NCBI RefSeq assembly: GCF_003330845.1
Contig: NZ_CP026121.1
Location: forward strand, 7,855,501 to 7,919,500
Length of the DNA: 64,000 nucleotides
Direction: 5' to 3'
From: Streptomyces sp. Go-475
GTDB lineage: Bacteria > Actinomycetota > Actinomycetes > Streptomycetales > Streptomycetaceae
The position numbers and the translations under genes were made by a program. Of this stretch, positions 1 to 64,000 are shown in pieces (position 1 is the first letter of the stretch; every line of letters starts with the position of its first letter). The notes below the pieces were generated by a model. That model saw only the letters and a list, made by a program, of their open reading frames with translations, made no database searches and was not told the DNA's origin.

Positions 1-1928
1 GCACCGACCCCGAGGCACTCAGCCGCACCCTGGACTGCGTGGACGCCTACCTCGTCCTGTACTGCGGGAACGACGGCGACCAGGAGGACCTGCGGGCCCG
101 GTGCGCGCGTCTGCAGCACGCGATGGCCGCCGGCTTCGCACGGGCGCTGCGCGAGCGGACCCTGGCCGAACAGGAGGCCATCGCGCAGGCCGCGCTCCAG
201 GCGCAGGGCGTGGTCGCGCAGGCCCTGCACGCGAGCGAGGCCCGTTTCCGCGCCGTCTTCGAGGGCGCGGCCATAGGCATCGGCATGGCCGACCTGGAGG
301 GCAACATCCTCCAGGTCAACGGCGCGCTGCTGCGCATGTTCGGCGTCTCCGAGCAGACGATCCGCAGCCGCAAGGTCCGGGAGTGGACCCACCCCGACGA
401 CGCGCCCCAGACCTGGCGGCTCTACGACGAACTCGTGCGCGGCGACCGGGAGCACTACCACCTGGAGAAGGCGTTCTACCGCCCCGACGGAACGGTCCTG
501 TGGACCAACCTGACGGTCTCCCTGCTGCGGGACGCCGACGGCAATCCGCAGTACCAGCTCGCCCTCATGGAGGACACCACCGAGCGGCGGCTGCTCAACC
601 TGCGGCTGCGCTACGAGGCCACGCACGACGCGCTCACCGGCCTGCCGAACCGCACCTTCTTCTTCGAGCGCCTGGAGAAGGCGCTGTCCGCCGGGGAAGG
701 CCAGCGCTTCGGGCTGTGCTACCTCGACCTGGACGGCTTCAAGACCGTCAACGACAGCCTCGGCCACGCGGCCGGCGACCGGCTGCTGGTGGAGGTCGCC
801 GACCGGCTGCAGTCCTGCGCCACCGCCCCCGGCGAGATGGTCGCGCGGCTCGGCGGCGACGAGTTCGTGGCCCTGACCACCGGCCCCGACACCCAGCGCG
901 AGGTCGACGAACTCGCCACCCGCATCATGAACGCGCTGCTCGCGCCGATCAGCGTCGACGGCCGCGAGCTGACCGTGCGCGGCAGCATCGGCATCGTCGA
1001 GGGCCCGGCCGGGGAGCGCAGCCCCGCCGAGGTGCTGCGCAGCGCCGACATCACCATGTACCGGGCCAAGTCGGCGGGCGGCAACCGCTTCGAGCTGGCC
1101 GACCCGGAGGCGGACGCCCGCGCCATCACCCGGCACGGCCTCACCACCGCGCTGCCGACGGCGCTGGAGCGGGGCGAGTTCTTCATCGAGTACCAGCCGC
1201 TGGTGCACCTCGGCGACGGCAGCGTCCGGGGCGCCGAGGCCCTGGTGCGCTGGCTGCACCCGCAGCACGGCGTGCTCGGCCCGGACCGGTTCATCCCGCT
1301 CGCCGAGCACACCGGGCTGATCGTGCCGCTGGGCCGCTGGGTCCTGGAGCAGTCGGTGCGCCAGGCCCGCGAGTGGCGGGAACTGCAGGGCGGCGTCGAG
1401 GCGGTGGGCCCGCTGCGGATCAACGTGAACCTCTCGCCCTGCCAGTTGACGCACCCGGGCCTGGTCCAGGACACCGTCGACATCCTGGAGCGCACGGGCA
1501 TCGAGCCGGACGCCCTCTGCCTGGAGGTCACGGAGTCGGCGCTGATCGGTGCCGACGACGACCTGCTGAAGCCGCTGCGCCGACTGGCGGAGATGGGCGT
1601 CGACATCGCCCTGGACGACTTCGGCACGGGCTACTCCAACCTCGCCAACCTGCGTCGCCTGCCCGTCAGCATCCTGAAGCTGGACCGCTCCTTCACCCAG
1701 AGCATGCAGCAGTTCCCGGCCGACCCCGTCGACCTCAAGATCGTCGAGGGGATCGTCTCACTGGCCCACAGCCTGGACCTCGCGGTCACGGTGGAGGGCG
1801 TGGAGACCGGGGCACAGGCCGAGCAGCTGCGGATACTGGGCTGCGACACGGCACAGGGCTGGTACTACGCCCGCCCCGGCCCGCCGGAGCGGCTGCACGA
1901 GCTGGCGCTGGTGGACGCCACGGGCTGA
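1..1928 (+). CDS. rmdA: PAS-GGDEF-EAL cyclic-di-GMP enzyme (RmdA-like), 5' end outside window
   Basis: The reading frame is open from the first base, so the true start lies upstream. A helical stretch is followed by a PAS domain, then a GGDEF domain with an intact GGDEF motif at 853-867, then an EAL domain with the EAL signature (GAEALVRW) near 1228-1251. The family makes and breaks cyclic di-GMP, and both active-site motifs look intact, so the protein may do both. The order PAS-GGDEF-EAL and the position beside the LysR/sdhCAB block match RmdA (SCO0928) of S. coelicolor, a c-di-GMP phosphodiesterase that affects development. No membrane segment is visible in the part present. The name rests on architecture and synteny. 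Confidence 0.85.
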   Translation, partial: TDPEALSRTLDCVDAYLVLYCGNDGDQEDLRARCARLQHAMAAGFARALRERTLAEQEAIAQAALQAQGVVAQALHASEARFRAVFEGAAIGIGMADLEGNILQVNGALLRMFGVSEQTIRSRKVREWTHPDDAPQTWRLYDELVRGDREHYHLEKAFYRPDGTVLWTNLTVSLLRDADGNPQYQLALMEDTTERRLLNLRLRYEATHDALTGLPNRTFFFERLEKALSAGEGQRFGLCYLDLDGFKTVNDSLGHAAGDRLLVEVADRLQSCATAPGEMVARLGGDEFVALTTGPDTQREVDELATRIMNALLAPISVDGRELTVRGSIGIVEGPAGERSPAEVLRSADITMYRAKSAGGNRFELADPEADARAITRHGLTTALPTALERGEFFIEYQPLVHLGDGSVRGAEALVRWLHPQHGVLGPDRFIPLAEHTGLIVPLGRWVLEQSVRQAREWRELQGGVEAVGPLRINVNLSPCQLTHPGLVQDTVDILERTGIEPDALCLEVTESALIGADDDLLKPLRRLAEMGVDIALDDFGTGYSNLANLRRLPVSILKLDRSFTQSMQQFPADPVDLKIVEGIVSLAHSLDLAVTVEGVETGAQAEQLRILGCDTAQGWYYARPGPPERLHELALVDATG

Positions 1929-2022
1929 GCGGACGGACGGCGGTCCCGGTGGTCGGCCCCGGGACCGCTCCCTACGATCGAGGAAGAGGACCCGACCGGG
2001 CCCCGGCCGAGGGAGCACGGGT

Positions 2023-2493
2023 ATGGACACCACCGAGATGCGCCGTCTCTTCGAGGCCCACCGTGAGGCGGAGGCCGCCCGGGACATCGACGGCATCCTC
2101 GCCACGTTCGTCCCGGACTGCTTCCTCGAGACCAAGGCGCTCGGGCTGCGCAGCCAGGGCAGGGACGCGGTGCGCGCCGCCTACCGGCAGCAGTACTTCA
2201 CCGCGTTCCCCGACCTCAGCCCCGAGGACGAGGGCGTCGCCCACGGTGACGACGTCCTGGCCGTGTGGGGGACGCTGCGGGGAACCAGCCGGGGGGAGTG
2301 GCTCGGCGTGCCGCCCGGCGGGGGCGCCTTCGCGGTGCCCTTCGCCAACGTCGTCCCCTTCCGGGACGGCCTGATGGCGGGCGAGGCGATCTACTTCGAT
2401 CTCGCCGGCCTGTGCGAACAGGCCGGCATCCCGCTGGAGCGGATCCGGGCGGCCGCCGCCGCGCGCCGCGCGGGGGCAGCGGCGAGCGGGTGA
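2023..2493 (+). CDS. SnoaL-like / NTF2-fold protein
   Basis: 156 residues starting MDTTEMRRLFEAHREAEAARD, with the pattern of the SnoaL/NTF2-like fold: an N-terminal helix, the ATFVPDCFLE segment, a GRDAVRAAYRQ helix and an alternating beta-sheet C-terminus with FANVVPFRDGLM. Members include polyketide cyclases and small hydrolases, but the fold alone does not give a substrate. The protein is cytoplasmic with no signal peptide. It follows rmdA by about 95 bp and converges on the next small gene. Specific function unknown. Confidence 0.75.
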   Translation: MDTTEMRRLFEAHREAEAARDIDGILATFVPDCFLETKALGLRSQGRDAVRAAYRQQYFTAFPDLSPEDEGVAHGDDVLAVWGTLRGTSRGEWLGVPPGGGAFAVPFANVVPFRDGLMAGEAIYFDLAGLCEQAGIPLERIRAAAAARRAGAAASG

Positions 2494-2509
2494 CGCGCGG
2501 GAGCCGTTC

Positions 2510-2830
2510 TCACCGCGCCGCGCGCAGCGCCGCCCCCGCGGAGTCGACGTCCAGGTCCACGGCGACCTCCTCGCCCTCCCAGCGGCCGCGTTCGGTGATC
2601 GCGAGGCCGATCAGTGCCAGCTCGGCGGCACCGTCCCGCAGCGCGTACCGCTCCGGGGTCTCCGCGCCGGGCGCGGCGTCCTCCGTGCGCTCCCAGGCGG
2701 CCACCGCCGCCTCCGCCAGCTCCCGCGGCACCCGCACCGCGACCCGGCCCGTCTGCCGGCCGACGCAGGCCCCGATCGCGGCCAGCACCTTCCTGTCGTC
2801 CCGATACCGGACGTACTGCTCGTCACTCAC
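2510..2830 (-). CDS. small conserved hypothetical protein
   Basis: 106 residues starting at a GTG (VSDEQYVRYRDDRK). Longer readings upstream have no natural start and lose the coding pattern, so the GTG at 2830 is preferred. The protein is acidic, helical and soluble, with no Cys cluster and no membrane segment (REL-AEAAVAAWERTED, then ELALIGLAITERGRW). It lies tail to tail with the SnoaL-like gene, 16 bp apart. I do not recognise a family. Confidence 0.65.
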   Translation of the reverse strand: MSDEQYVRYRDDRKVLAAIGACVGRQTGRVAVRVPRELAEAAVAAWERTEDAAPGAETPERYALRDGAAELALIGLAITERGRWEGEEVAVDLDVDSAGAALRAAR

Positions 2831-2898
2831 AGGTCGAGGGTAGGCAGGGACGGCTGCCGGGCGCAGTGAATATCCGCTGGCGCGCCCCGGGCGGCACG

Positions 2899-3783
2899 TC
2901 ACCGCTCCAGCAGCATCCGCTGCAGTTCCCGCGCCGCCCGCGGTGGTGCCACGTCGCTGCGGTGGGCCAGGGCGATCGTGCGGTGCAGGCCGGGCCGGGC
3001 CAGGGGCGTCACCCGCAAGCCGCGCCCGGAGCGCGCCGCCACCATCCGGGGGACGACGGCGACGCCCAGACCCGCCCGCACGAAGCCCAGCACCGCGTCC
3101 ATCTCGCCGCCCTCCACCGCGAAGTCCGGCTCGAAGCCCTCCGCCCGGCAGGCCGCCACCGTCAGCTCCCGCAGGTCGTAGCCGTGCCGGAACATCACCA
3201 GCCGCTCGCCCTCCAGATCGGCGACGCGCACGGTCCGCCGCCCCTGACCGGGCCTCGGCGCGTCCGGGGAGGAGACCACGACCAGGTCCTCGCGCAGCAG
3301 CTCCACCGTCGTCAGGGCAGGGGAGGGCGTCGGCAGCGGCAGGACCACCAGCGCCAGGTCCAGCGCGCCACGGGCCAGTTCCCGCACCAGGTCGTGGGAG
3401 CCGCCCTCCTCGATCAGCAGCCGGACCCCGGGGTAACGGTCGTGGAAGGCGCGCAGCACGTCCGGCAGCAGACCCGTGCACAGACTCGGCGTCGCCCCCA
3501 GCCGCACCCGCCCCCGCCGCAGCTGCACCAGCTCCAGCACCTCGTGGCGGGCCGTGTCCGCGTCGGCCAGGATGCGCCGGGCCAGGGGCAGCAGCGCCTC
3601 CCCGGCGTCGGTGAGCGTGATGTTGCCGCGCGCCCGCAGGAACAGGTCGGCCCCCAACTCCCGTTCCAGCGCCTTGATCTGCTGCGACAGCGACGGCTGC
3701 GCGACGTGGACCAGATCGGCGGCCCGGGTGAAGTGCCGGGTCTCGGCGACGGCCACGAAGTACTGGAGCTGCTGGAACTGCAT
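2899..3783 (-). CDS. LysR-family transcriptional regulator
   Basis: 294 residues. The chosen ATG gives the classic LysR N-terminus MQFQQLQYFVAVAETRHFTR, with the helix-turn-helix AADLVHVAQPSLSQQIKALE. The upstream in-frame extension is arginine-rich and unlike the family. A periplasmic-binding-protein-like effector domain follows. The gene is divergent from sdhCAB across an 83-bp gap that contains an ATAG-N7-CTAT LysR-type box, so it probably controls that operon and itself. It corresponds by position to SCO0925. Effector unknown. Confidence 0.9.
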   Translation of the reverse strand: MQFQQLQYFVAVAETRHFTRAADLVHVAQPSLSQQIKALERELGADLFLRARGNITLTDAGEALLPLARRILADADTARHEVLELVQLRRGRVRLGATPSLCTGLLPDVLRAFHDRYPGVRLLIEEGGSHDLVRELARGALDLALVVLPLPTPSPALTTVELLREDLVVVSSPDAPRPGQGRRTVRVADLEGERLVMFRHGYDLRELTVAACRAEGFEPDFAVEGGEMDAVLGFVRAGLGVAVVPRMVAARSGRGLRVTPLARPGLHRTIALAHRSDVAPPRAARELQRMLLER

Positions 3784-3792
3784 CCTCCTACG

Positions 3793-3807
3793 ATAGCTAT
3801 GGCCTAT
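3793..3807. promoter_or_regulatory. LysR-type binding box
   Basis: ATAG-CTATGGC-CTAT is an inverted repeat of the T-N11-A class bound by LysR-type regulators. It begins 10 bp upstream of the lysR ATG and about 60 bp upstream of sdhC, in the short divergent promoter. Confidence 0.55.
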
Positions 3808-3866
3808 GGAATCAAGCCGGACCATGTCTTGGACCGATCGGCCGAGGGTCCGTAGCGTGCTGTGAC

Positions 3867-4571
3867 ATGGCTCTGGCAACGCGGACGGACCGACGGCCGT
3901 CCATGGCACGCACCGTGTGGGACTCCACCGTCGGCAAGAAGACCGTGATGGCGGTCAGCGGGCTGATCATGCTGCTGTACCTGGTCGTCCACATGATCGG
4001 GAACCTGAAGATCTTCTTCGGGGCGGGCGAGTTCAACCGGTACGGCCACTGGCTGCGCACCGTCGGCGAGCCCTTCATGCACTACGAGTGGACGCTCTGG
4101 CTGGTCCGCGTGGTGCTCGTGGTCGCCGTGGTCGCCCACGCCGTGTCGGCGTTCCAGCTCAGCCGCCGCGACATCAGGGCACGGCCCAGCAAGTACGTGC
4201 ACAAGAGGCCGCGCGCCTCCTACGCCACCCGCACCATGCGCTGGGGCGGGATCATCCTCGGCCTGTTCATCGTCTGGCACGTCCTCGACATCACGACCGG
4301 CACCGTGCACCCCGGCTTCCAGCCCGGCCACCCGTACCAGAACGTCGTGGGCACCTTCTCCACCTGGTACGGCAACGTCATCTACATCGTCGCGATGCTC
4401 GCCCTCGGCCTGCACATCCGGCACGGGTTCTGGAGCGCCGCCCAGACCCTCGGCGTCGGCAGCCGGCGGCGCGACCGCGCCCTGAAGACCGTCGCCAACG
4501 TCCTCGCGCTGCTGCTCACGGCCGGTTTCATCGCCGTACCCGTGGGCGTCATGACCGGAGTGGTGAGCTGA
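3867..4571 (+). CDS. sdhC: succinate dehydrogenase cytochrome b subunit (type B)
   Basis: 234 residues with five hydrophobic segments (for example [20 protein letters not shown] and [16 protein letters not shown]). This is the single-anchor, type-B form of succinate dehydrogenase/fumarate reductase. Histidines near helix ends ([29 protein letters not shown]) are the expected haem b ligands. It anchors SdhAB to the membrane and passes electrons to or from menaquinone. It is first in a tight operon, one base from sdhA. An internal ATG at 3903 (MARTVWDS) is an alternative start because no strong RBS distinguishes the two. Confidence 0.93.
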
Positions 4572-4572
4572 C

Positions 4573-6518
<1,946 letters not shown>

Positions 6519-6522
<4 letters not shown>

Positions 6523-7268
6523 AGCTCACCCTGCGCGTCTGGCGCCAGAAGAACGCCGACGCCGACGGCACGATGTCCACGTACGAGGTGGACGGGATCT
6601 CCGAGGACATGTCGTTCCTGGAGATGCTCGACACCCTCAACGAGGAGCTCATCCTCAAGGGCGAGGACCCGGTCGCCTTCGACCACGACTGCCGCGAGGG
6701 CATCTGCGGGGCGTGCTCGCTGGTGATCAACGGCGATGCGCACGGACCCGAGCGGACGACCACCTGCCAGCTGCACATGCGGTCCTTCAAGGACGGCGAC
6801 ACGATCGACGTGGAGCCGTGGCGGGCGTCCGCGTTCCCGGTGATCAAGGATCTGGTCGTGGACCGGTCGGCGTTCGACCGGATCATCCAGGCGGGCGGCT
6901 ACATCACCGCGCCGACGGGCGCGGCGCCCGAGGCGCACGCCACGCCGGTGCCGAAGCCGGACGCCGACTTCGCGTTCGAGCACGCGGAGTGCATCGGGTG
7001 CGGGGCGTGTGTGGCGGCTTGTCCGAACGGGGCGGCGATGCTGTTCACGTCCGCCAAGGTCAACCACCTGAACGTGCTGCCGCAGGGGGCGCCCGAGCGG
7101 GAGACTCGGGTGCTGGACATGGTCGAGCAGATGGATGAGGAGGGGTTCGGGGGGTGCACGCTGACGGGTGAGTGTGCCACCGCGTGCCCGAAGGGCATCC
7201 CGCTCATGTCCATCACCCACATGAACAAGGAGTGGCTGCGGGCTACTCGGCGGGCGGGTAAGCGGTAG
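6519..7268 (+). CDS. sdhB: succinate dehydrogenase iron-sulfur subunit
   Basis: 249 residues. The N-terminal plant-type ferredoxin domain has the [2Fe-2S] cysteines in [13 protein letters not shown] and TTCQLHM. The C-terminal part has [14 protein letters not shown] and [15 protein letters not shown], which bind the [4Fe-4S] and [3Fe-4S] clusters. The protein carries electrons from SdhA to the SdhC haem and quinone. The start ATG overlaps the sdhA stop by four bases. Confidence 0.96.
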
Positions 7269-7294
7269 TCGCCGGGTGCGGGTCGTGGGTGGCT

Positions 7295-7330
7295 GGCCGC
7301 GCCGTTCCCCGCGCCCCTGAAAAAGGGGGG
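7295..7330. repeat. Streptomyces intergenic GC-rich hairpin repeat
   Basis: GCCGTTCCCCGCGCCCCTGA followed by AAAAGGGG resembles a short repeat seen between many Streptomyces genes. It can fold as CCCCT-gaaa-AGGGG and lies 27 bp after sdhB, where it may end the sdh transcript. There is no T-run. Confidence 0.5.
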
Positions 7331-7464
7331 TGCGTCGTGGCTTCTGGCATTCAATCTTCTGGCATCCGGGCTCCTGGCACTCGTCACCCGTCGGTCAGGC
7401 GGCATGGGCACAACAGGGAGCGGCGGCACCGCTCGCCGCCCCCGGCCCGTGACCAGGAGAAGCC

Positions 7465-8232
7465 ATGACCGGCGTACTGACCGTCGACCGCCCCGCCCAG
7501 CCCACGGCCCCCACCCGCTACACCGTCACCCTCGCCCGGAACGAGGAGGACGTGCGCGCCGCCCAGCGGCTGCGGCACGACGTCTTCGCCGGGGAGATGG
7601 GCGCCCTGCTGACCGGCTCGCAACCCGGTCTGGACGTCGACCCGTTCGACGCGTACTGCGACCACCTGCTCGTGCGCGAGGAGACCACCGGCCAGGTCGT
7701 CGGCACCTACCGGCTGCTGCCGCCGGAGCGCGCGGCGGTCGCCGGGCGGCTGTACTCCGAGGGCGAGTTCGAGCTGAGCTCCCTCGCCGGGATCCGGCCG
7801 GAACTCGTCGAGGTCGGCCGCTCCTGCGTGCACCCCGACCACCGCGACGGCGCGGTCATCAGCCTCATCTGGGCCGGTATCGCCCGCTACATGGTCGACC
7901 GCGGCCACGAGTGGCTCGCCGGCTGCTGCTCCGTCCCGCTCGCCGACGGCGGCACCCTCGCCTCCGCCACCTGGGACCGGGTGAGCGCCAAGCACCTGGC
8001 GCCCAAGGAGTACCGGGTCCGGCCCCTGCTGCCGTGGATCCCGGGCCCCGCTCCCGCCGCCCGCGTCGAACTGCCCGCCCTGCTCCGCGGCTACCTGCGC
8101 CTCGGCGCCTGGGTGTGCGGCGAACCGGCCCACGACCCGGACTTCGGTGTCGCCGACCTGTACGTGCTGCTGCCCATGAGCCGGGTCAACCCGCGCTACC
8201 TGCGGCACTTCCTCTCCCTCGTGCCGGCCTGA
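7465..8232 (+). CDS. olsB: OlsB-like N-acyltransferase (ornithine lipid synthesis, step 1)
   Basis: 255 residues of the GNAT/hemolysin-like acyltransferase family. Recognisable parts are RLRHDVFAGEMG near residue 38, DHLLVREETTGQVVGTYRLLPP, and ELVEVGRSCVHPDHR, which is typical of OlsB. It would transfer a 3-hydroxyacyl group from acyl carrier protein to the alpha-amino group of ornithine, giving lyso-ornithine lipid. It overlaps the next acyltransferase gene (TGATG), and this pair corresponds in position to SCO0921-SCO0920. An AGGAGAA RBS sits 6-7 bp before the ATG. Confidence 0.78.
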   Translation: MTGVLTVDRPAQPTAPTRYTVTLARNEEDVRAAQRLRHDVFAGEMGALLTGSQPGLDVDPFDAYCDHLLVREETTGQVVGTYRLLPPERAAVAGRLYSEGEFELSSLAGIRPELVEVGRSCVHPDHRDGAVISLIWAGIARYMVDRGHEWLAGCCSVPLADGGTLASATWDRVSAKHLAPKEYRVRPLLPWIPGPAPAARVELPALLRGYLRLGAWVCGEPAHDPDFGVADLYVLLPMSRVNPRYLRHFLSLVPA

Positions 8233-9047
8233 TGAGCGCCTGGCTGCCCACCGCGCCCTGCACGCCGCGCGCCTGCGTCGACGCGCCGGACACGGCGCCG
8301 GCGCGGGCCGTGCCGCGCGCCGTGCTGCGGCTCACCGGAGTCGTGCTGTTGCTCCTCGCGGGGATCGCGCTGTCGCCGTTCGGCGCCCGGATACCCGCGT
8401 CCCTGGTCCGGCGGTGGTGCCGGTGGATCGTGCGGGCCGCAGGGGTCCGGGTCCGCATCACCGGCGCCGTCGCCCCCACCGGCGGACTGCTGCTGGTCGC
8501 CAACCACATCTCCTGGCTGGACATCCCGCTGCTCGCCGCCGTACGCCCCGCCCGCATGCTGGCCAAGACCGAGGTGCGGCGGTGGCCCGTCGCCGGGCCG
8601 CTGGCCGCGCGCGGCGGCACCCTGTTCATCGAACGGGACCGGCTGCGGGCCCTCCCGGACACCGTCGCCCGGATCGCCGGTGCCCTGCGCGAGGGCGCCG
8701 CGGTCGCCGCCTTCCCCGAGGGCAGCACCTGGTGCGGCCGCGCCCAGGGCACCTTCCGCCGGGCCGTCTTCCAGGCCGCCCTGGACGCCGGCGTGCCTGT
8801 CCAGCCGGTGCGCATCGGCTACCGGCTCGACGGCGGAGCGCCCAGCACGGCCCCCGCGTACGTCGGCGAGGACACGCTGCTCGCCTCCCTGTGGCGGGTG
8901 GCGACGGCCCGCGGCCTGGTCGCCGAGGTCGAGGTACGGGACGCGATCCCGCCGGGCAGCACCCCCGACCGCCGCTCCCTCGCCCGCGCCGCACAGTCGC
9001 CCGAGACGGCCGCACCCGCCTGGACGCACACGGTGCTGGTGGCGTAG
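8232..9047 (+). CDS. olsA: OlsA-like 1-acyl-sn-glycerol-3-phosphate acyltransferase family
   Basis: 271 residues. An N-terminal hydrophobic segment (LTGVVLLLLAGIALSPFG) is followed by the PlsC acyltransferase blocks: the catalytic NHISWLD (HX4D), GGTLFIERDR and AAFPEGSTWCGRAQG. It would O-acylate the lyso-ornithine lipid made by OlsB to complete ornithine lipid, a phosphorus-free membrane lipid. The start overlaps the olsB stop, so the two form one operon. A general phospholipid acyltransferase is possible, but the pairing favours OlsA. Confidence 0.78.
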   Translation: MSAWLPTAPCTPRACVDAPDTAPARAVPRAVLRLTGVVLLLLAGIALSPFGARIPASLVRRWCRWIVRAAGVRVRITGAVAPTGGLLLVANHISWLDIPLLAAVRPARMLAKTEVRRWPVAGPLAARGGTLFIERDRLRALPDTVARIAGALREGAAVAAFPEGSTWCGRAQGTFRRAVFQAALDAGVPVQPVRIGYRLDGGAPSTAPAYVGEDTLLASLWRVATARGLVAEVEVRDAIPPGSTPDRRSLARAAQSPETAAPAWTHTVLVA

Positions 9048-9072
9048 GGCGCCGCAACAGGGTCGGTCAGCG

Positions 9073-9092
9073 GGCGCGCGAGAGGGCGCGCC
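9073..9092. terminator. hairpin between convergent olsA and uvrA-like genes
   Basis: GGCGCGC-gagagg-GCGCGCC is a 7-bp perfect stem directly after the uvrA-like stop codon and 25 bp after olsA. There is no T-run, so this is a tentative bidirectional terminator. Confidence 0.35.
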
Positions 9093-11441
9093 TCAGCGGG
9101 TCCCGGACAGTGCGCGCGCGAGAGAGGGCGCCGTCCGGCTCTCCGCCGAGCGCGCCACCTCCGTCGGCGGGCCCGCCGCCACGATCCGGCCGCCCGCGTC
9201 GCCGCCGCCCGGGCCGAGGTCGATCACCCAGTCCGCGCCCGCGACGACGGACATGTCGTGCTCGACGACGATCACCGTGTGCCCGGCGTCGACGAGGCCG
9301 TGCAACTGGCGCATCAGGACGTCGACGTCGGCCGGGTGGAGGCCGGTCGTCGGCTCGTCGAGGAGGTAGAGCGTGTGGCCGCGCCTGCCGCGCTGGAGTT
9401 CGCTCGCCAGCTTGATGCGCTGCGCCTCGCCGCCGGACAGTTCCGTCGCCGGCTGGCCGAGGCGCAGATAGCCCAGGGCCACGTCGAGCAGGGCGGCGAG
9501 GCTGCGGGCGACGGCCGGTGTGCCGGCGAAGAACTCCGCCGCGCTCTCCACCGTCATGTCCAGCACCTGAGCGATGTTCCGCCCCCGGTACGTCACCTCC
9601 AGCGTCCCGGGGTTGTACCGGGCCCCGCCGCAGTCCGGGCACGGCGCGTACGTGCTCGGCAGGAAGAGCAGCTCCACGCTGACGAACCCCTCGCCCTGGC
9701 AGGTCTCGCACCGCCCGCCCGCCACGTTGAAGGAGAACCGGCCGACGCCGAAGCCGCGTGCACGGGCTCCGTCGGTCCCCGCGAACACCTTGCGCACGAC
9801 GTCGAACAGGCCGGTGTACGTGGCGAGGTTCGAGCGCGGCGTGCGGCCGATGGGCTTCTGGTCGACCGAGACCAGCCGGCCCACCCCCGCCGTCTCCTGC
9901 GTGATCTCGCCGATGAGCGTGGACTTGCCGGAGCCGGACACGCCCGTGACCGCGGTGAACGCGCCGAGCGGGAACGCGGCGGTCACGCCCCGCAGGTTGT
10001 GCCGGGTGACCGGGCCGGTCTTCAGCCATCCCCTCGGCTCGCGAAGCTCCCGGGCCGGGGCGGGGGAGCGGTCGAACAGGTAGCGGGCCGTGGCGGACTC
10101 CTCGACGGCGGCCAGACCGGCCACCGGGCCGCTGTGCAGCACCCGCCCGCCGCGCTCGCCCGCGCCCGGGCCCACGTCCACCAGCCAGTCGGCGCCGCGT
10201 ACGACGTCCAAGTGGTGCTCCACCACGAACACCGAGTTCCCGGCCGTCTTCAGCCGCTCCAGCACCGTGAGCAGCGCCTCGGTGTCCGCCGGGTGGAGCC
10301 CGGCCGACGGCTCGTCGAGGACGTGGACGACCCCGAACAGGCCGGAGCGCAGCTGGGTGGCGAGGCGCAGGCGTTGCAGTTCGCCCGCGGAGAGGGTGGG
10401 GGTGCGCCGGTCCAGGCTGAGGTAGCCGAGGCCCAGTTCCACGACCGGGGCGATGCGCGAGGTGAGGTCGTCGGTCAGGACCCGGGCGGTCTGCGACCGC
10501 GCGTCGAGGGAGGCGGCCAGCTCGACCAGCGGCAGCGCGGCCAGCTCGGCGATGGTCCGCCCGCCGAACGTCACCGCCAGCGCCTCGGGCCGCAGCCGGC
10601 TGCCCCCGCACGCCGGGCAGGGCGCGCTGGTGAGGAACCGTTCGGCCTTCGCCCGCAGGGTCGGGCTCTTGGAGTCCGAGAAGGTCTTCATCACGTACCG
10701 GCGGGCGCTCATGTAGGTGCCCTGGTACGGCCGTTGGATGCGGGCGGCGTCCCGTACGGGGTGCACGGTGACCACCGGCTGCTCGTCCGTGAACAGGATC
10801 CACTCGCGCTGTGCGGCGGGCAGCTCCCGCCACGGCCGGTCCACGTCGTACCCGAGCGCGTCGAGGACGTCCCGCAGGTTCTTGCCCTGCCAGGCGCCCG
10901 GCCACGCGGCGATCGCGCCCTCGCGGATCGACAGCGACGGGTCGGGGACCAGCGACTCCTCGGTCGTGCCGTGCACCTGCCCGAGCCCGTGGCACTCCGG
11001 GCAGGCACCGGCCGCCGTGTTGGGCGAGAACGCGTCGGAGTCGAGCCGCTCGGCGCCGGGCGGGTAGGTGCCGGCCCGGGAGAACAGCATGCGCAGGGAG
11101 TTGGAGAGGTTGGTGACGGTGCCGACGGAGGAACGCGAGGTGGGCGCCGCGCGGCGCTGCTGGAGCGAGACGGCCGGTGGCAGACCGGTGATCTCCCCGA
11201 CCTTCGGCGCCCCGACCTGGTGGATGAGGCGGCGGGCGTACGGTGCGACCGACTCGAAGTAGCGCCGCTGCGCCTCCGCGTAGATCGTGCCGAACGCCAG
11301 CGACGACTTCCCCGAGCCGGACACGCCGGTGAACACGGCCAGCACGTCCCGGGGGATGTCGACGTCCACGCCCCGGAGGTTGTGCTCGCGGGCTCCTCTG
11401 ACGCGGACGTACGGGTCGTGGGGGCTGTGGGGGTCGTGCAT
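9093..11441 (-). CDS. short UvrA-like ABC ATPase (UvrA2/DrrC class)
   Basis: 782 residues with two UvrA-type ATPase halves. Each has a Walker A in GVSGSGKSS or GVSGSGKST and a signature ([25 protein letters not shown]). Zinc-binding CX2C pairs are present ([40 protein letters not shown]). Canonical UvrA has about 950-1000 residues, so this lacks part of the UvrB- or DNA-interaction insertions. Such short forms are linked to resistance to DNA-binding drugs or accessory repair rather than core excision repair. No exporter lies next to it. Cytoplasmic. Confidence 0.85.
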
Positions 11442-11452
11442 GGGAGACGACT

Positions 11453-12451
11453 CTAACCGGAGGTGATCGCGGCCAGCCGCCGGTAGGAGTCCAGCAGCGC
11501 CTCGCGGTCGTAGGTGCTGGTGGTGACCAGGACCTCCTGCGCCGCCGTCTCCTTCAGCAGCGTCTCCAGCTCGTGCGCGACCTGCTCCTCGGTGCCCGCG
11601 ATGTGCCCGGTGAGCCCGGACTCGTACAAGCCGCGCTCCTTGGCGGTCATGGCGAGTGCCTCGACGCGCTCGGCGGGCGGCAGGGGCGGGAAGGTGCCGT
11701 GCGTGCGGGAGTACGCCATGGACCAGGCCTCGGGGACCAGCAGGCGCCGCGCCTCGTCGGGGGTGGCCGCCACGGCGACCGTGCCGGAGACGACGACGTA
11801 CGGTTCCGGCGCCCAGGGCGAGGGCCGGAAGTGGTCGCGGTAGTGGTCGATGCCGCGGAGCATCTTCTCCCGGTTCCTCAGGTCACCGATGACCATGGGC
11901 AGGCCCGCGCGGGCGGCGATGCCGGCGCCCGCGCCCATGGCCAGCACGAACGGCGGCACGCTCAGGCCCTCGGCGGGCCGGGCGTGCACGCCGGTGGGGG
12001 AGGTGCCCCGGAACCAGCCGAGCAGCTCCCGCAGCTGGGCCTCGAAGTCCTCGGCGTCTTCCTTGTCACGGCCCAGAGCCTTCCGCACGCCGTCGGTGAA
12101 GCCGACGGAGCGGCCGAGGCCCATGTCGATCCGGCCGGGGAACAGCGACTCCAGCACCCCGAACTGCTCCGCCACGACCAGTGGCCGGTGGTTGGGCAGC
12201 ATCACCCCGCCGGTGCCGACCCGGATCGTCCGGGTCGCGGCGGCGACGGCGGCGGCCAGCACGGTCGGCGCGGAACCGGCGACCCCGGGCACACCGTGGT
12301 GCTCCGAGACCCACAGCCGGTGGTAGCCGAGCCGCTCCAGCTCCCGCGCGAGCCGCACGGTGTCGCGCAGGGCCTCGGGGTGCGTATGGCCCTCGCGGGT
12401 GCGGGAGCGGTCGAGGACGGAGATGCGGGTCGAGGCGATCAGGGAGCTCAC
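11453..12451 (-). CDS. LLM-class flavin-dependent oxidoreductase
   Basis: About 332 residues from a GTG ([16 protein letters not shown]). The bacterial luciferase-like barrel is clear: [65 protein letters not shown], and a C-terminal [14 protein letters not shown]. Family members are FMN- or F420-dependent monooxygenases, and this one is closest in pattern to the MsnO8-type group. An ATG at 12484 is an alternative start. The gene lies 11 bp upstream of the uvrA-like gene on the same strand. Substrate unknown. Confidence 0.82.
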
Positions 12452-12542
12452 AGGGAGTCCAACACGCCGGAGGGGCAGCGGCATTCCCCGTTCCGCGCCG
12501 ACCGTCACGCCGCGTGCCCGTGGTCGCACGCGGCGTGGAGGT

Positions 12543-12713
12543 CTAACCCTCCGGGCGCAGCAGGCCGCGCTCGTAGGCCTTGACCAGGTTCTGCGGGACG
12601 AGGTGACGGACGCCGTCGATCGTGACCGGGACCAGTGTCGGCGTGGCGGCCTTCCACTGTGCGCGGCGGTGACGGGTGTTGCTGCGGGACATCTTCCGCT
12701 TCGGGACAGCCAT
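12543..12713 (-). CDS. rpmF: 50S ribosomal protein L32, zinc-independent (C-minus) paralogue
   Basis: 56 residues starting [20 protein letters not shown], which is the conserved L32 N-terminus. The two CX2C zinc pairs of ordinary L32 are missing; the second half reads [20 protein letters not shown]. Bacteria use such cysteine-free paralogues under zinc starvation to release zinc from ribosomes, under control of Zur. A palindrome with TGNNAATGG arms 40-60 bp upstream fits this. A GAGGAG motif precedes the ATG. Confidence 0.92.
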
Positions 12714-12752
12714 GGGACTCCTCCTCGGTGGACCGGCACCGAGGACGCTACA

Positions 12753-12773
12753 TGAAAATGGATCCCATTAACA
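12753..12773. promoter_or_regulatory. candidate Zur operator upstream of C-minus L32
   Basis: A 21-bp imperfect palindrome with half-sites TGAAAATGG and CCATTAACA (consensus TGNNAATGG-N3-CCATTNNCA). It is strikingly AT-rich for this genome and resembles known actinobacterial Zur boxes. It lies 40-60 bp upstream of the L32 ATG, in the promoter position. Confidence 0.6.
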
Positions 12774-12818
12774 ATGCGCGTCCCCGGTGGCTGCCCCGGC
12801 TGTCCCGCAAGGGGTGCC

Positions 12819-14414
12819 TCAGTGGTCGGCGCCCACGAGCATCCGCACCTCGAACTCCTCGTGGGTGCCCGCCTCTTGGCCCGGCCCCTTGTCCAGCACC
12901 GTGCCCAGCCAGCCCAGGAGGAAGCCCACCGGGATGGAGACGATGCCGGGGTTCTGCAGCGGGAACCAGGCGAAGTCGGCCTCCGGGTAGAACGAGGCGG
13001 GGGCGGAGGAGACGACGGGGGAGAACACGGCGAGCAGGACGGAGCAGAGCAGGCCGCCGTAGAGGCTGAGCAGGGCGCCCTTCGCCGAGAAGCGCCGCCA
13101 GAAGAGGGTGTAGATGATCGTCGGCAGGATCGCGGACGCCGCGATGGCGAAGGCGAGGAAGGCGAGCGTGGCGGTGTTGGCGCTCCAGGCGACGAGGGCG
13201 AGCAGCATGCCGAGGACGCCGATGACCGCCCCGGACAGCCGCGCGACGGTCAGCTCCTCCGTCTCGCTGGCCCGGCCCTTGCGGATCACCTCGCTGTACA
13301 GGTCGTGTGCCAGGGACGAGGCCGCCGCCAGGGTGAGACCGACCGCCACGGCGAGCAGTGTCAGGTACGCCAGGCAGGTCAGCAGCGCGGTGAGGAGGCT
13401 GCCGCCGAGTTCGTGCGCGAGCAGCAGGACGGAGGCGTTGCCGGTGCGGTCCGTGTCCAGGATGGTGTCCCGGCCCAGGAGCGCGGTCGCGCCGAGGCCG
13501 AGGATGCCGGCCCCGAAGCAGACCGCGCCGACCAGCCCGATCGCCCACAGCACCGAGGAGCGCAGCACGCCGCTGCTGCGCGGGGCGAGCAGCCGCATCA
13601 GGACGTGCGGGAGGGCGGCGAGGCCGAGGACGATGGCCAGTTCGAGGCTGAGGAAGTCCAGCTTGTTGCTGACGGTGCCGCCGTAGCGCAGTCCGGGTTC
13701 GAGGAACGTCAGGCCGGTGCCGCTGCGTTCGGCCGCCCGCTCGAGGAGGGCGTTGGGGTTCCAGTCGAAGCGGTGCAGCACCCAGCCCGCGGTGAACAGC
13801 ACGCCCACGATCAGCATCACGGCCTTGATGATCTGGATGACCGTCGCGCCGGGCATTCCGCCGAGGGAGGCGTACAGGATCACGAAGGCGCCGATCACGA
13901 CCACGCACAGGGTGCGGGTGGTGCCGCTCGGCACACCGGTGAACTGCGTCAGGAGGGCTACGCTGCCCACCAGTTGGGCCACCAGGTAGAGCGTCGCGAT
14001 CGCCAGGATGCACACCGCCAGCGCGACCCGCACCGGCCGCTGCTGCCGGGGCAGGCGCAGCGCCACCGTGTCGCCGAGGGTGAACTTCCCCGTGCGGTGC
14101 AGGGGTTCGGCGATCAGCAACAGCACCATCATCCAGGCGACGGTGGTGCCGCCGAGGTACATCAGCCCGTCGTACCCGGTCAGGGCGACCAGGCCGGTGC
14201 TGCCGAGCAGGGTGGCGGCGGACAGGTAGTCGCCGCACATGGCGAGGCCGTTGCGCAGCGGGGACATCGCGCGGTTGCCGAGGTAGAACTCGCTGATCTC
14301 GTCGCGCTGAGGGGCCGTCAGCAGAGCCGTGAACAGGGTGATCACGACCACGGTGAGGAACAGCACGAACGTCAGCTGCAGGCTGCTGTCGTCGATGGCG
14401 GCGGCGGTCACCAC
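12819..14414 (-). CDS. actP: sodium/solute symporter, acetate-type (ActP-like)
   Basis: About 531 residues and 13 or so hydrophobic segments of the SSS family. The segment QRDEISEFYLGNRAMSPLRNGLAMCGDYLSAATLLG is typical of ActP/MctC acetate-monocarboxylate permeases. Start codons GTG 14414 and 14411 are adjacent; the first has GAGGGGG eight bases upstream. The gene overlaps the preceding DUF485 gene, the usual partner of ActP (YjcH-like). It would import acetate or related short acids with Na+ or H+. Confidence 0.85.
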   Translation of the reverse strand: MVTAAAIDDSSLQLTFVLFLTVVVITLFTALLTAPQRDEISEFYLGNRAMSPLRNGLAMCGDYLSAATLLGSTGLVALTGYDGLMYLGGTTVAWMMVLLLIAEPLHRTGKFTLGDTVALRLPRQQRPVRVALAVCILAIATLYLVAQLVGSVALLTQFTGVPSGTTRTLCVVVIGAFVILYASLGGMPGATVIQIIKAVMLIVGVLFTAGWVLHRFDWNPNALLERAAERSGTGLTFLEPGLRYGGTVSNKLDFLSLELAIVLGLAALPHVLMRLLAPRSSGVLRSSVLWAIGLVGAVCFGAGILGLGATALLGRDTILDTDRTGNASVLLLAHELGGSLLTALLTCLAYLTLLAVAVGLTLAAASSLAHDLYSEVIRKGRASETEELTVARLSGAVIGVLGMLLALVAWSANTATLAFLAFAIAASAILPTIIYTLFWRRFSAKGALLSLYGGLLCSVLLAVFSPVVSSAPASFYPEADFAWFPLQNPGIVSIPVGFLLGWLGTVLDKGPGQEAGTHEEFEVRMLVGADH

Positions 14415-14863
14415 GTGCGGAACCCCCTCGTGCCCTGCTGGAGGGGCTGCCCGGACGGCCCGGTCCCTTGGGGCGGGACGGCCGGGCGCGCGCGGCGGTT
14501 CTCGTTCTCGTGCAGCCGCGACCGCAGGCCGCGGGCGAGCGGATCGACCCGGGTGCGCATGTGCCGCACATAGCACCAGGCGGTCACGCCCATGACGACG
14601 AACTGCCCGAGGCCCAACGCGAGCCCGATCGTGAGGTGGCCGAACAGCGGCTGGTTCATCACCGCGGGGACGAAACTCGACAGCAGCACATACAGCAGGA
14701 ATCCGCCGACGGACAAGATCGTCGCCCGAGTGCCGAACCGGCGCTGCGCGCGACGCAGCGAGTGAAATTCGGGATGGTCGGATATACGAGACGGCGGAGT
14801 ATGTTCGATGTGCGGGAGCGGGAATGTGGGAGTGTCCTCCCGACGCGGTGGGAATTCGGGCAC
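14408..14863 (-). CDS. DUF485 membrane protein (YjcH-like partner of ActP)
   Basis: 151 residues. A polar N-terminus holds the DUF485 start signature (HPEFHSLRRAQRRFGTRATI), followed by two transmembrane helices (LSVGGFLLYVLLSSFVPAVM and LTIGLALGLGQFVVMGVTAW) joined by a short loop. DUF485 proteins are encoded with acetate symporters and are thought to support their assembly or activity. It is upstream of and overlaps actP, so it is the first gene of the operon. Confidence 0.85.
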   Translation of the reverse strand: MPEFPPRREDTPTFPLPHIEHTPPSRISDHPEFHSLRRAQRRFGTRATILSVGGFLLYVLLSSFVPAVMNQPLFGHLTIGLALGLGQFVVMGVTAWCYVRHMRTRVDPLARGLRSRLHENENRRARPAVPPQGTGPSGQPLQQGTRGFRTW

Positions 14864-15184
14864 AGGCGCACCTTCTTCGCTGCTTCGTGCCCCGCACTCG
14901 ACCCCGTCGAGTCAGTGGCGCGTCCGGCTTTCGGGCAGGGTGGAAGGGTGCCGGACGCGCTGAGGGGGTGCGGGCTGTGTGAGGGGTTCGTGAAACCGGA
15001 GAAATTCCTGTTCGGAATCACGCGGACGGCCTCGGGGTTCTGTGTGGAGATCCCCGACCAGCCCCGGCCACGGGTGGTGGCGAGGCTGAGAGCGGAGTAT
15101 GTCAGTGCTCTGCTTGAGCCATCAACTGTGAGGATCAATTGGCTTCTGAGGCTGGCTCAAACGTGTCGCCATGACCGGCCGGAT
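14864..15184. other. 321-bp intergenic region, no gene seen
   Basis: This stretch holds the promoter side of the DUF485-actP operon and the 3' side of the beta-helix gene. No reading frame in it looks coding. An inverted repeat TTGAGCCA (15114-15121) / TGGCTCAA (15153-15160) with a 31-bp loop lies 25 bp beyond the beta-helix stop and may act as a weak terminator. Confidence 0.45.
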
Positions 15185-16385
15185 TCAGAAACGCGCCCCG
15201 ATCGCCGTGCCGGATCGTGGCACGAGGAACTCCGGTGCCTTCGGCAGCGAACCGTCCGCCGCCCGGGGCCCGATGAGCGGACCCGGATCGGTGCTCCGTA
15301 CCGAGGCGGCGTCCCATGTCCCGCCGAGGTTCCAGGAGTTGCCGTCGGCGACGGTCTTGGCGCCGACGGCCGCCGCGCGCCGGTCCGCGACGGACAGATT
15401 GCCGGTGAGCCGGGCGGTCCCGCCCGGGACGTCGGCGTCGAAGCCCGTACCGCCGTTGCCGTACGTGGAGTTGCGGCCGAGGACGAGGGAGCCCGGGTTG
15501 CCGTTGTCGGTGAGGCCGTGCTTGGCGTTCTTGAAGGAGACGCTGCCCCGCACGGTGTGGGCCACCGCCGGGGCCGGGCTGCCGCCGCCGAGCTTGAAGC
15601 CGTTGCCGTCGCCCGCGAAGTCGGGGAAGTTCCAGCGGTTGAAGCCGTTGCCGTACGCCACCGTGTTCTCGATCGTCACGGGCGAGGCGAACTCCCAGGC
15701 GTCGAAGCCGTCGTCGACGTTGTTCCACAGCCGGGCGCCGCGCACCACGTTCCCCGTGCCGCCGCCCTCCTTGATGGCCAGGCCGTCGGCGCTCTCGCCG
15801 TTCTTGCGCGGGTCGCGGTTGCCGTGGCTGTCCAGGTCCAGGATCTGGTTGTGGCTCGAGTCGCCCTGGAGCTGGAAGCCGGACTCGTAGTTGTCGTGCG
15901 TGCGCAGCCGTGCGAAGACGTTGCCGTCGCAGCCGTCGCAGTACACCCCGTACGGGCCGTTGACGATCTCCAGGTCCGAGACGCGCCAGTACGACGCCTC
16001 CATGTGGACCGCGCGCGCGCTCGGCGCGCGGGATGCTGCCGCCGACCGGGGTGTGGCTCGCGGGCAGCCTCTCGCCGTCCAGGACGACGCGCTCGCCCGG
16101 GTGGGCCGTAAGGGTGATGGGCCGGGAGGCGGTCCCCGATGTGGTGATGGTGATGTTGTCGGTGAGGGCGTACGTCCCGCCGCGCACGGTGATGGTGTCG
16201 CCGGGCCCGGCCAGGTCCACCGCCCGCTGGATGGTCCTCAGCGGCCGGGCGGGTGTGCCGGGGGCGGCGTCGTCGCCGTTCGGCGCCACGACCAGGGTCG
16301 TGCCCGCGGCGGCGGCCGGCCCCGTCAGTGCCATGGCCAGCGCGGCCCCCACCATCGCCGCCGACCAGATCCGTGCGTTGCGCAT
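15185..16385 (-). pseudogene. secreted right-handed beta-helix (pectate-lyase-like) protein, frameshifted
   Basis: The N-terminal part starts at ATG 16385 after a clear AGGAGG. It has a signal peptide (IWSAAMVGAALAMALTGPAAAA) and the start of a beta-helix (PARPLRTIQRAVDLAGPGDTITVRGGTY). The homologous continuation (EASYWRVSDLEIVNGPYGVY and many N/D-rich coils to GTAIGARF) is in another frame from about 16003. The break falls in an alternating CG run at 16011-16020, where gain or loss of one 2-bp unit restores a single frame. About 399 residues would be intact. It is either a real inactivation or slippage variation, or a sequencing error. The substrate is probably a polysaccharide. Confidence 0.75.
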
Positions 16386-16487
16386 ACGGCCTCCTGCGTC
16401 TCCCACGTGGGTGTCGCACAGCAGTGGCCGCCGGGGAAGCGAAGGTTGCCGGGGCGCGGGCAGGTGCCTCGGCCTAGGGTGGGCGGT

Positions 16488-16982
16488 GTGAGTGACGACC
16501 GCAGTGCGGCCCCGCTGGCCGTGTTCGATCTGGACAACACCCTCGCCGACACCGCGCACCGGCAGCGGTTCCTGGAGCGCAGGCCGAAGGACTGGGACGG
16601 GTTCTTCTCGGCGGCGCCGCAGGACGGGCCTCTCCCGGAGGGCATCGCGCTGGTGCGGGAGAGCGCGCGGGAGTGCGAGATCGTCTACCTCACCGGGCGC
16701 CCCGAGCGCTGCCGGCGCGACACGCTCGACTGGCTGGCGGCCCAGGGGCTGCCCGAGGGGCGCGTGTACATGCGCCGGGACGCCGACCGGCGGCCCGCCC
16801 GGTTCACCAAGCTGGAGATCCTGAAGCGGCTGGCCCGCACGCGCGAGGTCCGCGTCCTGGTGGACGACGACGAACTGGTCTGCGAGGACGCCCGGCGCGC
16901 GGGCTTCACCGTCGTACGGGCCGACTGGGCGGCGCGGTCCGCCGAGATGAAGGCGGCCCAGGAGCGCGAAGGGCGGACCTGA
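16488..16982 (+). CDS. HAD-family phosphatase
   Basis: 164 residues from a GTG (VSDDRSAAPLAVFDLDNTLADT). Motif I DLDNT gives the catalytic aspartates. Motif II is the VYLTGRP threonine, and motif IV is VLVDDDELVCEDARRAGF, with a Lys in FTKLEILKRL. It resembles the C-terminal phosphatase of polynucleotide kinase-type or acid-phosphatase HAD proteins. Cytoplasmic. It is divergent from the beta-helix gene. Substrate unknown. Confidence 0.82.
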   Translation: MSDDRSAAPLAVFDLDNTLADTAHRQRFLERRPKDWDGFFSAAPQDGPLPEGIALVRESARECEIVYLTGRPERCRRDTLDWLAAQGLPEGRVYMRRDADRRPARFTKLEILKRLARTREVRVLVDDDELVCEDARRAGFTVVRADWAARSAEMKAAQEREGRT

Positions 16983-17071
16983 GACCCGGGCTTGACGGAG
17001 TGTTCACCTCCGCCGGGTATCCCCGAACCACAAGCACCGGCGCACACGTGCGCGGACGTACGGGGGATGCC

Positions 17072-17320
17072 ATGAAGGGACGTCGCGAGGGCGCGCTCGC
17101 GGGCGCGGCGCTGCTCGGCGCCGCACTGCTGCTCACCGGCTGCGCCGAGCCCGACCGCAGCGAGATCGTCACCTGGACCGACGAACACGGCCGGGCCTGC
17201 ACCGGCGTGGCCGTGGTCGACTCCGAGGACAGCGACCGCGAGGTCACCAGCATCGACTGCGACTACCCGCCGGAGGGCAGGCAGCCGGGCCGCGCCACCT
17301 CACGACCGCTGCCGGGCTGA
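17072..17320 (+). CDS. small secreted lipoprotein
   Basis: 82 residues with a lipoprotein signal peptide (GALAGAALLGAALLLTGC; lipobox LLTG-C). A short extracellular domain follows with two further cysteines (GRACTGVAVVD, TSIDCDYPP) that could form a disulfide. The start is the ATG after GGGGG. It probably sits on the outer face of the membrane. I know no function; similar tiny lipoproteins are common in Streptomyces. Confidence 0.75.
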   Translation: MKGRREGALAGAALLGAALLLTGCAEPDRSEIVTWTDEHGRACTGVAVVDSEDSDREVTSIDCDYPPEGRQPGRATSRPLPG

Positions 17321-17334
17321 GCCCCGGGGGGCTC

Positions 17335-17550
17335 CTACTCGGACTCCTCCAGCCGGAAGCCCACCTTGAGGCCCACCTGCCAGTGCGCGATCTCCCCGTT
17401 CTCGAGCTGGCCGCGCACCTGCGTCACCTCGAACCAGTCCAGGTTGCGCAGGGTCTGCGAGGCCCGGCCGATGCCGTTGCGGATGGCCTGGTCGACGCCC
17501 TCGGGCGAGGTGCCGACGATCTCCGTGACCCGGTAGGTGTGGTTCGACAT
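17335..17550 (-). CDS. dodecin (flavin-storage protein)
   Basis: 71 residues, the typical dodecin length, starting MSNHTYRVTEIVGTSPEGVD. The conserved core includes AIRNGIGRASQTLRNLDWFEVTQVRGQLE with the flavin-stacking Trp (DWFEV), then IAHWQVGLKVGFRLE. Dodecins form hollow dodecamers that bind riboflavin or FMN and protect cells from free flavin. It is a single gene, tail to tail with the lipoprotein gene. Confidence 0.93.
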   Translation of the reverse strand: MSNHTYRVTEIVGTSPEGVDQAIRNGIGRASQTLRNLDWFEVTQVRGQLENGEIAHWQVGLKVGFRLEESE

Positions 17551-17663
17551 GCCGCTGCTCCTGTTCTGGCGAGTGTGTCGCGCGTCACTCCACCGTGCCC
17601 CACGCGGCGGCGAAGCGCGAGACGTCACCTCCCGCCCCGCCGCCGACGTGGGGCCCGCCGGGG

Positions 17664-18626
17664 TCAGCGCGCCACGCTCAGCGACAGCGCGAACCGGCCC
17701 GCGCCGTCCGTCCACCAGTGGGCCAGGTCCAGGCCCGCGGCGGACAGTTCGGCGCGCACCCCCTCCTGCCGGAACTTCGCCGACACCTCCGTGCGCAGTT
17801 CCTCTCCCGCCGCGAAGTCGACCGCCAGATCGAGCGCCGGCACCTTCACCGTCTGCGCCGTACGGGAGCGCAGCCGCATCTCGATCCACTCGTGCTCGGC
17901 GTCCCACAGGGCCACGTGGTCGAACGCGCCGGGCTCGAAGTCGGCGCCGAGTTCACGGTTGATCACGGTCAGCACGTTCTTGTTGAACGCGGCCGTCACT
18001 CCGGCCGCGTCGTCGTAGGCCCGGACCAGCACCTCCTCGTCCTTGACGAGGTCGGTGCCCAGCAGCAGCGCGTCGCCCGGGGCGAGCCGGGCCCGCACGG
18101 AGGCCAGGAACGCGGCGCGCTCGGCGGGCAGCAGGTTGCCGATCGTGCCGCCGAGGAACGCCACCAGCCGGGGCCCCGGAGTCTCCGGCAGGGTCAGCTC
18201 CGCGGTGAAGTCGGCGATCAGCGCGTGCACGTCGAGCCCCGGCCGCTCGGCGGCGAGCGCCTGCCCGGCCTGGGTGAGGGCGCTCCCGCTGACGTCGACG
18301 GGGACGTAGGTGCGCAGACCGGTGAGGGCGTCGAGGAGGTGCCGCGTCTTCTCGGAGGAGCCGGAACCCAGCTCCACCAGGGTGCGCGCGCCGGTGGCGG
18401 CGGCGATCTCGCCGGAGCGGGCGACGAGGATCTCGCGCTCGGCGCGCGTGGGGTAGTACTCGGGCAACTCGGTGATCCGCTCGAACAGTTCGCTGCCGTG
18501 CGCGTCGTAGAACCACTTCGGCGGCAGGGTCTTGGGCGTGTGGGTCAGGCCCCGGTGGACGTCGGCGCGCAGGGCGGCTTCGGTGGCGTCCTCGGGCAGG
18601 GTGCGGGTGAGGTGGAACGGGCTCAC
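17664..18626 (-). CDS. egtD: L-histidine N-alpha-methyltransferase EgtD
   Basis: 320 residues from GTG ([13 protein letters not shown]). Conserved EgtD blocks are [27 protein letters not shown], the SAM-binding [29 protein letters not shown] and a C-terminal SAKFRQEGV. It makes hercynine by three methylations of histidine, the entry to ergothioneine. It is last in egtABCD and overlaps egtC by GTGA. It corresponds to SCO0910. Confidence 0.95.
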
Positions 18627-19402
18627 GTACGGGGCTCCTTGCCAGTTGCGTCCGGGAGGTCCTTGAGCGGGGTGAGCAGCACGTCCGTGCGGCTCGCCGC
18701 GAGCAGGGTGCGGTCGGGGACCTCCTGCCAGTGCGGGTCGTCGTCGTAGGGCTCGGAGGCCACGACGGTGCCGCCGCCGGGCCGGGTGAGGTACCAGAGG
18801 GTGTCGCCCCAGGCGGTCGCGGTGATGGTGTCGCCGTTGGTGAGCAGGAGGTTGAGGCGGGAACCGGGAGCCGCCGCTGCGACCTCCAGGACCGTGTCCG
18901 CCAGCGCCTGGCCCTCCTCGTCGCCCCCGCGCAGCCGGGCCAGCACCAGCGCCCAGACGAGCGCCGAGTCGTTGCGGGCCTCCAGCGACAGCAGGTCCTC
19001 GTGCGGCAGCGTCCGGGACACGGCGGCCAGCGAGCCGGGCCAGCCCCGGACCGCGCCGTTGTGGCTGAACAGCCAGGTCCCCGCCGCGAACGGGGCCGCC
19101 GCGGCCTCCGCGTCCGCGCCCGACAGGGTCGCGTCCCGCACCGCGGCGAGCAGCGCGGTGCTCCGTACGACCCGGGCGAGATCGGCGAACGACAGGTCCG
19201 CCCAGATGGGCCCGGCGCGCCGGTAGCGGGCCGGCACCGGGTCGCCCGCCGCGTACCAGCCCACGCCGAAACCGTCCGCGTTGACCGTCCCGTACCGCTG
19301 CCGCCGGGGTGCCCACGACTGCCGGTACAGGCCGTGCGGGGGCTCCACCAGGAACCGGCCGAGCGGCTCCTCGGGCCCCACGTACGCCACATGACGGCAC
19401 AT
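18623..19402 (-). CDS. egtC: gamma-glutamyl hercynylcysteine sulfoxide hydrolase EgtC
   Basis: 259 residues. The sequence starts MCRHVAYVG: Cys2 is the N-terminal nucleophile of class-II (Ntn) glutamine amidotransferases. [10 protein letters not shown] and [11 protein letters not shown] are further family blocks. It removes the gamma-glutamyl group from the EgtB product. The ATG overlaps the egtB stop (ATGA), and its own stop overlaps egtD. Confidence 0.94.
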
Positions 19403-20739
19403 CAGATGCCCTCCGAGCGGGCCGTGCGGAACCCGGAGAAGATCTGCCGCCGGATCGGGTAGTCCCAGTTGCGGAACGTGCCCCGGCAGGCCACGGCGTC
19501 CACGGCGAAGGAACCGCCGCGCAGCACCTTGTACTCGGGGCCGAAGAACACCTCCGAGTACTCCTTGTACGGGAACGCCTCGAACCCCGGGTACGGCAGG
19601 AAGTCGCTCGCCGTCCACTCCCACACGTCGCCGATCAGCTGCCGTACGCCGAGCGGCGACTCACCGGCCGGGTAGCTCCCGGCGGGGGCCGGACGCAGGT
19701 GCCGCTGGCCCAGGTTGGCGTGCTCGGGGCCCGGGTCGGCGTCGCCCCACGGGTAGCGCGTCGAGCGGTCGGCGGCCGGGTCGTACCGCGCGGCCTTCTC
19801 CCACTCGGCCTCGGTCGGCAGCCGGCGGCCGTCCCAGCGGGCGTAGGCGTCGGCCTCGTACCAGGACACGTGCAGGACGGGCTCGTCGGGCGGGACGACC
19901 TCGGTGACGCCGAAGCGGCGCCTGAGCCACTGCTTCCCGTCGCGCCGCCAGAACAGCGGGGCGGTGATGCCGTGCCTGCGGATGTGCGCCCAGCCCTCCG
20001 GGGCCCACCAGCGCGGGTTGTCGTAGCCGCCGTCCTCGATGAACGCCTGGTAGGCGGCGTTCGTCACCGGCGTGGTGTCGATGAAGAAGGGGGCCACCTC
20101 GCGCCGGTGCGCGGGACGTTCGTTGTCCAGGGCCCACGGCTCGGTGGAGGTGCCCATCGTGAACGGGCCGCCGGGGACGAGGACTTCGGAGCGTCCCGTG
20201 AACAGCGGCACCGGCTCCGGGTCCGGGGCGGTCAGGGCCTGCGGCCCCTTGCGGAGCTGATGGGTGATCAGCATGGTCTCGTCGTGCTGCTGTTCGTGCT
20301 GCGCGATCATGCCGAAGGCGAACCCCGCCTCCGTCAGCCGCGTGCCGTGGAACGCGGCCTTCTCCAGTACGTCCAGCGCCCGGCCGCGCACGTCGGAGGC
20401 GTAGCGGCGGGCCTCGGCGGGCGACAGCAGGGGCAGCCTCGGCCGCTCGGCCCGCGGGTGCTCGAAGGCGTCGTAGAGGCTGTCGATCTCGGGCCGTATC
20501 GCCTCCTGCCCGGCGACGGCCCGCAGCAGCCACTGCTCCTCCTGGTTGCCGATGTGCGCGAGGTCCCACACCAGCGGCGACATCAGCGGCGAGTGCTGCG
20601 CGGTCAGGTCGGGGTCCTCCACGCAGCTCGTCAGCAGGGTGGTGCGCTCGCGGGCGACGACCAGCGAGGCGACCGCCCGCTCCCGGAGCGCCTCGGGGTC
20701 CACGGTCCCGGTGTCGGCGGCGGGCTCGGTCTGGGTCAT
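19402..20739 (-). CDS. egtB: ergothioneine sulfoxide synthase EgtB
   Basis: 445 residues. An N-terminal DinB-like domain carries the non-haem iron ligands ([34 protein letters not shown]3HXE). It is followed by a formylglycine-generating-enzyme-like domain ([50 protein letters not shown]). It joins hercynine to gamma-glutamylcysteine with oxygen to form the sulfoxide. It overlaps both neighbours by four bases. Confidence 0.95.
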
Positions 20740-22049
20740 GGGCGGAAGTCCTTCCCGTGGGCGCGACCGTCCGTGCCGCGCTGTCGGTCGAGCAGGTCGT
20801 CGGCGGGGCAGCGGCCCAGGACGACATAGCGGTCCAGGTAGGCGGTGACGGCGTCCGTGACCTCGGGCGCGGCGCCGAGCCGGGGCAGGGCGTCCAGCGC
20901 GGTCGTGAAGCACGTGACGGCCACCTCGCGCAGTTCCGCGTCGGCCAGGCCGCGCCGGGCCGCGTCGAGCCACAGCGGGTTGTGCGGCGCGGGCATCCCC
21001 AGCGTGCGTTCGGCGAGCGGCTTCACGGCCCGGTAGGCGGTCTCGGCGGCCTCCGGGTCGTCGAACAGCGCGGCCGTCACGGCCAGCGGCACGATCCAGC
21101 CGTCGTCCCCCGGCTGCGCGTCGATCATGCGCAGTTCGAGGTGGCCGCGCGGTCTGACCGGCGGGAACAGCGTCGTGACGTGGTAGTCGAGGTCCTCCCG
21201 CGTGGGCGGTCGCGGCACGCCCGTACGGATCCACTCCCGGAAGGTCAGCCCCTCCGGGACGTCCCAGGGCGCGCCGTCCCGCCGTACGCACATCACGGGG
21301 GAGTCCAGCACGTGCCCGGCCCAGGCGGCGCGTGGCTCGGCGTCCAGCGGCGGTCCGCCCGCCCGGCCGGCGCCGATCCGCGTCCACAGCAGCTGCCGGG
21401 TGGACAGCCAGCCGGTCGGCCGGTGGCCGGCGAGCGGGGAGTTGGCGAACGCGGCCACCAGGACCGGACCCAGATGGTGGGCCAGCCACCAGCGCCGTAC
21501 GTGGCCGAGGGGCCCGGGCTCCTCGTGGCCGGCGTCCAGGCAGACCTGCACGGAGGCGGAGGTGCACATCATGGCCCGGCCCGCGGGACCCGTGCGGTCC
21601 AGGCACGCCTCCATGGCGTCGTAGCGCGGTTCGCGCAGGAACCGACGGGGTTCGTGCCAGGGGTCGTGGCCGATGCCGACGAGGGTGAGGGCGTCCTCGC
21701 GGAGCACCGCGCGGACGGCGTCGAGGTCGGCGGAGACGGTGCGGACGAGCTCCGTCAGCGAGGCGGCGGGGGGCGAGCTCAGCTCCAGCTGGCCGCCGGG
21801 CTCCACGGTGAGCGCCGACCTCAGGGGCAGGGTCCGCAGTGCGGCGTAGGCCGCTTCGAGTCGTTCGGGTGTGACGGGGAGCTGCGGTGCGCGCAGCTCG
21901 TGGACGAGCCATTCCACCTCGACCCCGAGGCGGCGCGGCGGGCCGGTCTTGAAGCAGATGCCGCGGACGAGGGCCTCGACGTCTGCTTCGGACAGGGCGG
22001 CGTGTGGCTGGGTACAGCCTCCCGCCGCTGCTGTGGGCGAATCGGGCAT
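20736..22049 (-). CDS. egtA: glutamate-cysteine ligase EgtA
   Basis: 437 residues of the GCS2 glutamate-cysteine ligase family, as in RRLGVEVEWLVHEL, EPGGQLELSSPPAASLTELV, MMCTSASVQVCLDAGHE and HLELRMIDAQPGDDGW. It makes the gamma-glutamylcysteine used by EgtB. The ATG at 22049 (MPDSPTAAAGG) has AGGAGG eight bases upstream; an in-frame ATG at 22076 lacks this. It is the first gene of the operon. No egtE (C-S lyase) is in the window, which is usual for Streptomyces. Confidence 0.92.
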   Translation of the reverse strand: MPDSPTAAAGGCTQPHAALSEADVEALVRGICFKTGPPRRLGVEVEWLVHELRAPQLPVTPERLEAAYAALRTLPLRSALTVEPGGQLELSSPPAASLTELVRTVSADLDAVRAVLREDALTLVGIGHDPWHEPRRFLREPRYDAMEACLDRTGPAGRAMMCTSASVQVCLDAGHEEPGPLGHVRRWWLAHHLGPVLVAAFANSPLAGHRPTGWLSTRQLLWTRIGAGRAGGPPLDAEPRAAWAGHVLDSPVMCVRRDGAPWDVPEGLTFREWIRTGVPRPPTREDLDYHVTTLFPPVRPRGHLELRMIDAQPGDDGWIVPLAVTAALFDDPEAAETAYRAVKPLAERTLGMPAPHNPLWLDAARRGLADAELREVAVTCFTTALDALPRLGAAPEVTDAVTAYLDRYVVLGRCPADDLLDRQRGTDGRAHGKDFRP

Positions 22050-22341
22050 ATAGGGATCCTCCTGAGATTCCACCATGCCACCGGTCCGGGCGCTCCGGCG
22101 GCCCGAACCGGGATCACCCGTCCCACCCAAGCCCCTCCCGTCGCTCGGCACAAGGGTGCGAACCGGGGCGTTCCGGGCCGGTCATCCGGGTGGACCGGGC
22201 GTTTCCCGGCACTTTTCCCGGTGTTTTCCGGCCGCCGGAAACTGTGTTGCGCCGCGGATCCGGCGTCACCCAGGATGCCTGCGTGAGCACGACAAGAAGG
22301 ACCGCGCGGCGCGTGCTCGCGGCGCGTACGGGGGTGGCGCC

Positions 22342-23157
22342 GTGAGCGCGCGCCTGCGCGGTGTCGCGCGGCAGACCGAGCAGATCGTGGCGGCCGGGGT
22401 CTACCGGGCTCCCGACGGGCGCGAGGTGTCGATCGCGGCGGCGCTCCGGGCCGCGCGCGAGGGCACGCGCGTGTACGGGCCGGAACCGGTGCCGGTGCCC
22501 TCCGTCCGGGTGACGCGGACGCTGGTCGAGGTCACGGGCGAGAGCAGCCTGCAGGCCGCGCGACGGCTCAGCGGCGGCACGGCGGTGCTGAACTTCGCCT
22601 CCGCGCGCAATCCCGGCGGCGGCTACCTGAACGGCGCCCAGGCCCAGGAGGAGGCACTGTGCCGGGCTTCGGCGCTCTACACCTGCCTGCTCGGGGCCCG
22701 CGCCTTCTACGACCACCACCGCGCGCACCGCGACCCGTTCTACACCGACCGGGTCATCCACTCACCCGCCGTGCCCGTCTTCCGCGACGACCGGGGCGGC
22801 CTGCTGGCGGAGCCCTGCACCGTCGGTTTCCTCACCTCGGCCGCGCCCAACGCGGGCGTGGTGCTCCGTACGGCCCCCGAGCGGGTGGCCGAGCTGCCGA
22901 GGGCCCTCGCCGTCCGGGCCGAACGCGTCCTGGAGACGGCAGCGGCGCACGGCTACCGCAAGCTCGTCCTGGGTGCCTGGGGCTGCGGGGTGTTCCGCAA
23001 CGATCCTGACCGGGTGGCGGGGGCCTTCCGGGGGCTGCTGGGGCCGGGCGGACGGTTCTCGGACACCTTCGAGCACGTGGTGTTCGGGGTGCTGGACCGC
23101 ACGCCCGGCCAGGTGGTGCGGGCCGCCTTCGAGAAGACCTTTCAGGTCCAGCCGTAG
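22342..23157 (+). CDS. TIGR02452-type macrodomain protein (bacterial PARG-like)
   Basis: 271 residues from a GTG. The poly(ADP-ribose) glycohydrolase signature GGG-X6-8-QEE is present as NPGGGYLNGAQAQEEALCRA, with YTDRVIHSPAVPVF, a macrodomain core and LGAWGCGVFRNDPDRVA. Known bacterial relatives hydrolyse ADP-ribose from proteins. It is divergent from egtA across about 290 bp with no other gene. Its 3' end overlaps the convergent PemK-like gene by 16 bp. Confidence 0.85.
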   Translation: MSARLRGVARQTEQIVAAGVYRAPDGREVSIAAALRAAREGTRVYGPEPVPVPSVRVTRTLVEVTGESSLQAARRLSGGTAVLNFASARNPGGGYLNGAQAQEEALCRASALYTCLLGARAFYDHHRAHRDPFYTDRVIHSPAVPVFRDDRGGLLAEPCTVGFLTSAAPNAGVVLRTAPERVAELPRALAVRAERVLETAAAHGYRKLVLGAWGCGVFRNDPDRVAGAFRGLLGPGGRFSDTFEHVVFGVLDRTPGQVVRAAFEKTFQVQP

Positions 23158-23588
23158 CGCTCCCGCAGGCGGTGCCGGACCAGGTTGAACCGCATGCGGT
23201 CCAGGGCGCAGGCCTCCCGGCGCATACCGTCCTCGTGCAGGCGCAGGACCCGGTCGACGTCGACCCATGACTCCCGGCCGGACCGGTCCCACGGACCGCT
23301 GCCGATCGGCACCCACTCCCGGTCGCCGTCGTGCCGCTTGCTGGACAGCTGCACGGCCAGGAACGTGCCGCCGGCCTCGCGGGCGACCACGAGCACCGGG
23401 CGGTCCTTGCCCCGGCCGTCGTTCTCCTCGAAGGGCACCCACGTCCAGACGATCTCGCCGGGGTCGGGGTCGCCGTCGTGCGCGGGTGAGTACTCGGTGC
23501 GCACCCGGCCCACCCGGCGCGGGTCGGCCTGGACGGTGGCGGACGGGCCGTGGCGGCCGGGGACGTTCTCGTCGGTAAACGCGGTCAC
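23142..23588 (-). CDS. PemK/MazF-fold protein
   Basis: 148 residues from GTG. The central part has the PemK/MazF fold signature PGEIVWTWVPFEENDGRGKDRPVLVVARE, then FLAVQLSSKRHDGD and a WVDVDRVLRL strand. MazF/PemK proteins are RNases paired with an antitoxin, but no antitoxin gene is adjacent on either side. The long N-terminus (about 40 residues) and solitary position suggest a stand-alone or domesticated member. It is tail to tail with the PARG-like gene. Confidence 0.78.
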   Translation of the reverse strand: MTAFTDENVPGRHGPSATVQADPRRVGRVRTEYSPAHDGDPDPGEIVWTWVPFEENDGRGKDRPVLVVAREAGGTFLAVQLSSKRHDGDREWVPIGSGPWDRSGRESWVDVDRVLRLHEDGMRREACALDRMRFNLVRHRLRERYGWT

Positions 23589-23630
23589 GGGGGCACCCTA
23601 AGGGCTGCCCCCGTGGGCGCGTCCGCAGGG

Positions 23631-25115
23631 TCACCTGTCGTCCATCGGCACCTTCTGGGCCGGCCCGTCGGGCGACGAGGTCTCCTGCGGCGCCTGCCCG
23701 TTCCGGTCCATCGACGCGAGCAGCTGACGGGCGAGGCCCAGCCCCGTGCCGCCCATGGTGAGCGCCTTGGCGAACAGGTCCGCCATGCCGTCGGCGCCGT
23801 TCAGCAGCACCATGTTGTCGACGTTGCCGAAGGCGGACGCGCCGGCCTTCACGATCTCCGGCCAGTTCTCGGCGAGTTGCTGGGCGACGACCGCCTCCTG
23901 GTTCTCGGCGAGGGCGGCGGCCCGCGCCTTGATGGCCTCCGCCTCCGCGAGCCCCTTGGCCTTGGCCGCCGCGGCCTCGGCCAGCCCCCTGGCCTGCGCG
24001 GCGGCCGCCTCGGCCTCACCGGTCGCCCGGGTGGCCCGCGCGGCCGCGGCACCCCGAGCCGTCGTCGCCTCGGCCTCGGCGCCCGCGGCCGTCTTGACCC
24101 GGGTCGCCTCGGCCGCCGCCGCGAGTTCCGTCTCCTTCGCCCGCGCCTCGGCCGCCGAGATCCGCGCGTCGCGCTCGGCCTCCGCCAGTGTGCGCTTCTC
24201 GTAGGCCGCGGCGTCGGCGGGCTTGCGGACGTCCGCCTGGAGCTGCTGCTCGCGCCGGTGCGCCTCCAGCTCCGCCACCCGCGTCTCCTGGACGACGACC
24301 TCCTGCCGGGCACCGGCCTCGGCGAGCGGTCCGGCCTGCCGGGCCTTGGCGGCCGCCTTGTCCCGCTCGGCCTGGTAGCCGGCCTGGAGGATCTCGCTGT
24401 CCCGCGTCGCCTCCGCCATCCGCGCGAACGACTGCTGCTCCGCCTCGGTGGCCAGCCGGTTCGCCTCGGCCTGTGCGATGCGCGCGTCCCGCTGCACGGC
24501 CGCCGCGTGCGGCATGGCGAGGTTCTGGATGTACCCGGTCGGGTCCTCGATCTCGTGGATCTGCAGCGAGTCCACGATCAGTCCCAGCTTCTCCATCTCC
24601 GTGCCGCACGCGGCCCGCGTCTGCCCGGTGAGCTTCTCCCGGTCCCGGATCATGTCCTCGACCGTCAACCCGCCCACGATGGACCGCAGATGACCGGCGA
24701 AGACGTTGTGCACCCGCTCCGACATCAGCCTCTGCTGGTCGAGGAACCGGCGGGCCGCGTTGGCGATCGACACGAAGTCGTCGCCCACCTTGAAGATGAC
24801 CACGCCCCGCACCTTCAGCGGGATGCCCTGATGGGTCACGCAGTCCACGTGGAGTTCCGTCTCGTTCAGGTCGAGCGAGAGCCTGCGCACCGCCTGCACA
24901 CCGGGCAGCACGAGCGTGCCCCGCCCGGTGACGATGCGGAGTCCCATGCCCTCCTCGAGGCCCTCCGTGCGGTGCTTGGAACCGGAGATGATCAGTGCCT
25001 CGTTGGGCTCGGCGACCCGCCACATGAGCTTGAACAGACCGATGACGACGAGGACGGCGGCAACCGCCACCCCCGCCACGACGCCGACGACCATCGGCAT
25101 GCGCCCCCTCTGCAT
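23631..25115 (-). CDS. flotillin-like SPFH-domain membrane protein
   Basis: 494 residues. One N-terminal transmembrane helix (MVVGVVAGVAVAAVLVVIGL) is followed by an SPFH/band-7 domain (EALIISGSKHRTEGLEEGMG to EKLGLIVDSLQIHEIEDP). A long Ala/Glu-rich coiled coil (about residues 210-400) and a flotillin-type C-terminus (ALTMGGTGLGLARQLL) complete it. Flotillins scaffold ordered membrane patches. An NfeD-like gene is just upstream on the same strand, the typical flotillin partner. Confidence 0.9.
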   Translation of the reverse strand: MQRGRMPMVVGVVAGVAVAAVLVVIGLFKLMWRVAEPNEALIISGSKHRTEGLEEGMGLRIVTGRGTLVLPGVQAVRRLSLDLNETELHVDCVTHQGIPLKVRGVVIFKVGDDFVSIANAARRFLDQQRLMSERVHNVFAGHLRSIVGGLTVEDMIRDREKLTGQTRAACGTEMEKLGLIVDSLQIHEIEDPTGYIQNLAMPHAAAVQRDARIAQAEANRLATEAEQQSFARMAEATRDSEILQAGYQAERDKAAAKARQAGPLAEAGARQEVVVQETRVAELEAHRREQQLQADVRKPADAAAYEKRTLAEAERDARISAAEARAKETELAAAAEATRVKTAAGAEAEATTARGAAAARATRATGEAEAAAAQARGLAEAAAAKAKGLAEAEAIKARAAALAENQEAVVAQQLAENWPEIVKAGASAFGNVDNMVLLNGADGMADLFAKALTMGGTGLGLARQLLASMDRNGQAPQETSSPDGPAQKVPMDDR

Positions 25116-25234
25116 GGTGCCCTCTCGGCACCGAACGAAGGGGAGTGTGCTCCTCGGCGGAGCCCCGGGCCAGATACCTGCCCAACCTTGCCCAAAGCTT
25201 GACGCGTACGGCTCTCACCTGCGTCGCAGCGGGC

Positions 25235-25453
25235 TCAACTGTCGTATGCCGCCGTGACGTAGACGGTTCTCGGGGGCAGGTACTCGACCACCATGACGAT
25301 CGTGCCCGGCTCGATGCGGTCCGTCGCGGACGCGGGGTGGGCGAGGAAGTGCTCGGCGCCGCCGCGCACGCGGACGATCACCTCGCCGACCAGTCCGGGC
25401 CCCACCGTTCCGGTGACCCGCCCCATGAGTCCGACCATCGACGCGTCCGCCAT
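25235..25453 (-). CDS. small NfeD-like OB-fold protein, flotillin partner
   Basis: 72 residues from ATG 25453. MVGLMGRVTGTVGPGLVGEVIVRVRGG and then IEPGTIVMVVEYLPPRTVYVTAAYDS fit the C-terminal OB-fold of NfeD proteins without the membrane part. Such proteins act with flotillins. It is 119 bp upstream of the flotillin gene on the same strand and 20 bp downstream of the amidase gene. Confidence 0.68.
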   Translation of the reverse strand: MADASMVGLMGRVTGTVGPGLVGEVIVRVRGGAEHFLAHPASATDRIEPGTIVMVVEYLPPRTVYVTAAYDS

Positions 25454-25473
25454 GGGGGACAGCGTACGGTCGC

Positions 25474-26898
25474 TCAGGCGGCGGCGGAACGGGCCGTGAC
25501 CGGCGGCGCCGGCCACTTCTCGTGCCAGCGCAGCTCCGCCTCCAACTGCGCGGCCACCCGCACCAGGAGCGGTTCGCTGTTCGCCGGTCCGAGCAGTTGC
25601 GCCCCGACCGGCAGACCGTCCGGTGTGAACCCGGCGGGCACGTTGACCCCCGGCCAGCCCAGCACGTTCCACGGCCAGGCGTACGGGCAGGCCGCGATCA
25701 TCGCCCGGTCGGTGGCGAACCCGCTGAGTTCGAGCAGGGCGCCGATCCGGGGCGGGGGAGCGGCGGTCGTCGGGGCGAGGACGACGTCGTACGAGGCGAA
25801 GAACCCGCCGATACGGCGGTGCAGCACGGCCTCCGCCCGCCGGGCCGCCCGCAGCGGCGCCCCGCCCAGCAGCCGGCCCAGCCGGGCCGCGTCCCGGGTG
25901 CGCCGGTCCAGCAGCGCCGGGAAGGGCGCCTCGCCCACCCGCTCGGCGATCCCGGCCGTCGCGCGCGGCACGAACGTCAGCCCGATCTGCCCGTAGGGCG
26001 GGTCCGCCTCCTCGACCCGGTGCCCCAGGGCGGCGAGCCGCTCGGCGAGTTCCACGATCCGGACGCGGACCTCCGGCAGGAGGCGGGCGGGCACCGCCGT
26101 GAACGGCGGCTTGAGGGAGAGCGCGATGCGCAGCCGCCCGGGGTCGCGGCCGACGGCCCCCGAGACGTCGAGAGCCGGGGGCCGGTGCGGGTCCAGCGCG
26201 TGGTTGCCGCTCGCCGCGTCCAGCAGCAGGGCCGCGTCGGCGACCGTGCGGGCGAGGGTGCCGTTGACGGTGATGCCCTGGAAGGACTCGCCGCGCGGCC
26301 AGGTGGAGATGCGGCCGCGCTGCGGTTTGATGCCGATCAGGTGGGTCCACGCGGCCGGGATCCGCACCGACCCCGCCCCGTCCGAGCCGAGCGCGGCGGG
26401 CACGAGACCGGCGGCGACCGCCGCGGCCGAGCCGCCCGAGGAACCGCCGGGCGTGTGCTCGGTGCTCCACGGATTGCGGGTCGCGCCGAAGGCGGGACCC
26501 TCGGTGAAGGGCCACTGCCCGAACTCGCAGGTGTTGGTCTTGCCGACGATCACCGCCCCGGCCGCGCGCAGCCGCCGGACCGCCTCGCCGTCCTCGGCGA
26601 CCGGCGGGAACTCGCCGCAGCAGCCGAAGGCGGTCGGTTCGCCGGCCACGTCCATGTCGTCCTTCACCGCCACGGGCACCCCGAGCAGCGGCTTGCGACC
26701 GCCCGCGGCCAGCTCCAGGTCGGCCGCGTCGGCCTCGGCGAGCGCCGCCTCGGCCCGCACGATCCGGAAGGCGTTGATGCTGCCCTGCGCCGCCTCGATC
26801 CGCGCCAGCGTCCGCTCGACCAGCGCCCGGGACGTCACCTCCCCGGCGGCCAGCGCGCGGGCGGTCTCCGCCAGGCCTGCGGCACGGTCGAGCGTCAT
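25474..26898 (-). CDS. amidase (amidase signature family)
   Basis: 474 residues. The amidase-signature Ser-cisSer-Lys triad is visible: Lys in GVPVAVKDDMDV, and the serines in TPGGSSGGSAAAVAAGLVPAALGSDGAGSVRIPAAW. The start ATG 26898 (MTLDRAAGLAETARALAAG) is the family N-terminus; upstream codons are not family-like. It hydrolyses an amide or amidates tRNA-like substrates, but with no gatB nearby it is more likely a catabolic amidase. A TACCGAACGGTA palindrome lies 27 bp upstream. Confidence 0.9.
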   Translation of the reverse strand: MTLDRAAGLAETARALAAGEVTSRALVERTLARIEAAQGSINAFRIVRAEAALAEADAADLELAAGGRKPLLGVPVAVKDDMDVAGEPTAFGCCGEFPPVAEDGEAVRRLRAAGAVIVGKTNTCEFGQWPFTEGPAFGATRNPWSTEHTPGGSSGGSAAAVAAGLVPAALGSDGAGSVRIPAAWTHLIGIKPQRGRISTWPRGESFQGITVNGTLARTVADAALLLDAASGNHALDPHRPPALDVSGAVGRDPGRLRIALSLKPPFTAVPARLLPEVRVRIVELAERLAALGHRVEEADPPYGQIGLTFVPRATAGIAERVGEAPFPALLDRRTRDAARLGRLLGGAPLRAARRAEAVLHRRIGGFFASYDVVLAPTTAAPPPRIGALLELSGFATDRAMIAACPYAWPWNVLGWPGVNVPAGFTPDGLPVGAQLLGPANSEPLLVRVAAQLEAELRWHEKWPAPPVTARSAAA

Positions 26899-26924
26899 GC
26901 GGACACCTCCGGAAGCAGCTCCTC

Positions 26925-26936
26925 TACCGAACGGTA
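26925..26936. promoter_or_regulatory. TACCGAACGGTA palindrome upstream of amidase
   Basis: A 5-2-5 perfect inverted repeat 27 bp upstream of the amidase ATG, typical of TetR-family operators. A near-identical site (TACCGAACGGTG) occurs upstream of the ABC exporter at 38444. The regulator is unknown. Confidence 0.45.
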
Positions 26937-27140
26937 ACGTCCGGTGGCCGGCGGGGGAACGCCGACGGCGGGAGTGGAAATTCACCCACAGGCCACCTCT
27001 TCCTCACTGGGCTCATCCGCTCCTGTTCAAACCATTGACGGCCCCCCGCCTCCCCCTTACTTTCTGAGCCCCACTTCCTGATCGGTTTGCCGAACCTTGT
27101 TCGGTATATCGACTCCCGGTTGCTCGAGGGAGAGCCGCCC

Positions 27141-28529
27141 GTGACCCCACACCCCGCCGCCCCGTCCCGCCGCACCCTGCTGCGCGCCCTGGCCGCCCTG
27201 CCCGCCTCGGCCCTGCTGCTGGGCGAAGCACCGGGACTGCTCGGCAGCGCCCTGGCCGCCGCGCCCCCGAACGGCTCCGCCACCCGCTACACCATCGTCC
27301 CGTTCCTCAACAGCGACGACGGCACGGTCAACGTCTACCAGTCGGACGACGCCACCGACTTCCGGCTGCTGCGCGCCTCCGCGTACACACCGCCGACCGG
27401 CCGGATCCGTGACGCGAGCGTCATCAGACACACCGACGGCTACTACTACGTCACCTACACCACGCGCACCTGGCAGGACACCAGCACGACCATCGGCTTC
27501 GCCCGCAGCTCCGACCGCGTCAACTGGACGTTCCTCTACGACTACACCGTCCCCCTGGCCAACCTGTCCCGCGCCTGGGCGCCCGAGTGGTTCGTCGACA
27601 GCGACGGCAGCGTCAGCATCATCGTGTCCTGCTCCACCACGAACGACCAGTGGATCTTCACGCCGTACCTGCTGCGGGCCACGAACTCGGCGCTCACGGC
27701 GTGGAGTTCACCGGTGCCGCTCTCCGGCATCGGCGCCAACCACATCGACACGTTCATCGTGAAGATCGGCTCGACGTACCACGCGTTCCCGAAGAACGAG
27801 ACGACGAAGTACATCGAGTACGCCACCGCCTCGAACCTGACCGGCCCGTACACCATCCGCCGGACGGGCGACTGGGCGGGCTGGGGCAGCTACCGCGAGG
27901 GCCCGGCGCTGGTCCGGCTCGACAACGGCGGCTGGCGGATGTTCTTCGACGGCTACGGCGACGGGAACTACTACTACAGCGACAGCTACGACACCTTCGC
28001 CACCTGGTCGGCGCCGGCCGCGCTGCCCGGGATCTCCGGCACCGCACGGCACTTCACGGTGGTCAAGGAGACGGTCGCGGGCGGCCCGAGCCTGGCGAAG
28101 AACGTCACGCGCTCCTTCCGGTCGGCCAACTACTCCACCCGCTACTGGCAGCAGCAGTCCTCACTGCTCAACCTGCCCGTGGTGAGCGGCTCCAGCACCA
28201 CCGCCGAGAAGCAGGCCGCCACCTTCACGGTCGTCGCCGGCCTGGCCGACGGCAGCGGCTACTCCTTCCGCGACACGGCCGGCAACTACCTGCGGCACTG
28301 GGACTTCCGCGCCCGCTTCGATCCGAACGACGGCACGAGCACGCTCGCCAAGGACGCCACGTTCGTCCTGAGGGCCGGCGCGGCGTCGGGCTCCGTCCGC
28401 TTCGAGTCGTACAACTACCCGGGGTACTACCTGCGCCACTACTCCTACCAGCTCCGCGTCGAGCGCTCGAACGGAACGGACCTGTTCCGCCAGGACAGCT
28501 CGTTCGTGCCGGTGGCTGCCTGGGCCTGA
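27141..28529 (+). CDS. secreted GH43-like glycosidase with AbfB/CBM42 domain
   Basis: 462 residues from a GTG with AGGGAGAG eight bases upstream. The signal has a twin-arginine start (SRRTLLRALAALPASALLLG), suggesting Tat export. Next comes a five-bladed beta-propeller-like part (RDASVIRHTDGYYYVTYTTR, WAPEWFVDSDGSVSIIV, EGPALVRLDNGGWRMFFDGY) as in GH43 arabinosidases and xylosidases. A C-terminal AbfB-type arabinose-binding domain follows (SLLNLPVVSGSSTTAEKQAATF, SYNYPGYYLRHYSYQLRV). It probably acts on arabinose side chains of plant polysaccharides. Confidence 0.85.
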   Translation: MTPHPAAPSRRTLLRALAALPASALLLGEAPGLLGSALAAAPPNGSATRYTIVPFLNSDDGTVNVYQSDDATDFRLLRASAYTPPTGRIRDASVIRHTDGYYYVTYTTRTWQDTSTTIGFARSSDRVNWTFLYDYTVPLANLSRAWAPEWFVDSDGSVSIIVSCSTTNDQWIFTPYLLRATNSALTAWSSPVPLSGIGANHIDTFIVKIGSTYHAFPKNETTKYIEYATASNLTGPYTIRRTGDWAGWGSYREGPALVRLDNGGWRMFFDGYGDGNYYYSDSYDTFATWSAPAALPGISGTARHFTVVKETVAGGPSLAKNVTRSFRSANYSTRYWQQQSSLLNLPVVSGSSTTAEKQAATFTVVAGLADGSGYSFRDTAGNYLRHWDFRARFDPNDGTSTLAKDATFVLRAGAASGSVRFESYNYPGYYLRHYSYQLRVERSNGTDLFRQDSSFVPVAAWA

Positions 28530-28564
28530 GCGCACCGGGGGCGGCCGGCCCTCGGCAGCGGCAT

Positions 28565-28620
28565 CGGCCGAACGGTCGAGGGACCCGGGGGAGACGGCCC
28601 GGATGCCGACCGTTCGGCCG
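28565..28620. repeat. 14-bp perfect inverted repeat
   Basis: CGGCCGAACGGTCG (28565-28578) and its exact reverse complement (28607-28620) are separated by 28 bp. They lie 36 bp after the GH43 stop and 67 bp before the DUF4333 gene. This could be a terminator hairpin or a pair of operators; each arm contains CCGAACGGT. Confidence 0.6.
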
Positions 28621-28686
28621 AGGCGCGCGTGCGGTCCGGCGGGCGAGGGTGGAGCCGCATCCTCCCCCCGACCTCAGGAGCACACC

Positions 28687-29058
28687 ATGCAGCGCAGCAC
28701 GTTCTTCGTCGGTGCCGTCGGCGGCGCGACCGCCGTCGTCGCACTGGGCGGTCTCGGCACCCATCTCCTCTCGGGCACCGAGTCGACCAGCCGCCTCGAC
28801 GAGCACAGCACGGCGTCGGTGGACGGCCACAAGGCGCTCGCCGCGAACATCGTCGCCGGCCGCACCGAGAGCAAGTACCACCCGCTGCCCTGGGTCGGCG
28901 ACAAGCTCTCCGGCGTCTCCTGCCCGACCGGTCTCAAGGCCGTGGCCGGAGCCACCCTCACCTGCACCGGCAAGAGAAGCGACGGCAAGACCGTCGAGAT
29001 CCCCGTCCGCGTGACCAGGGCCGGCGCCAAGAGCGTCACTTGGACGTTCGAGCGCTGA
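28687..29058 (+). CDS. secreted DUF4333-type protein
   Basis: 123 residues. A hydrophobic signal or anchor (TFFVGAVGGATAVVALGGLG) is followed by a small extracellular domain with two cysteines. SGVSCPTGLKAVAGATLTCTGKRSDGKTVEIPVRVT is the DUF4333 pattern, which is found in actinobacterial secreted proteins. CTCAGGAG lies before the ATG. Function unknown; an envelope location is likely. Confidence 0.75.
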   Translation: MQRSTFFVGAVGGATAVVALGGLGTHLLSGTESTSRLDEHSTASVDGHKALAANIVAGRTESKYHPLPWVGDKLSGVSCPTGLKAVAGATLTCTGKRSDGKTVEIPVRVTRAGAKSVTWTFER

Positions 29059-29226
29059 CCTGCTGCTGGGCTCGACAAGGCGGCCGGCACCACCGTCGAC
29101 GTCTCCGGTGCCCTGCAACTGGCGGTCTGCGTGGCCGTCGGCGCGCTGGCCGTGCTCGCCGCGATCGGCGGCAGCGGGCCGCTGCCGCGGAAGGTGACGG
29201 CGGGCCCGGCACAGACGGCGGACTGA
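29059..29226 (+). pseudogene. possible 3' remnant of a membrane-protein gene
   Basis: In the same frame as, and directly after, the DUF4333 stop codon, 55 codons read LDKAAGTTVDVSGALQLAVC, VAVGALAVLAAIGG and PLPRKVTAGPAQTAD before a stop. The hydrophobic helix with a polar tail looks like the end of an MFS-type transporter. No start codon or RBS fits. It may be the tail of a deleted gene. Confidence 0.35.
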
Positions 29227-29230
29227 CGCG

Positions 29231-30847
29231 CTACTCGTCGGAGAGCGTGAGGTCGGGAACCCGCCACGCCGCCAGCGCGAAGGCGACCAGGGACACCGCG
29301 GCGCCCGTGAGGAACACGAGGCGCATCGAGGTGACGTAGCCCTCCAGGAACGGCAGCGCCACGCCCGGGTCGAGGGCGTGCAGGAAGGCGGAGTCCTCCA
29401 GGTTCACCCCGCCGCCGGGACGGAGGACGCCGGACAGGGCCCGCGCGTTGTCGGGCTCGGCCAGGAGGTGGCGGTAGGCCGGGTCGCTGCGGGCCTCGGC
29501 CAGTCGCTCGGCGATGCGGCCGGCCGCCGTGGTGAACAGGATCGACAGGAACGCCGCGGTGCCGACCGTACCGCCGTTGGAGCGGAAGAAGTTGACGGAC
29601 GCCGTCGCCGCGCCCATGTCCGTACGGGGCACCTCGCACTGCGCGAGCGTGGTGAGCGTCTGCATCGACGCGCCGAGCCCCGAGCCCATCAGGACCATGC
29701 CGAGCGCCGGGTGCCACAGCGGACTGTCCACACGCAGCGTGGCGAACACGAGCATCGCGGCGGTGAACGAGCCGACACCGGCGACGAGATGCACCTTGAA
29801 CCGGCCGGTCCGGGCGATCATCCGGCCCGTCAGCAGCGTCACCGCGAGGTTCGCGGCGACCGTGGGCAGGGTCGCCAGGCCCGCCGCGATGGGGCTCATG
29901 CCACGGACCAGCTGGAGGTAGAGCGGCAGCGTCGTCATCGCTCCGAACATGCCGATGCCGACGACGAAGTGCAGCCCGACGCCCAGCCGGAAGGTCCGGA
30001 CGCGGAACAGGCGCGGCGGCAGCAGCGCGGCGTCACCGGACCGGCGCTCCACCAGGACGAACACGGCGAGCCCTGCCCCGCCGACCGCGTACATCACCAG
30101 GGCCCGGGGCGAGTCCCACCCCCAGACGCGGCCCTGCTCGGCGACCGTCAGCAGCGGGACCAGCCCCACGGCAAGGGCGAGCGCCCCGGCGTAGTCGAGC
30201 CGGTGCCGCACCCGCCGGTGCGGGAAGCGCAGCACGCGCGTGATCGCCACCGCGGCCGCGGCGGCGAGCGGCACGTTGATCAGGAAGATCCAGCGCCAGC
30301 CGGCTATGCCCAGCAGCTCGGCCCGGTCCGCGAAGGCACCGCCCACGAGCGGGCCGACGATGCTGGCCCCGCCGAACACCGCCATGAAGTACCCCTGATA
30401 ACGGCCCCGTTCGCGCGGAGTGGTGATGTCGGCGACGATCGTCATCGCCAGCGACATCAGCCCTCCGCCGCCGAGCCCCTGCACGGCACGGAACGCCGCC
30501 AGCTCGTAGATCGACGTGGCGCATCCGCACAGCAGCGAGCCGACGGTGAACAGCGCGATCGCGGCGAGGTAGACGGGCCTGCGGCCGTGGATGTCGGAGA
30601 GCTTGCCGTACAGCGGCGTCGCGATGGTGGCGGTGATGAGGTACGCGGTGGTCACCCACGCCTGGGCGGTCAGGCCGTGCAGGTCGTCGGCGATGGTCCG
30701 CAGCGCGGACGAGACCACGGTCTGGTCCAGCGCGCCCAGGAACATGCCGAGCACCAGCCCGGACATGACGGTGGTGATCTGCCGGTGACTGAGCCGCGGG
30801 GGCATGTCCCCGGCCGCGCCCTGATCTCGGGTGTCGGAGAAGGTCAC
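29231..30847 (-). CDS. 14-TM MFS drug exporter (DHA2 family)
   Basis: About 538 residues from GTG. The sequence has the DHA2/EmrB-QacA motif GMFLGALDQTVVSSALRTIADDLHG near the N-terminus. QAWVTTAYLITATIATPLYGKLSDIHGRRPVYL is motif A, FRAVQGLGGGGLMSLAMTIVADITTPRERGRYQGY is motifs B and C, and about 14 hydrophobic helices are present. It probably exports drugs or conjugates with protons. It lies downstream of the glycosyltransferase and UDP-glucose dehydrogenase on the same strand; a 22-bp inverted repeat separates it from the glycosyltransferase. Confidence 0.9.
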   Translation of the reverse strand: MTFSDTRDQGAAGDMPPRLSHRQITTVMSGLVLGMFLGALDQTVVSSALRTIADDLHGLTAQAWVTTAYLITATIATPLYGKLSDIHGRRPVYLAAIALFTVGSLLCGCATSIYELAAFRAVQGLGGGGLMSLAMTIVADITTPRERGRYQGYFMAVFGGASIVGPLVGGAFADRAELLGIAGWRWIFLINVPLAAAAAVAITRVLRFPHRRVRHRLDYAGALALAVGLVPLLTVAEQGRVWGWDSPRALVMYAVGGAGLAVFVLVERRSGDAALLPPRLFRVRTFRLGVGLHFVVGIGMFGAMTTLPLYLQLVRGMSPIAAGLATLPTVAANLAVTLLTGRMIARTGRFKVHLVAGVGSFTAAMLVFATLRVDSPLWHPALGMVLMGSGLGASMQTLTTLAQCEVPRTDMGAATASVNFFRSNGGTVGTAAFLSILFTTAAGRIAERLAEARSDPAYRHLLAEPDNARALSGVLRPGGGVNLEDSAFLHALDPGVALPFLEGYVTSMRLVFLTGAAVSLVAFALAAWRVPDLTLSDE

Positions 30848-30934
30848 GTGTCGTCCTCGGGGTGGGGGCGGATACGGGGCGCGGACGCGGACCGTCCGGC
30901 GACCGGCGGTACGGTCCGCGCCCGCGGCTAGAGT

Positions 30935-31037
30935 GCGGACACCCCTAGGGCCTGTCCTGACCCCGCTCACCGGCGCTGACGGGGTGCCGGCGGTTCCCTG
31001 CGACCTGATCCGAACGACAGGCCCTGGGGGTGTCCGC
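30935..31037. repeat. 22-bp inverted repeat with IS-end-like core
   Basis: Arms 30935-30956 and 31016-31037 are reverse complements at 21 of 22 positions. Each contains CAGGGCCTGTC or TAGGGCCTGTC, also found at the right end of the IS5 element at 36313. The repeat starts immediately after the glycosyltransferase stop and precedes the MFS gene. It could be a decayed small transposable element now acting as an mRNA hairpin. Confidence 0.65.
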
Positions 31038-32249
31038 CTAGCCGGCGATGCCGGTCAGGTCGCCGACCGCCTGCCCGATCTCCGGCAGTGCCAGCATCGC
31101 CAGCTGGGCCGAGCGGGCCCGAGCCCGGGGCCCGGGGTCGGCGAGGAACTCGCGGCACACGTCGGCGATGCCCCTCGCGCTCCGGTCCGTGATGTGACGG
31201 CCCAGGCCCAGTTCCTCCACGCGCCGCGCGTTGGCGGGCTGGTCCCCGAAGTGCGGCAGGACCGCGAGCGGCGTGCCGGTGCGCATGGCCTCGCGGATGC
31301 TGTTGAAGCCGCCGTGGGTGACGAACAGGTCGACCGACTCCAGCAGCAGCGGCTGCGGGACCCGCTCGGTGACGTGGACGTGCCCGGGCAGTCCCTCGGT
31401 GTCCACCGGCACCCCGGAGGTCGACACGACCACCGTGCAGTCGTCCAGCTCCGCCGCCGCCCCCAGGATCGCGCGCAGGCTCTCGGCGGGGTCCGGCAGC
31501 CGCACGGGCAGAGGCGTGTCCTCGTCCGCCGTGCGCTCACGGAGCTGCGGCAGTGCGGTGCCGATCGCGGCGTACACCAGCGGCCGGTCCGTGGGCAGTC
31601 CGGCCGCCCACTGGGGCAGCACCCCACCGCGCTCGACGTCCACCGTCTGCCGGTAGGACCACGCCCGGGACAGGTGACGGGCGAAGGAGAAGGCGGGCGG
31701 CACGTAGTCGACCCGGCCGTGCGGTGCGATGGACAGCGGGTCGTCCCCCGCGGGCAGTCCCAGCTCCGCGCGCCGCTCGTTCAGCTGCGGCAGCACCTCG
31801 GCGGGGTCCAGCATGTTGCTGAACCCGGAAGGCGTCGGCAACTGCGGCACGCCGAGCAGTTCGGCGGTGAGCACCGCGCTCATGTCCATGCCGTCCCGCA
31901 GGATCACGTCGGGCCCGAAGTCACGGGTGAGGGGGAGCAGGACGTCCAGGTACGGCTTGACTCCGGGCCCGGCCACGTGGCGCATCAGCAGCCGGTCCAG
32001 CGCTTCGGTCGGCTCCGTCAGGTCGACGGTGCTGCCCTGGAGCTCGGCGAGGTAAGGGGCCGCCGCGGCGAGCGGATTGAACTCCGCTAAAGCGGCCTTC
32101 ACCTGTACGTCGTCGTCACGGAACACGGGGACGAGCGCCTCGGTGGTGACCACCAGCACCTGATGCCCGGCCCCGGCCAGGGCGCGCAGCAGGGGCAGTT
32201 GGGCGCGCCCGTGGGAGGGACTGCCGAGCGTGGTGCACAGAACCCGCAT
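31038..32249 (-). CDS. GT1-family glycosyltransferase (macrolide-type fold), with a TTA codon
   Basis: 403 residues starting MRVLCTTLGSPSHGRAQLPL. It has the GT-B fold and the donor-binding C-terminal block (RVPQPLLLESVDLFVTHGGFNSIREAM and then VLPHFGDQPANARRV). Family members move a sugar from an NDP-sugar to small molecules such as macrolides or aglycones. It lies 74 bp downstream of UDP-glucose dehydrogenase, suggesting UDP-glucuronate as donor. Leu in AALAEF is encoded by TTA (32088-32090), the rare bldA-dependent codon. The acceptor is unknown. Confidence 0.88.
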   Translation of the reverse strand: MRVLCTTLGSPSHGRAQLPLLRALAGAGHQVLVVTTEALVPVFRDDDVQVKAALAEFNPLAAAAPYLAELQGSTVDLTEPTEALDRLLMRHVAGPGVKPYLDVLLPLTRDFGPDVILRDGMDMSAVLTAELLGVPQLPTPSGFSNMLDPAEVLPQLNERRAELGLPAGDDPLSIAPHGRVDYVPPAFSFARHLSRAWSYRQTVDVERGGVLPQWAAGLPTDRPLVYAAIGTALPQLRERTADEDTPLPVRLPDPAESLRAILGAAAELDDCTVVVSTSGVPVDTEGLPGHVHVTERVPQPLLLESVDLFVTHGGFNSIREAMRTGTPLAVLPHFGDQPANARRVEELGLGRHITDRSARGIADVCREFLADPGPRARARSAQLAMLALPEIGQAVGDLTGIAG

Positions 32250-32323
32250 GAGGTGAGCCTTTCTCTCGGTTTCTTTTCTGGAGGGAAGGGGAGCAGCGGC
32301 CCGCATCGGTGCCCGCGCGGGCG

Positions 32324-33646
32324 TCACGCCACCCGCGCCGGTGTGTCCGCGCGCCCGATGCCGTGCCTGCTCAGCCCGGCCCGCGCGAGCCGGTCCGCGT
32401 CCAGCAGGTTGCGGAAGTCGTGGACCTCCCGGCCGGCCATGCGCGCGGCGATCGCCGCCCAGTCGAGGTCGCGCAGCTCCGGCCACTCGGTGAGGACGAG
32501 ACAGGCCGCCGCCCCCTCCGCCGCCCGCACCGGGTCGTCGGCGAGGTCGAGCAGATCGCTCAGGTCGGGCCGCTCCTCGCGCAACGCCGGGTCGTACGCC
32601 GTGAGTTCGGCGCCGCGCTCGCGCAGCAGCCGGGCGACGGAGAGCGCGGGGGAGTCGCGCAGATCGGAGGTGCCGGCCTTGAAGGTCAGGCCGTACAGGG
32701 CGAGCCGTACGCCGTGCAGCGAGCCGTCCGCGCCGCTTCCGCACGAGGCGGCGACCCGGTCGACGAGCTGCCGCTGGTGGGCGACGTTGGTCTCGATGGT
32801 GGCGCGCAGCAGGGGGAAGTCGACCCCGGCCAGTTCGCACACGGTCAGCAGGGCGTGGGTGTCCTTGGGCAGACAGGAGCCGCCCCAGCCGGGCCCGGGC
32901 CGAAGGAACGCGGAGCCGATGCGCGGGTCCCGGCCGATGCCCTCGGTGACGTCGTCGATGTCGGCGCCGAAGCGTTCGCAGACGGTGGCCAGGTTGTTGG
33001 CGAAGGACAGCTTCATGGCGAGGAAGAAGTTCGCCGCGTACTTGGTCAGTTCGGCGCTCGCCGGGTCGGTGAGCACCAGCGGGGCGTCCAGTCCGGCGTA
33101 CAGGTCGGCGACGCGCCGGGCGGCGTCCCGGTCGGCGGCGCCGATGACGATCCGGTCGGGGTGCAGGAAGTCGTGGACGGCGCGGCCCTCGCGCAGGAAC
33201 TCCGGGTTGCTGACCACGGCCACGTCGTCCCGGCCGAGCAGCGTGGCGACGCGCTCGCTCGTCCCGACGGGCACGGTCGACTTGTTGACGACGACACAGC
33301 CGGGCGGCAGTACCTCGCGGATCTGCGCGGCGACGGCCTCCACGGCGGCGAGGTCGGCCGCGCCGCCCGCTCCCATGGGTGTGGGCAGGCACAGGAACAC
33401 GACCCCGGCCTCGGCGACGGCGGCCGCGGTGTCGCCGGTGAAGTCGAGCAGGGCCGCGTCCAGGGCGTCCCGGACGGTCTCGGGCAGGCCGGGTTCGAGG
33501 ATGTCGACCCGGGCCTCGCGCAGGCGTTCGACCTTGTGCAGGTCGGCGTCCGCGCACACCACGGAGTGCCCGAGTGAGGCCAGGCAGGCGCCGGTTGTCA
33601 GTCCGACGTAGCCGGTTCCGATCACGGCGACGCGTCGAGCAGGCAC
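32324..33646 (-). CDS. ugd: UDP-glucose 6-dehydrogenase
   Basis: 440 residues. NAD-binding VAVIGTGYVGLTTGACLA, VNKSTVPVGTS, SNPEFLREGRAVHDFLHPDRIVIG, the middle-domain AELTKYAANFFLAMKLSFAN and the catalytic-Cys block GWGGSCLPKDTHALL are all intact. It oxidises UDP-glucose to UDP-glucuronate with two NAD+. It is the first gene of the minus-strand unit with the glycosyltransferase and MFS exporter, divergent from tetR. Confidence 0.94.
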   Translation of the reverse strand: MPARRVAVIGTGYVGLTTGACLASLGHSVVCADADLHKVERLREARVDILEPGLPETVRDALDAALLDFTGDTAAAVAEAGVVFLCLPTPMGAGGAADLAAVEAVAAQIREVLPPGCVVVNKSTVPVGTSERVATLLGRDDVAVVSNPEFLREGRAVHDFLHPDRIVIGAADRDAARRVADLYAGLDAPLVLTDPASAELTKYAANFFLAMKLSFANNLATVCERFGADIDDVTEGIGRDPRIGSAFLRPGPGWGGSCLPKDTHALLTVCELAGVDFPLLRATIETNVAHQRQLVDRVAASCGSGADGSLHGVRLALYGLTFKAGTSDLRDSPALSVARLLRERGAELTAYDPALREERPDLSDLLDLADDPVRAAEGAAACLVLTEWPELRDLDWAAIAARMAGREVHDFRNLLDADRLARAGLSRHGIGRADTPARVA

Positions 33647-33694
33647 AGCAGATCACCTTTTCCGGTCGGTTGGGGGGGCACAGCGAGGACTCAA

Positions 33695-33759
33695 GTCACC
33701 AAGCGTTGACCGCAGTCAGGTATCGCATGCGGCGAAAACACGAGTCAACATTTGGTGAC
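33695..33759. promoter_or_regulatory. paired palindromic operators between ugd and tetR
   Basis: GTCACCAAGCGTTGAC (33695-33710) and GTCAACATTTGGTGAC (33744-33759) are reverse complements of each other except at two central bases. Each is itself a near-palindrome with GTCAAC/GGTGAC half-sites, 49 bp apart centre to centre. The position in the divergent promoter suggests the operators of the adjacent TetR protein. Confidence 0.65.
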
Positions 33760-33842
33760 AACGGTCGGTGACTTTGAGACAGCCACCGCAGACTGGAACA
33801 TGGGCGGATGGCCAGAGGGCCGTGGACCAGGAGGTGCGGTAC

Positions 33843-34508
33843 GTGACCGGAGTACACAACGGCGAGGCGGCGAAGGCGGCGGCCCGCCGGCCCGACCGCA
33901 AACGCTCGGCCTCGGCGACGCGTACGGCGCTGCGGGCCGCCGCGGCCTTCCGCTTCGGCAAGTACGGCTACGAGGGCACCAGCGTGCGCGACATCGCGGG
34001 CGACGTGGGAGTGGACGCCGCACTCGTCTACCGCTACTTCGGCTCGAAAGAAGCGCTGTTCAACGACGTTTCCGGTACCGGCAAGATGTTCGAGCCGCTG
34101 CTGGACGAGCCGGTCGAGACGATCCCCGACTGGTTCTGCGCGCTGCTCATGGGGCCGCCGAAGGAGGGTGACTTCCCGCATCCGGTGCTCTCCGTACTGC
34201 GGTCCTCCGGCCGGGACGAGGCGGTGGCGCGGCTGCGCGCGGACTTCACGGACGTGTTCTCCCGCCGGCTGGCCGCCCGCCTCGGCGGCCCCGACGCCGA
34301 CCTGCGGGCGGAGCTCCTCGCCGCCTGGATGCTCGGCACGAGCCTCATGCTCACCGAGATACGCCCACCCGCCCTGGCCGCGGCGCGGGACACCACGCTG
34401 GAGCGGTATCTGCGGGCGGGCATCGAGGTCCTGCTGGGCCCGGCACCGGCGAAGGACGACGGGGCGTCAGGGGCCGGGGACGAGGAAGGCGCCGCCGGCG
34501 ACGGCTGA
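33843..34508 (+). CDS. TetR-family transcriptional regulator
   Basis: 221 residues from a GTG with AGGAGG seven bases upstream. The TetR N-terminal helix-turn-helix is clear: ALRAAAAFRFGKYGYEGTSVRDIAGDVGVDAALVYRYFGSKEALF. The C-terminal ligand domain (IPDWFCALLMGPPKEGDF ... AWMLGTSLMLTEIRPPALAAA) resembles TetR_C_18/17 types. It is divergent from ugd-GT-MFS and probably represses that unit through the palindromes at 33695-33759. It probably senses the compound that is glycosylated and exported. Confidence 0.9.
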   Translation: MTGVHNGEAAKAAARRPDRKRSASATRTALRAAAAFRFGKYGYEGTSVRDIAGDVGVDAALVYRYFGSKEALFNDVSGTGKMFEPLLDEPVETIPDWFCALLMGPPKEGDFPHPVLSVLRSSGRDEAVARLRADFTDVFSRRLAARLGGPDADLRAELLAAWMLGTSLMLTEIRPPALAAARDTTLERYLRAGIEVLLGPAPAKDDGASGAGDEEGAAGDG

Positions 34509-34537
34509 CGCTGCCGCACCACGTGGGAACGACCGCC

Positions 34538-34560
34538 GGACCCGTCGTGCCCACGGGTCC
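34538..34560. terminator. bidirectional terminator hairpin
   Basis: GGACCCGT-cgtgccc-ACGGGTCC, an 8-bp perfect stem in the 56-bp gap between the convergent tetR and ZIP genes. Confidence 0.6.
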
Positions 34561-34564
34561 TCGG

Positions 34565-35326
34565 TCAGGTGTGGGACAGGGCGAAGGAGACCAGGAAGCC
34601 GCACACGGTGATCAGCCCGATGGCCAGGTGGGCGTCCTGGAACGCCTCGGGGATCATCGTGTCGGCGATCATGGCGAGGATCGCCCCGGCGGCCACCGCC
34701 GTGACCGCCGCGATCACAGCGGGGGAGAACGCCCCGACGACGGCGTACCCGAGGACGGCCGAGACGGTACTGGCGGCGGCGATCGCCGTCCACACCCCGA
34801 AGACGTACGCCTTGCCGCGCCCGGCCCGCTTCATGCCCGCCGAACTGGACAGTCCCTCCGGCACGTTGCTGAGGAACACGGCCGCCACGGTCACCAGGCT
34901 GACCGCCCCGCCGTCGAGCAGGCTGACCCCGATGACCGCCGACTCCGGGATGCCGTCCAGCAGCGCTCCGAGCGCCAGCGCCGTCCCGGACCCGCCCTGC
35001 TCCGCCTCCGACGGCTGGGACTGCGACGACCGGTGGCCGGAGCGTTTGCGGTGCCGCGCCCCGCGCCCGGCCAGCCAGAGGTTGCCCACGGTGTAGGCGA
35101 TCGCGCCGGCGAGCGAGCCGATCGCGGCCGGGGCGATCCCGGCCTGTTCGTACGCCTCACCGACCAACTCGAAGGAGACCGCCGACAGCAGGACCCCGGC
35201 ACCGAAGGCCATCACCGTGGCGATCACCTTCTGCGGCACGCGCAGCCCGTACCCGAGCGCGGCGCCGAGCAGCAGCGCCGAGCCCGCCAGCAGTCCCCAC
35301 AGTCCCGCCTGCACCACTTCAGCCAT
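34565..35326 (-). CDS. ZIP-family metal transporter
   Basis: 253 residues with about eight hydrophobic helices. The metal-binding helix motifs are ALGALLDGIPESAVIG and AVFLSNVPEGLSSSAGMKRAG, and the cytoplasmic His-containing loop (ARHRKRSGHRSS) is present. ZIP proteins import zinc or other divalent metals, though some work in reverse. The IS5 element begins 58 bp upstream of its ATG, so its promoter may have been displaced. No Zur-like box is seen in the remaining 58 bp. Confidence 0.88.
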   Translation of the reverse strand: MAEVVQAGLWGLLAGSALLLGAALGYGLRVPQKVIATVMAFGAGVLLSAVSFELVGEAYEQAGIAPAAIGSLAGAIAYTVGNLWLAGRGARHRKRSGHRSSQSQPSEAEQGGSGTALALGALLDGIPESAVIGVSLLDGGAVSLVTVAAVFLSNVPEGLSSSAGMKRAGRGKAYVFGVWTAIAAASTVSAVLGYAVVGAFSPAVIAAVTAVAAGAILAMIADTMIPEAFQDAHLAIGLITVCGFLVSFALSHT

Positions 35327-35384
35327 GCCGCTACCGGTACCCGGAGCCGTTCCGGCGTCACCTGCGGCTGCGGGCGCCCCCTAG

Positions 35385-36313
35385 GCACTGTCTGATAATT
35401 GATCTTGTGGTGGGTCGAGGTGAGTTGACGGATGCGGCATGGGAGCGGATAGCGCCCCTGCTGCCTGGTGTTGACGGTCGTGGTCGTCCGTGGCGGGATC
35501 ACCGGCAGGTGATCAACGGGGTGTTGTGGCGGTTGCGGACCGGTGCTCCGTGGCGTGACCTGCCGGAACGCTACGGGCCGTGGCAGACGGTCTATGAACG
35601 GTTCGCCCGCTGGGAGGCGGACGGAACCTGGGCTCGCCTGCTCGAACAGGTCCATGTCCGCGACGACTCCGTCGGAGCCGTGGAGTGGACCGTGTCTGTC
35701 GACTCCACGATCAGCCGGGCCCATCAGCACGCCGCCGGAGCCCGCAAAAAGGGGCGGCGGCGGGGGACGAACTGGAAGATCCGGCACGCCCGTCGGCTGG
35801 CCAGGCGCTGGGCCGGTCCCGCGGCGGGCTGACCACCAAGCTCCACCTCGCCTGCGACGGCCGGGGCCTGCCCCTGGCTGTCGTCATCACGCCCGGCAAC
35901 GTCAACGACTCCACCGTCTTCGACATGGTCATGGACGAGCTGAGGGTGCCCCGGACCGGCGCCGGGCGCCCCCGCCTCAGGCCCGATGCGGTCGTCGCGG
36001 ACAAGGCGTACTCGTCCCGGGCGATCCGCCAGTCCCTGCGACGCAGAGGCATCCGGGCAGTGATCCCGGAGCGGGCGGACCAGAAGGCCAACCGCCTGCG
36101 GCGAGGGAAGGCCGGCGGCAGACCGCCGGCCTTCGACCGCGAGCTTTACAAGGCCCGCAACGTGATCGAACGCTGCTTCAACCGCCTCAAGCAGTTCCGC
36201 GCGATCGCCACCCGCTTCGACAAACTCGCCACCCGCTACAAGGCCGGAGTCCACCTCGCCGCACTCATCCTCTGGCTCCGCGAACCCAACCAAGATCCTT
36301 TGTCAGACAGGCC
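35385..36313 (+). mobile_element. IS5-family insertion sequence (929 bp)
   Basis: Imperfect terminal inverted repeats of about 23 bp match at 18 positions: left GCACTGTCTGATAATTGATC (35385 on), right GGCCTGTCTGACAAAGGATC read inwards from 36313. CTAG flanks both ends (35381-35384 and 36314-36317), in keeping with the CTAG/TA target choice of some IS5 subgroups. It carries one transposase in two frames. Confidence 0.9.
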
Positions 36314-36317
36314 CTAG
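35407..36317 (+). CDS. IS5-family transposase, two frames joined by -1 frameshift
   Basis: The first frame (35407-35832, starting MVGRGELTDAAWERIAPLLP) has the IS5 N-terminal domain and the first catalytic Asp (VSVDSTISRAHQHAAGARKK). The second frame, one base back, continues GAAAGDELEDPARP then ALGRSRGGLTTKLHLACDG, VVADKAYSSRAIR (second Asp) and ARNVIERCFNRLK (Glu), ending at the TAG of the flanking CTAG. The switch is at an A5G4 run (35746-35754), typical of programmed -1 frameshifting in this family. The element could be active. Confidence 0.88.
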
Positions 36318-36479
36318 GGCCCTTCTGATGGATCTCCGCGGCGTCGCGACGCCCGGCACGCCCGCTCGCCGCACGGGGCGAAGGGCCAGGTGGCTCCGCC
36401 ACATGACCCTCCGCCCCGCACGCCGATCGCACGCACCGAACGGCCGCTCCTTCTCCCACGGAGATCCATCAGAAGGGCC
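36318..36479. mobile_element. 162-bp MITE with perfect 21-bp inverted repeats
   Basis: Ends 36318-36338 and 36459-36479 are exact reverse complements (GGCCCTTCTGATGGATCTCC... inwards), with CTAG on both sides (36314-36317, 36480-36483). The interior has no coding frame. The outer GGCC-N2-TCTGA matches the right end of the neighbouring IS5 element, so a related transposase may move it. Confidence 0.85.
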
Positions 36480-37331
36480 CTAGCCGACCCGCTGCATCGC
36501 CTTCCGGTGCCGCTCCGCCATCGCCGCCCCGGACTCGCGGCGGGCCATCCTGCGCAGGACGGACGGGGCGAGGAGCAGCCCGGCGACCGTCCAGGCGCCC
36601 AGCACGCCCGCTGTCTCCAGGTGCCGCCAGGACGCGCCGATCTCGACGGCGACCGCGTCGGCCGGCAGCAGCGCGGACCGCAGGGCGAGGCCGAGCCAGT
36701 ACACGGGGAAGACCTGCCCGACGGTCTGCAGCCACTCGGGCAGCTTCGACAGCGGGAAGTAGATCCCGGAGATCACGACGAGCCCCATCACCGGGAGCAT
36801 CAGCAACCCGACCGTGCGCGGGTTGTCGACGAGCGAGCCGATGACGGCGCCGGCCGGCAGGGTGGCCAGCAGACCCAGCGGGAGCGCCCACACCAGCGTC
36901 AGCAGCGCGCCGCCGCCCTGCCGGGCGACCCCGTCCACGAGGAACACGCCCACGGCGAAGGGGAGGGCCATGGAGGCCAGAGCCGTACCCGACACCATGA
37001 CGATCTTGCCGACGAGGTGGCCGACCATGCCGTGGGGCACGGCCTTGGCCCGCAGCAGCGTGCCGTCCTCGCGCTCGGTCGCGAGCAGTTGCGCCGTGGT
37101 CATCATCCCGGTGAACGCCAGCGTCATCCCCAGCATGCTCGGCAGGATGAACGCGCCGGTGGAGATGCCGGTCCCCTTCAGCCGGTCGTCCCCGGCGAGG
37201 AACAGCGGAACGAGGAGCAGGACCGTCCAGAGCGCGTAACCGAACACGTCCTGGCCGGTGGTGAAGGTGTGCCGGAGCTCCGTCCAGCCGCGCCGCACCC
37301 CCACCCCGGCCGCGTACCACACCGGACTCAT
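36480..37331 (-). CDS. ABC-2 type exporter permease
   Basis: 283 residues with six hydrophobic helices and the ABC-2 pattern (ILPSMLGMTLAFTGMMTTAQLLATEREDGTLLRAKAVPHGM; LLMLPVMGLVVISGIYFPLSKLPEWLQ). It pairs with the ATPase gene upstream, overlapping by four bases (ATGA). Its stop codon TAG lies inside the CTAG target at the MITE edge. The exporter may move a drug or lipid. With the ATPase gene frameshifted it may no longer work. Confidence 0.87.
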   Translation of the reverse strand: MSPVWYAAGVGVRRGWTELRHTFTTGQDVFGYALWTVLLLVPLFLAGDDRLKGTGISTGAFILPSMLGMTLAFTGMMTTAQLLATEREDGTLLRAKAVPHGMVGHLVGKIVMVSGTALASMALPFAVGVFLVDGVARQGGGALLTLVWALPLGLLATLPAGAVIGSLVDNPRTVGLLMLPVMGLVVISGIYFPLSKLPEWLQTVGQVFPVYWLGLALRSALLPADAVAVEIGASWRHLETAGVLGAWTVAGLLLAPSVLRRMARRESGAAMAERHRKAMQRVG

Positions 37332-38295
37332 CGCGATCCCTCCCCGAAGCGGTGCGCAGCCCGTTCCTCGGGAACGCTCCCCGTCTCCAGCTCCCGCACC
37401 ATGGTCGGGTAGGTGTCCTCCAGGCTCGCCCGGCGCACCTCCACCCCGCCGATCGCCTCGCCGTGCTCCTCGAACAGCCGCCGGACGAACCGGGTGGGCT
37501 CGGCCGTCGACTCCTCGAAACGCCGCCCGTCCCGCGTCCAGCGCACGGTGGCCCCGGCCGATGCCCGCCGGGACAGCTCCTCGGCCGGACCGTCGGCCAC
37601 GATCCGGCCACCGGCCAGGATGAGGATCCGGTGGGCGAGCCGCTCCGCCTCGGCGAGGTCGTGCGTGGTCATCAGGACCGTGGTGTTCTCGTCCGCGAGC
37701 CCGCGTACCAGGCCGTGGAACTCGTTCCTCGCCTCCGGGGCGAGACCGGCCGTCGGCTCGTCGAGGAACAGCAGCTCGGGTCTGCCCACGATGCCGACGG
37801 CCACGTCGAACCGCCTGCGCTGCCCCCTGGACAGGGCCCGACCCGCTTGTCCGCCTGCTCGGTCAGCCCCACCGCGGCGAGGAGCTCGTCGACGTCCCAC
37901 GGACGCCGTAGCAGCGGGGTGGAGTAGGGCACGTAGTACGAGCCGAGATGGGCCAGCAACTCCCGTACCCGCCACTTGCCGTGGTCCCGCCAGGACTGCA
38001 GCACGACGCCCAGGCGCGCCCGCCACCGCTCGTCCCCGCGCGCCGGATCCGTGCCGAGGACGGTCACGTCGCCGTCCGAACGCATCCGGAAGCCTTCCAG
38101 GATCTCGATCGTGGTCGTCTTGCCGGCGCCGTTCGGGCCGAGCAGCACCAGAACCTCGCCGCGCCGGGCCGTGAAGCCGACGCCTTTCAGCACGTCCTGG
38201 CTGCGGTAGCGCATCCGCAGATCGCGTACGGCGATGACCGTGTCGCCCTCTGGTGGTGGGCCGCCGGCCCCTGGCAACGCGTGACCGGTCGTCAT
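37328..38295 (-). pseudogene. ABC exporter ATPase, frameshifted
   Basis: The first frame (from ATG 38295) gives Walker A (LVLLGPNGAGKTTTIEILEG) up to VGLTEQADKRVG. The rest, LSRGQRRRFDVAVGIVGRPELLFLDEPTAGLAPEAR with signature, Walker B and TTHDLAEAERLAHRI, is in another frame to 37328. One missing G in the GGG run at 37837-37839 explains it: GTC GGG GCC CTG would read VGALS. About 322 residues would be intact. It is either a true mutation or a homopolymer sequencing error. Confidence 0.82.
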
Positions 38296-38443
38296 CCGCG
38301 GTCCCCCGTCCGTCTCGTGTGCCGTCCTGCGGGATCAGGGGCCGGGGCCGCGCCGACGTCCGGGGTCAGGGGACGTCGGCGACGGCTGTGGCTGCCCTTG
38401 CCGCCTGGCAGCGGCCGTTCGGGCCCCCTCCGGGCGAACACAT

Positions 38444-38455
38444 TACCGAACGGTG
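38444..38455. promoter_or_regulatory. ACCGAACGGT palindrome upstream of ABC exporter
   Basis: TACCGAACGGTG, about 150 bp upstream of the ABC ATPase start, matches the amidase site at 26925 in 11 of 12 positions. It is probably a TetR-type operator. Confidence 0.4.
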
Positions 38456-38496
38456 CCACCGGGCCGGTCCGGCGGAAGGCCCGGCCGGGTGCGTCG

Positions 38497-39603
38497 TCAC
38501 CCGGTGCCGAGACCGGCGTCGTCGACCTCCTTCCGGCCCTCGGCCTTGAGGACCTTGTTGAGCGGAGTGAGGTCGTAGATGCCCTTCAGGTCGGGCTCCT
38601 CCAGCAGCCCGGCCTTGACCGCGTGGTCCGCCTCGGTGCGGAGGGTGGAGGCGAGCGGGTCGTCGAGGAAGGTGATGGACTTCCAGGCCGGGTCCAGGAC
38701 GTCGGCGGGCAGCGCCTTCCCGGACAGGGTCTCCAGGGCCTTGTTCGCGGAGGCCTTCGCCTGGTCCGGGTGGGCGTTGATCCACGCGTTGGTCTTCACC
38801 GAACCGCGCAGCACGGCCTCGACCACGTCCGGGTGCTGCTTCAGGAACTCCTGCCGCACGATGATGTTCGTGATCACGAACTTCTTGTCGGGCCACAGCG
38901 TCGACTCGTCGAGCAGCACCTTGCCGCCCTCGGCGACCAGCTTCGACGCGGTCGGCTCCGGCACCCACGCGCCGTCGATGGAACCGGACTTGTAGGCGTC
39001 GGGCGTGACCTTGTTGTCCGTGCGGACGACGGAGACATCGCCCCGGCCGCTCGCGGCGTCGACCTTCCACCCCTGGTCCTTGACCCAGTTGAGGAACGCG
39101 ACGTCCTGGGTGTTGCCGTGCTGCGGGGTGGCGATCTTCTTGCCCTTGACGTCCTGGAGGGACTTGATCCGCTCCGGGTTGACGACGAGCTTCACGCCGC
39201 CCGAGGCGGAGCCGCCGATGATGCGCAGGTTCTGGCCGTTCGACTTGGTGTAACCGTTGATGGCGGGGGAGGGGCCGATCCAGCCGATGTCGAGGGAGCC
39301 GGCGTTGAGCGCCTCGATCTCGGAGGGCCCGGCGTTGAACGTCGAGGGCTTGATGGTCGTGCCGCCGAGTTCCTTCTGGAAGATGCCCTCCTGGACGCCG
39401 ACGAGCGCGGTGGCGTGCGTGAGGTTGGGGAAGTAGCCGATCTTCACTTCGTCGGCGGAGAGCTTCTTCGCGCCCGCCGCGACCTGGCTCTGCTTGCCGT
39501 CGTCGGTGGACTGGGAACCGTAGCCGCAGGCGGTGAGCAGCAGCGGGAGCGCGGTCGCGGCGGCGAGGATGCGCAGGGTGGTGAGCGGTCTGGCGGCAGA
39601 CAC
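38497..39603 (-). CDS. SsuA-like sulfonate-binding lipoprotein (orphan)
   Basis: 368 residues from GTG, with an AGAGGAC ribosome-binding site. A lipoprotein signal (LRILAAATALPLLLTACGYG) leads into a type-2 binding fold: VKIGYFPNLTHATALVGVQEGIF, TFNAGPSEIEALNAGSLDIGWIGPSPAINGY, VNPERIKSLQDVKGKKIATPQHGNTQDVAF. This is the SsuA/TauA-type aliphatic-sulfonate family. No matching permease or ATPase is adjacent. The leader peptide about 200 bp upstream marks it as part of the sulfur-starvation response. Confidence 0.86.
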   Translation of the reverse strand: MSAARPLTTLRILAAATALPLLLTACGYGSQSTDDGKQSQVAAGAKKLSADEVKIGYFPNLTHATALVGVQEGIFQKELGGTTIKPSTFNAGPSEIEALNAGSLDIGWIGPSPAINGYTKSNGQNLRIIGGSASGGVKLVVNPERIKSLQDVKGKKIATPQHGNTQDVAFLNWVKDQGWKVDAASGRGDVSVVRTDNKVTPDAYKSGSIDGAWVPEPTASKLVAEGGKVLLDESTLWPDKKFVITNIIVRQEFLKQHPDVVEAVLRGSVKTNAWINAHPDQAKASANKALETLSGKALPADVLDPAWKSITFLDDPLASTLRTEADHAVKAGLLEEPDLKGIYDLTPLNKVLKAEGRKEVDDAGLGTG

Positions 39604-39774
39604 GGAGGTGTCCTCTCGGGGTGACGGGTGGATCGGTGAGGAGCGGCGTGTGCGAGGCGTGCGGCCCGAGGGCACGCGCCGGTGCTCCGCTCACGGGCGC
39701 CCGGCGGCGGGAATGCCGCCGAGGGGCCCGGGGAGCGGAGGCGTGCGGTGTGGGGGGAGGTGAGGGAGGCGCTG

Positions 39775-39801
39775 CCGCCCGGAGCATGGCTCGGCGGGCG
39801 G
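39775..39801 (-). terminator. hairpin directly after leader peptide 1 (candidate attenuator)
   Basis: Read on the minus strand, CCGCCCG-N13-CGGGCGG begins two bases after the leader stop codon. A 7-bp GC stem this close to a Cys-containing leader fits translation-coupled attenuation of the SsuA-like gene. Confidence 0.5.
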
Positions 39802-39803
39802 TC

Positions 39804-39905
39804 TCAGCCGCGTCGACAGATGGCGCTGGACGTCCGGCCCAGGTCGATGTGGCGACGCGAGGTCAGCAGGAGGAACGACCGGTCAGCGCGGTGGTGCGTG
39901 CCCAT
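39804..39905 (-). CDS. Cys-containing leader peptide 1 (upstream of SsuA-like gene)
   Basis: 33 codons, with AGGAGG six bases before the ATG. The C-terminal part LLLTSRRHIDLGRTSSAICR shares the pattern R(R/D)H(I/V)D(F/L)G(R/H)-SA-(I/A)C with the two other leaders here. It is followed at once by a GC hairpin. Streptomyces sulfur operons often begin with such putative leader peptides. I infer that ribosome behaviour at the terminal Cys codon reports cysteine supply. Confidence 0.75.
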   Translation of the reverse strand: MGTHHRADRSFLLLTSRRHIDLGRTSSAICRRG

Positions 39906-39921
39906 GGCCACCTCCTGGTTC

Positions 39922-39948
39922 CCTAGTTTTCCTACCTGGCTGATAGGG
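39922..39948 (+). promoter_or_regulatory. 27-bp sulfur-island motif, copy 1
   Basis: CCTAGTTTTCCTACC followed by TGGCTGATAGGG. It matches copy 2 (43099-43125) in 19 of 27 positions but in the opposite orientation relative to the gene. CCTA...TAGG ends make it partly palindromic. It lies 17 bp upstream of the leader-1 ATG, so it overlaps the likely promoter. Confidence 0.5.
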
Positions 39949-40042
39949 ATCGTGGCAGAAGGTCGCGCCCACCCCAAGAGGGCATTCACATACTGGACGC
40001 GACGATCTCGGTCTGTGGGACACCGGCCTCGGCTCGGGCCTG

Positions 40043-40501
40043 TCAGGGATTGGTCCAGGCTCCCGGCGTGTCGGTCAACGCGGAGACCTCGGGGGGCAGT
40101 TGGGCCGAGGCGACATCGGCGAGGGACACGCCTTCGAGGATCTCGCGCACATTGGACCGCAGCGCGATCCACAGGGGGAGCAGCGACTGGGCGGGGCCGG
40201 TGTACGACAGGTCCGGCGGGCGGACGCCGCGCACCGACACCAGCGGTCCGTCCACGACGCGGATGACGTCGGCGATGCTGATGGAGTCCGCGGGCTTGGC
40301 CAGCCGGTAGCCGCCGTTGCCGCCGCGCTGGCTGAGGATGAGGCCGCCCCGGCGCATGTCGTTCAGAATGCTCTCCAGGAACTTGTGCGGGATGTCCTGG
40401 GCGTCGGCGATGGCCTCGGCCTTCAGGGGCAGGTCGTCCCGGGACGCGGCGAGCTGCAGCGCGGCACGTACCGCGTAGTCCGCCCTGGCTGAGATCCGCA
40501 T
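40043..40501 (-). CDS. Rrf2-family regulator (CymR-like, no Fe-S cysteines)
   Basis: 152 residues starting MRISARADYAVRAALQLAASR, with winged-helix DNA-binding parts (LKAEAIADAQDIPHKFLESILNDMRRGGLILSQRGGNGGYRLAKP). The three clustered cysteines of IscR/NsrR are absent, so it is not an Fe-S sensor. CymR-type members repress sulfur uptake genes. It lies between the SsuA-like unit and the TauD-like gene and is the best local candidate to bind the 27-bp motif. Confidence 0.88.
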   Translation of the reverse strand: MRISARADYAVRAALQLAASRDDLPLKAEAIADAQDIPHKFLESILNDMRRGGLILSQRGGNGGYRLAKPADSISIADVIRVVDGPLVSVRGVRPPDLSYTGPAQSLLPLWIALRSNVREILEGVSLADVASAQLPPEVSALTDTPGAWTNP

Positions 40502-40592
40502 GCGTCCATTATCGCGTAGGCCCCCGGGCGGCATCCGCTCCGGGCGGGCGGGCGGCCGGGCAGGGGCCGGCATCCCGGCCCGGCCGAGCGGC

Positions 40593-41492
40593 TCAGGCCG
40601 CGGCGGGGGTGTAGTGGGAGGCGTCGTCGCCCTCGACGACGTGGCTGAGGGTGCCGTCGACGCCGGCGGGGACGTCGCCCGCGATGGTCACCCGGTGCAG
40701 GAGCCGGGGCAGGTCGCCGTAGTCGTCCGGGGCGTAGTGCTGGGTGATGCGGTTGTCGAACAGGACGACGTCGCCCGGGTTCCAGGCCACCCGCACGATG
40801 TTCTCCGGGCGGGTGACGTACGACTGGAAGAGGCGCAGCAGGTCGCGGGAGTCGGAGGGCCCGAGGCCGACGATGCTCTGGGCGAAGCCGCCGATGAACA
40901 GCCCGCGCTCCCCGGTCTCGGGGTGGACGCGGACGACGGGGTGCGCGGTGCGGTACTTCCGCGAGACGAACCGCCTGCGGTACTCGGCCGCCTTCTCGTT
41001 CCTGGGAGCCGCGTAGTCGTAGTCGTTGGTGTGCACCGCCCACAGCTTGTCGGCCAGTTCGCGCAGCGGTCCGGGCAGGTCCCGGTAGGCGGCACCGGCG
41101 TCGGCGATGAGGGTGTTGCCGCCGTAGGGCGGGATCACGAGGGCGCGCAGCGTGGACGCCTTCGGGGGCGTGCGGACGAAGGTGACGTCCGTGTGCCACT
41201 GGTTGGCGCGGATGCCCTCGTCGCTGTCGACGGGCAGGATCCGGGGCTGTCCCTCGACGGAGGAGACGGTGGGGTGCGCGGTGGTGAGCTCGCCGAAGAG
41301 GGCGGCGAAGCGGAGCTGGCCCGCGTCGTCGAGGTGCTGGTCGCGGAAGACCAGCGCCTTGTGTTCCAGCAGTGCCGAGTTGATCTCGTCGACGAGAGCG
41401 GGGCCGAGGTCGGTGCCGAGATCCACGCCGAGGATCTCGGCGCCGATGCGGCCGCCGATCCTGCGGATGCCGAGGCGGGTGCCGGTGGTCAT
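40593..41492 (-). CDS. TauD/TfdA-family alpha-ketoglutarate dioxygenase
   Basis: 299 residues. The Fe(II) facial triad is visible: HTD in NQWHTDVTFVRTPPKAS, and the distal His in LLHRVTIAGD. ILGVDLGTDLG and VFRDQHLD are family N-terminal blocks. TauD-type enzymes release sulfite from taurine or alkyl sulfates. It is downstream of the SfnB/DszC-like gene on the same strand, in a sulfur cluster, which supports a sulfonate or sulfate-ester substrate. Confidence 0.9.
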   Translation of the reverse strand: MTTGTRLGIRRIGGRIGAEILGVDLGTDLGPALVDEINSALLEHKALVFRDQHLDDAGQLRFAALFGELTTAHPTVSSVEGQPRILPVDSDEGIRANQWHTDVTFVRTPPKASTLRALVIPPYGGNTLIADAGAAYRDLPGPLRELADKLWAVHTNDYDYAAPRNEKAAEYRRRFVSRKYRTAHPVVRVHPETGERGLFIGGFAQSIVGLGPSDSRDLLRLFQSYVTRPENIVRVAWNPGDVVLFDNRITQHYAPDDYGDLPRLLHRVTIAGDVPAGVDGTLSHVVEGDDASHYTPAAA

Positions 41493-41562
41493 GTGCGGTG
41501 TCCTTTCAGGAGTTCGGGGAGGGGCCGGAACCCGGTGACGACCGCCGTGCGGGCCGGCCGGC

Positions 41563-42792
41563 TCAGACGGGCAGGCCGAAGGGAGGGTGGGCGCCGTTGA
41601 GGTGGTAGTCGCCGACTTCGCGGAGCCGGTGGGCGACGGGCTGGTAGAGGGTGTGGGTCCGGGCGTTGCGCCAGAAGCGGTCGAAGCCGAGCCGTGCGGA
41701 GGCGCAGCGGGTGCCGACGATGTCGAGGGCGCGGGTGGTGCACTCCTGCGCGGCCCTGGAGGCGGCGGCTTCGGCCATGGCGACGAGGACGGAGATCTCC
41801 GCGTACGCGTCGTGGGTGAGGCCCTCACCGCGGGCCAGTCCGCCCTGCACGGCTTCCAGCGCCTGCTCGGCGAGTGCGGCCGCCGAGCGGGTGAGGACGG
41901 TGAGTTCCCCGTAGGCGGTCAGCACCTGGGGGTCGTGGGGGGTGCCGACCGGCCAGGCGGGATGCCAGGGGGCGTGGCCCGCCCTGCTGTACTCGCGGGC
42001 TTCGGCGAGCACTCCCTCGGCCATGCCGAGCAGCAGCTGCACGGAGACAAGACGCCCGACCGGAGCCGCCAAGGCGGTCCGGGGCGACAGCGTGTCCTCG
42101 TCCACGGGCAGGGGGCCGAGCACCTCGTCGGCGGTGACCGGCACGGCGTCGAACTCCACGCTCGCGCCGGCGGCGAGCCGCTGGCCGAAGGGGTCGGCGT
42201 CGTCGTCGATCCGCACGCCGGAACGCGCGGGATCCACGACGACGGCGAGCGGTTCGCCGCTGCCCGCCCGTACGGCCCGCACGGCGAGGCGGTCGGCGAC
42301 CAGGGCACCGGTGGCGTAGCTCTGCCGGCCGTCGAGGACATGACCGCCGGCCTTCCTGACGAGCGTCAGGGGCGGTTCCTGAGGGCCGAAACCGGCCCCC
42401 CAGCACCACAGTTCGGCAGCGGACTGCCGCTCGGTCCGTGCGGCCCGGTCGGGCTCCGCGAAGAACCCGGCGCTCCACGACGTGACGTAGTGACAGCCGA
42501 GCAGCTGACCGATCGCGCCGTCGGCCGCGCCGATCTCCCGTATCACGGCGCAGGCCGTGGCCCAGTCCGCGCCGCCGCCCCCGGACTCGGCCGGTATCAG
42601 CAGCGTCAGCAGGCCCGCCTCGCGCAGCCGGGACACCTCGTCGAACGGGGCCTTGCCCGCCTGCTCCCTGGTCACCGCGTCCGTGGCCAGGTCGTCCGCC
42701 GCCTCCTGGGCCACGCGCAGCCAGTGCGCACGGCCGGGCACGGGCAGGTCGGGTTCCGCGGCGGGGCCGGACGGCGCGGTGGCAACGCCCAT
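41563..42792 (-). CDS. SfnB/DszC-like flavin-dependent monooxygenase (acyl-CoA dehydrogenase fold)
   Basis: 409 residues of acyl-CoA dehydrogenase fold: EVSRLREAGLLTLLIPAESGGGGADW, IGQLLGCHYVTSWSAGFFAEP, LDGRQSYATGALVADRLAV, and the C-terminal DIVGTRCASARLGFDRFWRNARTHTLYQPV. That end pattern is typical of the desulfurisation group (SfnB, DszC), which uses reduced flavin on organosulfur compounds. It follows leader peptide 2 by about 180 bp and precedes the TauD-like gene by 70 bp. Confidence 0.85.
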   Translation of the reverse strand: MGVATAPSGPAAEPDLPVPGRAHWLRVAQEAADDLATDAVTREQAGKAPFDEVSRLREAGLLTLLIPAESGGGGADWATACAVIREIGAADGAIGQLLGCHYVTSWSAGFFAEPDRAARTERQSAAELWCWGAGFGPQEPPLTLVRKAGGHVLDGRQSYATGALVADRLAVRAVRAGSGEPLAVVVDPARSGVRIDDDADPFGQRLAAGASVEFDAVPVTADEVLGPLPVDEDTLSPRTALAAPVGRLVSVQLLLGMAEGVLAEAREYSRAGHAPWHPAWPVGTPHDPQVLTAYGELTVLTRSAAALAEQALEAVQGGLARGEGLTHDAYAEISVLVAMAEAAASRAAQECTTRALDIVGTRCASARLGFDRFWRNARTHTLYQPVAHRLREVGDYHLNGAHPPFGLPV

Positions 42793-42972
42793 GGCGTGGG
42801 CTCCTCAAGGTCGGTGGCGGGGCGCGGCGCCGGAGCTCTCCCACCGGTCGGGCAGGTGCGGGTGGCCCGCGCGATGGGGTGAAGCGGCCGGAGCCGGCAG
42901 GGCTGTGGTCATGGGGACGTCCCGGAAAAGGAGGAGCGGAGCCTTGCGGGCGAACGCGTGAGCGGCGTGCCT

Positions 42973-43056
42973 CTATCCGCGACAGCAGGCGGCGCTGCCG
43001 ACGTGACCGAAGTCGACATGCCGACGACGAACGAGTCGTTGCTGCGTACGGGACAT
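42973..43056 (-). CDS. Cys-containing leader peptide 2 (upstream of SfnB/DszC-like gene)
   Basis: 27 codons from ATG 43056, with AGGA eight bases upstream; in-frame ATGs at 43062 and 43065 would add two or three residues. The peptide ends RRRHVDFGHVGSAACCRG, with two adjacent Cys codons just before the stop. It shares QQRLV-R-H-DFG-SAACC with leader 3. It leads the SfnB/DszC-TauD unit. No hairpin as clear as those after leaders 1 and 3 is seen, though GGGACGTCCC occurs downstream. Confidence 0.75.
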   Translation of the reverse strand: MSRTQQRLVRRRHVDFGHVGSAACCRG

Positions 43057-43089
43057 GTACATCATCCTGCGCACCCCCGTCGGACGCCG

Positions 43090-45156
43090 TCAAGGCTTCC
43101 CTAGTAAATCGATAGGAAAAGTAGGAAGGGTGGGTGGGGCGCACGCCGCGAGGGTCCGGCTGCCCTCCGCGGGCGTCGCCGTTCCGGCCTCGGTGGCGCT
43201 CAAGGTCCGCAGCAGCGCCCGGGCCACCGCGTCGTTCTGACGGAAGGCCGGGGCGTTCGTGCGGGGGCGGGCGAACGCCGCGACGGCCCGGCTGTTGGTG
43301 GGGGCGCCGAGGGCGATGCGGCGCGGATGGGGGCCGCCGAGGGCCGGGTCGATGACGTGGCCGTCGGCGGAGACGGCCAGCAGGCCGGAGCGGTGCGTGT
43401 GGGAGGGGTCGGCGATGACCTCCTCGGCGAGCGCGCCCTGCCGGTACAGGCCGCGCAGCAGCGGGTCCTCGGTGCGGGCCAGGGACGCGCCGGGCAGGTA
43501 CGCCTCGATGAGGGCCGTGGCGTGCACGGAACTGCCGGGGACGGTGGGGCTGGTGGCGGTGAACGTGCCCGTGGCGTCGTCGGTGCCGATCCGCATGCCC
43601 GCGCCGACGAAGCGCACGACACCGGCCCGCGACAGTGCCAGGAGCTGACGCAGCCGGAAGCCGGGCGGGCCGGAGGCGAGGAAGCTGAAGAAGCCGTGCC
43701 ACCAGCCGTCGAGGTCCTCGGCGACCGAGCGGGCGGTGAGACGGCCGGAGGCGACGAGGCGGGGCAGTTGGCCGTAGACGGAGAGCAGGGCGAGGAACGC
43801 GCCGAGGTCGGCGCTGAACTCCGGGTCCTCGCGGCGGGCGACGTCCTGGGCGATGTGGTCGCGCAGATGGTCCTGGAAGGCGTCCGGGGTGGGGAAGGAA
43901 ACGCCGTCGAGGGGGTGGTCGAGCGCCTCCAGGTCCAGCCGGTCCGCCGGGTCGGGCACGGCGCCGGCGACCAGGGCGGTCATGGCCTCGGAACGCCAGT
44001 ACAGCCGGTCGTAGGCGGCGGCGAAGTCCGGCCAGGGCAGGGTCGTGCGCTCGGGATGGGCGTGGAACAGCTCGTGGTAGTGGCCGAACCCGATCTCCTT
44101 GGCCATCAGGGGCCACACGTCGCGCCGCAGCTCCAGCGGGCGGCCCTCGGCGAGCAGGGCGTCGACCGCCGCGGGACCGAAGTACCGCGGCAGCGCGGGC
44201 CGGGGGCCCTGGAGCCGGTACCGGGTCTTGGAGTGGTACGGCACCCCGCGCCGGGATCCCACGTGCAGGACGGGCTCCCGGCCGGACGCGAGGTAGGTGA
44301 GGGAGCCGTCGGACTCGGTGCGGTACGTGCCGCCGCGGCCCTCGGTGAGCAGGGACATCAGGTCGATGAACGCCAGCCCGAAGCCGCGCACGAGGACGTG
44401 CTCGCCGGGCCGCAGCGCCGACAGGTCGGCGTCGGAGGAGAACTCCGGCGGGAGGTGGAAGCGGCCGTGGCGGCGGGCGAACGCGGCGTGGTCGCGGTGC
44501 CGGGCGTCGGGTGCGGCGCCGAGGTGGCCCTGGGTGAGCACCACCAGGTCGGCGGTGAGCGGGGTGGCGCGGTCGGCCAGGTGCACCCGCTGCGGGCCGT
44601 CCGGGGGGCCGGTGACCGCCGTCGCCGTGGTGCGGTGCCTCTCGACGGTGACGGACGGCGGCAGTTCGGCCAGCGCCCGGCGGAACACCCAGTCCAGATA
44701 GGCGCCCTGGGCCCGGCGGGTGGCGAAGTCGCTTCCCGACAGCGCGCGCAGTTCGGCGAGCACGTCCGGTTCGGCGGGCGGTGGGGGTCCCTCCTGCTCG
44801 AGCGAAGCCGAGAGCTCGGGGGAGCGCGGCGTGCGGCGCGGGCCGCCCCGGCCGGAGAACTGGGCGGCCCACTCGGCGAGTGAGGGGCCCGGCCGCACCG
44901 GGCCCTCGATGGTGGAGGACTCGTCGGTGAACAGGGTGACGTCCTCCGCCATGGAGTTCATCCGCAACAGGGGCGACTGGTCGTGCCGCCAGATCCGGCC
45001 GGGGCCGGGCGGATACGGATCCACCAGATGGACGCGCAACTCCCGTCGTCCGTCCCAGAGTTCGGGGGCGTTGGCCGCGACCCGCTCCAGCAGGCCGGTG
45101 GCCCGCGGGCCCGCTCCGACCACGACCAGGACGGCCGCGGAGGGGACGCCGCTCAC
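43090..45156 (-). CDS. FAD/NAD(P)-binding flavoprotein (FAD-NAD_binding_9 type)
   Basis: 688 residues. The N-terminal Rossmann motif is VLVVVGAGPRATGLLERVA, followed by HLVDPYPPGPGRIWRHDQSPLLRMNSMAEDVTLF, typical of large FAD/NAD(P)-binding proteins of unknown chemistry. A second nucleotide motif is HVLVRGFGLAFIDLMSLL. It may supply reduced flavin or reducing power to the monooxygenases. It overlaps the permease stop (ATGA). The last codons (PIDLLGKP) use the rare TTA and CTA and coincide with the 27-bp motif. Confidence 0.85.
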   Translation of the reverse strand: MSGVPSAAVLVVVGAGPRATGLLERVAANAPELWDGRRELRVHLVDPYPPGPGRIWRHDQSPLLRMNSMAEDVTLFTDESSTIEGPVRPGPSLAEWAAQFSGRGGPRRTPRSPELSASLEQEGPPPPAEPDVLAELRALSGSDFATRRAQGAYLDWVFRRALAELPPSVTVERHRTTATAVTGPPDGPQRVHLADRATPLTADLVVLTQGHLGAAPDARHRDHAAFARRHGRFHLPPEFSSDADLSALRPGEHVLVRGFGLAFIDLMSLLTEGRGGTYRTESDGSLTYLASGREPVLHVGSRRGVPYHSKTRYRLQGPRPALPRYFGPAAVDALLAEGRPLELRRDVWPLMAKEIGFGHYHELFHAHPERTTLPWPDFAAAYDRLYWRSEAMTALVAGAVPDPADRLDLEALDHPLDGVSFPTPDAFQDHLRDHIAQDVARREDPEFSADLGAFLALLSVYGQLPRLVASGRLTARSVAEDLDGWWHGFFSFLASGPPGFRLRQLLALSRAGVVRFVGAGMRIGTDDATGTFTATSPTVPGSSVHATALIEAYLPGASLARTEDPLLRGLYRQGALAEEVIADPSHTHRSGLLAVSADGHVIDPALGGPHPRRIALGAPTNSRAVAAFARPRTNAPAFRQNDAVARALLRTLSATEAGTATPAEGSRTLAACAPPTLPTFPIDLLGKP
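43099..43125 (-). promoter_or_regulatory. 27-bp sulfur-island motif, copy 2
   Basis: Minus-strand CCTACTTTTCCTATCGA followed by TTTACTAGGG, 43 bp upstream of leader 2. It overlaps the 3' end of the flavoprotein gene, where it forces rare TTA and CTA codons. It matches copy 1 in 19 of 27 positions. Confidence 0.5.
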
Positions 45157-46160
45157 CGGTCACCGCCGATCGCGGGACGGGCGTCGGCAGCCGTCACCGC
45201 GCCCCACCGGACGCGTACGGCGGAGATCCGGCGACGCAGCCGCTGCAGCGGGGTGGGCGGCAGCGCGCGGGAGGCGCCGCGCGCGTAGTACCGCTCGACG
45301 TGGTACTGACCCGCGCTGAGCACGCTGGTGACGGCGACGTACCAGAGGGTGGCGACCAGCAGCAGCGGGATGACCTGATAGGTCTGGTGGTAGATGAGCT
45401 GCGCCGAGTACAGCAGGTCGTGCACGGCCAGCACGCTGACGATGCTGGTGCCCTTGAGCGTGCCGATCAGCATGTTCCCGGCGGCCGGCACGATGGAGCG
45501 CATCGCCTGGGGGATGACGACGCGCCGCAGGGTGCGGTGCCGGCTCAGGCCCAGTGCCTGCGCCGCCTCGGTCTGCCCCGGGTCGACGGAGAGGATCCCG
45601 CCCCGCACCACCTCGGCGGCGTAGGCGGCCTCGTGCAGGGTGAGACCGATGACGGCGGTGAGCGTGGGGCCGAGCAGGTTCACCGTCTCGACGGTGACGA
45701 GCTGCGGACCGAACGGGATGCCGAGGCCCAGCGTGGGGTACAGCGCGCCGATGTTGAACCAGAACAGCAGCTGCACCAGCAGTGGTGTGGAGCGGAAGAC
45801 CCACACGTAGCCCCAGCTCAGCGTGCGCAGCACCGGGTTGGCGGAGAGCCGCGCCACCGCCAGCACGGTGCCCAGCAGGAAACCGAGCACCATCACGGCA
45901 CCGGTCAGCCACAGGGTCAGCAGCAGTCCGTCGAGTACGGCGGCGGTGGTGAAGTACCGGCCCACCACGTCCCATTGGAAGGCGTCGTTGCGGACGACGG
46001 AGTTGAGCACCATCGCGAACCCGAGCAGCGCGACGGCGGCGGTCAGCCGTCGGCCGAGGTGCCGGCGCGGCACGATCCGCGGCGGGTCCGGGGCGGGGGC
46101 AGCCGCCGGCTCGGGGGCTTTCGCGGCCGGGGCGGAGGTGACATCGGAAGGCGTGACCAT
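45153..46160 (-). CDS. polar amino-acid-type ABC permease (HisM family)
   Basis: 335 residues. A polar, Pro/Ala-rich N-terminus is followed by the His/Glu/Gln permease fold: [47 protein letters not shown], then the EAA loop EAAYAAEVVRGGILSVDPGQTEAAQALGLSRHRTLRRVVIPQAMRSIVPA. It closely resembles the permease at 49342 and probably shares the ATPase at 50304. GGAGAG lies nine bases before the ATG. It is first in its unit, divergent from leader 3. The 290-bp gap between them shows no gene. Confidence 0.88.
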   Translation of the reverse strand: MVTPSDVTSAPAAKAPEPAAAPAPDPPRIVPRRHLGRRLTAAVALLGFAMVLNSVVRNDAFQWDVVGRYFTTAAVLDGLLLTLWLTGAVMVLGFLLGTVLAVARLSANPVLRTLSWGYVWVFRSTPLLVQLLFWFNIGALYPTLGLGIPFGPQLVTVETVNLLGPTLTAVIGLTLHEAAYAAEVVRGGILSVDPGQTEAAQALGLSRHRTLRRVVIPQAMRSIVPAAGNMLIGTLKGTSIVSVLAVHDLLYSAQLIYHQTYQVIPLLLVATLWYVAVTSVLSAGQYHVERYYARGASRALPPTPLQRLRRRISAVRVRWGAVTAADARPAIGGDR

Positions 46161-46450
46161 GGGGAGGCTCTCCGGGGGCGAGGGGATCGCGGACGTGGGT
46201 GACCACCCGGAGGCACTCGCACAGGAGCGCAGACGCACGGGGACTGCGCGGACAGCGTGCCGCCGGGAGCCGGCGTCGTCACGTCGCCGCGTCCCTCAAC
46301 GCGGCCGGAGGGCTGCCGCGCGGGGCGGAGCCGATCCGGCACCGATCGTACGGGCCCACCGCGCGGATGTGTCAACAACCCTGGGCGCACGGCGGTCCGG
46401 CATCCGGGCGACGCTTGACGCGGAGCAGGAGGTACTGCTCAAGTAATCGC

Positions 46451-46528
46451 ATGAACGCCCAGCAGCGCTTGGTCTCGCGCGACCACATCGACTTCGGTCG
46501 GGTGTGGTCCGCGGCGTGTTGCGCCTGA
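46451..46528 (+). CDS. Cys-containing leader peptide 3 (upstream of SsuD-like operon)
   Basis: 25 codons starting MNAQQRLVSRDHIDFGRVW and ending SAACCA, with Cys-Cys one residue before the stop. The pattern matches leader 2. The only strong Shine-Dalgarno (AGGAGG, 46427-46432) is too far upstream and sits in the loop of an AGCAG/CTGCT hairpin. A 6-bp GC hairpin starts 10 bp after the stop. The SsuD-like gene starts 223 bp downstream; nothing else is seen between them. Confidence 0.72.
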   Translation: MNAQQRLVSRDHIDFGRVWSAACCA

Positions 46529-46537
46529 CTCGGCAGC

Positions 46538-46555
46538 GGGCCGTCTGACCGGCCC
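46538..46555 (+). terminator. hairpin after leader peptide 3 (candidate attenuator)
   Basis: GGGCCG-tctgac-CGGCCC followed by TTCCCTCCCT, 10 bp after the leader stop. It is similar in placement to the hairpin after leader 1. Confidence 0.5.
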
Positions 46556-46751
46556 TTCCCTCCCTCGGTGACCCCGTCGCGGGCCGAGTTCTCTCTTCGT
46601 CACGCGCGCTGCCGCACCCCTGCTTCCTCCGACGCCCGGCGTCGTCACGCCCGCACCGCCGCGTCCTCCTGACGCTTCCTCACCCATGCCCGTACGCAGG
46701 GCCGTTCCGTCATGCCCGCGTCCGGTCGCTCCCGAAAGGGGCCCCACTGTC

Positions 46752-47879
46752 ATGCCCGTGGAATTCCTCGGCATCGCCGCCACCAACGACGGCTCCGAAA
46801 CCACCCCGCGCTCCGGCGCCGCCTTCGACAAGGAGTACACGCTCCGGCTCGCCCGCGCGCACGAGGAGCACGGCTGGGACCGCGTGCTGTTCGCCTACGG
46901 CTCGGGTTCACCGGACCCGGCGCCGGCCGCCGCGTACATCGCGAGCCGGCTGGACCGGCTGCAGATCCTGCTCGCCCACCGGCCCAACGTCTCGTACCCG
47001 ACGTTCGCCGCGAAGACCTTCGCCACCCTCGACCAGATCAGTGAGGGCCGGCTGACCGTGCACTTCATCACCGGCGGCAACGACCACGAACAGGGCCGGG
47101 AGGGCGACACCCTCACCAAGGACGAGCGGTACGCCCGCACCCGCGAGTACATCCGGCTCGTCAAGAAGATCTGGACCACCCGCGAACCCTTCGACCACGA
47201 GGGCGAGCACTACCGCTTCCACGACTTCGTCAGCGACGTCTTCCCCGTCCAGCAGCCCCGCCCGGACGTCTCGTTCGGCGGCTCGTCACCGGCCGCGTAC
47301 GCCGCCGGGGGCGCCGAGGCCGACATCTACTGCCTGTGGGGCGAGCCCTTGGCGAGGACCGCCGAGCAGATCGAGAACGTGCGGGCCGCCGCGCGGGCCG
47401 CGGGCCGCACCGACGTCCCCCGCATCCAGGTCGCGTTCCGCCCGATCATCGCCCCGACCGAGGAACTGGCCTGGGAGAAGGCCCATCGCACGGTCGGCGC
47501 CATCCGGGAACGGCGCGAGGCGGGGCTCGTACGGCACCACCGCGGCGACGCCCCGGAGAACACCGGGTCGCGGCGGCTGATCGCCATCGCCGAGGCGGGG
47601 GAGCGTTACGACCGCGCCCTGTGGACCCCGACCGCGGCCGCGACCGGGGGCGCGGGCAACTCCAACGCGCTCGTCGGCACCCCGGAGACGGTCGCCCGGG
47701 CGCTCCTCGACTACTACGACCTCGGCGTCGACATCCTCTCCGCCCGCGGCTACGACCTGCTGGACGACGCCATCGACTTCGGCCGGTACGTGATCCCGAT
47801 CGTCCGCGAGGAGGTCGCCAAGCGCGACGCCGAGCGCGCGGCACGCGGCACACGGGTCCCCGCGGCGGTGAACGCGTGA
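46752..47879 (+). CDS. SsuD-like FMNH2-dependent alkanesulfonate monooxygenase
   Basis: 375 residues of the luciferase-like family: EFLGIAATNDGSET, GWDRVLFAYGSGSPDPAPAA, LAHRPNVSYPTFAAKTFATLDQISEGRLTVHFITGGNDHEQGREGD. That last block is typical of SsuD/MsuD sulfonate monooxygenases. It would oxidise alkanesulfonates to aldehyde and sulfite with reduced FMN. It leads an operon with a GNAT, a binding protein, a permease, an ATPase and a second binding protein. No dedicated flavin reductase is adjacent. Confidence 0.88.
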   Translation: MPVEFLGIAATNDGSETTPRSGAAFDKEYTLRLARAHEEHGWDRVLFAYGSGSPDPAPAAAYIASRLDRLQILLAHRPNVSYPTFAAKTFATLDQISEGRLTVHFITGGNDHEQGREGDTLTKDERYARTREYIRLVKKIWTTREPFDHEGEHYRFHDFVSDVFPVQQPRPDVSFGGSSPAAYAAGGAEADIYCLWGEPLARTAEQIENVRAAARAAGRTDVPRIQVAFRPIIAPTEELAWEKAHRTVGAIRERREAGLVRHHRGDAPENTGSRRLIAIAEAGERYDRALWTPTAAATGGAGNSNALVGTPETVARALLDYYDLGVDILSARGYDLLDDAIDFGRYVIPIVREEVAKRDAERAARGTRVPAAVNA

Positions 47880-48391
47880 CCTCCGCACCAGATCTGACGG
47901 TCATTCAGGTGACCGTGTCCGACCCCCGGGTCCAGCCCCTGCTGCGCGAACTCGGCCACGAGTACTCCACGCGCTACGGCAAGGACGCGCACGCCGAGAT
48001 CTCCCGCTACCCCGACGAGGAGTTCACCGAACCGTACGGCGGCCTGCTCCTGCTGCTGCTGGAGCACGGCGAGCCCGTCGCCGGCGGCGCCTTCCGCCGG
48101 TACGACGCGACCACGGCCGAACTGAAGCGGATCTGGACGCACTCCGCCCACCGCAGACGCGGCCTCGCGCGGCGCGTCATCGCGCTGCTGGAGCGGGAGG
48201 CGGCCGCACGCGGGTACCGGCGGATCCACCTGACCACCGGACCGCGGCAGCCGGAGGCCCGGGGTCTGTACCTGGCCACCGGCTACACACCCCTGTTCGA
48301 CACGGACGCCGACCCGGAGACCGTCGGCCCGCTGCCCTTCGAGAAACACCTCACGCCCGAGGCACACCCGGGAAAGGCCCCCGCCCCATGA
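47876..48391 (+). CDS. GNAT acetyltransferase
   Basis: 171 residues from GTG overlapping the SsuD-like stop (GTGA). The acetyl-CoA-binding motif A is [37 protein letters not shown], with a C-terminal [14 protein letters not shown]. It probably acetylates a small molecule. In a sulfur operon it could act on cysteine conjugates or other S-containing amines, but this is inference only. It overlaps the next gene by four bases. Confidence 0.85.
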
Positions 48392-49338
48392 CCTCCGTGA
48401 GCTTCGTGACCAGAACCCGGCTGTTCGCCGCCGCCGTCGCCCTGCTGTCCCTGCCGGCGCTGACCGCCTGCGGTGCCGGCCCCGGGGACACCGCGGCGGC
48501 CGGTGCCCGGGCCGCACCGGCCGACGACCCGGTCGCCGCCGTACGCAAGGTGGACTCCGTCGCCGCCCTGCTGCCCGCCGGGGTGCGCGAGGCGGGCACC
48601 CTGCGCGTCGGCAGCTCGATCGGGTCGCCGCCGGGCGCGTACTACCCGAACGGCCCGGACAAGGCGCCCGCCGGTCAGGACATCGACCTCACCGACGCCG
48701 TCGCCAAGGTCCTCGGGGTCCGCATACGGCGCCAGGACGCGTCCTTCGAGTCGATCCTGCCCGCCCTCGGCAGCGGCAAGTACGACGTCGGCACCGGCAA
48801 CTTCGGCGTCACCACCGAACGCCTGAAGACCATCGACTTCGTCACCTACATCGACGACGGCCAGGGCTTCGCCGTGCGAAAGGGCGACCCCGGGCTGAAG
48901 ACGAAGGTCACCGACCTCACCCAGCTGTGCGGACTGACCATCGGCACCGGCGCCGGAACCACCTTCGAGGCGACCCTCGCCGCGCAGCGCGGGGTGTGCG
49001 CGAAAGCGGGCCGGAAGCCGTACGACGTGAAGGTCTACTCGGAGAACGCGGCGAGCCTCACCGCACTCCAGCAGGGCCGCATCGACGTCATCATGTCGAC
49101 CATCAACGGCCTGCGCCACCAGGCGGCCCAGCCCGCTTCGCGGACCGCGTTCCTCGGCGAGTACCACCGCCTCGACGTCGGTTTCGCCTTCAGGAAGGGC
49201 TCCCCGCTCACCAAGGCCTTCCAGGCCGCCGTCAACCAGCTGATCAAGGACGGCACCTACGCCCGGATCCTCGACAAGTGGGGCACCTCCGCCTCCGCGA
49301 TCGAGACGTCGCGGATCAACCCGCCAGAGCACAGGTGA
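48388..49338 (+). CDS. amino-acid-type solute-binding lipoprotein 1
   Basis: 316 residues. Signal and lipobox ([15 protein letters not shown]), then a family-3 binding fold: [86 protein letters not shown]. It feeds the permease encoded 4 bp downstream. The sulfur context suggests a ligand such as cystine or another sulfur amino acid derivative. Confidence 0.88.
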
Positions 49339-49341
49339 CCC

Positions 49342-50303
49342 ATGAGCATCGACACCCTCACCTCACCGGCCACGGAACGGGCCGGCGACCCGGCCGGGCT
49401 GCGGGTCGTGCCCGCCCGCCACTACGCCCGCTGGGCCGCGGCCGCCACCGTGCTCGTGCTGGTCGCTCAGTTCGCCCACGGCCTGGCCACGAACCCCGTC
49501 TGGGAGTGGGACGTCTTCCGCGCCTACGTCTTCTCCGAGACGATCGTGCAGGCCGTGTGGGTGACCCTCCAACTCACCGCCTGCGCCACCGTGCTGGGCT
49601 TCCTCCTCGGCACCGTGCTGGCCTTCATGCGGCTCTCGCGCAGCCCGCTGCTGCAGACCGTCGCCTGGAGCTACATCTGGATCTTCCGGTCCATCCCGAT
49701 GATCGTCCAGCTGGTGTTCTGGTTCAACCTCAGCGCTCTCTACAAGGAGTTGGGGGTCGGCATCCCCTTCGGCCCGGTGTTCTGGTCCGTCGACAGCAAC
49801 ACCCTCATCGGCACCATCGGCGCCGCCGTCATCGGGCTGTCGCTGCACCAGGCCGCCTACGCCGCCGAGACAGTCCGGGGCGGCGTCCTCGCCGTCGCCC
49901 ACGGGCAGTCGGAGGCCGCCGCGGCGCTGGGCATCCCCCGGCTTCGGCAGATCCGCCGGATCGTGCTGCCGCAGGCCATGCGCGCGATCCTGCCCACGGC
50001 CGGCAACGAGATCATCGGCCTGCTCAAGGGCACCTCGGTGGTCTACGTCATGTCCATCGGCGAGCTCTTCTACCAGGTGCAGGTCATCTACGGCCGCAAC
50101 GGCCGGGTGATCCCGCTGCTGCTGGTCGCCACCGCCTGGTACGTCGTCCTCACCTCCGTGCTGTCGGTCGCCCAGTACTACGTGGAGCGCCACTACGCCC
50201 GCGGCGCCGACCGCACCCCACCGCCCACCCCGATCCAGCGCGTCAGGCGCTTCGTGGCCGCACAGCGGCGCGCGGCGACGACCCGAGAACCGACGGAGAA
50301 GAC

Positions 50304-50307
<4 letters not shown>
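49342..50307 (+). CDS. polar amino-acid-type ABC permease 2
   Basis: 321 residues, same fold and similar sequence to the permease at 45153: [59 protein letters not shown], and the EAA loop [54 protein letters not shown] overlap with the ATPase gene. It forms the membrane channel of the importer. Confidence 0.9.
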
Positions 50308-51068
<761 letters not shown>

Positions 51069-51106
51069 CCGCCCCTCGCCCCGAAGCCCCCGCAAGGAGA
51101 ACCACC

Positions 51107-52093
51107 GTGCCCGCCACCCTCGCCCGCCGCCGCGTCACCGCGGCCCTGCTCGGACTCGCCTCCGCCCTCGTCCTCGCCTCCTGCGCCGACCCCGCCGACG
51201 GCGGCACGACCGAGGTCGCGGACGCGTCGGGCCGGACGACGAAGATCAACACCAGTCCCGACCAGCACCGCGTCACCACCGCCAAGGTCGACTCCATCGC
51301 CGCCGAGGTCCCGGAGGAGATCCGCAGGAGAGGCACCCTGGAGATCGTCGACTCCTCCGGCTCCGCCGCGCCGCTGACCTTCCACGCCACCGACAACAAG
51401 ACCGTCATCGGCGTCGAGCCCGACATCGCCTCGCTGGTCGCCGACGTCCTCGGCCTCGAGCCGCACTTCCACACCGTCTCCTGGGAGAACATCTTCGTCG
51501 GCCTGGACAGCGCCAAGTACGACGTCGGATTCAGCAACATCACCGTCACCGAGGAACGCAAGGAGAAGTACGACTTCGCCCCCTACCGCGAGGACAACCT
51601 GGGCTTCGAGGCGAAGAAGGGCAGCGGTCTGAAGGTCACCGGGCCGCAGGACGTCGCGGGCAGGACGGTCGCCGTGGGCAGCGGCACCAACCAGGAGAAA
51701 CTGCTGATCGAGTGGAGCAGGGAGAACGAGAAGGCCGGGCGGAAGCCGGTGGACATCAAGTACTACCAGAACGACAGCGACACCTACCTGGCCCTCCAGT
51801 CCGGCCGCATCGACCTCTACCTCGGCCCCAACCCGACCGCCGCCCACCACGCGGCCACCAGCGGGAAAACGGAGGTCGTCGGCACGTACTCCGGCGCCGG
51901 CGCCACCCTCCAGGGCCTCATCGCGGCCACCACGAAGAAGGACAACGGCCTGGTCGAGCCGCTCGCCGACGCCATCGACCACATCATCCGCGACGGCACG
52001 TACGCGAAGGTGCTCCGGCGCTGGGGCCTGTCCGACGAGGCCGTGACCGAGTCCAGGATCAACCCGCCCGGCCTGCCCAGGAGCGGCACGTAG
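51107..52093 (+). CDS. amino-acid-type solute-binding lipoprotein 2
   Basis: 328 residues from GTG with AAGGAGA six bases upstream. Signal and lipobox (GLASALVLASCADPADG), then a family-3 binding fold: IDSSG-like strand VDSSGSAAPLTFHATDNKTVIGVEPDIASLVADVL, FVGLDSAKYDVGFSNITVTEERKEKYDFAPY, YLALQSGRIDLYLGPN. It shares family and end pattern (SRINPPG) with binding protein 1 (SRINPPE), so it is a paralogue that may widen ligand range. Confidence 0.88.
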   Translation: MPATLARRRVTAALLGLASALVLASCADPADGGTTEVADASGRTTKINTSPDQHRVTTAKVDSIAAEVPEEIRRRGTLEIVDSSGSAAPLTFHATDNKTVIGVEPDIASLVADVLGLEPHFHTVSWENIFVGLDSAKYDVGFSNITVTEERKEKYDFAPYREDNLGFEAKKGSGLKVTGPQDVAGRTVAVGSGTNQEKLLIEWSRENEKAGRKPVDIKYYQNDSDTYLALQSGRIDLYLGPNPTAAHHAATSGKTEVVGTYSGAGATLQGLIAATTKKDNGLVEPLADAIDHIIRDGTYAKVLRRWGLSDEAVTESRINPPGLPRSGT

Positions 52094-52120
52094 CCGAGGC
52101 CGGTGGCGGAACGACGGAGA

Positions 52121-52174
52121 CCGGGCCACCACGCTTCCCCCGCGAGTGCGCGACGGGGGAGCGCGGTGGCCCGG
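52121..52174. terminator. strong bidirectional terminator
   Basis: Long stem CCGGGCCACC...GGTGGCCCGG continued inside by CTTCCCCCG/CGGGGGAG, lying between the convergent binding-protein and SapA-like genes. Confidence 0.75.
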
Positions 52175-52185
52175 CTGGAGGGGGG

Positions 52186-52635
52186 TCAGCGGGTGAAGGT
52201 GACCCGGTGCTCCTTCAGGGAGCCGCAGTTGGAGCCGTACACCTGGACGTACGTGTTGGCGATGCTGCCGCCCCAGTCCACGCAGTGGCCCTTGCCGTAG
52301 GCGTAGGACGGACCGGCGTACGACGTGAAGAGGCCCTCGTCGTAGTGGCTCTCGTCGGTGTCCGGGACGTAGATCCAGGCGGACATGTTCACGGCCGTGC
52401 CCGGGTTGTTGCGGATGGTCGCGACGCAGTTCTGGCCGTTGGAGGCGTTGTAGGTCAGGTAAACGGTCCCCAGCGAACCGACGGTCGCGGAATTGACCGT
52501 CTTGTAGCCGCTGCCGCAGACCTTCTGCGGCGTGGTGTTGGGCGCGGCGGAGGCGGGCGACGCCAGGGCGGTCATGGTCCCCACCGACAGCGCCGCCACG
52601 GCGGACGCGGCCAGAACGGAACGGGCGAATCTCAT
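52186..52635 (-). CDS. secreted SapA-like (spore-associated protein) family member
   Basis: 149 residues with a Sec signal (FARSVLAASAVAALSVGTMTALASPASA). The mature part starts APNTTPQKVCGSGYKTVNSA and has four cysteines (KVCGSG, QNCVAT, GHCVDW, SNCGSL), likely two disulfides. The pattern is that of Streptomyces spore-associated protein A, an extracellular protein found with spores. The ATG 52635 follows a purine-rich AAGGGGGAAAT. Exact role unknown. Confidence 0.7.
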   Translation of the reverse strand: MRFARSVLAASAVAALSVGTMTALASPASAAPNTTPQKVCGSGYKTVNSATVGSLGTVYLTYNASNGQNCVATIRNNPGTAVNMSAWIYVPDTDESHYDEGLFTSYAGPSYAYGKGHCVDWGGSIANTYVQVYGSNCGSLKEHRVTFTR

Positions 52636-52992
52636 ATTTCCCCCTTGCAACTCTTCGAGGTGGTTGCTCCTGCATGATGTGACCCGTGGCGCGTCCAAAG
52701 GGTTGTGCGTCGATTCCCGGGAAAATCAGGCGAGTTGACGGGAGGCGCCGGGCTCGGGGCGGGGGAGCCGCCCGGGCTCGGGGTGCTGCGCGAGCGTGCC
52801 CAGCCCCGGCCGCCTCTACTCGCCGGGTCGCCCATGGCTCACGTGAGATCCAGAGGATCTGCGCAGGGGTGACACACAGACTGCACACCGCCCCTCCAAA
52901 GTCTCGTTAGCGTTACGGCTCGATCCCACGTGCGAACGTGACCAGGCCGCGGCCGGCGAGCCGCCGGAACAGCCAGATCGGGAAGACCACAC
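52636..52992. other. 357-bp divergent intergenic region, no gene seen
   Basis: It separates the SapA-like gene from the SCO2400-family gene and should hold both promoters. It includes a comparatively AT-rich patch CAAAGTCTCGTTAGCGTTAC near 52899-52918 that could be promoter sequence. No convincing frame, RNA gene or repeat was seen. Confidence 0.4.
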
Positions 52993-53895
52993 ATGGACTA
53001 CTGCTCCTCGTGCCGTCGGCACCTCAACGGCGCCTTGGTCTGCCCGGGGTGCGGCGCCTACGCCCCGGACATCGACCCCTCCGCCGCCGACGGCGGTACC
53101 GGCCCGGCCCCCGCGACCGCCCCGGCCGCCGCCTGGGAGTACCCGGCCGCCACCGGTACGTGGCACGACGGCACCGTGTGGGACGAGACGATCGGTGCCG
53201 GCACGCCGGAGACCCTTGACACCGGCTCGTCCCACGACCAGGGCTCCCCGGGCACCGAGAACTCCGAGGGTTACGAGGAACGGCCCCAGGGGCGTGCGGC
53301 GCGGCGCCGCCAGATGGCCCGCTGGAAGAAGAACCAGCGCCGGGCCGTGGTGGCCACCGCCGTCGCGCTCGTCGGCGGCGGCCTGACCGTCGCCACGCTG
53401 AACCAGAACGCGGCCCCCGGCGTACGCGCGGCCACCGCGCCGGAGGACACCACCATGGGCGGCACCGGGGGAGAGGCCCCGACGTTCACGGAGCCGACGT
53501 CGAAGCACTACGACACCCCGCGCTCGCAGCCCACCACGCCACCGCACTCCAGCCGCGCCTCCCGCCACCAGCAGGCCCGGACGGCCGACCCCCGCACCAC
53601 GCCGACGAACCCGCGGACGGACGCGGCCGCCGCACCGCGCGAGCTGCCGCTGACGACCCCGCAGCGGCGGACCACCGTCCCGAGCAACGTCGACACGGTC
53701 ACCGGCACCACCGGCTCGTCCGCCTCGAAGGTCACCGAGCCGACGACACCGCCGGCCGCCGAGACCCAGCCGGACACGCAGCAGCCCGCGGCCCCGGCGA
53801 CACCGCCGCCCGCGACGAGCACCACGCCGCCCGCCACCTCTCCCTCCGACCCGCAGTCCAAGGAACTCTGCCTGCTCGTCATCTGCCTCGGCTGA
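52993..53895 (+). CDS. SCO2400-family zinc-ribbon membrane protein
   Basis: 300 residues. The N-terminus MDYCSSCRRHLNGALVCPGC has two CX2C pairs forming a zinc ribbon. A low-complexity acidic part comes next, then a basic stretch (GRAARRRQMARWKKNQRR) and one transmembrane helix (AVVATAVALVGGGLTVATL). The last 130 residues are Thr/Pro/Ser-rich and probably extracytoplasmic, ending KELCLLVICLG. This layout is that of Streptomyces SCO2400-family proteins. Function unknown. Confidence 0.78.
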   Translation: MDYCSSCRRHLNGALVCPGCGAYAPDIDPSAADGGTGPAPATAPAAAWEYPAATGTWHDGTVWDETIGAGTPETLDTGSSHDQGSPGTENSEGYEERPQGRAARRRQMARWKKNQRRAVVATAVALVGGGLTVATLNQNAAPGVRAATAPEDTTMGGTGGEAPTFTEPTSKHYDTPRSQPTTPPHSSRASRHQQARTADPRTTPTNPRTDAAAAPRELPLTTPQRRTTVPSNVDTVTGTTGSSASKVTEPTTPPAAETQPDTQQPAAPATPPPATSTTPPATSPSDPQSKELCLLVICLG

Positions 53896-53943
53896 GCCGA
53901 AAACCCGTGGCCGCCCGCGGCCGCCCTCCGTACCGTCGGGCGC

Positions 53944-54678
53944 ATGGCTGACGAGTGCTTCCGGCATCCGCGGCTCGCCGCGGTCTACGACCCGCTCGAC
54001 CCCGACCGCGGCGATCTCGACCCGTACCTGCGCATGGCGGAGGAGTTCGGGGCGCGTCAAGTCCTCGACATCGGGTGCGGGACCGGCGTGTTCGCGCTGC
54101 TGCTCGCCGCGCGCGGCGTCCAGGTCGTCGGGGTCGATCCGGCCCGGGCCTCCCTGGACGTGGCACGCGGCAAGCCGGGCGCCGAGCGGGTGCGGTGGCT
54201 CCACGGCGACGCGACGGCGCTCCCGCCGCTCGCCGCCGACCTCGCGACGATGACGGGCAACGCCGCCCAGGAGATCGTCGGGCCCGAGGACTGGCGGCGC
54301 ACCCTGCGCGGGGCACGTGCGGCGCTGCGGCCCGGCGGCCGCCTGGTGTTCGAGACGCGGATACCGGCCCGCCGCGCCTGGGAGGAGTGGAACCGCGAGG
54401 ACACGTACACCGTGACGGACGTCCCCGGCGTCGGCGGCGTCGCGTCCTGGGTCGAGCTGCTCGACGTGAGCGGGCCGCTGGTGACGTTCCGGTGGACGTA
54501 CGTGTTCGCCGCGGACGGCCAGGTGCTGACCTCCGAGTCGACGCTGCGCTTCCGCGAGCGCGAGGAGGTCGAGGCCGAACTCGTCGCCCAGGGCTACGCG
54601 GTGGACGACGTGCGGGACGCGCCCGACCGTCCCGGCCGGGAGTACGTGTTCGTCGCGCGGCGTGCGGTCGCGGCCTGA
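53944..54678 (+). CDS. class-I SAM-dependent methyltransferase
   Basis: 244 residues. Motif I VLDIGCGTGVFALLLAARGVQVVGVDPA, then WLHGDATALPPLAADLATMTGNAAQEI and ALRPGGRLVFETRIP show a class-I methyltransferase of the UbiE/biotin-synthesis-like group. Cytoplasmic. It is 48 bp downstream of the SCO2400-family gene. Substrate unknown. A 13-bp tandem repeat starts at its stop codon. Confidence 0.88.
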   Translation: MADECFRHPRLAAVYDPLDPDRGDLDPYLRMAEEFGARQVLDIGCGTGVFALLLAARGVQVVGVDPARASLDVARGKPGAERVRWLHGDATALPPLAADLATMTGNAAQEIVGPEDWRRTLRGARAALRPGGRLVFETRIPARRAWEEWNREDTYTVTDVPGVGGVASWVELLDVSGPLVTFRWTYVFAADGQVLTSESTLRFREREEVEAELVAQGYAVDDVRDAPDRPGREYVFVARRAVAA

Positions 54679-54723
54679 GGAAGTGGCCTCAGGAAGTGGC
54701 CTGAGGAAGCGGCGTGAGGAAAC
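54672..54723. repeat. four tandem 13-bp repeats
   Basis: GGCCTGAGGAAGT, GGCCTCAGGAAGT, GGCCTGAGGAAGC and GGCGTGAGGAAAC follow each other without gaps from the methyltransferase stop codon. The FHA gene starts 95 bp later. Confidence 0.85.
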
Positions 54724-54818
54724 GCCGCCGAGACGGCCCGATCGGCTCCGTGGCAAGCGGAATCCGCCCGTACAATCCTCGCGACCAAATCGGGGGCGTC
54801 AGCAGCGGGGGAGTCCGC

Positions 54819-55598
54819 GTGGAAACCATCATCGTGCAGTTGCCCGGCCCGTCGCACTGGGACGCGGACGAGCCGGGCAGTCCCGAACTGATCCACCTGG
54901 GGCCGGGCGACGTCGCGGACTTCGGCCGCGGCGGGACAGGGGTGCGCATCGTCCTGGCCGACCCCGGGATCTCCCGCCGGGCCGGGCAACTGGAAGCGGC
55001 CGGGGACTACTGGCGGCTGTCCAACTTCAGCCGCAGCGTGTCGTACGTGGTGGAGAACCTGGAGGGCGCCGGCGAGTACCTCACCGTCGCCCCCGGGCGG
55101 CTCGGCGCGCCCGTGCCCTTCGAGTTCTCCCGCGTGGTGCTCCCCGCCCTGTCCGGCACCGCCGCCTTCAAGGTGTTCGCACCCCAGCACGCCTACCTCG
55201 GCGAGCAATCCGCGCCCGGCGGCGGTGAACAGACCGTCCATCCCTTCGCCCTCGACCCCACGTCGAAGTACTTCCTCGTCCTGGTGGCGCTGTGCGAACC
55301 GCGGCTGCGCGACCCCTCCGACTCGGCGCTGCCCGGGGTCGGCCAGATCGTGGAGCGGCTGCGCCCCCTGGAGTCCTGCCGCGACCTCACCCGCTCCGCG
55401 GTCAACTACCACATCGACTACCTGGCCTTCGCCAAACTGCGGCTGGACCTCGGCGAGGAGACGGCCACCGGGGCCGGCGCCAAACGCGCCCGGCTCGCCT
55501 CCGTCGCCCTGCGCTTCGGCCTGGTGCGCGAAGAGCACCTCGGCCTACTGCCGCGCCGCGGCGCCGGCCGCCTCACCCCGCAGGAGGCCGGCGCATGA
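54819..55598 (+). CDS. FHA-like domain protein, partner of the kinase
   Basis: 259 residues from GTG with GGGGGAG five bases upstream. The first 100 residues resemble an FHA phosphothreonine-binding domain (IHLGPGDVADFGRGGTGVRI, ISRRAGQLEAAGDYWRLSNFSRSVSYVVEN). The rest is helical (QIVERLRPLESCRDLTRSAVNYHIDYLAFAKLRLDL) and may be a DNA- or protein-binding part. It overlaps the kinase gene (ATGA), so it is probably a phosphorylation target or adaptor of that kinase. Confidence 0.78.
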   Translation: METIIVQLPGPSHWDADEPGSPELIHLGPGDVADFGRGGTGVRIVLADPGISRRAGQLEAAGDYWRLSNFSRSVSYVVENLEGAGEYLTVAPGRLGAPVPFEFSRVVLPALSGTAAFKVFAPQHAYLGEQSAPGGGEQTVHPFALDPTSKYFLVLVALCEPRLRDPSDSALPGVGQIVERLRPLESCRDLTRSAVNYHIDYLAFAKLRLDLGEETATGAGAKRARLASVALRFGLVREEHLGLLPRRGAGRLTPQEAGA

Positions 55599-57160
55599 CC
55601 TCCGGACCCGACATCCACGAGGACGACCTGGAGACGCCCCGGCCCCGCCTCCCGGAGGGCTTCCGGATCGAGGACTGGGAAGTGGGCGCGGTCATCGGCT
55701 CCGGCGGCTGGGGAACCGTCCACGAGGCCCGCACGGTCGCTGACGGCACGCCCGTCGCCGTGAAGGTGCTGCCGACCGGCGCCCTGGGCCCCGGGCAGCG
55801 TGCCGCGCTCGGCGAACTCGTGGCCCGCGAGGTCCGGTTCAGCGCGGAGGCCGACCACCCGCACCTCGTCCGCACCCACGCCGTGTGCACCGTGGAGGCA
55901 CCGGAACTGCCCGCCCTGGACGGGGCGATCGCGCTCGTCATGGACCGGGCCGAGTCCAGCCTGAGGGACGTACTCGACGCCGCCGGCCCGGGGCGGCCCA
56001 TCGACGGCGCGGACCGCGTCCTGCGCGGAGTCGCCGCCGGCCTCGCCCACATGCACGCCGCCGGCTGGGTGCACGGCGACCTCAAACCCGCCAACGTCCT
56101 GCTCGGCCCGGACGGGCAGGTGTGGCTCGCGGACTTCGGACTGGCCGCCGAACTCGACGGCACCCACGCCCATCTGCCGCCGCTCGGCACCCTCGACCAC
56201 CTGCCGCCCGAGTGGTGGTCGCAGCGCACCGGCACCCAGGGCGCCGTCGTCCGGCCCACCGCCGACATCTGGGCCTTCGGCGTCCTCGCCCACCAGGTCC
56301 TCACCGGCGGCCTCCACCCCTTCCCGGGCGCCACGGCCCGGGCCCGCTCGCTCGCCGCCCAGGCCTACGCCCGCGGCACCGCACCCCTGCGGCTCGACGC
56401 CGGCCTCGACGACGGCCTGCGCGGGCTGATCGCCGACTGCCTGGCACCCGACCACACCGCCCGCCTGCCGCACACGGCGGGCAGCGTCGCCGCCCGGGTC
56501 GAGGCCCTGACCGGCGGTCCCCGCCCCCGCCGGCGACGCCTGCTGCCGGCCGCCGCGGCCGGGCTCGCCGTCCTGACCGCCGCCGCACTCGCCGGGACGG
56601 CCCTGCTCGGCCCGGACAGCGACACCGGGGACGACGACCGCGGCCGGGGCGCCCCCACCGCCCCCGCCGCCGTCACCGGCACGCCCCGCCCGGCCCCCGG
56701 TGAGATCCCGGCGGACTCCGACGTGCCCGAGGCGCTGCGCCCCGTCATCACCCGCGCCGCGCACCGCTGCACCGACGAGGAGATCACCCCCGCCCTGCTC
56801 GCCGCGATGCTCAAGGCCGAGAGCGGCTTCGACGCGAAGGCCGCCCGCCCGGAGAGCGACGAGTACGGCATCGCCATGTGGACGCCGTCGGTGTTCAACG
56901 CCTGGGCGGTGGACGGGGACGGCGACGGCGACAAGGACCACATGTCGCCGCCGGACGCGATCTCCACCATGAGCGGCTACGTGTGCTGGCTCGACCAGCG
57001 TTTCAAGGAGGCCGGGCTGCCGAAGAAGGACCTGCCCGCGCTGGTCGCGGCGGGCTACCGCACCAGTGACCGCACGGTCATCGAGGAGGGCGGCGTCCCG
57101 GAACGGGTGCGGCCGCACGTCGACAAGGTGCTGCGCTACCTCGCCGCATACCAGCGCTGA
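55595..57160 (+). CDS. transmembrane Ser/Thr protein kinase with extracellular lysozyme-like (SLT) domain
   Basis: 521 residues. The kinase domain (about 25-290) has a Gly loop (IGSGGWGTV), VAVKVL, the catalytic loop HGDLKPANVLL (Gly replaces Arg of HRD) and ADFGLA. One transmembrane helix follows (AAAAGLAVLTAAALAGTALL, about 312-336), then a Pro/Thr-rich linker. The C-terminal part resembles a lytic transglycosylase: LLAAMLKAESGFDAKAARPE with a Glu-Ser, YGIAMWTPSVFNAWAV, VCWLDQRFKEAG. It may sense or cut peptidoglycan outside and signal inside. AGGAGG precedes the ATG. Confidence 0.88.
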   Translation: MTSGPDIHEDDLETPRPRLPEGFRIEDWEVGAVIGSGGWGTVHEARTVADGTPVAVKVLPTGALGPGQRAALGELVAREVRFSAEADHPHLVRTHAVCTVEAPELPALDGAIALVMDRAESSLRDVLDAAGPGRPIDGADRVLRGVAAGLAHMHAAGWVHGDLKPANVLLGPDGQVWLADFGLAAELDGTHAHLPPLGTLDHLPPEWWSQRTGTQGAVVRPTADIWAFGVLAHQVLTGGLHPFPGATARARSLAAQAYARGTAPLRLDAGLDDGLRGLIADCLAPDHTARLPHTAGSVAARVEALTGGPRPRRRRLLPAAAAGLAVLTAAALAGTALLGPDSDTGDDDRGRGAPTAPAAVTGTPRPAPGEIPADSDVPEALRPVITRAAHRCTDEEITPALLAAMLKAESGFDAKAARPESDEYGIAMWTPSVFNAWAVDGDGDGDKDHMSPPDAISTMSGYVCWLDQRFKEAGLPKKDLPALVAAGYRTSDRTVIEEGGVPERVRPHVDKVLRYLAAYQR

Positions 57161-57173
57161 GGCGCACGAACGC

Positions 57174-57209
57174 GAGCGGGGGGCGGAGCCTCGGCCCCGC
57201 CCCCCGCTC
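57174..57209. terminator. bidirectional terminator hairpin
   Basis: GAGCGGGGGGCGG and its exact complement CCGCCCCCCGCTC form a 13-bp stem with a 10-base loop between the convergent kinase and hydrolase genes. Confidence 0.8.
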
Positions 57210-57223
57210 GTCCCCCGTTCCCG

Positions 57224-58396
57224 TCACGGCCGCGGCGAGCCGCACTCCGGGACGTTCGGCAGCCGGTTGTCCGGCGAGCTGATGTAGATGTTGGAGATGT
57301 AGCCGCCGTACTGGGGCAGATAGGCCCACCACTCGTTGGTGTAGGGCGGCACGCTGACCACCTGGCCGCGGATCTGGCAGCCCACCAGCACCTCGACCCC
57401 GGCCGGCAGTCGCGTCATCCGGTCGTCACCGGTGGTCGGGCCCTTGCGGACGTTCACCGACTCGCCCCACGTGCCGAACCACGTCCCGGCGGGCCGCGCC
57501 GCACCCGGCACGTTCAGCGACCGGGTCAGCCGCCCGAGGTCGGTGTAGGCCTTCCCGTACGACGTGCCCACCGGGTGCAGCGTCAGCACGGCCACGATCG
57601 CCCGGTCGTCCGCGCCCACCGTGCCGGTGGTGTGCAGCGCGGGGCGGGTGAGGTCCACGTCCGCGGCGGCACGGGCGGTGGCCCCGGCCGATGCCGCCGG
57701 GGCCGCGGCCGCCCCCTGCGGTCCGCAGGTTCCCTCCCCGAACTTCCCGGACCAGCCCTGCTTCACCGCCCAGGGGCGGTCGAACGCCCCCGCGATGCCG
57801 AAGTGCTGGTCGAAGTGGTCGGTGGAGGAGCAGCGGGTGGAGCGGCGCAGGTTGTCCATGACGAAGTCGCGGACGGGCGCGGGCGCCTGCTCCAGGACGT
57901 ACCGGTAGATCGTCACCGTGTCCCGGGCGGAGAGGGCGGTGTAGCCCCAGAAGCCCGCGTACCCGGCGGGCGGCGGCGCGGTGTCGCGCAGGCCGAGCCG
58001 GGCGGACATCCGGTCGATGATCGCCGGGCCGCCGTACGTCGACCAGTAGTGGTTCGCGGCGTCGTCGTCACTGCTGCGCAGCATCGGCTCCAGCAGGGCC
58101 CGGTCGGCCGCGGGGACGGTGTAGTCGGGGCCGCGGTTCCACAGGAAGTCCAGCGTCAGCAGCAGTTTCACGACCGAGGCGGACCGGAACCGCGCGCTCG
58201 TGTTGACCTGTTCGGTGAACGTGCCGGTCCGGCGGTCGAAGACGGCGACGCCGGCGGTGACGCCGTCCGGGATCTGGGCGGCCCCCACCGCTCGGGTGGC
58301 CGTTTCCGGCCGGGGGACCGCCGCGGCACCGCTCGTGAGCGACGCGACCGTGACGAGGGTCGCGAGCGCGGCGGCGCCGCGCAGCAGCATGCGCAT
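57224..58396 (-). CDS. secreted beta-lactamase-fold serine hydrolase with SH3-like domain
   Basis: 390 residues. A signal peptide (MLLRGAAALATLVTVASLTSGAAA) precedes a class-A beta-lactamase/transpeptidase-like fold: SXXK as SVVK in RFRSASVVKLLLTLDFL, MLRSSDDDAANHYW (SXN-like position) and WAVKQGWSGKFG in place of KTG. The C-terminal 90 residues form an SH3-like part (WGESVNVRKGPTTGDDRMTRLPAGVEVLVGC ... GGYISNIYISSPDNRLP). It probably acts on cell wall or on beta-lactams outside the cell. Two CCTGAC-type palindromes lie about 85-125 bp upstream. Confidence 0.83.
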   Translation of the reverse strand: MRMLLRGAAALATLVTVASLTSGAAAVPRPETATRAVGAAQIPDGVTAGVAVFDRRTGTFTEQVNTSARFRSASVVKLLLTLDFLWNRGPDYTVPAADRALLEPMLRSSDDDAANHYWSTYGGPAIIDRMSARLGLRDTAPPPAGYAGFWGYTALSARDTVTIYRYVLEQAPAPVRDFVMDNLRRSTRCSSTDHFDQHFGIAGAFDRPWAVKQGWSGKFGEGTCGPQGAAAAPAASAGATARAAADVDLTRPALHTTGTVGADDRAIVAVLTLHPVGTSYGKAYTDLGRLTRSLNVPGAARPAGTWFGTWGESVNVRKGPTTGDDRMTRLPAGVEVLVGCQIRGQVVSVPPYTNEWWAYLPQYGGYISNIYISSPDNRLPNVPECGSPRP

Positions 58397-58479
58397 GGTT
58401 GGCCTTCCTGGTCGTCCGGCTGTCCGGCGGAGCCGCGGCCCCGTGCGGACACCGTAGGAGCGCGGGGGGCGCGTGCGGT

Positions 58480-58521
58480 CCTGACGAATGTCAGGGCACG
58501 TCCACCCTGATAAATGTCAGG
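58480..58521. promoter_or_regulatory. two CCTGAC-N4-GTCAGG operators in a divergent promoter
   Basis: CCTGACGAATGTCAGG (58480-58495) is a perfect 6-4-6 palindrome, and CCTGATAAATGTCAGG (58506-58521) differs by one base. They are 26 bp apart centre to centre, between the serine hydrolase (minus) and the DUF2690-like gene (plus). A third perfect copy is at 59970. Confidence 0.75.
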
Positions 58522-58588
58522 TGTCGGCGGCCTGGTGACGGCCCGTACGGTCGCCACGAAACACCCGCCGACACACGGAAGAGGGCTC

Positions 58589-59038
58589 ATGAGCCGCCGA
58601 TCACTCAGGACACTGCTGGCCGCCGGGGGAGCCGCCGCGATGATGGCGCTCCTGCCGACCTCCGCCCAGGCCGCGCCGTACTCGGGCGGCAACTACGGGG
58701 CCTACGGGATGGAGGGGCAGTACCCCACCACCTCCTACTGCTCGGGCACGTTCCGGCAGATCGGTGCCACCAAGTACGCCGAGGGCATGGCCCTGAAGTA
58801 CTTCTACTCCGACAAGTGCGGCTCGTTCGCCCGGATTGAGAACTCCCGGGCCAACTGCGCGGCCGTGCTGCAGCGTTCCAACAACAGTGTGGGGCGCGTC
58901 GACGGATGGGTCTCCGAGACCGTCGACCCCGGCATCAACTACGCCTACACGCAGATGGGCAACAACCTCAACGGCCGCGTCTCGCGCGCCGTGCTCTCGT
59001 GCGACGGCCACGACCTGACCCAGACCGGCTGGTACTGA
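58589..59038 (+). CDS. small secreted DUF2690-like protein
   Basis: 149 residues. A Sec signal (LRTLLAAGGAAAMMALLPTSAQA) precedes a mature domain with four cysteines. GMALKYFYSDKCGSFARIENSRANCAAVLQR resembles the DUF2690 pattern (a V/ALRYS-CG-WAR-like block). It ends VLSCDGHDLTQTGWY. Extracellular, with disulfides likely. It is divergent from the serine hydrolase and shares its palindromic operators. Function unknown. Confidence 0.7.
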   Translation: MSRRSLRTLLAAGGAAAMMALLPTSAQAAPYSGGNYGAYGMEGQYPTTSYCSGTFRQIGATKYAEGMALKYFYSDKCGSFARIENSRANCAAVLQRSNNSVGRVDGWVSETVDPGINYAYTQMGNNLNGRVSRAVLSCDGHDLTQTGWY

Positions 59039-59048
59039 GCCGCACACA

Positions 59049-59087
59049 CCGAAGGGGGCGGCCGGTGCTCCGGTCCGCCCCCTTCGG
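59049..59087. terminator. bidirectional terminator hairpin
   Basis: CCGAAGGGGGCGG and exact complement CCGCCCCCTTCGG, a 13-bp stem with a 13-base loop, between convergent genes. Confidence 0.8.
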
Positions 59088-59093
59088 CGTACG

Positions 59094-59468
59094 TCAGCAG
59101 TCCGGAACGCCGGCGATCTTCTCGCCGCCCCGGATGTACAGGTTGTTCACCCAGGCCACGTCGCTGCCCGAAAGCTCCATGACGGCGGTCCACCAGTTGT
59201 TGGTGCCGACGGCCGGGTCGTGCACGGTCTGGCCCTGCGTCTGGCAGATGGCGTCCGCCCACCACTTCGAACGGACCGCGAGACGCGGGGAGTCGGTGGT
59301 CGGCTGCTGGCGCAGGTTGACGTCGGTGGCCCAGATGTAGACGTCGGTGAGGGTCGGGTCGCCGCCGTTGGCGCCGGCCGGGGCCGCCTGGGCCGTGGTG
59401 CCGAGCCCGCCGACGGCGAGCGCGGTCACGGCGAGGCCCAGGGCGGTACGGCTGATCAGTCGCTTCAT
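59094..59468 (-). CDS. small secreted SH3-like protein A
   Basis: 124 residues with a Sec signal (LISRTALGLAVTALAVGGLGTTAQA). The mature part, DVYIWATDVNLRQQPTTDSPRLAVRSKWWADAICQTQGQ ... WTAVMELSGSDVAWVNNLYIRGGEK, follows the bacterial SH3 pattern seen at the C-terminus of the serine hydrolase at 57224. Two cysteines. Probably binds cell wall. It is 61 bp downstream of a similar gene and probably co-transcribed with it. Confidence 0.72.
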   Translation of the reverse strand: MKRLISRTALGLAVTALAVGGLGTTAQAAPAGANGGDPTLTDVYIWATDVNLRQQPTTDSPRLAVRSKWWADAICQTQGQTVHDPAVGTNNWWTAVMELSGSDVAWVNNLYIRGGEKIAGVPDC

Positions 59469-59529
59469 GTGTCTGTCCCCCGTGGGAAGAAGGTGTGGGT
59501 GGTGGGACCGGGGCAGGTCATGGTCCGGG

Positions 59530-59904
59530 TCAGCAGCGCGCCGAGGCGGGCAGGTCGCCGTACTCGTCGCCCTTGAGGTAGACGGCGCTGACGTAGCCCT
59601 CGAGGAGCTTCACCCAGACGTCGTTGGAGTAGCCGTTGTCGGTGATGCGCTCGCCGCGGGTCCAGCAGTAGGCGCCGAGCGGCTGGCCCGCCGCGACGGT
59701 GGTGATGATGCCGTAGCCGGTGCCCGGCCCCCGGCGGACGTTGACGTTCTCGTACGGTACGACCGCGTACGGCGCGGCCAGGACGCGGGCGCCGCCCTGC
59801 TCGCCGGCGGTGGCCGCGGTCGCGGTCCCGGCGGTGAGCGGGCCGAGCAGCGCGAGCGCCCCGGCACCGACGAGCGCGGCCTTGGCGAAGAGACGAGTGG
59901 ACAT
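59530..59904 (-). CDS. small secreted SH3-like protein B
   Basis: 124 residues with a Sec signal (FAKAALVGAGALALLGPLTAGTATA). The SH3 pattern is ENVNVRRGPGTGYGIITTVAAGQPLGAYCWTRGERI ... VWVKLLEGYVSAVYLKGDEYG, again with a paired Cys (YCWTRG, ASARC). It is the first gene of a two-gene unit with SH3-like protein A. A perfect CCTGACAATTGTCAGG palindrome lies 66-81 bp upstream. Confidence 0.75.
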   Translation of the reverse strand: MSTRLFAKAALVGAGALALLGPLTAGTATAATAGEQGGARVLAAPYAVVPYENVNVRRGPGTGYGIITTVAAGQPLGAYCWTRGERITDNGYSNDVWVKLLEGYVSAVYLKGDEYGDLPASARC

Positions 59905-59969
59905 GTCGTGTTCCCCCTGACGGTGTGGCCGACGCTCAGAACTGTAGGGAGGCCCGGGGCGACACGGTC

Positions 59970-59985
59970 CCTGACAATTGTCAGG
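59970..59985. promoter_or_regulatory. CCTGAC-N4-GTCAGG operator, third copy
   Basis: CCTGACAATTGTCAGG is a fully symmetric 16-bp palindrome 66-81 bp upstream of the SH3-like protein B start, the same motif as at 58480-58521. Confidence 0.75.
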
Positions 59986-60197
59986 ATCCTCGGGGGCGAC
60001 AGAGGCAGGGGGAGAGGCTGAGGCGGGGGCGCCGGGTGCCGGGACGGGGACTCCGCGCCAGGGACCTCGATACGGCCGAAAACCGCTCGACGGCCCCGAC
60101 CGCCTCTGTCTACGATCCACGGCGCGGCATCGCGTGCCGGTCACCGGCCGGGTGAGGCATGGAGGCGCCGCGAAGATGCCCGTGGAGGCATTCAACC

Positions 60198-60626
60198 GTG
60201 TCAGTCGAGTTCAACCACACCATCGTCCTGTCCCGTGACCGGGAGAGGTCCGCCCACTTCCTCGCAGGGATCCTGGGGCTGGAGGTCGGGGCACCGGCCG
60301 GGGTGTTCCTGCCGGTGACGACCGCCAACGGCGTCACGCTGGACTTCCTCACCATCGACGCCGACATCCCCATGCAGCACTACGCGTTCCTCGTCTCCGA
60401 GGACGAGTTCGACGAGGCCCTCGCCCGCCTCATCGAGGCCCGGATACCCATCCAGGCCGATCCGCACGGCAACCACCCGCGCCGGATCAACCGCAACGAC
60501 GGCGGCCGCGGGGTCTACTTCCTCGACCCGGCGGGCCACGGCATGGAGATCATCACCCGCCCGTACGGCGCCGATCCCTCCTCCCCGCTGAACGGGGTCA
60601 CGGAGGACGTGCCCGGGGCGGTCTGA
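60198..60626 (+). CDS. VOC (glyoxalase/bleomycin-resistance) family protein
   Basis: 142 residues from GTG with GGAGG ten bases upstream. Two beta-alpha-beta-beta-beta modules are seen: VEFNHTIVLSRDRERSAHFLAGILGL, and MQHYAFLVSEDEFDEALARL with GGRGVYFLDPAGHGMEIITRPYG. Metal ligands would be His in FNHTIV and HYAF and Glu in GMEII. It is a dioxygenase, lyase or drug-binding protein of unknown substrate. Cytoplasmic. Confidence 0.88.
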   Translation: MSVEFNHTIVLSRDRERSAHFLAGILGLEVGAPAGVFLPVTTANGVTLDFLTIDADIPMQHYAFLVSEDEFDEALARLIEARIPIQADPHGNHPRRINRNDGGRGVYFLDPAGHGMEIITRPYGADPSSPLNGVTEDVPGAV

Positions 60627-60647
60627 CCCGGGCTCCCCCAGTCCGCG

Positions 60648-60675
60648 CGGCGGCTGAACGGCCGTTCAGCCGCCG
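60648..60675. terminator. 28-bp perfect palindrome at convergent 3' ends
   Basis: The sequence is symmetric around CTGAACGG/CCGTTCAG. It covers the stop codon of the MFS gene (60666) and lies 21 bp after the VOC stop. It is probably a bidirectional terminator, though an operator cannot be excluded. Confidence 0.55.
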
Positions 60676-61931
60676 TCCGCCTCCAGGGCCAGGGGCGCGG
60701 GCTCGGCGTCGGTGTCCGGGGCGTGGTCCCGGCGGGGGAGCAGGAGCGGGGTGGCGAGGAGCAGGACACCGGCGAGGGCGAGGGCCGTACGAGGGCCGGT
60801 CCGCGCCGCCAGCAGGCCCCACAGGGCGGTCAGGGCCGCGGTGGCCGCCTTGCCGGTGGCCGACCAGGCGGCCAGGGTGCGGGTGACCCGGTCGGCGGGG
60901 GTCCGGTCGAGGCGGAAGGCGGCGAACACCGGGTTGAACACGGCGCAGCACGTGATCAGGCCGAACTCGACCAGCATCACCAGGGCCAGCCCGGTCGCGC
61001 CGGGGCCGGCGAAGGCCAGACCGAGCGACCAGCACGCCCGCAGCACCCCGGCCCCGAGCAGCACCCGGTGCCGCCCGAACCGCGTGACCAGCCGGGGTGC
61101 CAGCCGTGAGCCGAGCAGGCCGCCGGTGCAGGGCACGGCGAAGGCGAGGGCGTACTGCCAGGGCGCGAAGCGCAGGTCGTCGACCATCAGGACGAGCAGC
61201 GGCGGCGAGGCCGCCATGATCAGGGCGTTGACCAGGACCGTGTTGAAGAACAGCGGCCGCAGGGCCGGATCGGCGAGGATGTGCCGCCAGCCGCCGAGCA
61301 GGTCGCCCGCCCGGAGCCGGACCGTGGCGGCTTCGGGCCGCACCGGGCGCTTCTCGCCGTCGCCCATCGCCCGGAGCCCGGCCGCCGAGAGCAGATAGCT
61401 CACCGCGTCGGCCACCACGGTCGTCACCGGACCGAACAGCCCGATCGCGGCCCCGCCCAGCGGCGGCCCGGCCATGCTGGCGGTCCACATCGTCGCCTCG
61501 AACCGCCCGTTCGCGACCAGCAGGTCCCGCCGCGGCACCAGCTCCTTCAGGAACGCCCCGGCCGCCGCGTTGAAGGTGATGTCGGCCGCCGCGACCACCA
61601 CCGACACCAGCAGCAGCTGACCGAAGCCGAGCCGGCCCAGGGCGAACGCCACGGGGACGCTCAGCAGCACCGCGCACCGCAGCAGGTCCGCCGCGATCAT
61701 CACCGGCCGTTTCCGGCGCGGCTCCACCCACGGACCGAGCGGCACCGACACCACGGCGCCGACGGCAGGACCCACCGCCGCCAGCAGCGCCACCTGCGTC
61801 GGCCCGGCGTCCAGCACCAGGACCGCGATCAGGGCGAACGCGTCGAACGCCAGCCACGTACCGGCCGTGCTGACCGCGTACGCGCCCCACAGCCACCCGA
61901 ACCGCCGCCCCAGCGACCCTCTGCCCGCCAT
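60666..61931 (-). CDS. 12-TM MFS transporter
   Basis: 421 residues with about 12 hydrophobic helices and an MFS pattern like enterobactin/macrolide exporters (MFS_3): WLWGAYAVSTAGTWLAFDAFALIAVLVL, VEPRRKRPVMIAADLLRCAVLLSV, GAFLKELVPRRDLLVANGRFEATMWTAS. The start is ATG 61931 (MAGRGSLGRRFGWLWG) with GGGAG ten bases upstream. It probably exports a small molecule. Substrate unknown. Confidence 0.87.
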   Translation of the reverse strand: MAGRGSLGRRFGWLWGAYAVSTAGTWLAFDAFALIAVLVLDAGPTQVALLAAVGPAVGAVVSVPLGPWVEPRRKRPVMIAADLLRCAVLLSVPVAFALGRLGFGQLLLVSVVVAAADITFNAAAGAFLKELVPRRDLLVANGRFEATMWTASMAGPPLGGAAIGLFGPVTTVVADAVSYLLSAAGLRAMGDGEKRPVRPEAATVRLRAGDLLGGWRHILADPALRPLFFNTVLVNALIMAASPPLLVLMVDDLRFAPWQYALAFAVPCTGGLLGSRLAPRLVTRFGRHRVLLGAGVLRACWSLGLAFAGPGATGLALVMLVEFGLITCCAVFNPVFAAFRLDRTPADRVTRTLAAWSATGKAATAALTALWGLLAARTGPRTALALAGVLLLATPLLLPRRDHAPDTDAEPAPLALEADGG

Positions 61932-62078
61932 GCCCGGCGCACACTCCCAGCTCCCGCGGACAACCCCGTGTTGACCGGGAGCCATCCAAGCGAGGACCGG
62001 GCGGGCCGGGCAAACAACCACCCATCACCCGTGCCACAACCAACCGTTGTGCCACGAGGGCTGGCGCGGCTCAGGGCC

Positions 62079-62531
62079 TCAGCGCTGGTACAGCCCCACC
62101 AGCGTCCCGTCGGCGATCCGCCGCTTCTCGACCTCCTCGTGCACCTGGTCCGCCCGGGGCGCGTCGGGCAGCACGCACGGTTCGGACAGGGCGTAGAGCC
62201 GAAAGAAGTAGTGGTGGGCGTCGTCACCCGGCGGGGGATGGGGGCCGCCCCAGCCCTGCTGCCCGTAGCCGTTGACGAGTTCCGTGCCGCCCGGTGGGCA
62301 GTGCCCGGCCTCGACGCCGTCGCTGTGCGGGTCGATGCCCACCACCACCCAGTGCGCGAAGGTGCCCGACGGGGCGTCGGGGTCCTCGCAGAGCAGGACC
62401 AGTTCGGCCGCGTCGTCCGGTACGCCGCTCCAGGTCAGCGGCGGAGAGACGTTCGGTCCCTCGTACGCGTACCGGCGCGCGATGAAGGAGTGGTCGTTGA
62501 ACGCGTCGCTGCGCAGTTCGATGCCGGTCAT
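62079..62531 (-). CDS. PEBP-family protein (YbhB/YbcL type)
   Basis: 150 residues starting MTGIELRSDAFNDHSFIARRYA. The PEBP signature is clear: NVSPPLTWSGVPDDAAELVLLCEDPDAPSGTFAHWVVVGIDP, then GWGGPHPPPGDDAHHYFFRLYAL. The family binds phospholipid or phosphate-like ligands. Role in bacteria unclear. Cytoplasmic. It is about 150 bp downstream of, and on the same strand as, no other gene, so it is a single-gene unit divergent from hrdC. Confidence 0.9.
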   Translation of the reverse strand: MTGIELRSDAFNDHSFIARRYAYEGPNVSPPLTWSGVPDDAAELVLLCEDPDAPSGTFAHWVVVGIDPHSDGVEAGHCPPGGTELVNGYGQQGWGGPHPPPGDDAHHYFFRLYALSEPCVLPDAPRADQVHEEVEKRRIADGTLVGLYQR

Positions 62532-62647
62532 GTGCCCCGGAGTACCCCCGCCGCACCCGGACATGCGGTTCGGCACCGATCCTCGCGGGTACCCGGGAAC
62601 CTCTCCGGAGCGAGCCGGAACGAGGCAGGAGACGGAGGAACACGAGG

Positions 62648-63667
62648 ATGTCTCCCCTGGCAGAAGACCCCGCGGCCGATGCCCGCGAGGACCGCCGCGC
62701 CCCCGCTCGCACCGCCCGGCTGCGCAGCCGCCTCCCCGAGCCCGACGAGGAACCGGACCTGCTCGGCCAGTACCTCGCGCAGATCGCGGCGACGCCGCTG
62801 CTCACCGCGGAGGACGAGGTACGGCTGGCCCGGCGGATGCGGACCGGTGAGCGGGCGCTGGAGGAACTGGAGCGGGCCGACGCCGGTGAGAGCGACCTCG
62901 CACCCGAGCGGCGCGGGGCCCTGGAGGAGGCCGCCCGCGACGGGCAGGCGGCCAAGGACCACATGGTCCGGGCCAACCTCCGGCTCGTGGTCTCGATGGC
63001 CAAACGGCACGCCCACCGCGGTCTGCCCCTGCTGGACGTGATCCAGGAGGGCAACCTCGGCCTGATCCGGGCCGTGGAGAAGTTCGACCACACCAAGGGC
63101 TTCAAGTTCTCCACCTACGCGACCTGGTGGATCCGCCAGGCCATCGAACGGGGCCTGGCCGCGCACGCCCGCGTGGTACGGCTGCCGATGCACGTCGTCG
63201 AGCAGCTGCAGAAGGTCGCCAAGGTCGAGCGGCGGCTCCGGCACGACCTGGACCGCGAGCCGAGCGTCGAGGAGGTGGCCCGGGAGAGCGGCCTCGCCGT
63301 GGACCGGATCGGCTGGCTGCGCCGCGTCGGCCGGCAGGCCGTCAGCCTGGACACGCCCGTGGACGAGACCGGCGAGACGGTCGTCGGCGACCTCATCCCC
63401 GACACCGAGGTGCTCCAGGCGCCCGAAGTCGCCGAGTACCAGGCGCTCGCCGAGGAACTCCGCGAGGCGGTGGGCACGCTCGCGCCCCGCGAGGCCATGA
63501 TCCTCACCCTGCGCTACGGCCTCCACGACGGCCACACCCGTACCCGGGAGGAGGTCGCGAAGCGCGTCGGCCTGACCCGGGAGCGGGTGCGCCAGCTGGA
63601 GCAGGAGTCCCTGGCCCGGCTGCGCGAGCCCGGGAACCGGGAGCGCCTGCTGGCCTGGGCGGGCTGA
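62648..63667 (+). CDS. hrdC: RNA polymerase principal-type sigma factor HrdC
   Basis: 339 residues of the sigma-70 group 1/2 type. Region 1.2 is LLGQYLAQIAATPLLTAEDEVRLARRM; region 2 is NLRLVVSMAKRHAHRGLPLLDVIQEGNLGLIRAVEKFDHTKGFKFSTYATWWIRQAI; regions 3 and 4 end with THTREEVAKRVGLTRERVRQLE-like helix-turn-helix. It lacks the long N-terminus of HrdB. Length and synteny match HrdC (SCO0895), a non-essential HrdB paralogue that reads similar promoters. GGAGG precedes the ATG. Confidence 0.85.
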   Translation: MSPLAEDPAADAREDRRAPARTARLRSRLPEPDEEPDLLGQYLAQIAATPLLTAEDEVRLARRMRTGERALEELERADAGESDLAPERRGALEEAARDGQAAKDHMVRANLRLVVSMAKRHAHRGLPLLDVIQEGNLGLIRAVEKFDHTKGFKFSTYATWWIRQAIERGLAAHARVVRLPMHVVEQLQKVAKVERRLRHDLDREPSVEEVARESGLAVDRIGWLRRVGRQAVSLDTPVDETGETVVGDLIPDTEVLQAPEVAEYQALAEELREAVGTLAPREAMILTLRYGLHDGHTRTREEVAKRVGLTRERVRQLEQESLARLREPGNRERLLAWAG

Positions 63668-63685
63668 CCCGCCGACCGGCACTGC

Positions 63686-64000
63686 TCACACCAGCGTCAG
63701 CGAGCCGTCGGTCGCCAGCGCCACGCCCACCCCACGGCTGATCCGGTTCAGCGTCGCCCGCAGCCACGCCCGGTCCTCCGGGGGCGCGGGCTCCAGCCGC
63801 AGCCGTCGCGCCCGCAGCGGCACCATGCGCAGGCCCGCCAGCCGCCCGCCGTCCGCCTCGACCGAGACCAGGAACGCGAGCCGCAGGTCGTCGCGGTACT
63901 CCTCGTACCCGCGAATCCCCTCGTAGTCGTCGACGAAGTCGCCGCAGCCGTACAGGATCAGCCGCTCCCGGTACACCTCCAGCGGGCGGGGATGGTGCGA
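63686..64000 (-). CDS. CapA-family protein (poly-gamma-glutamate capsule synthesis type), 5' part outside window
   Basis: The C-terminal 104 residues are visible; the frame stays open to the window edge (SHHPRPLEVYRERLILYGCG). The block ILYGCGDFVDDYEGIRGYEEYRDDL is typical of CapA proteins, which have a calcineurin-like metallophosphoesterase fold. The tail is DRAWLRATLNRISRGVGVALATDGSLTLV. It is tail to tail with hrdC, 18 bp apart. Whether it makes polyglutamate or has another role cannot be told from this part. Confidence 0.8.
   Translation of the reverse strand, partial: SHHPRPLEVYRERLILYGCGDFVDDYEGIRGYEEYRDDLRLAFLVSVEADGGRLAGLRMVPLRARRLRLEPAPPEDRAWLRATLNRISRGVGVALATDGSLTLV

Follow-up and report, generated by a model that had tools for sequence, protein, structure and literature searches.

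The window, a 64,000-nucleotide stretch of the Streptomyces sp. Go-475 genome, carries three short leader ORFs ahead of genes for organosulfur use, together with a regulator gene and two copies of a putative operator. Positions within the leader peptides are given along the register R-R-H1-[IV]-D3-[LF]-x-R6-x-x-S-A-x-C12, which occurs in Streptomyces and in other Actinomycete families. The features are as follows.

38497 to 39603, minus strand: SsuA-family sulfonate-binding protein, in the unit behind leader 1 (TIGR01728, 204.9 bits, cut-off 163.5)
39804 to 39905, minus strand: leader 1 ORF, 33 amino acids, MGTHHRADRSFLLLTSRRHIDLGRTSSAICRRG, with a single Cys codon, TGT, at register 12
39929 to 39949, no strand assigned: putative 21-bp operator TYCCTA-N9-TAGGRA, upstream of leader 1
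40043 to 40501, minus strand: CymR-like regulator of the Rrf2 family, between leaders 1 and 2, proposed to bind the operator
40593 to 41492, minus strand: TauD-like dioxygenase, in the unit behind leader 2 (family scan)
41563 to 42792, minus strand: DszC/SfnB-like flavin monooxygenase, in the unit behind leader 2 (family scan)
42805 to 42912, minus strand: 35-codon ORF that begins MTTALPAPA, between leader 2 and the DszC-like gene
42973 to 43056, minus strand: leader 2 ORF, 27 amino acids, MSRTQQRLVRRRHVDFGHVGSAACCRG, with TGC-TGT at register 12-13 and a leaderless-type start
43098 to 43118, no strand assigned: putative 21-bp operator TYCCTA-N9-TAGGRA, upstream of leader 2 and 4 nt before its -35 box
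46451 to 46528, plus strand: leader 3 ORF, 25 amino acids, MNAQQRLVSRDHIDFGRVWSAACCA, with TGT-TGC at register 12-13 and a probable leaderless start
46529 to 46590, plus strand: conserved RNA block after the stop of leader 3, in which two hairpins are possible
46752 to 47879, plus strand: SsuD-like LLM monooxygenase, in the unit behind leader 3 (family scan)

Between leaders 2 and 3 (43090-46238, minus strand) lie the genes of an FAD-NAD(P)-binding protein and of an ABC permease of the cystine type, the latter assigned below cut-off, and ORFs that by eye resemble an IS5-type transposase lie at 35543-36328 on the plus strand.

The three ORFs translate in frame exactly as the initial annotation had claimed, and they are real, conserved leader ORFs. 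We sought their orthologues in 246 genomes of the genus and took 30 loci for each leader. The orthologues used numbered 26 for leader 1, 28 for leader 2 and 29 for leader 3, and in these the frame and the Cys tail were kept, in line with the earlier assignment of the peptides to a common family with Cys codons near the stop. Seven of the 90 loci were set aside. Four of these (L134, L143, L170 and L220) do carry the leader, placed off-centre, and the other three are without an intact orthologous leader by the motifs used: L139 shows the neighbouring leader 2 only, L154 shows none, and L181 has a copy without a nearby stop. Within the core, pairwise differences at the first, second and third codon positions averaged 0.068, 0.019 and 0.214 for leader 1, 0.035, 0.053 and 0.154 for leader 2, and 0.063, 0.009 and 0.175 for leader 3. 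Over the 16 core codons of leaders 1-3, variable sites amounted to 7/48, 4/48 and 25/48 at the three positions (P = 6e-7, a rough value because the orthologous sequences are related and are not independent samples). Among the ten paralogues within the genome, 140 of 315 codon pairs for the same residue used different codons, and the ungapped identity of the flanks was 0.28 and 0.34. Judged from these patterns of substitution, selection on the leaders acts on the amino acids.

We also compared the peptides with curated families. Leader 1 scored 34.4 bits against the NCBIfam model NF042934 ('putative leader peptide') and passed its curated cut-off of 27, which was missed by leader 2 (14.1 bits) and by leader 3 (no listed match). 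Against NF042936 (Ms4527A Cys-rich leader), leaders 1, 2 and 3 scored 20.6, 19.4 and 23.4 bits, all below the curated cut-off of 45, with E-values of 3e-5 to 6e-4. A Pfam search returned no family for the three peptides, and an Rfam search of the 64-kb window returned no match.

The initial annotation had assigned an organosulfur unit to each leader, and both the family scans and the orthologous loci bear this out. An SsuA-family gene lies behind leader 1 in all 26 orthologous loci, a DszC-like gene no further than 1.3 kb beyond leader 2 in 25 of 28, and an SsuD-like gene behind leader 3 in 27 of 29; the DszC/SfnB-like, TauD-like and SsuD-like proteins have clear E-values and scores below the equivalog cut-offs. 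In 21 of the 28 leader 2 loci, the leader is followed by a gene for a winged-helix regulator, which precedes the DszC-like gene wherever the latter was seen, and the 35-codon ORF at 42805-42912 is probably a remnant of this regulator gene of the relatives. In 14 of 15 genomes with a strong match to each of leaders 2 and 3 on one contig (drawn from 30 genomes with a strong leader 2), the two leaders are divergent, in keeping with the previously proposed shared system in a divergent arrangement, and the gap between them ranges from 50 to 3275 nt. In five relatives they are only 50-138 nt apart. The alignment across Streptomyces that the initial annotation had called for showed varying synonymous sites, a conserved peptide frame and conserved co-location with sulfur genes.

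The three leaders it had described are all present, but this set was too small. A profile search of the genome (8.57 Mb, one contig) returned eight NF042934 matches over the cut-off, leader 1 included, so that, with leaders 2 and 3, the genome has at least ten. The seven further leaders precede, respectively, a ThiS/MoaD-like small protein (by eye) with a PLP enzyme of the cysteine synthase type (the family being assigned by scanning the orthologue in locus L052), a cysteine dioxygenase, a symporter of the sodium:dicarboxylate family, a nitrite/sulfite reductase, an FMN reductase followed by an SsuD-like monooxygenase (the latter by eye), an ABC permease, and a rhodanese-type sulfurtransferase. 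Eight of the 10 leaders stand before genes of sulfur or cysteine metabolism, as assigned by family or by eye, and two stand before transporters; these two are left out of the eight because the substrates of the symporter and the permease are not established. Across the class, leader-model matches were found at an E-value of 1e-3 in 199 of 296 genomes and in 79 of the 114 sampled genera, and over the cut-off in 177 of the 296 genomes. In a phylum-wide draw, 12 of 198 genomes matched at 1e-4, all 12 within the class. None of 14 control genomes had a match at 1e-4; at an E-value of 10, 10 of the 14 had one, none over the cut-off. The leaders are a real, conserved, genome-wide family. Some other Actinomycete families (f68-f70) have up to 13 leader-model matches per genome.

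The register of these peptides is rigid. Among 80 leaders, D3 was present in all 80, R6 in 71 and C12 in 72, the last share being conditional because the motifs that picked this set (79 to 80 leaders) and the set of 269 require a tail Cys. In 25 of the 269 leaders, the core is whole and there is no Cys at 12, only C8 (the HIDLxRVC- type, which includes loci L026, L029, L327, L336 and L340); in L026, the locus of this type that was scanned, the gene behind the leader encodes a GST_C_2 protein. In distant peptides of the leader 3 type, the peptide is kept and the sequence after the stop differs.

The codon at C12 is also nearly fixed. It is TGT in 61 of the 72 leaders of the register set, in 9 of the 10 leaders of this genome against a background of 207 TGT among 1550 Cys codons (P = 1e-7), in every one of 26 loci spread over nine families, and, counted over the whole collection, in 204 of 244 leaders; the ratio of TGT to TGC at C12 is unaffected by the tail-Cys requirement of the motifs. 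At other registers, the fraction of TGT was 0.11 at 8 and 11, 0.30 at 5, 0.43 at 10, 0.45 at 13, and 0.62 at 14 (13 cases only). The 40 TGC codons at C12 include 18 in the order TGC-TGT, 13 in leaders of the kind that precedes a winged-helix regulator, and four or more scattered cases, among them L277 (leader 1 type) and L187 (leader 3 type). The Cys codons in general had been described before as lying close to the stop, which is correct, but there is no run of them: leader 1 has one Cys and leaders 2 and 3 have two each, and the hallmark is a conserved core with a near-fixed UGU.

In the accessible portion of a theoretical study (PMC1183508), codon bias in attenuators is attributed to selective charging of isoacceptors. 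We set this cause aside for the UGU bias: ARAGORN finds a single tRNA-Cys gene in the genome, with anticodon GCA, so that selective charging does not seem to apply. Rfam gave 69 tRNA hits, four of which had no clear anticodon in ARAGORN; one of the four can be read by eye as Gly-UCC, and the remaining three have scores of 34-40 bits and bear no resemblance to tRNA-Cys. A second tRNA-Cys isoacceptor in the genome is thus unlikely. At one low-scoring Rfam hit (L435, genome 4518538-4518619), ARAGORN called a tRNA with an undefined anticodon. If, as it appears, a single tRNA-Cys serves both Cys codons, one speculation is that the bias towards UGU stems not from selective charging but from codon-anticodon kinetics or the identity of the RNA.

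Promoter geometry was predicted from the sequence. A [TC]ANNNT box lies 6-7 nt before the start codon in 7 of the 10 leaders of the genome, compared with 2.1% of background positions (P = 2e-10), and several have a TTGAC-type -35 box 36-37 nt before the start. This placement of the -10 box suggests that transcription starts at the start codon. Leader 2 fits the leaderless geometry, with CAGGAT 7 nt and TTGACG 37 nt before its ATG. Leader 3 fits it less well: its -35 box, TTGACG, lies 36 nt before the ATG, and a weak -10 box, TCAAGT, was recognized by eye outside the [TC]ANNNT pattern; the cysteine dioxygenase leader likewise has a -35 box and no -10 box by this pattern. Leader 1 is the exception, since it has an AGGAGG Shine-Dalgarno sequence before its start and is not of the leaderless type.

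The initial annotation had placed GC hairpins shortly after leaders 1 and 3. A hairpin is indeed present after leader 1, but orthologues do not conserve the 24 nt that follow the stop, and we set this hairpin aside. Mean pairwise differences over the 24 nt after the stop were approximately 0.6 for leader 1, 0.5 for leader 2 and 0.14 for leader 3; compared in this way across orthologues, the RNA past the stop is not conserved for leaders 1 and 2. Hairpins are therefore not the common element they were taken for, and only the downstream RNA of leader 3 is conserved. Two mutually exclusive folds can be drawn in the block after leader 3, a local one that stops short of TTCTCTCTTC, at -22.7 kcal/mol, and a long-range one, at -20.1 kcal/mol; without constraints, the optimum (-30.6) is an extended long-range fold. 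Pairing was kept in 98.4% and 93.8% of the alignment cells for the local and the long-range fold, respectively (alignment A2, 23 of the 29 leader 3 loci, with L209, L211 and L221 left out for indels and duplicates removed). The local fold showed no double-sided change and the long-range fold showed one, both within the range of shuffles; the block is conserved, yet without covariation beyond shuffles the folds do not decide for or against an attenuator. The skew of C over G after the leader stops was 0.24 (n = 78), compared with 0.105 for 168 upstream regions that lack a leader core (P = 1e-12). Such C-rich, G-poor RNA fits, suggestively, Rho-dependent termination that is held off by the ribosome. 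Unmasking of the downstream Shine-Dalgarno sequence by a stalled ribosome was not supported; a simple-fold model of leaders 1-3 gave this sequence much the same accessibility whether the ribosome stood at C12 or at the stop.

A second element, overlooked by the initial annotation, precedes leaders 1 and 2, namely the palindrome TYCCTA-N9-TAGGRA with the Rrf2 regulator gene nearby. The pattern has two exact copies in the 8.57-Mb genome, those before leaders 1 and 2, and 8 of the 10 leaders are without an exact match. In 121 genomes of the genus, it occurred exactly at 63 sites in 38 genomes, compared with 26 sites in 23 genomes for a control pattern, so some of the 63 sites must be due to chance. 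By hand inspection, 32 of the 63 have a leader core within approximately 300 nt, a further 17 adjoin a gene of the DszC, SsuA or Rrf2 type, and the remaining 14 are near neither. The operator and a close Rrf2 orthologue (at least 73% identity) were found together in 29 genomes, the orthologue only in 15, the operator only in 9 and neither in 68 (P = 1e-9), whereas the control pattern did not co-occur with the orthologue (P = 0.15). Among 80 named loci, all from Streptomyces and chosen by the presence of the Rrf2 protein, 74 contain a total of 115 operator sites with at most one mismatch; the reversed pattern gave no site in these loci, and four other spacers together gave one. Of these 115 operators, 81 lie within 240 nt of a leader core, with 76-78 nt before the H codon as the commonest distance, and 34 have no core within that distance. 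The leader 2, regulator-leading and HIDLxRVC- types all have the operator in at least some genomes. The Rrf2 protein passes the superfamily model TIGR00738 (109, cut-off 73.3); its best equivalog-type match is the CymR model NF047409, at 84.5 bits and below the cut-off of 195. It contains no cysteine and therefore has no Fe-S ligands of the usual kind. From this distribution of sites, we infer that the CymR-like protein acts on the promoters in front of leaders 1 and 2 via TYCCTA-N9-TAGGRA, which would make the pair a candidate regulator and operator of organosulfur use by Streptomyces.

With selection at the level of the frame, a fixed register, a UGU bias, the promoter geometry and an operator all read from sequence comparisons, the three ORFs are quite probably ribosome-mediated, cis-acting cysteine attenuators within a two-layer scheme. 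The cysteine-attenuator reading of the initial annotation is likely and the best explanation, although it had missed the genome-wide extent and the hairpins did not prove to be the common element. According to the scheme, RNA polymerase would start at or near the AUG (leaders 2 and 3 being leaderless), and the ribosome would translate the short leader peptide. When charged Cys-tRNA is scarce, the ribosome would pause at the Cys codons before the stop, above all at UGU, and the downstream sulfur-scavenging genes would be expressed. When cysteine is plentiful, the ribosome would leave, and the C-rich, G-poor untranslated stretch would lead to early termination, presumably of the Rho type, or to poor downstream translation. 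At least ten leaders would respond together, and the CymR-like Rrf2 protein at the promoters of leaders 1 and 2 would add the second layer. In this scheme, stalling, cysteine as the signal, the direction of the response, and the roles of Rho and of Rrf2 binding are all conjectural.

It is conceivable, and of the alternatives the one we take most seriously without favouring it, that the Cys codon alone is insufficient and that the core R-R-H-x-D-L-x-R, which lies 6-13 residues behind it, helps stalling from within the ribosome tunnel as a nascent-chain arrest sequence. In the core, the amino acids have been conserved and the synonymous sites have changed; Cys occupies one register in 72 of 80 leaders, as expected of an amino-acid constraint at a fixed distance; leaders of the subfamily that lacks C12 retain the core as well; and the peptide stays where the downstream RNA diverges. 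The amino-acid core suggests a nascent-chain role, but common descent with slow change could also have preserved it. A classical transcription attenuator, in which translation of the leader chooses between a terminator and an antiterminator hairpin, seems unlikely; the conserved block of leader 3 with its two exclusive folds would suit it, but the folds do not covary beyond shuffles, leaders 1 and 2 are not followed by conserved RNA, and Rfam has no match in the window.

Strong amino-acid conservation would equally be expected if the peptides acted in trans as small proteins, with the Cys tail serving chemistry and not sensing. We consider this improbable, since there are at least ten paralogues, each directly before a different gene set, and since the rare UGU is favoured at one register, for which a protein product has no need. 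Even harder to credit is the idea that the ORFs are chance readings over promoter or operator DNA, with the palindrome as the sole functional element: the operator is also found without a leader, but the constraint is frame-specific (P = 6e-7, a rough figure for related sequences) and 8 of the 10 leaders have no exact operator match.

Cysteine attenuation by the translating ribosome thus remains the preferred reading, and it would bring Streptomyces and, judged by sequence, much of the class under the kind of ribosome-based control by cysteine known from mycobacteria. It also makes two points sharply testable, namely the importance of the peptide core and the interchangeability of UGU and UGC. 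More tentatively, we speculate that the leaders descend from an ancient Actinomycete-wide sensor in which the tunnel core R-R-H-x-D-[LF]-x-R and a UGU nine codons after the Asp jointly stall the ribosome. If this speculation is true, then the polycysteine leaders of the mycobacterial type would be a derived, amplified form, and the CymR-like operator layer would have joined on in Streptomyces.

Mycobacteria reportedly use polycysteine leaderless short ORFs as attenuators (a finding said to be that of Canestrari and colleagues from 2020), in which the downstream Shine-Dalgarno sequence is said to be sequestered and freed by the stalled ribosome. As far as the accounts of that system go, the Streptomyces leaders share with it a short ORF that heads sulfur genes, terminal Cys codons, many loci per genome and the leaderless start, which is predicted here from promoter geometry, and both kinds of leader have an RRAVDLCR-type core. 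In contrast to what those accounts describe, the Streptomyces leaders have one or two Cys and no Cys run, a near-fixed UGU at register 12, a Shine-Dalgarno start in leader 1, and a putative Rrf2 operator at some of the promoters. Polycysteine leaders of the MLTKRRAVDLCRVAGCCCCCCSC type occur in one genus of another family, and in one genome of that genus (L048) the leader precedes a sulfurtransferase that matches PDB 3aax with 585 bits. We take the 3aax protein to be mycobacterial and infer that this genus is Mycobacterium. The Streptomyces leader QADLTKRRAVDLCRVAAMLCRTF precedes a sulfurtransferase gene homologous to that of L048, and two further families have single-Cys leaders before a homologous sulfurtransferase (L357, L373-L375); for the majority of the other loci from the polycysteine genus, a different protein is encoded by the first ORF picked.

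The available text of a 2015 report describes a small ORF with a Cys tail and ribosome occupancy, located upstream of cysA2 in mycobacteria (PMC4633059). Seliverstov et al. (2005), in the sections at hand, describe Cys-tailed leader ORFs without a terminator in Mycobacterium, Propionibacterium and Bifidobacterium and suggest Rho for the mycobacterial cys leaders; their candidates, to the same extent, are Cys-codon runs with no Streptomyces cys leader among them (PMC1262725). A CymR-like Rrf2 protein has been proposed to control cysteine or sulfur metabolism in Rhodococcus (PMC8557817, in part), and the Streptomyces regulator belongs to the same Rrf2 family as this protein and as CymR of Firmicutes. 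According to the same partial source, the Rhodococcus gene does not lie inside a sulfur gene set, whereas the Streptomyces gene does; the likeness of the two is one of protein family. The passage located in a paper on staphylococcal CymR contained no operator for comparison. In a literature search mostly without subscription papers, no title or abstract among the matches listed dealt with Cys leaders of Streptomyces sulfur operons. As for the curated models, leader 1 and seven other leaders of the genome pass NF042934 (cis_reg_atten) and leaders 2 and 3 do not, and all three match NF042936 (Ms4527A), but at 19-23 bits against a cut-off of 45. The system is thus known in kind, from the mycobacterial attenuators and the NCBIfam leader model, and the new points here, as far as we have seen, appear to be a form with a single Cys, a UGU codon that is nearly fixed, and a proposed layer of control through an Rrf2 operator.
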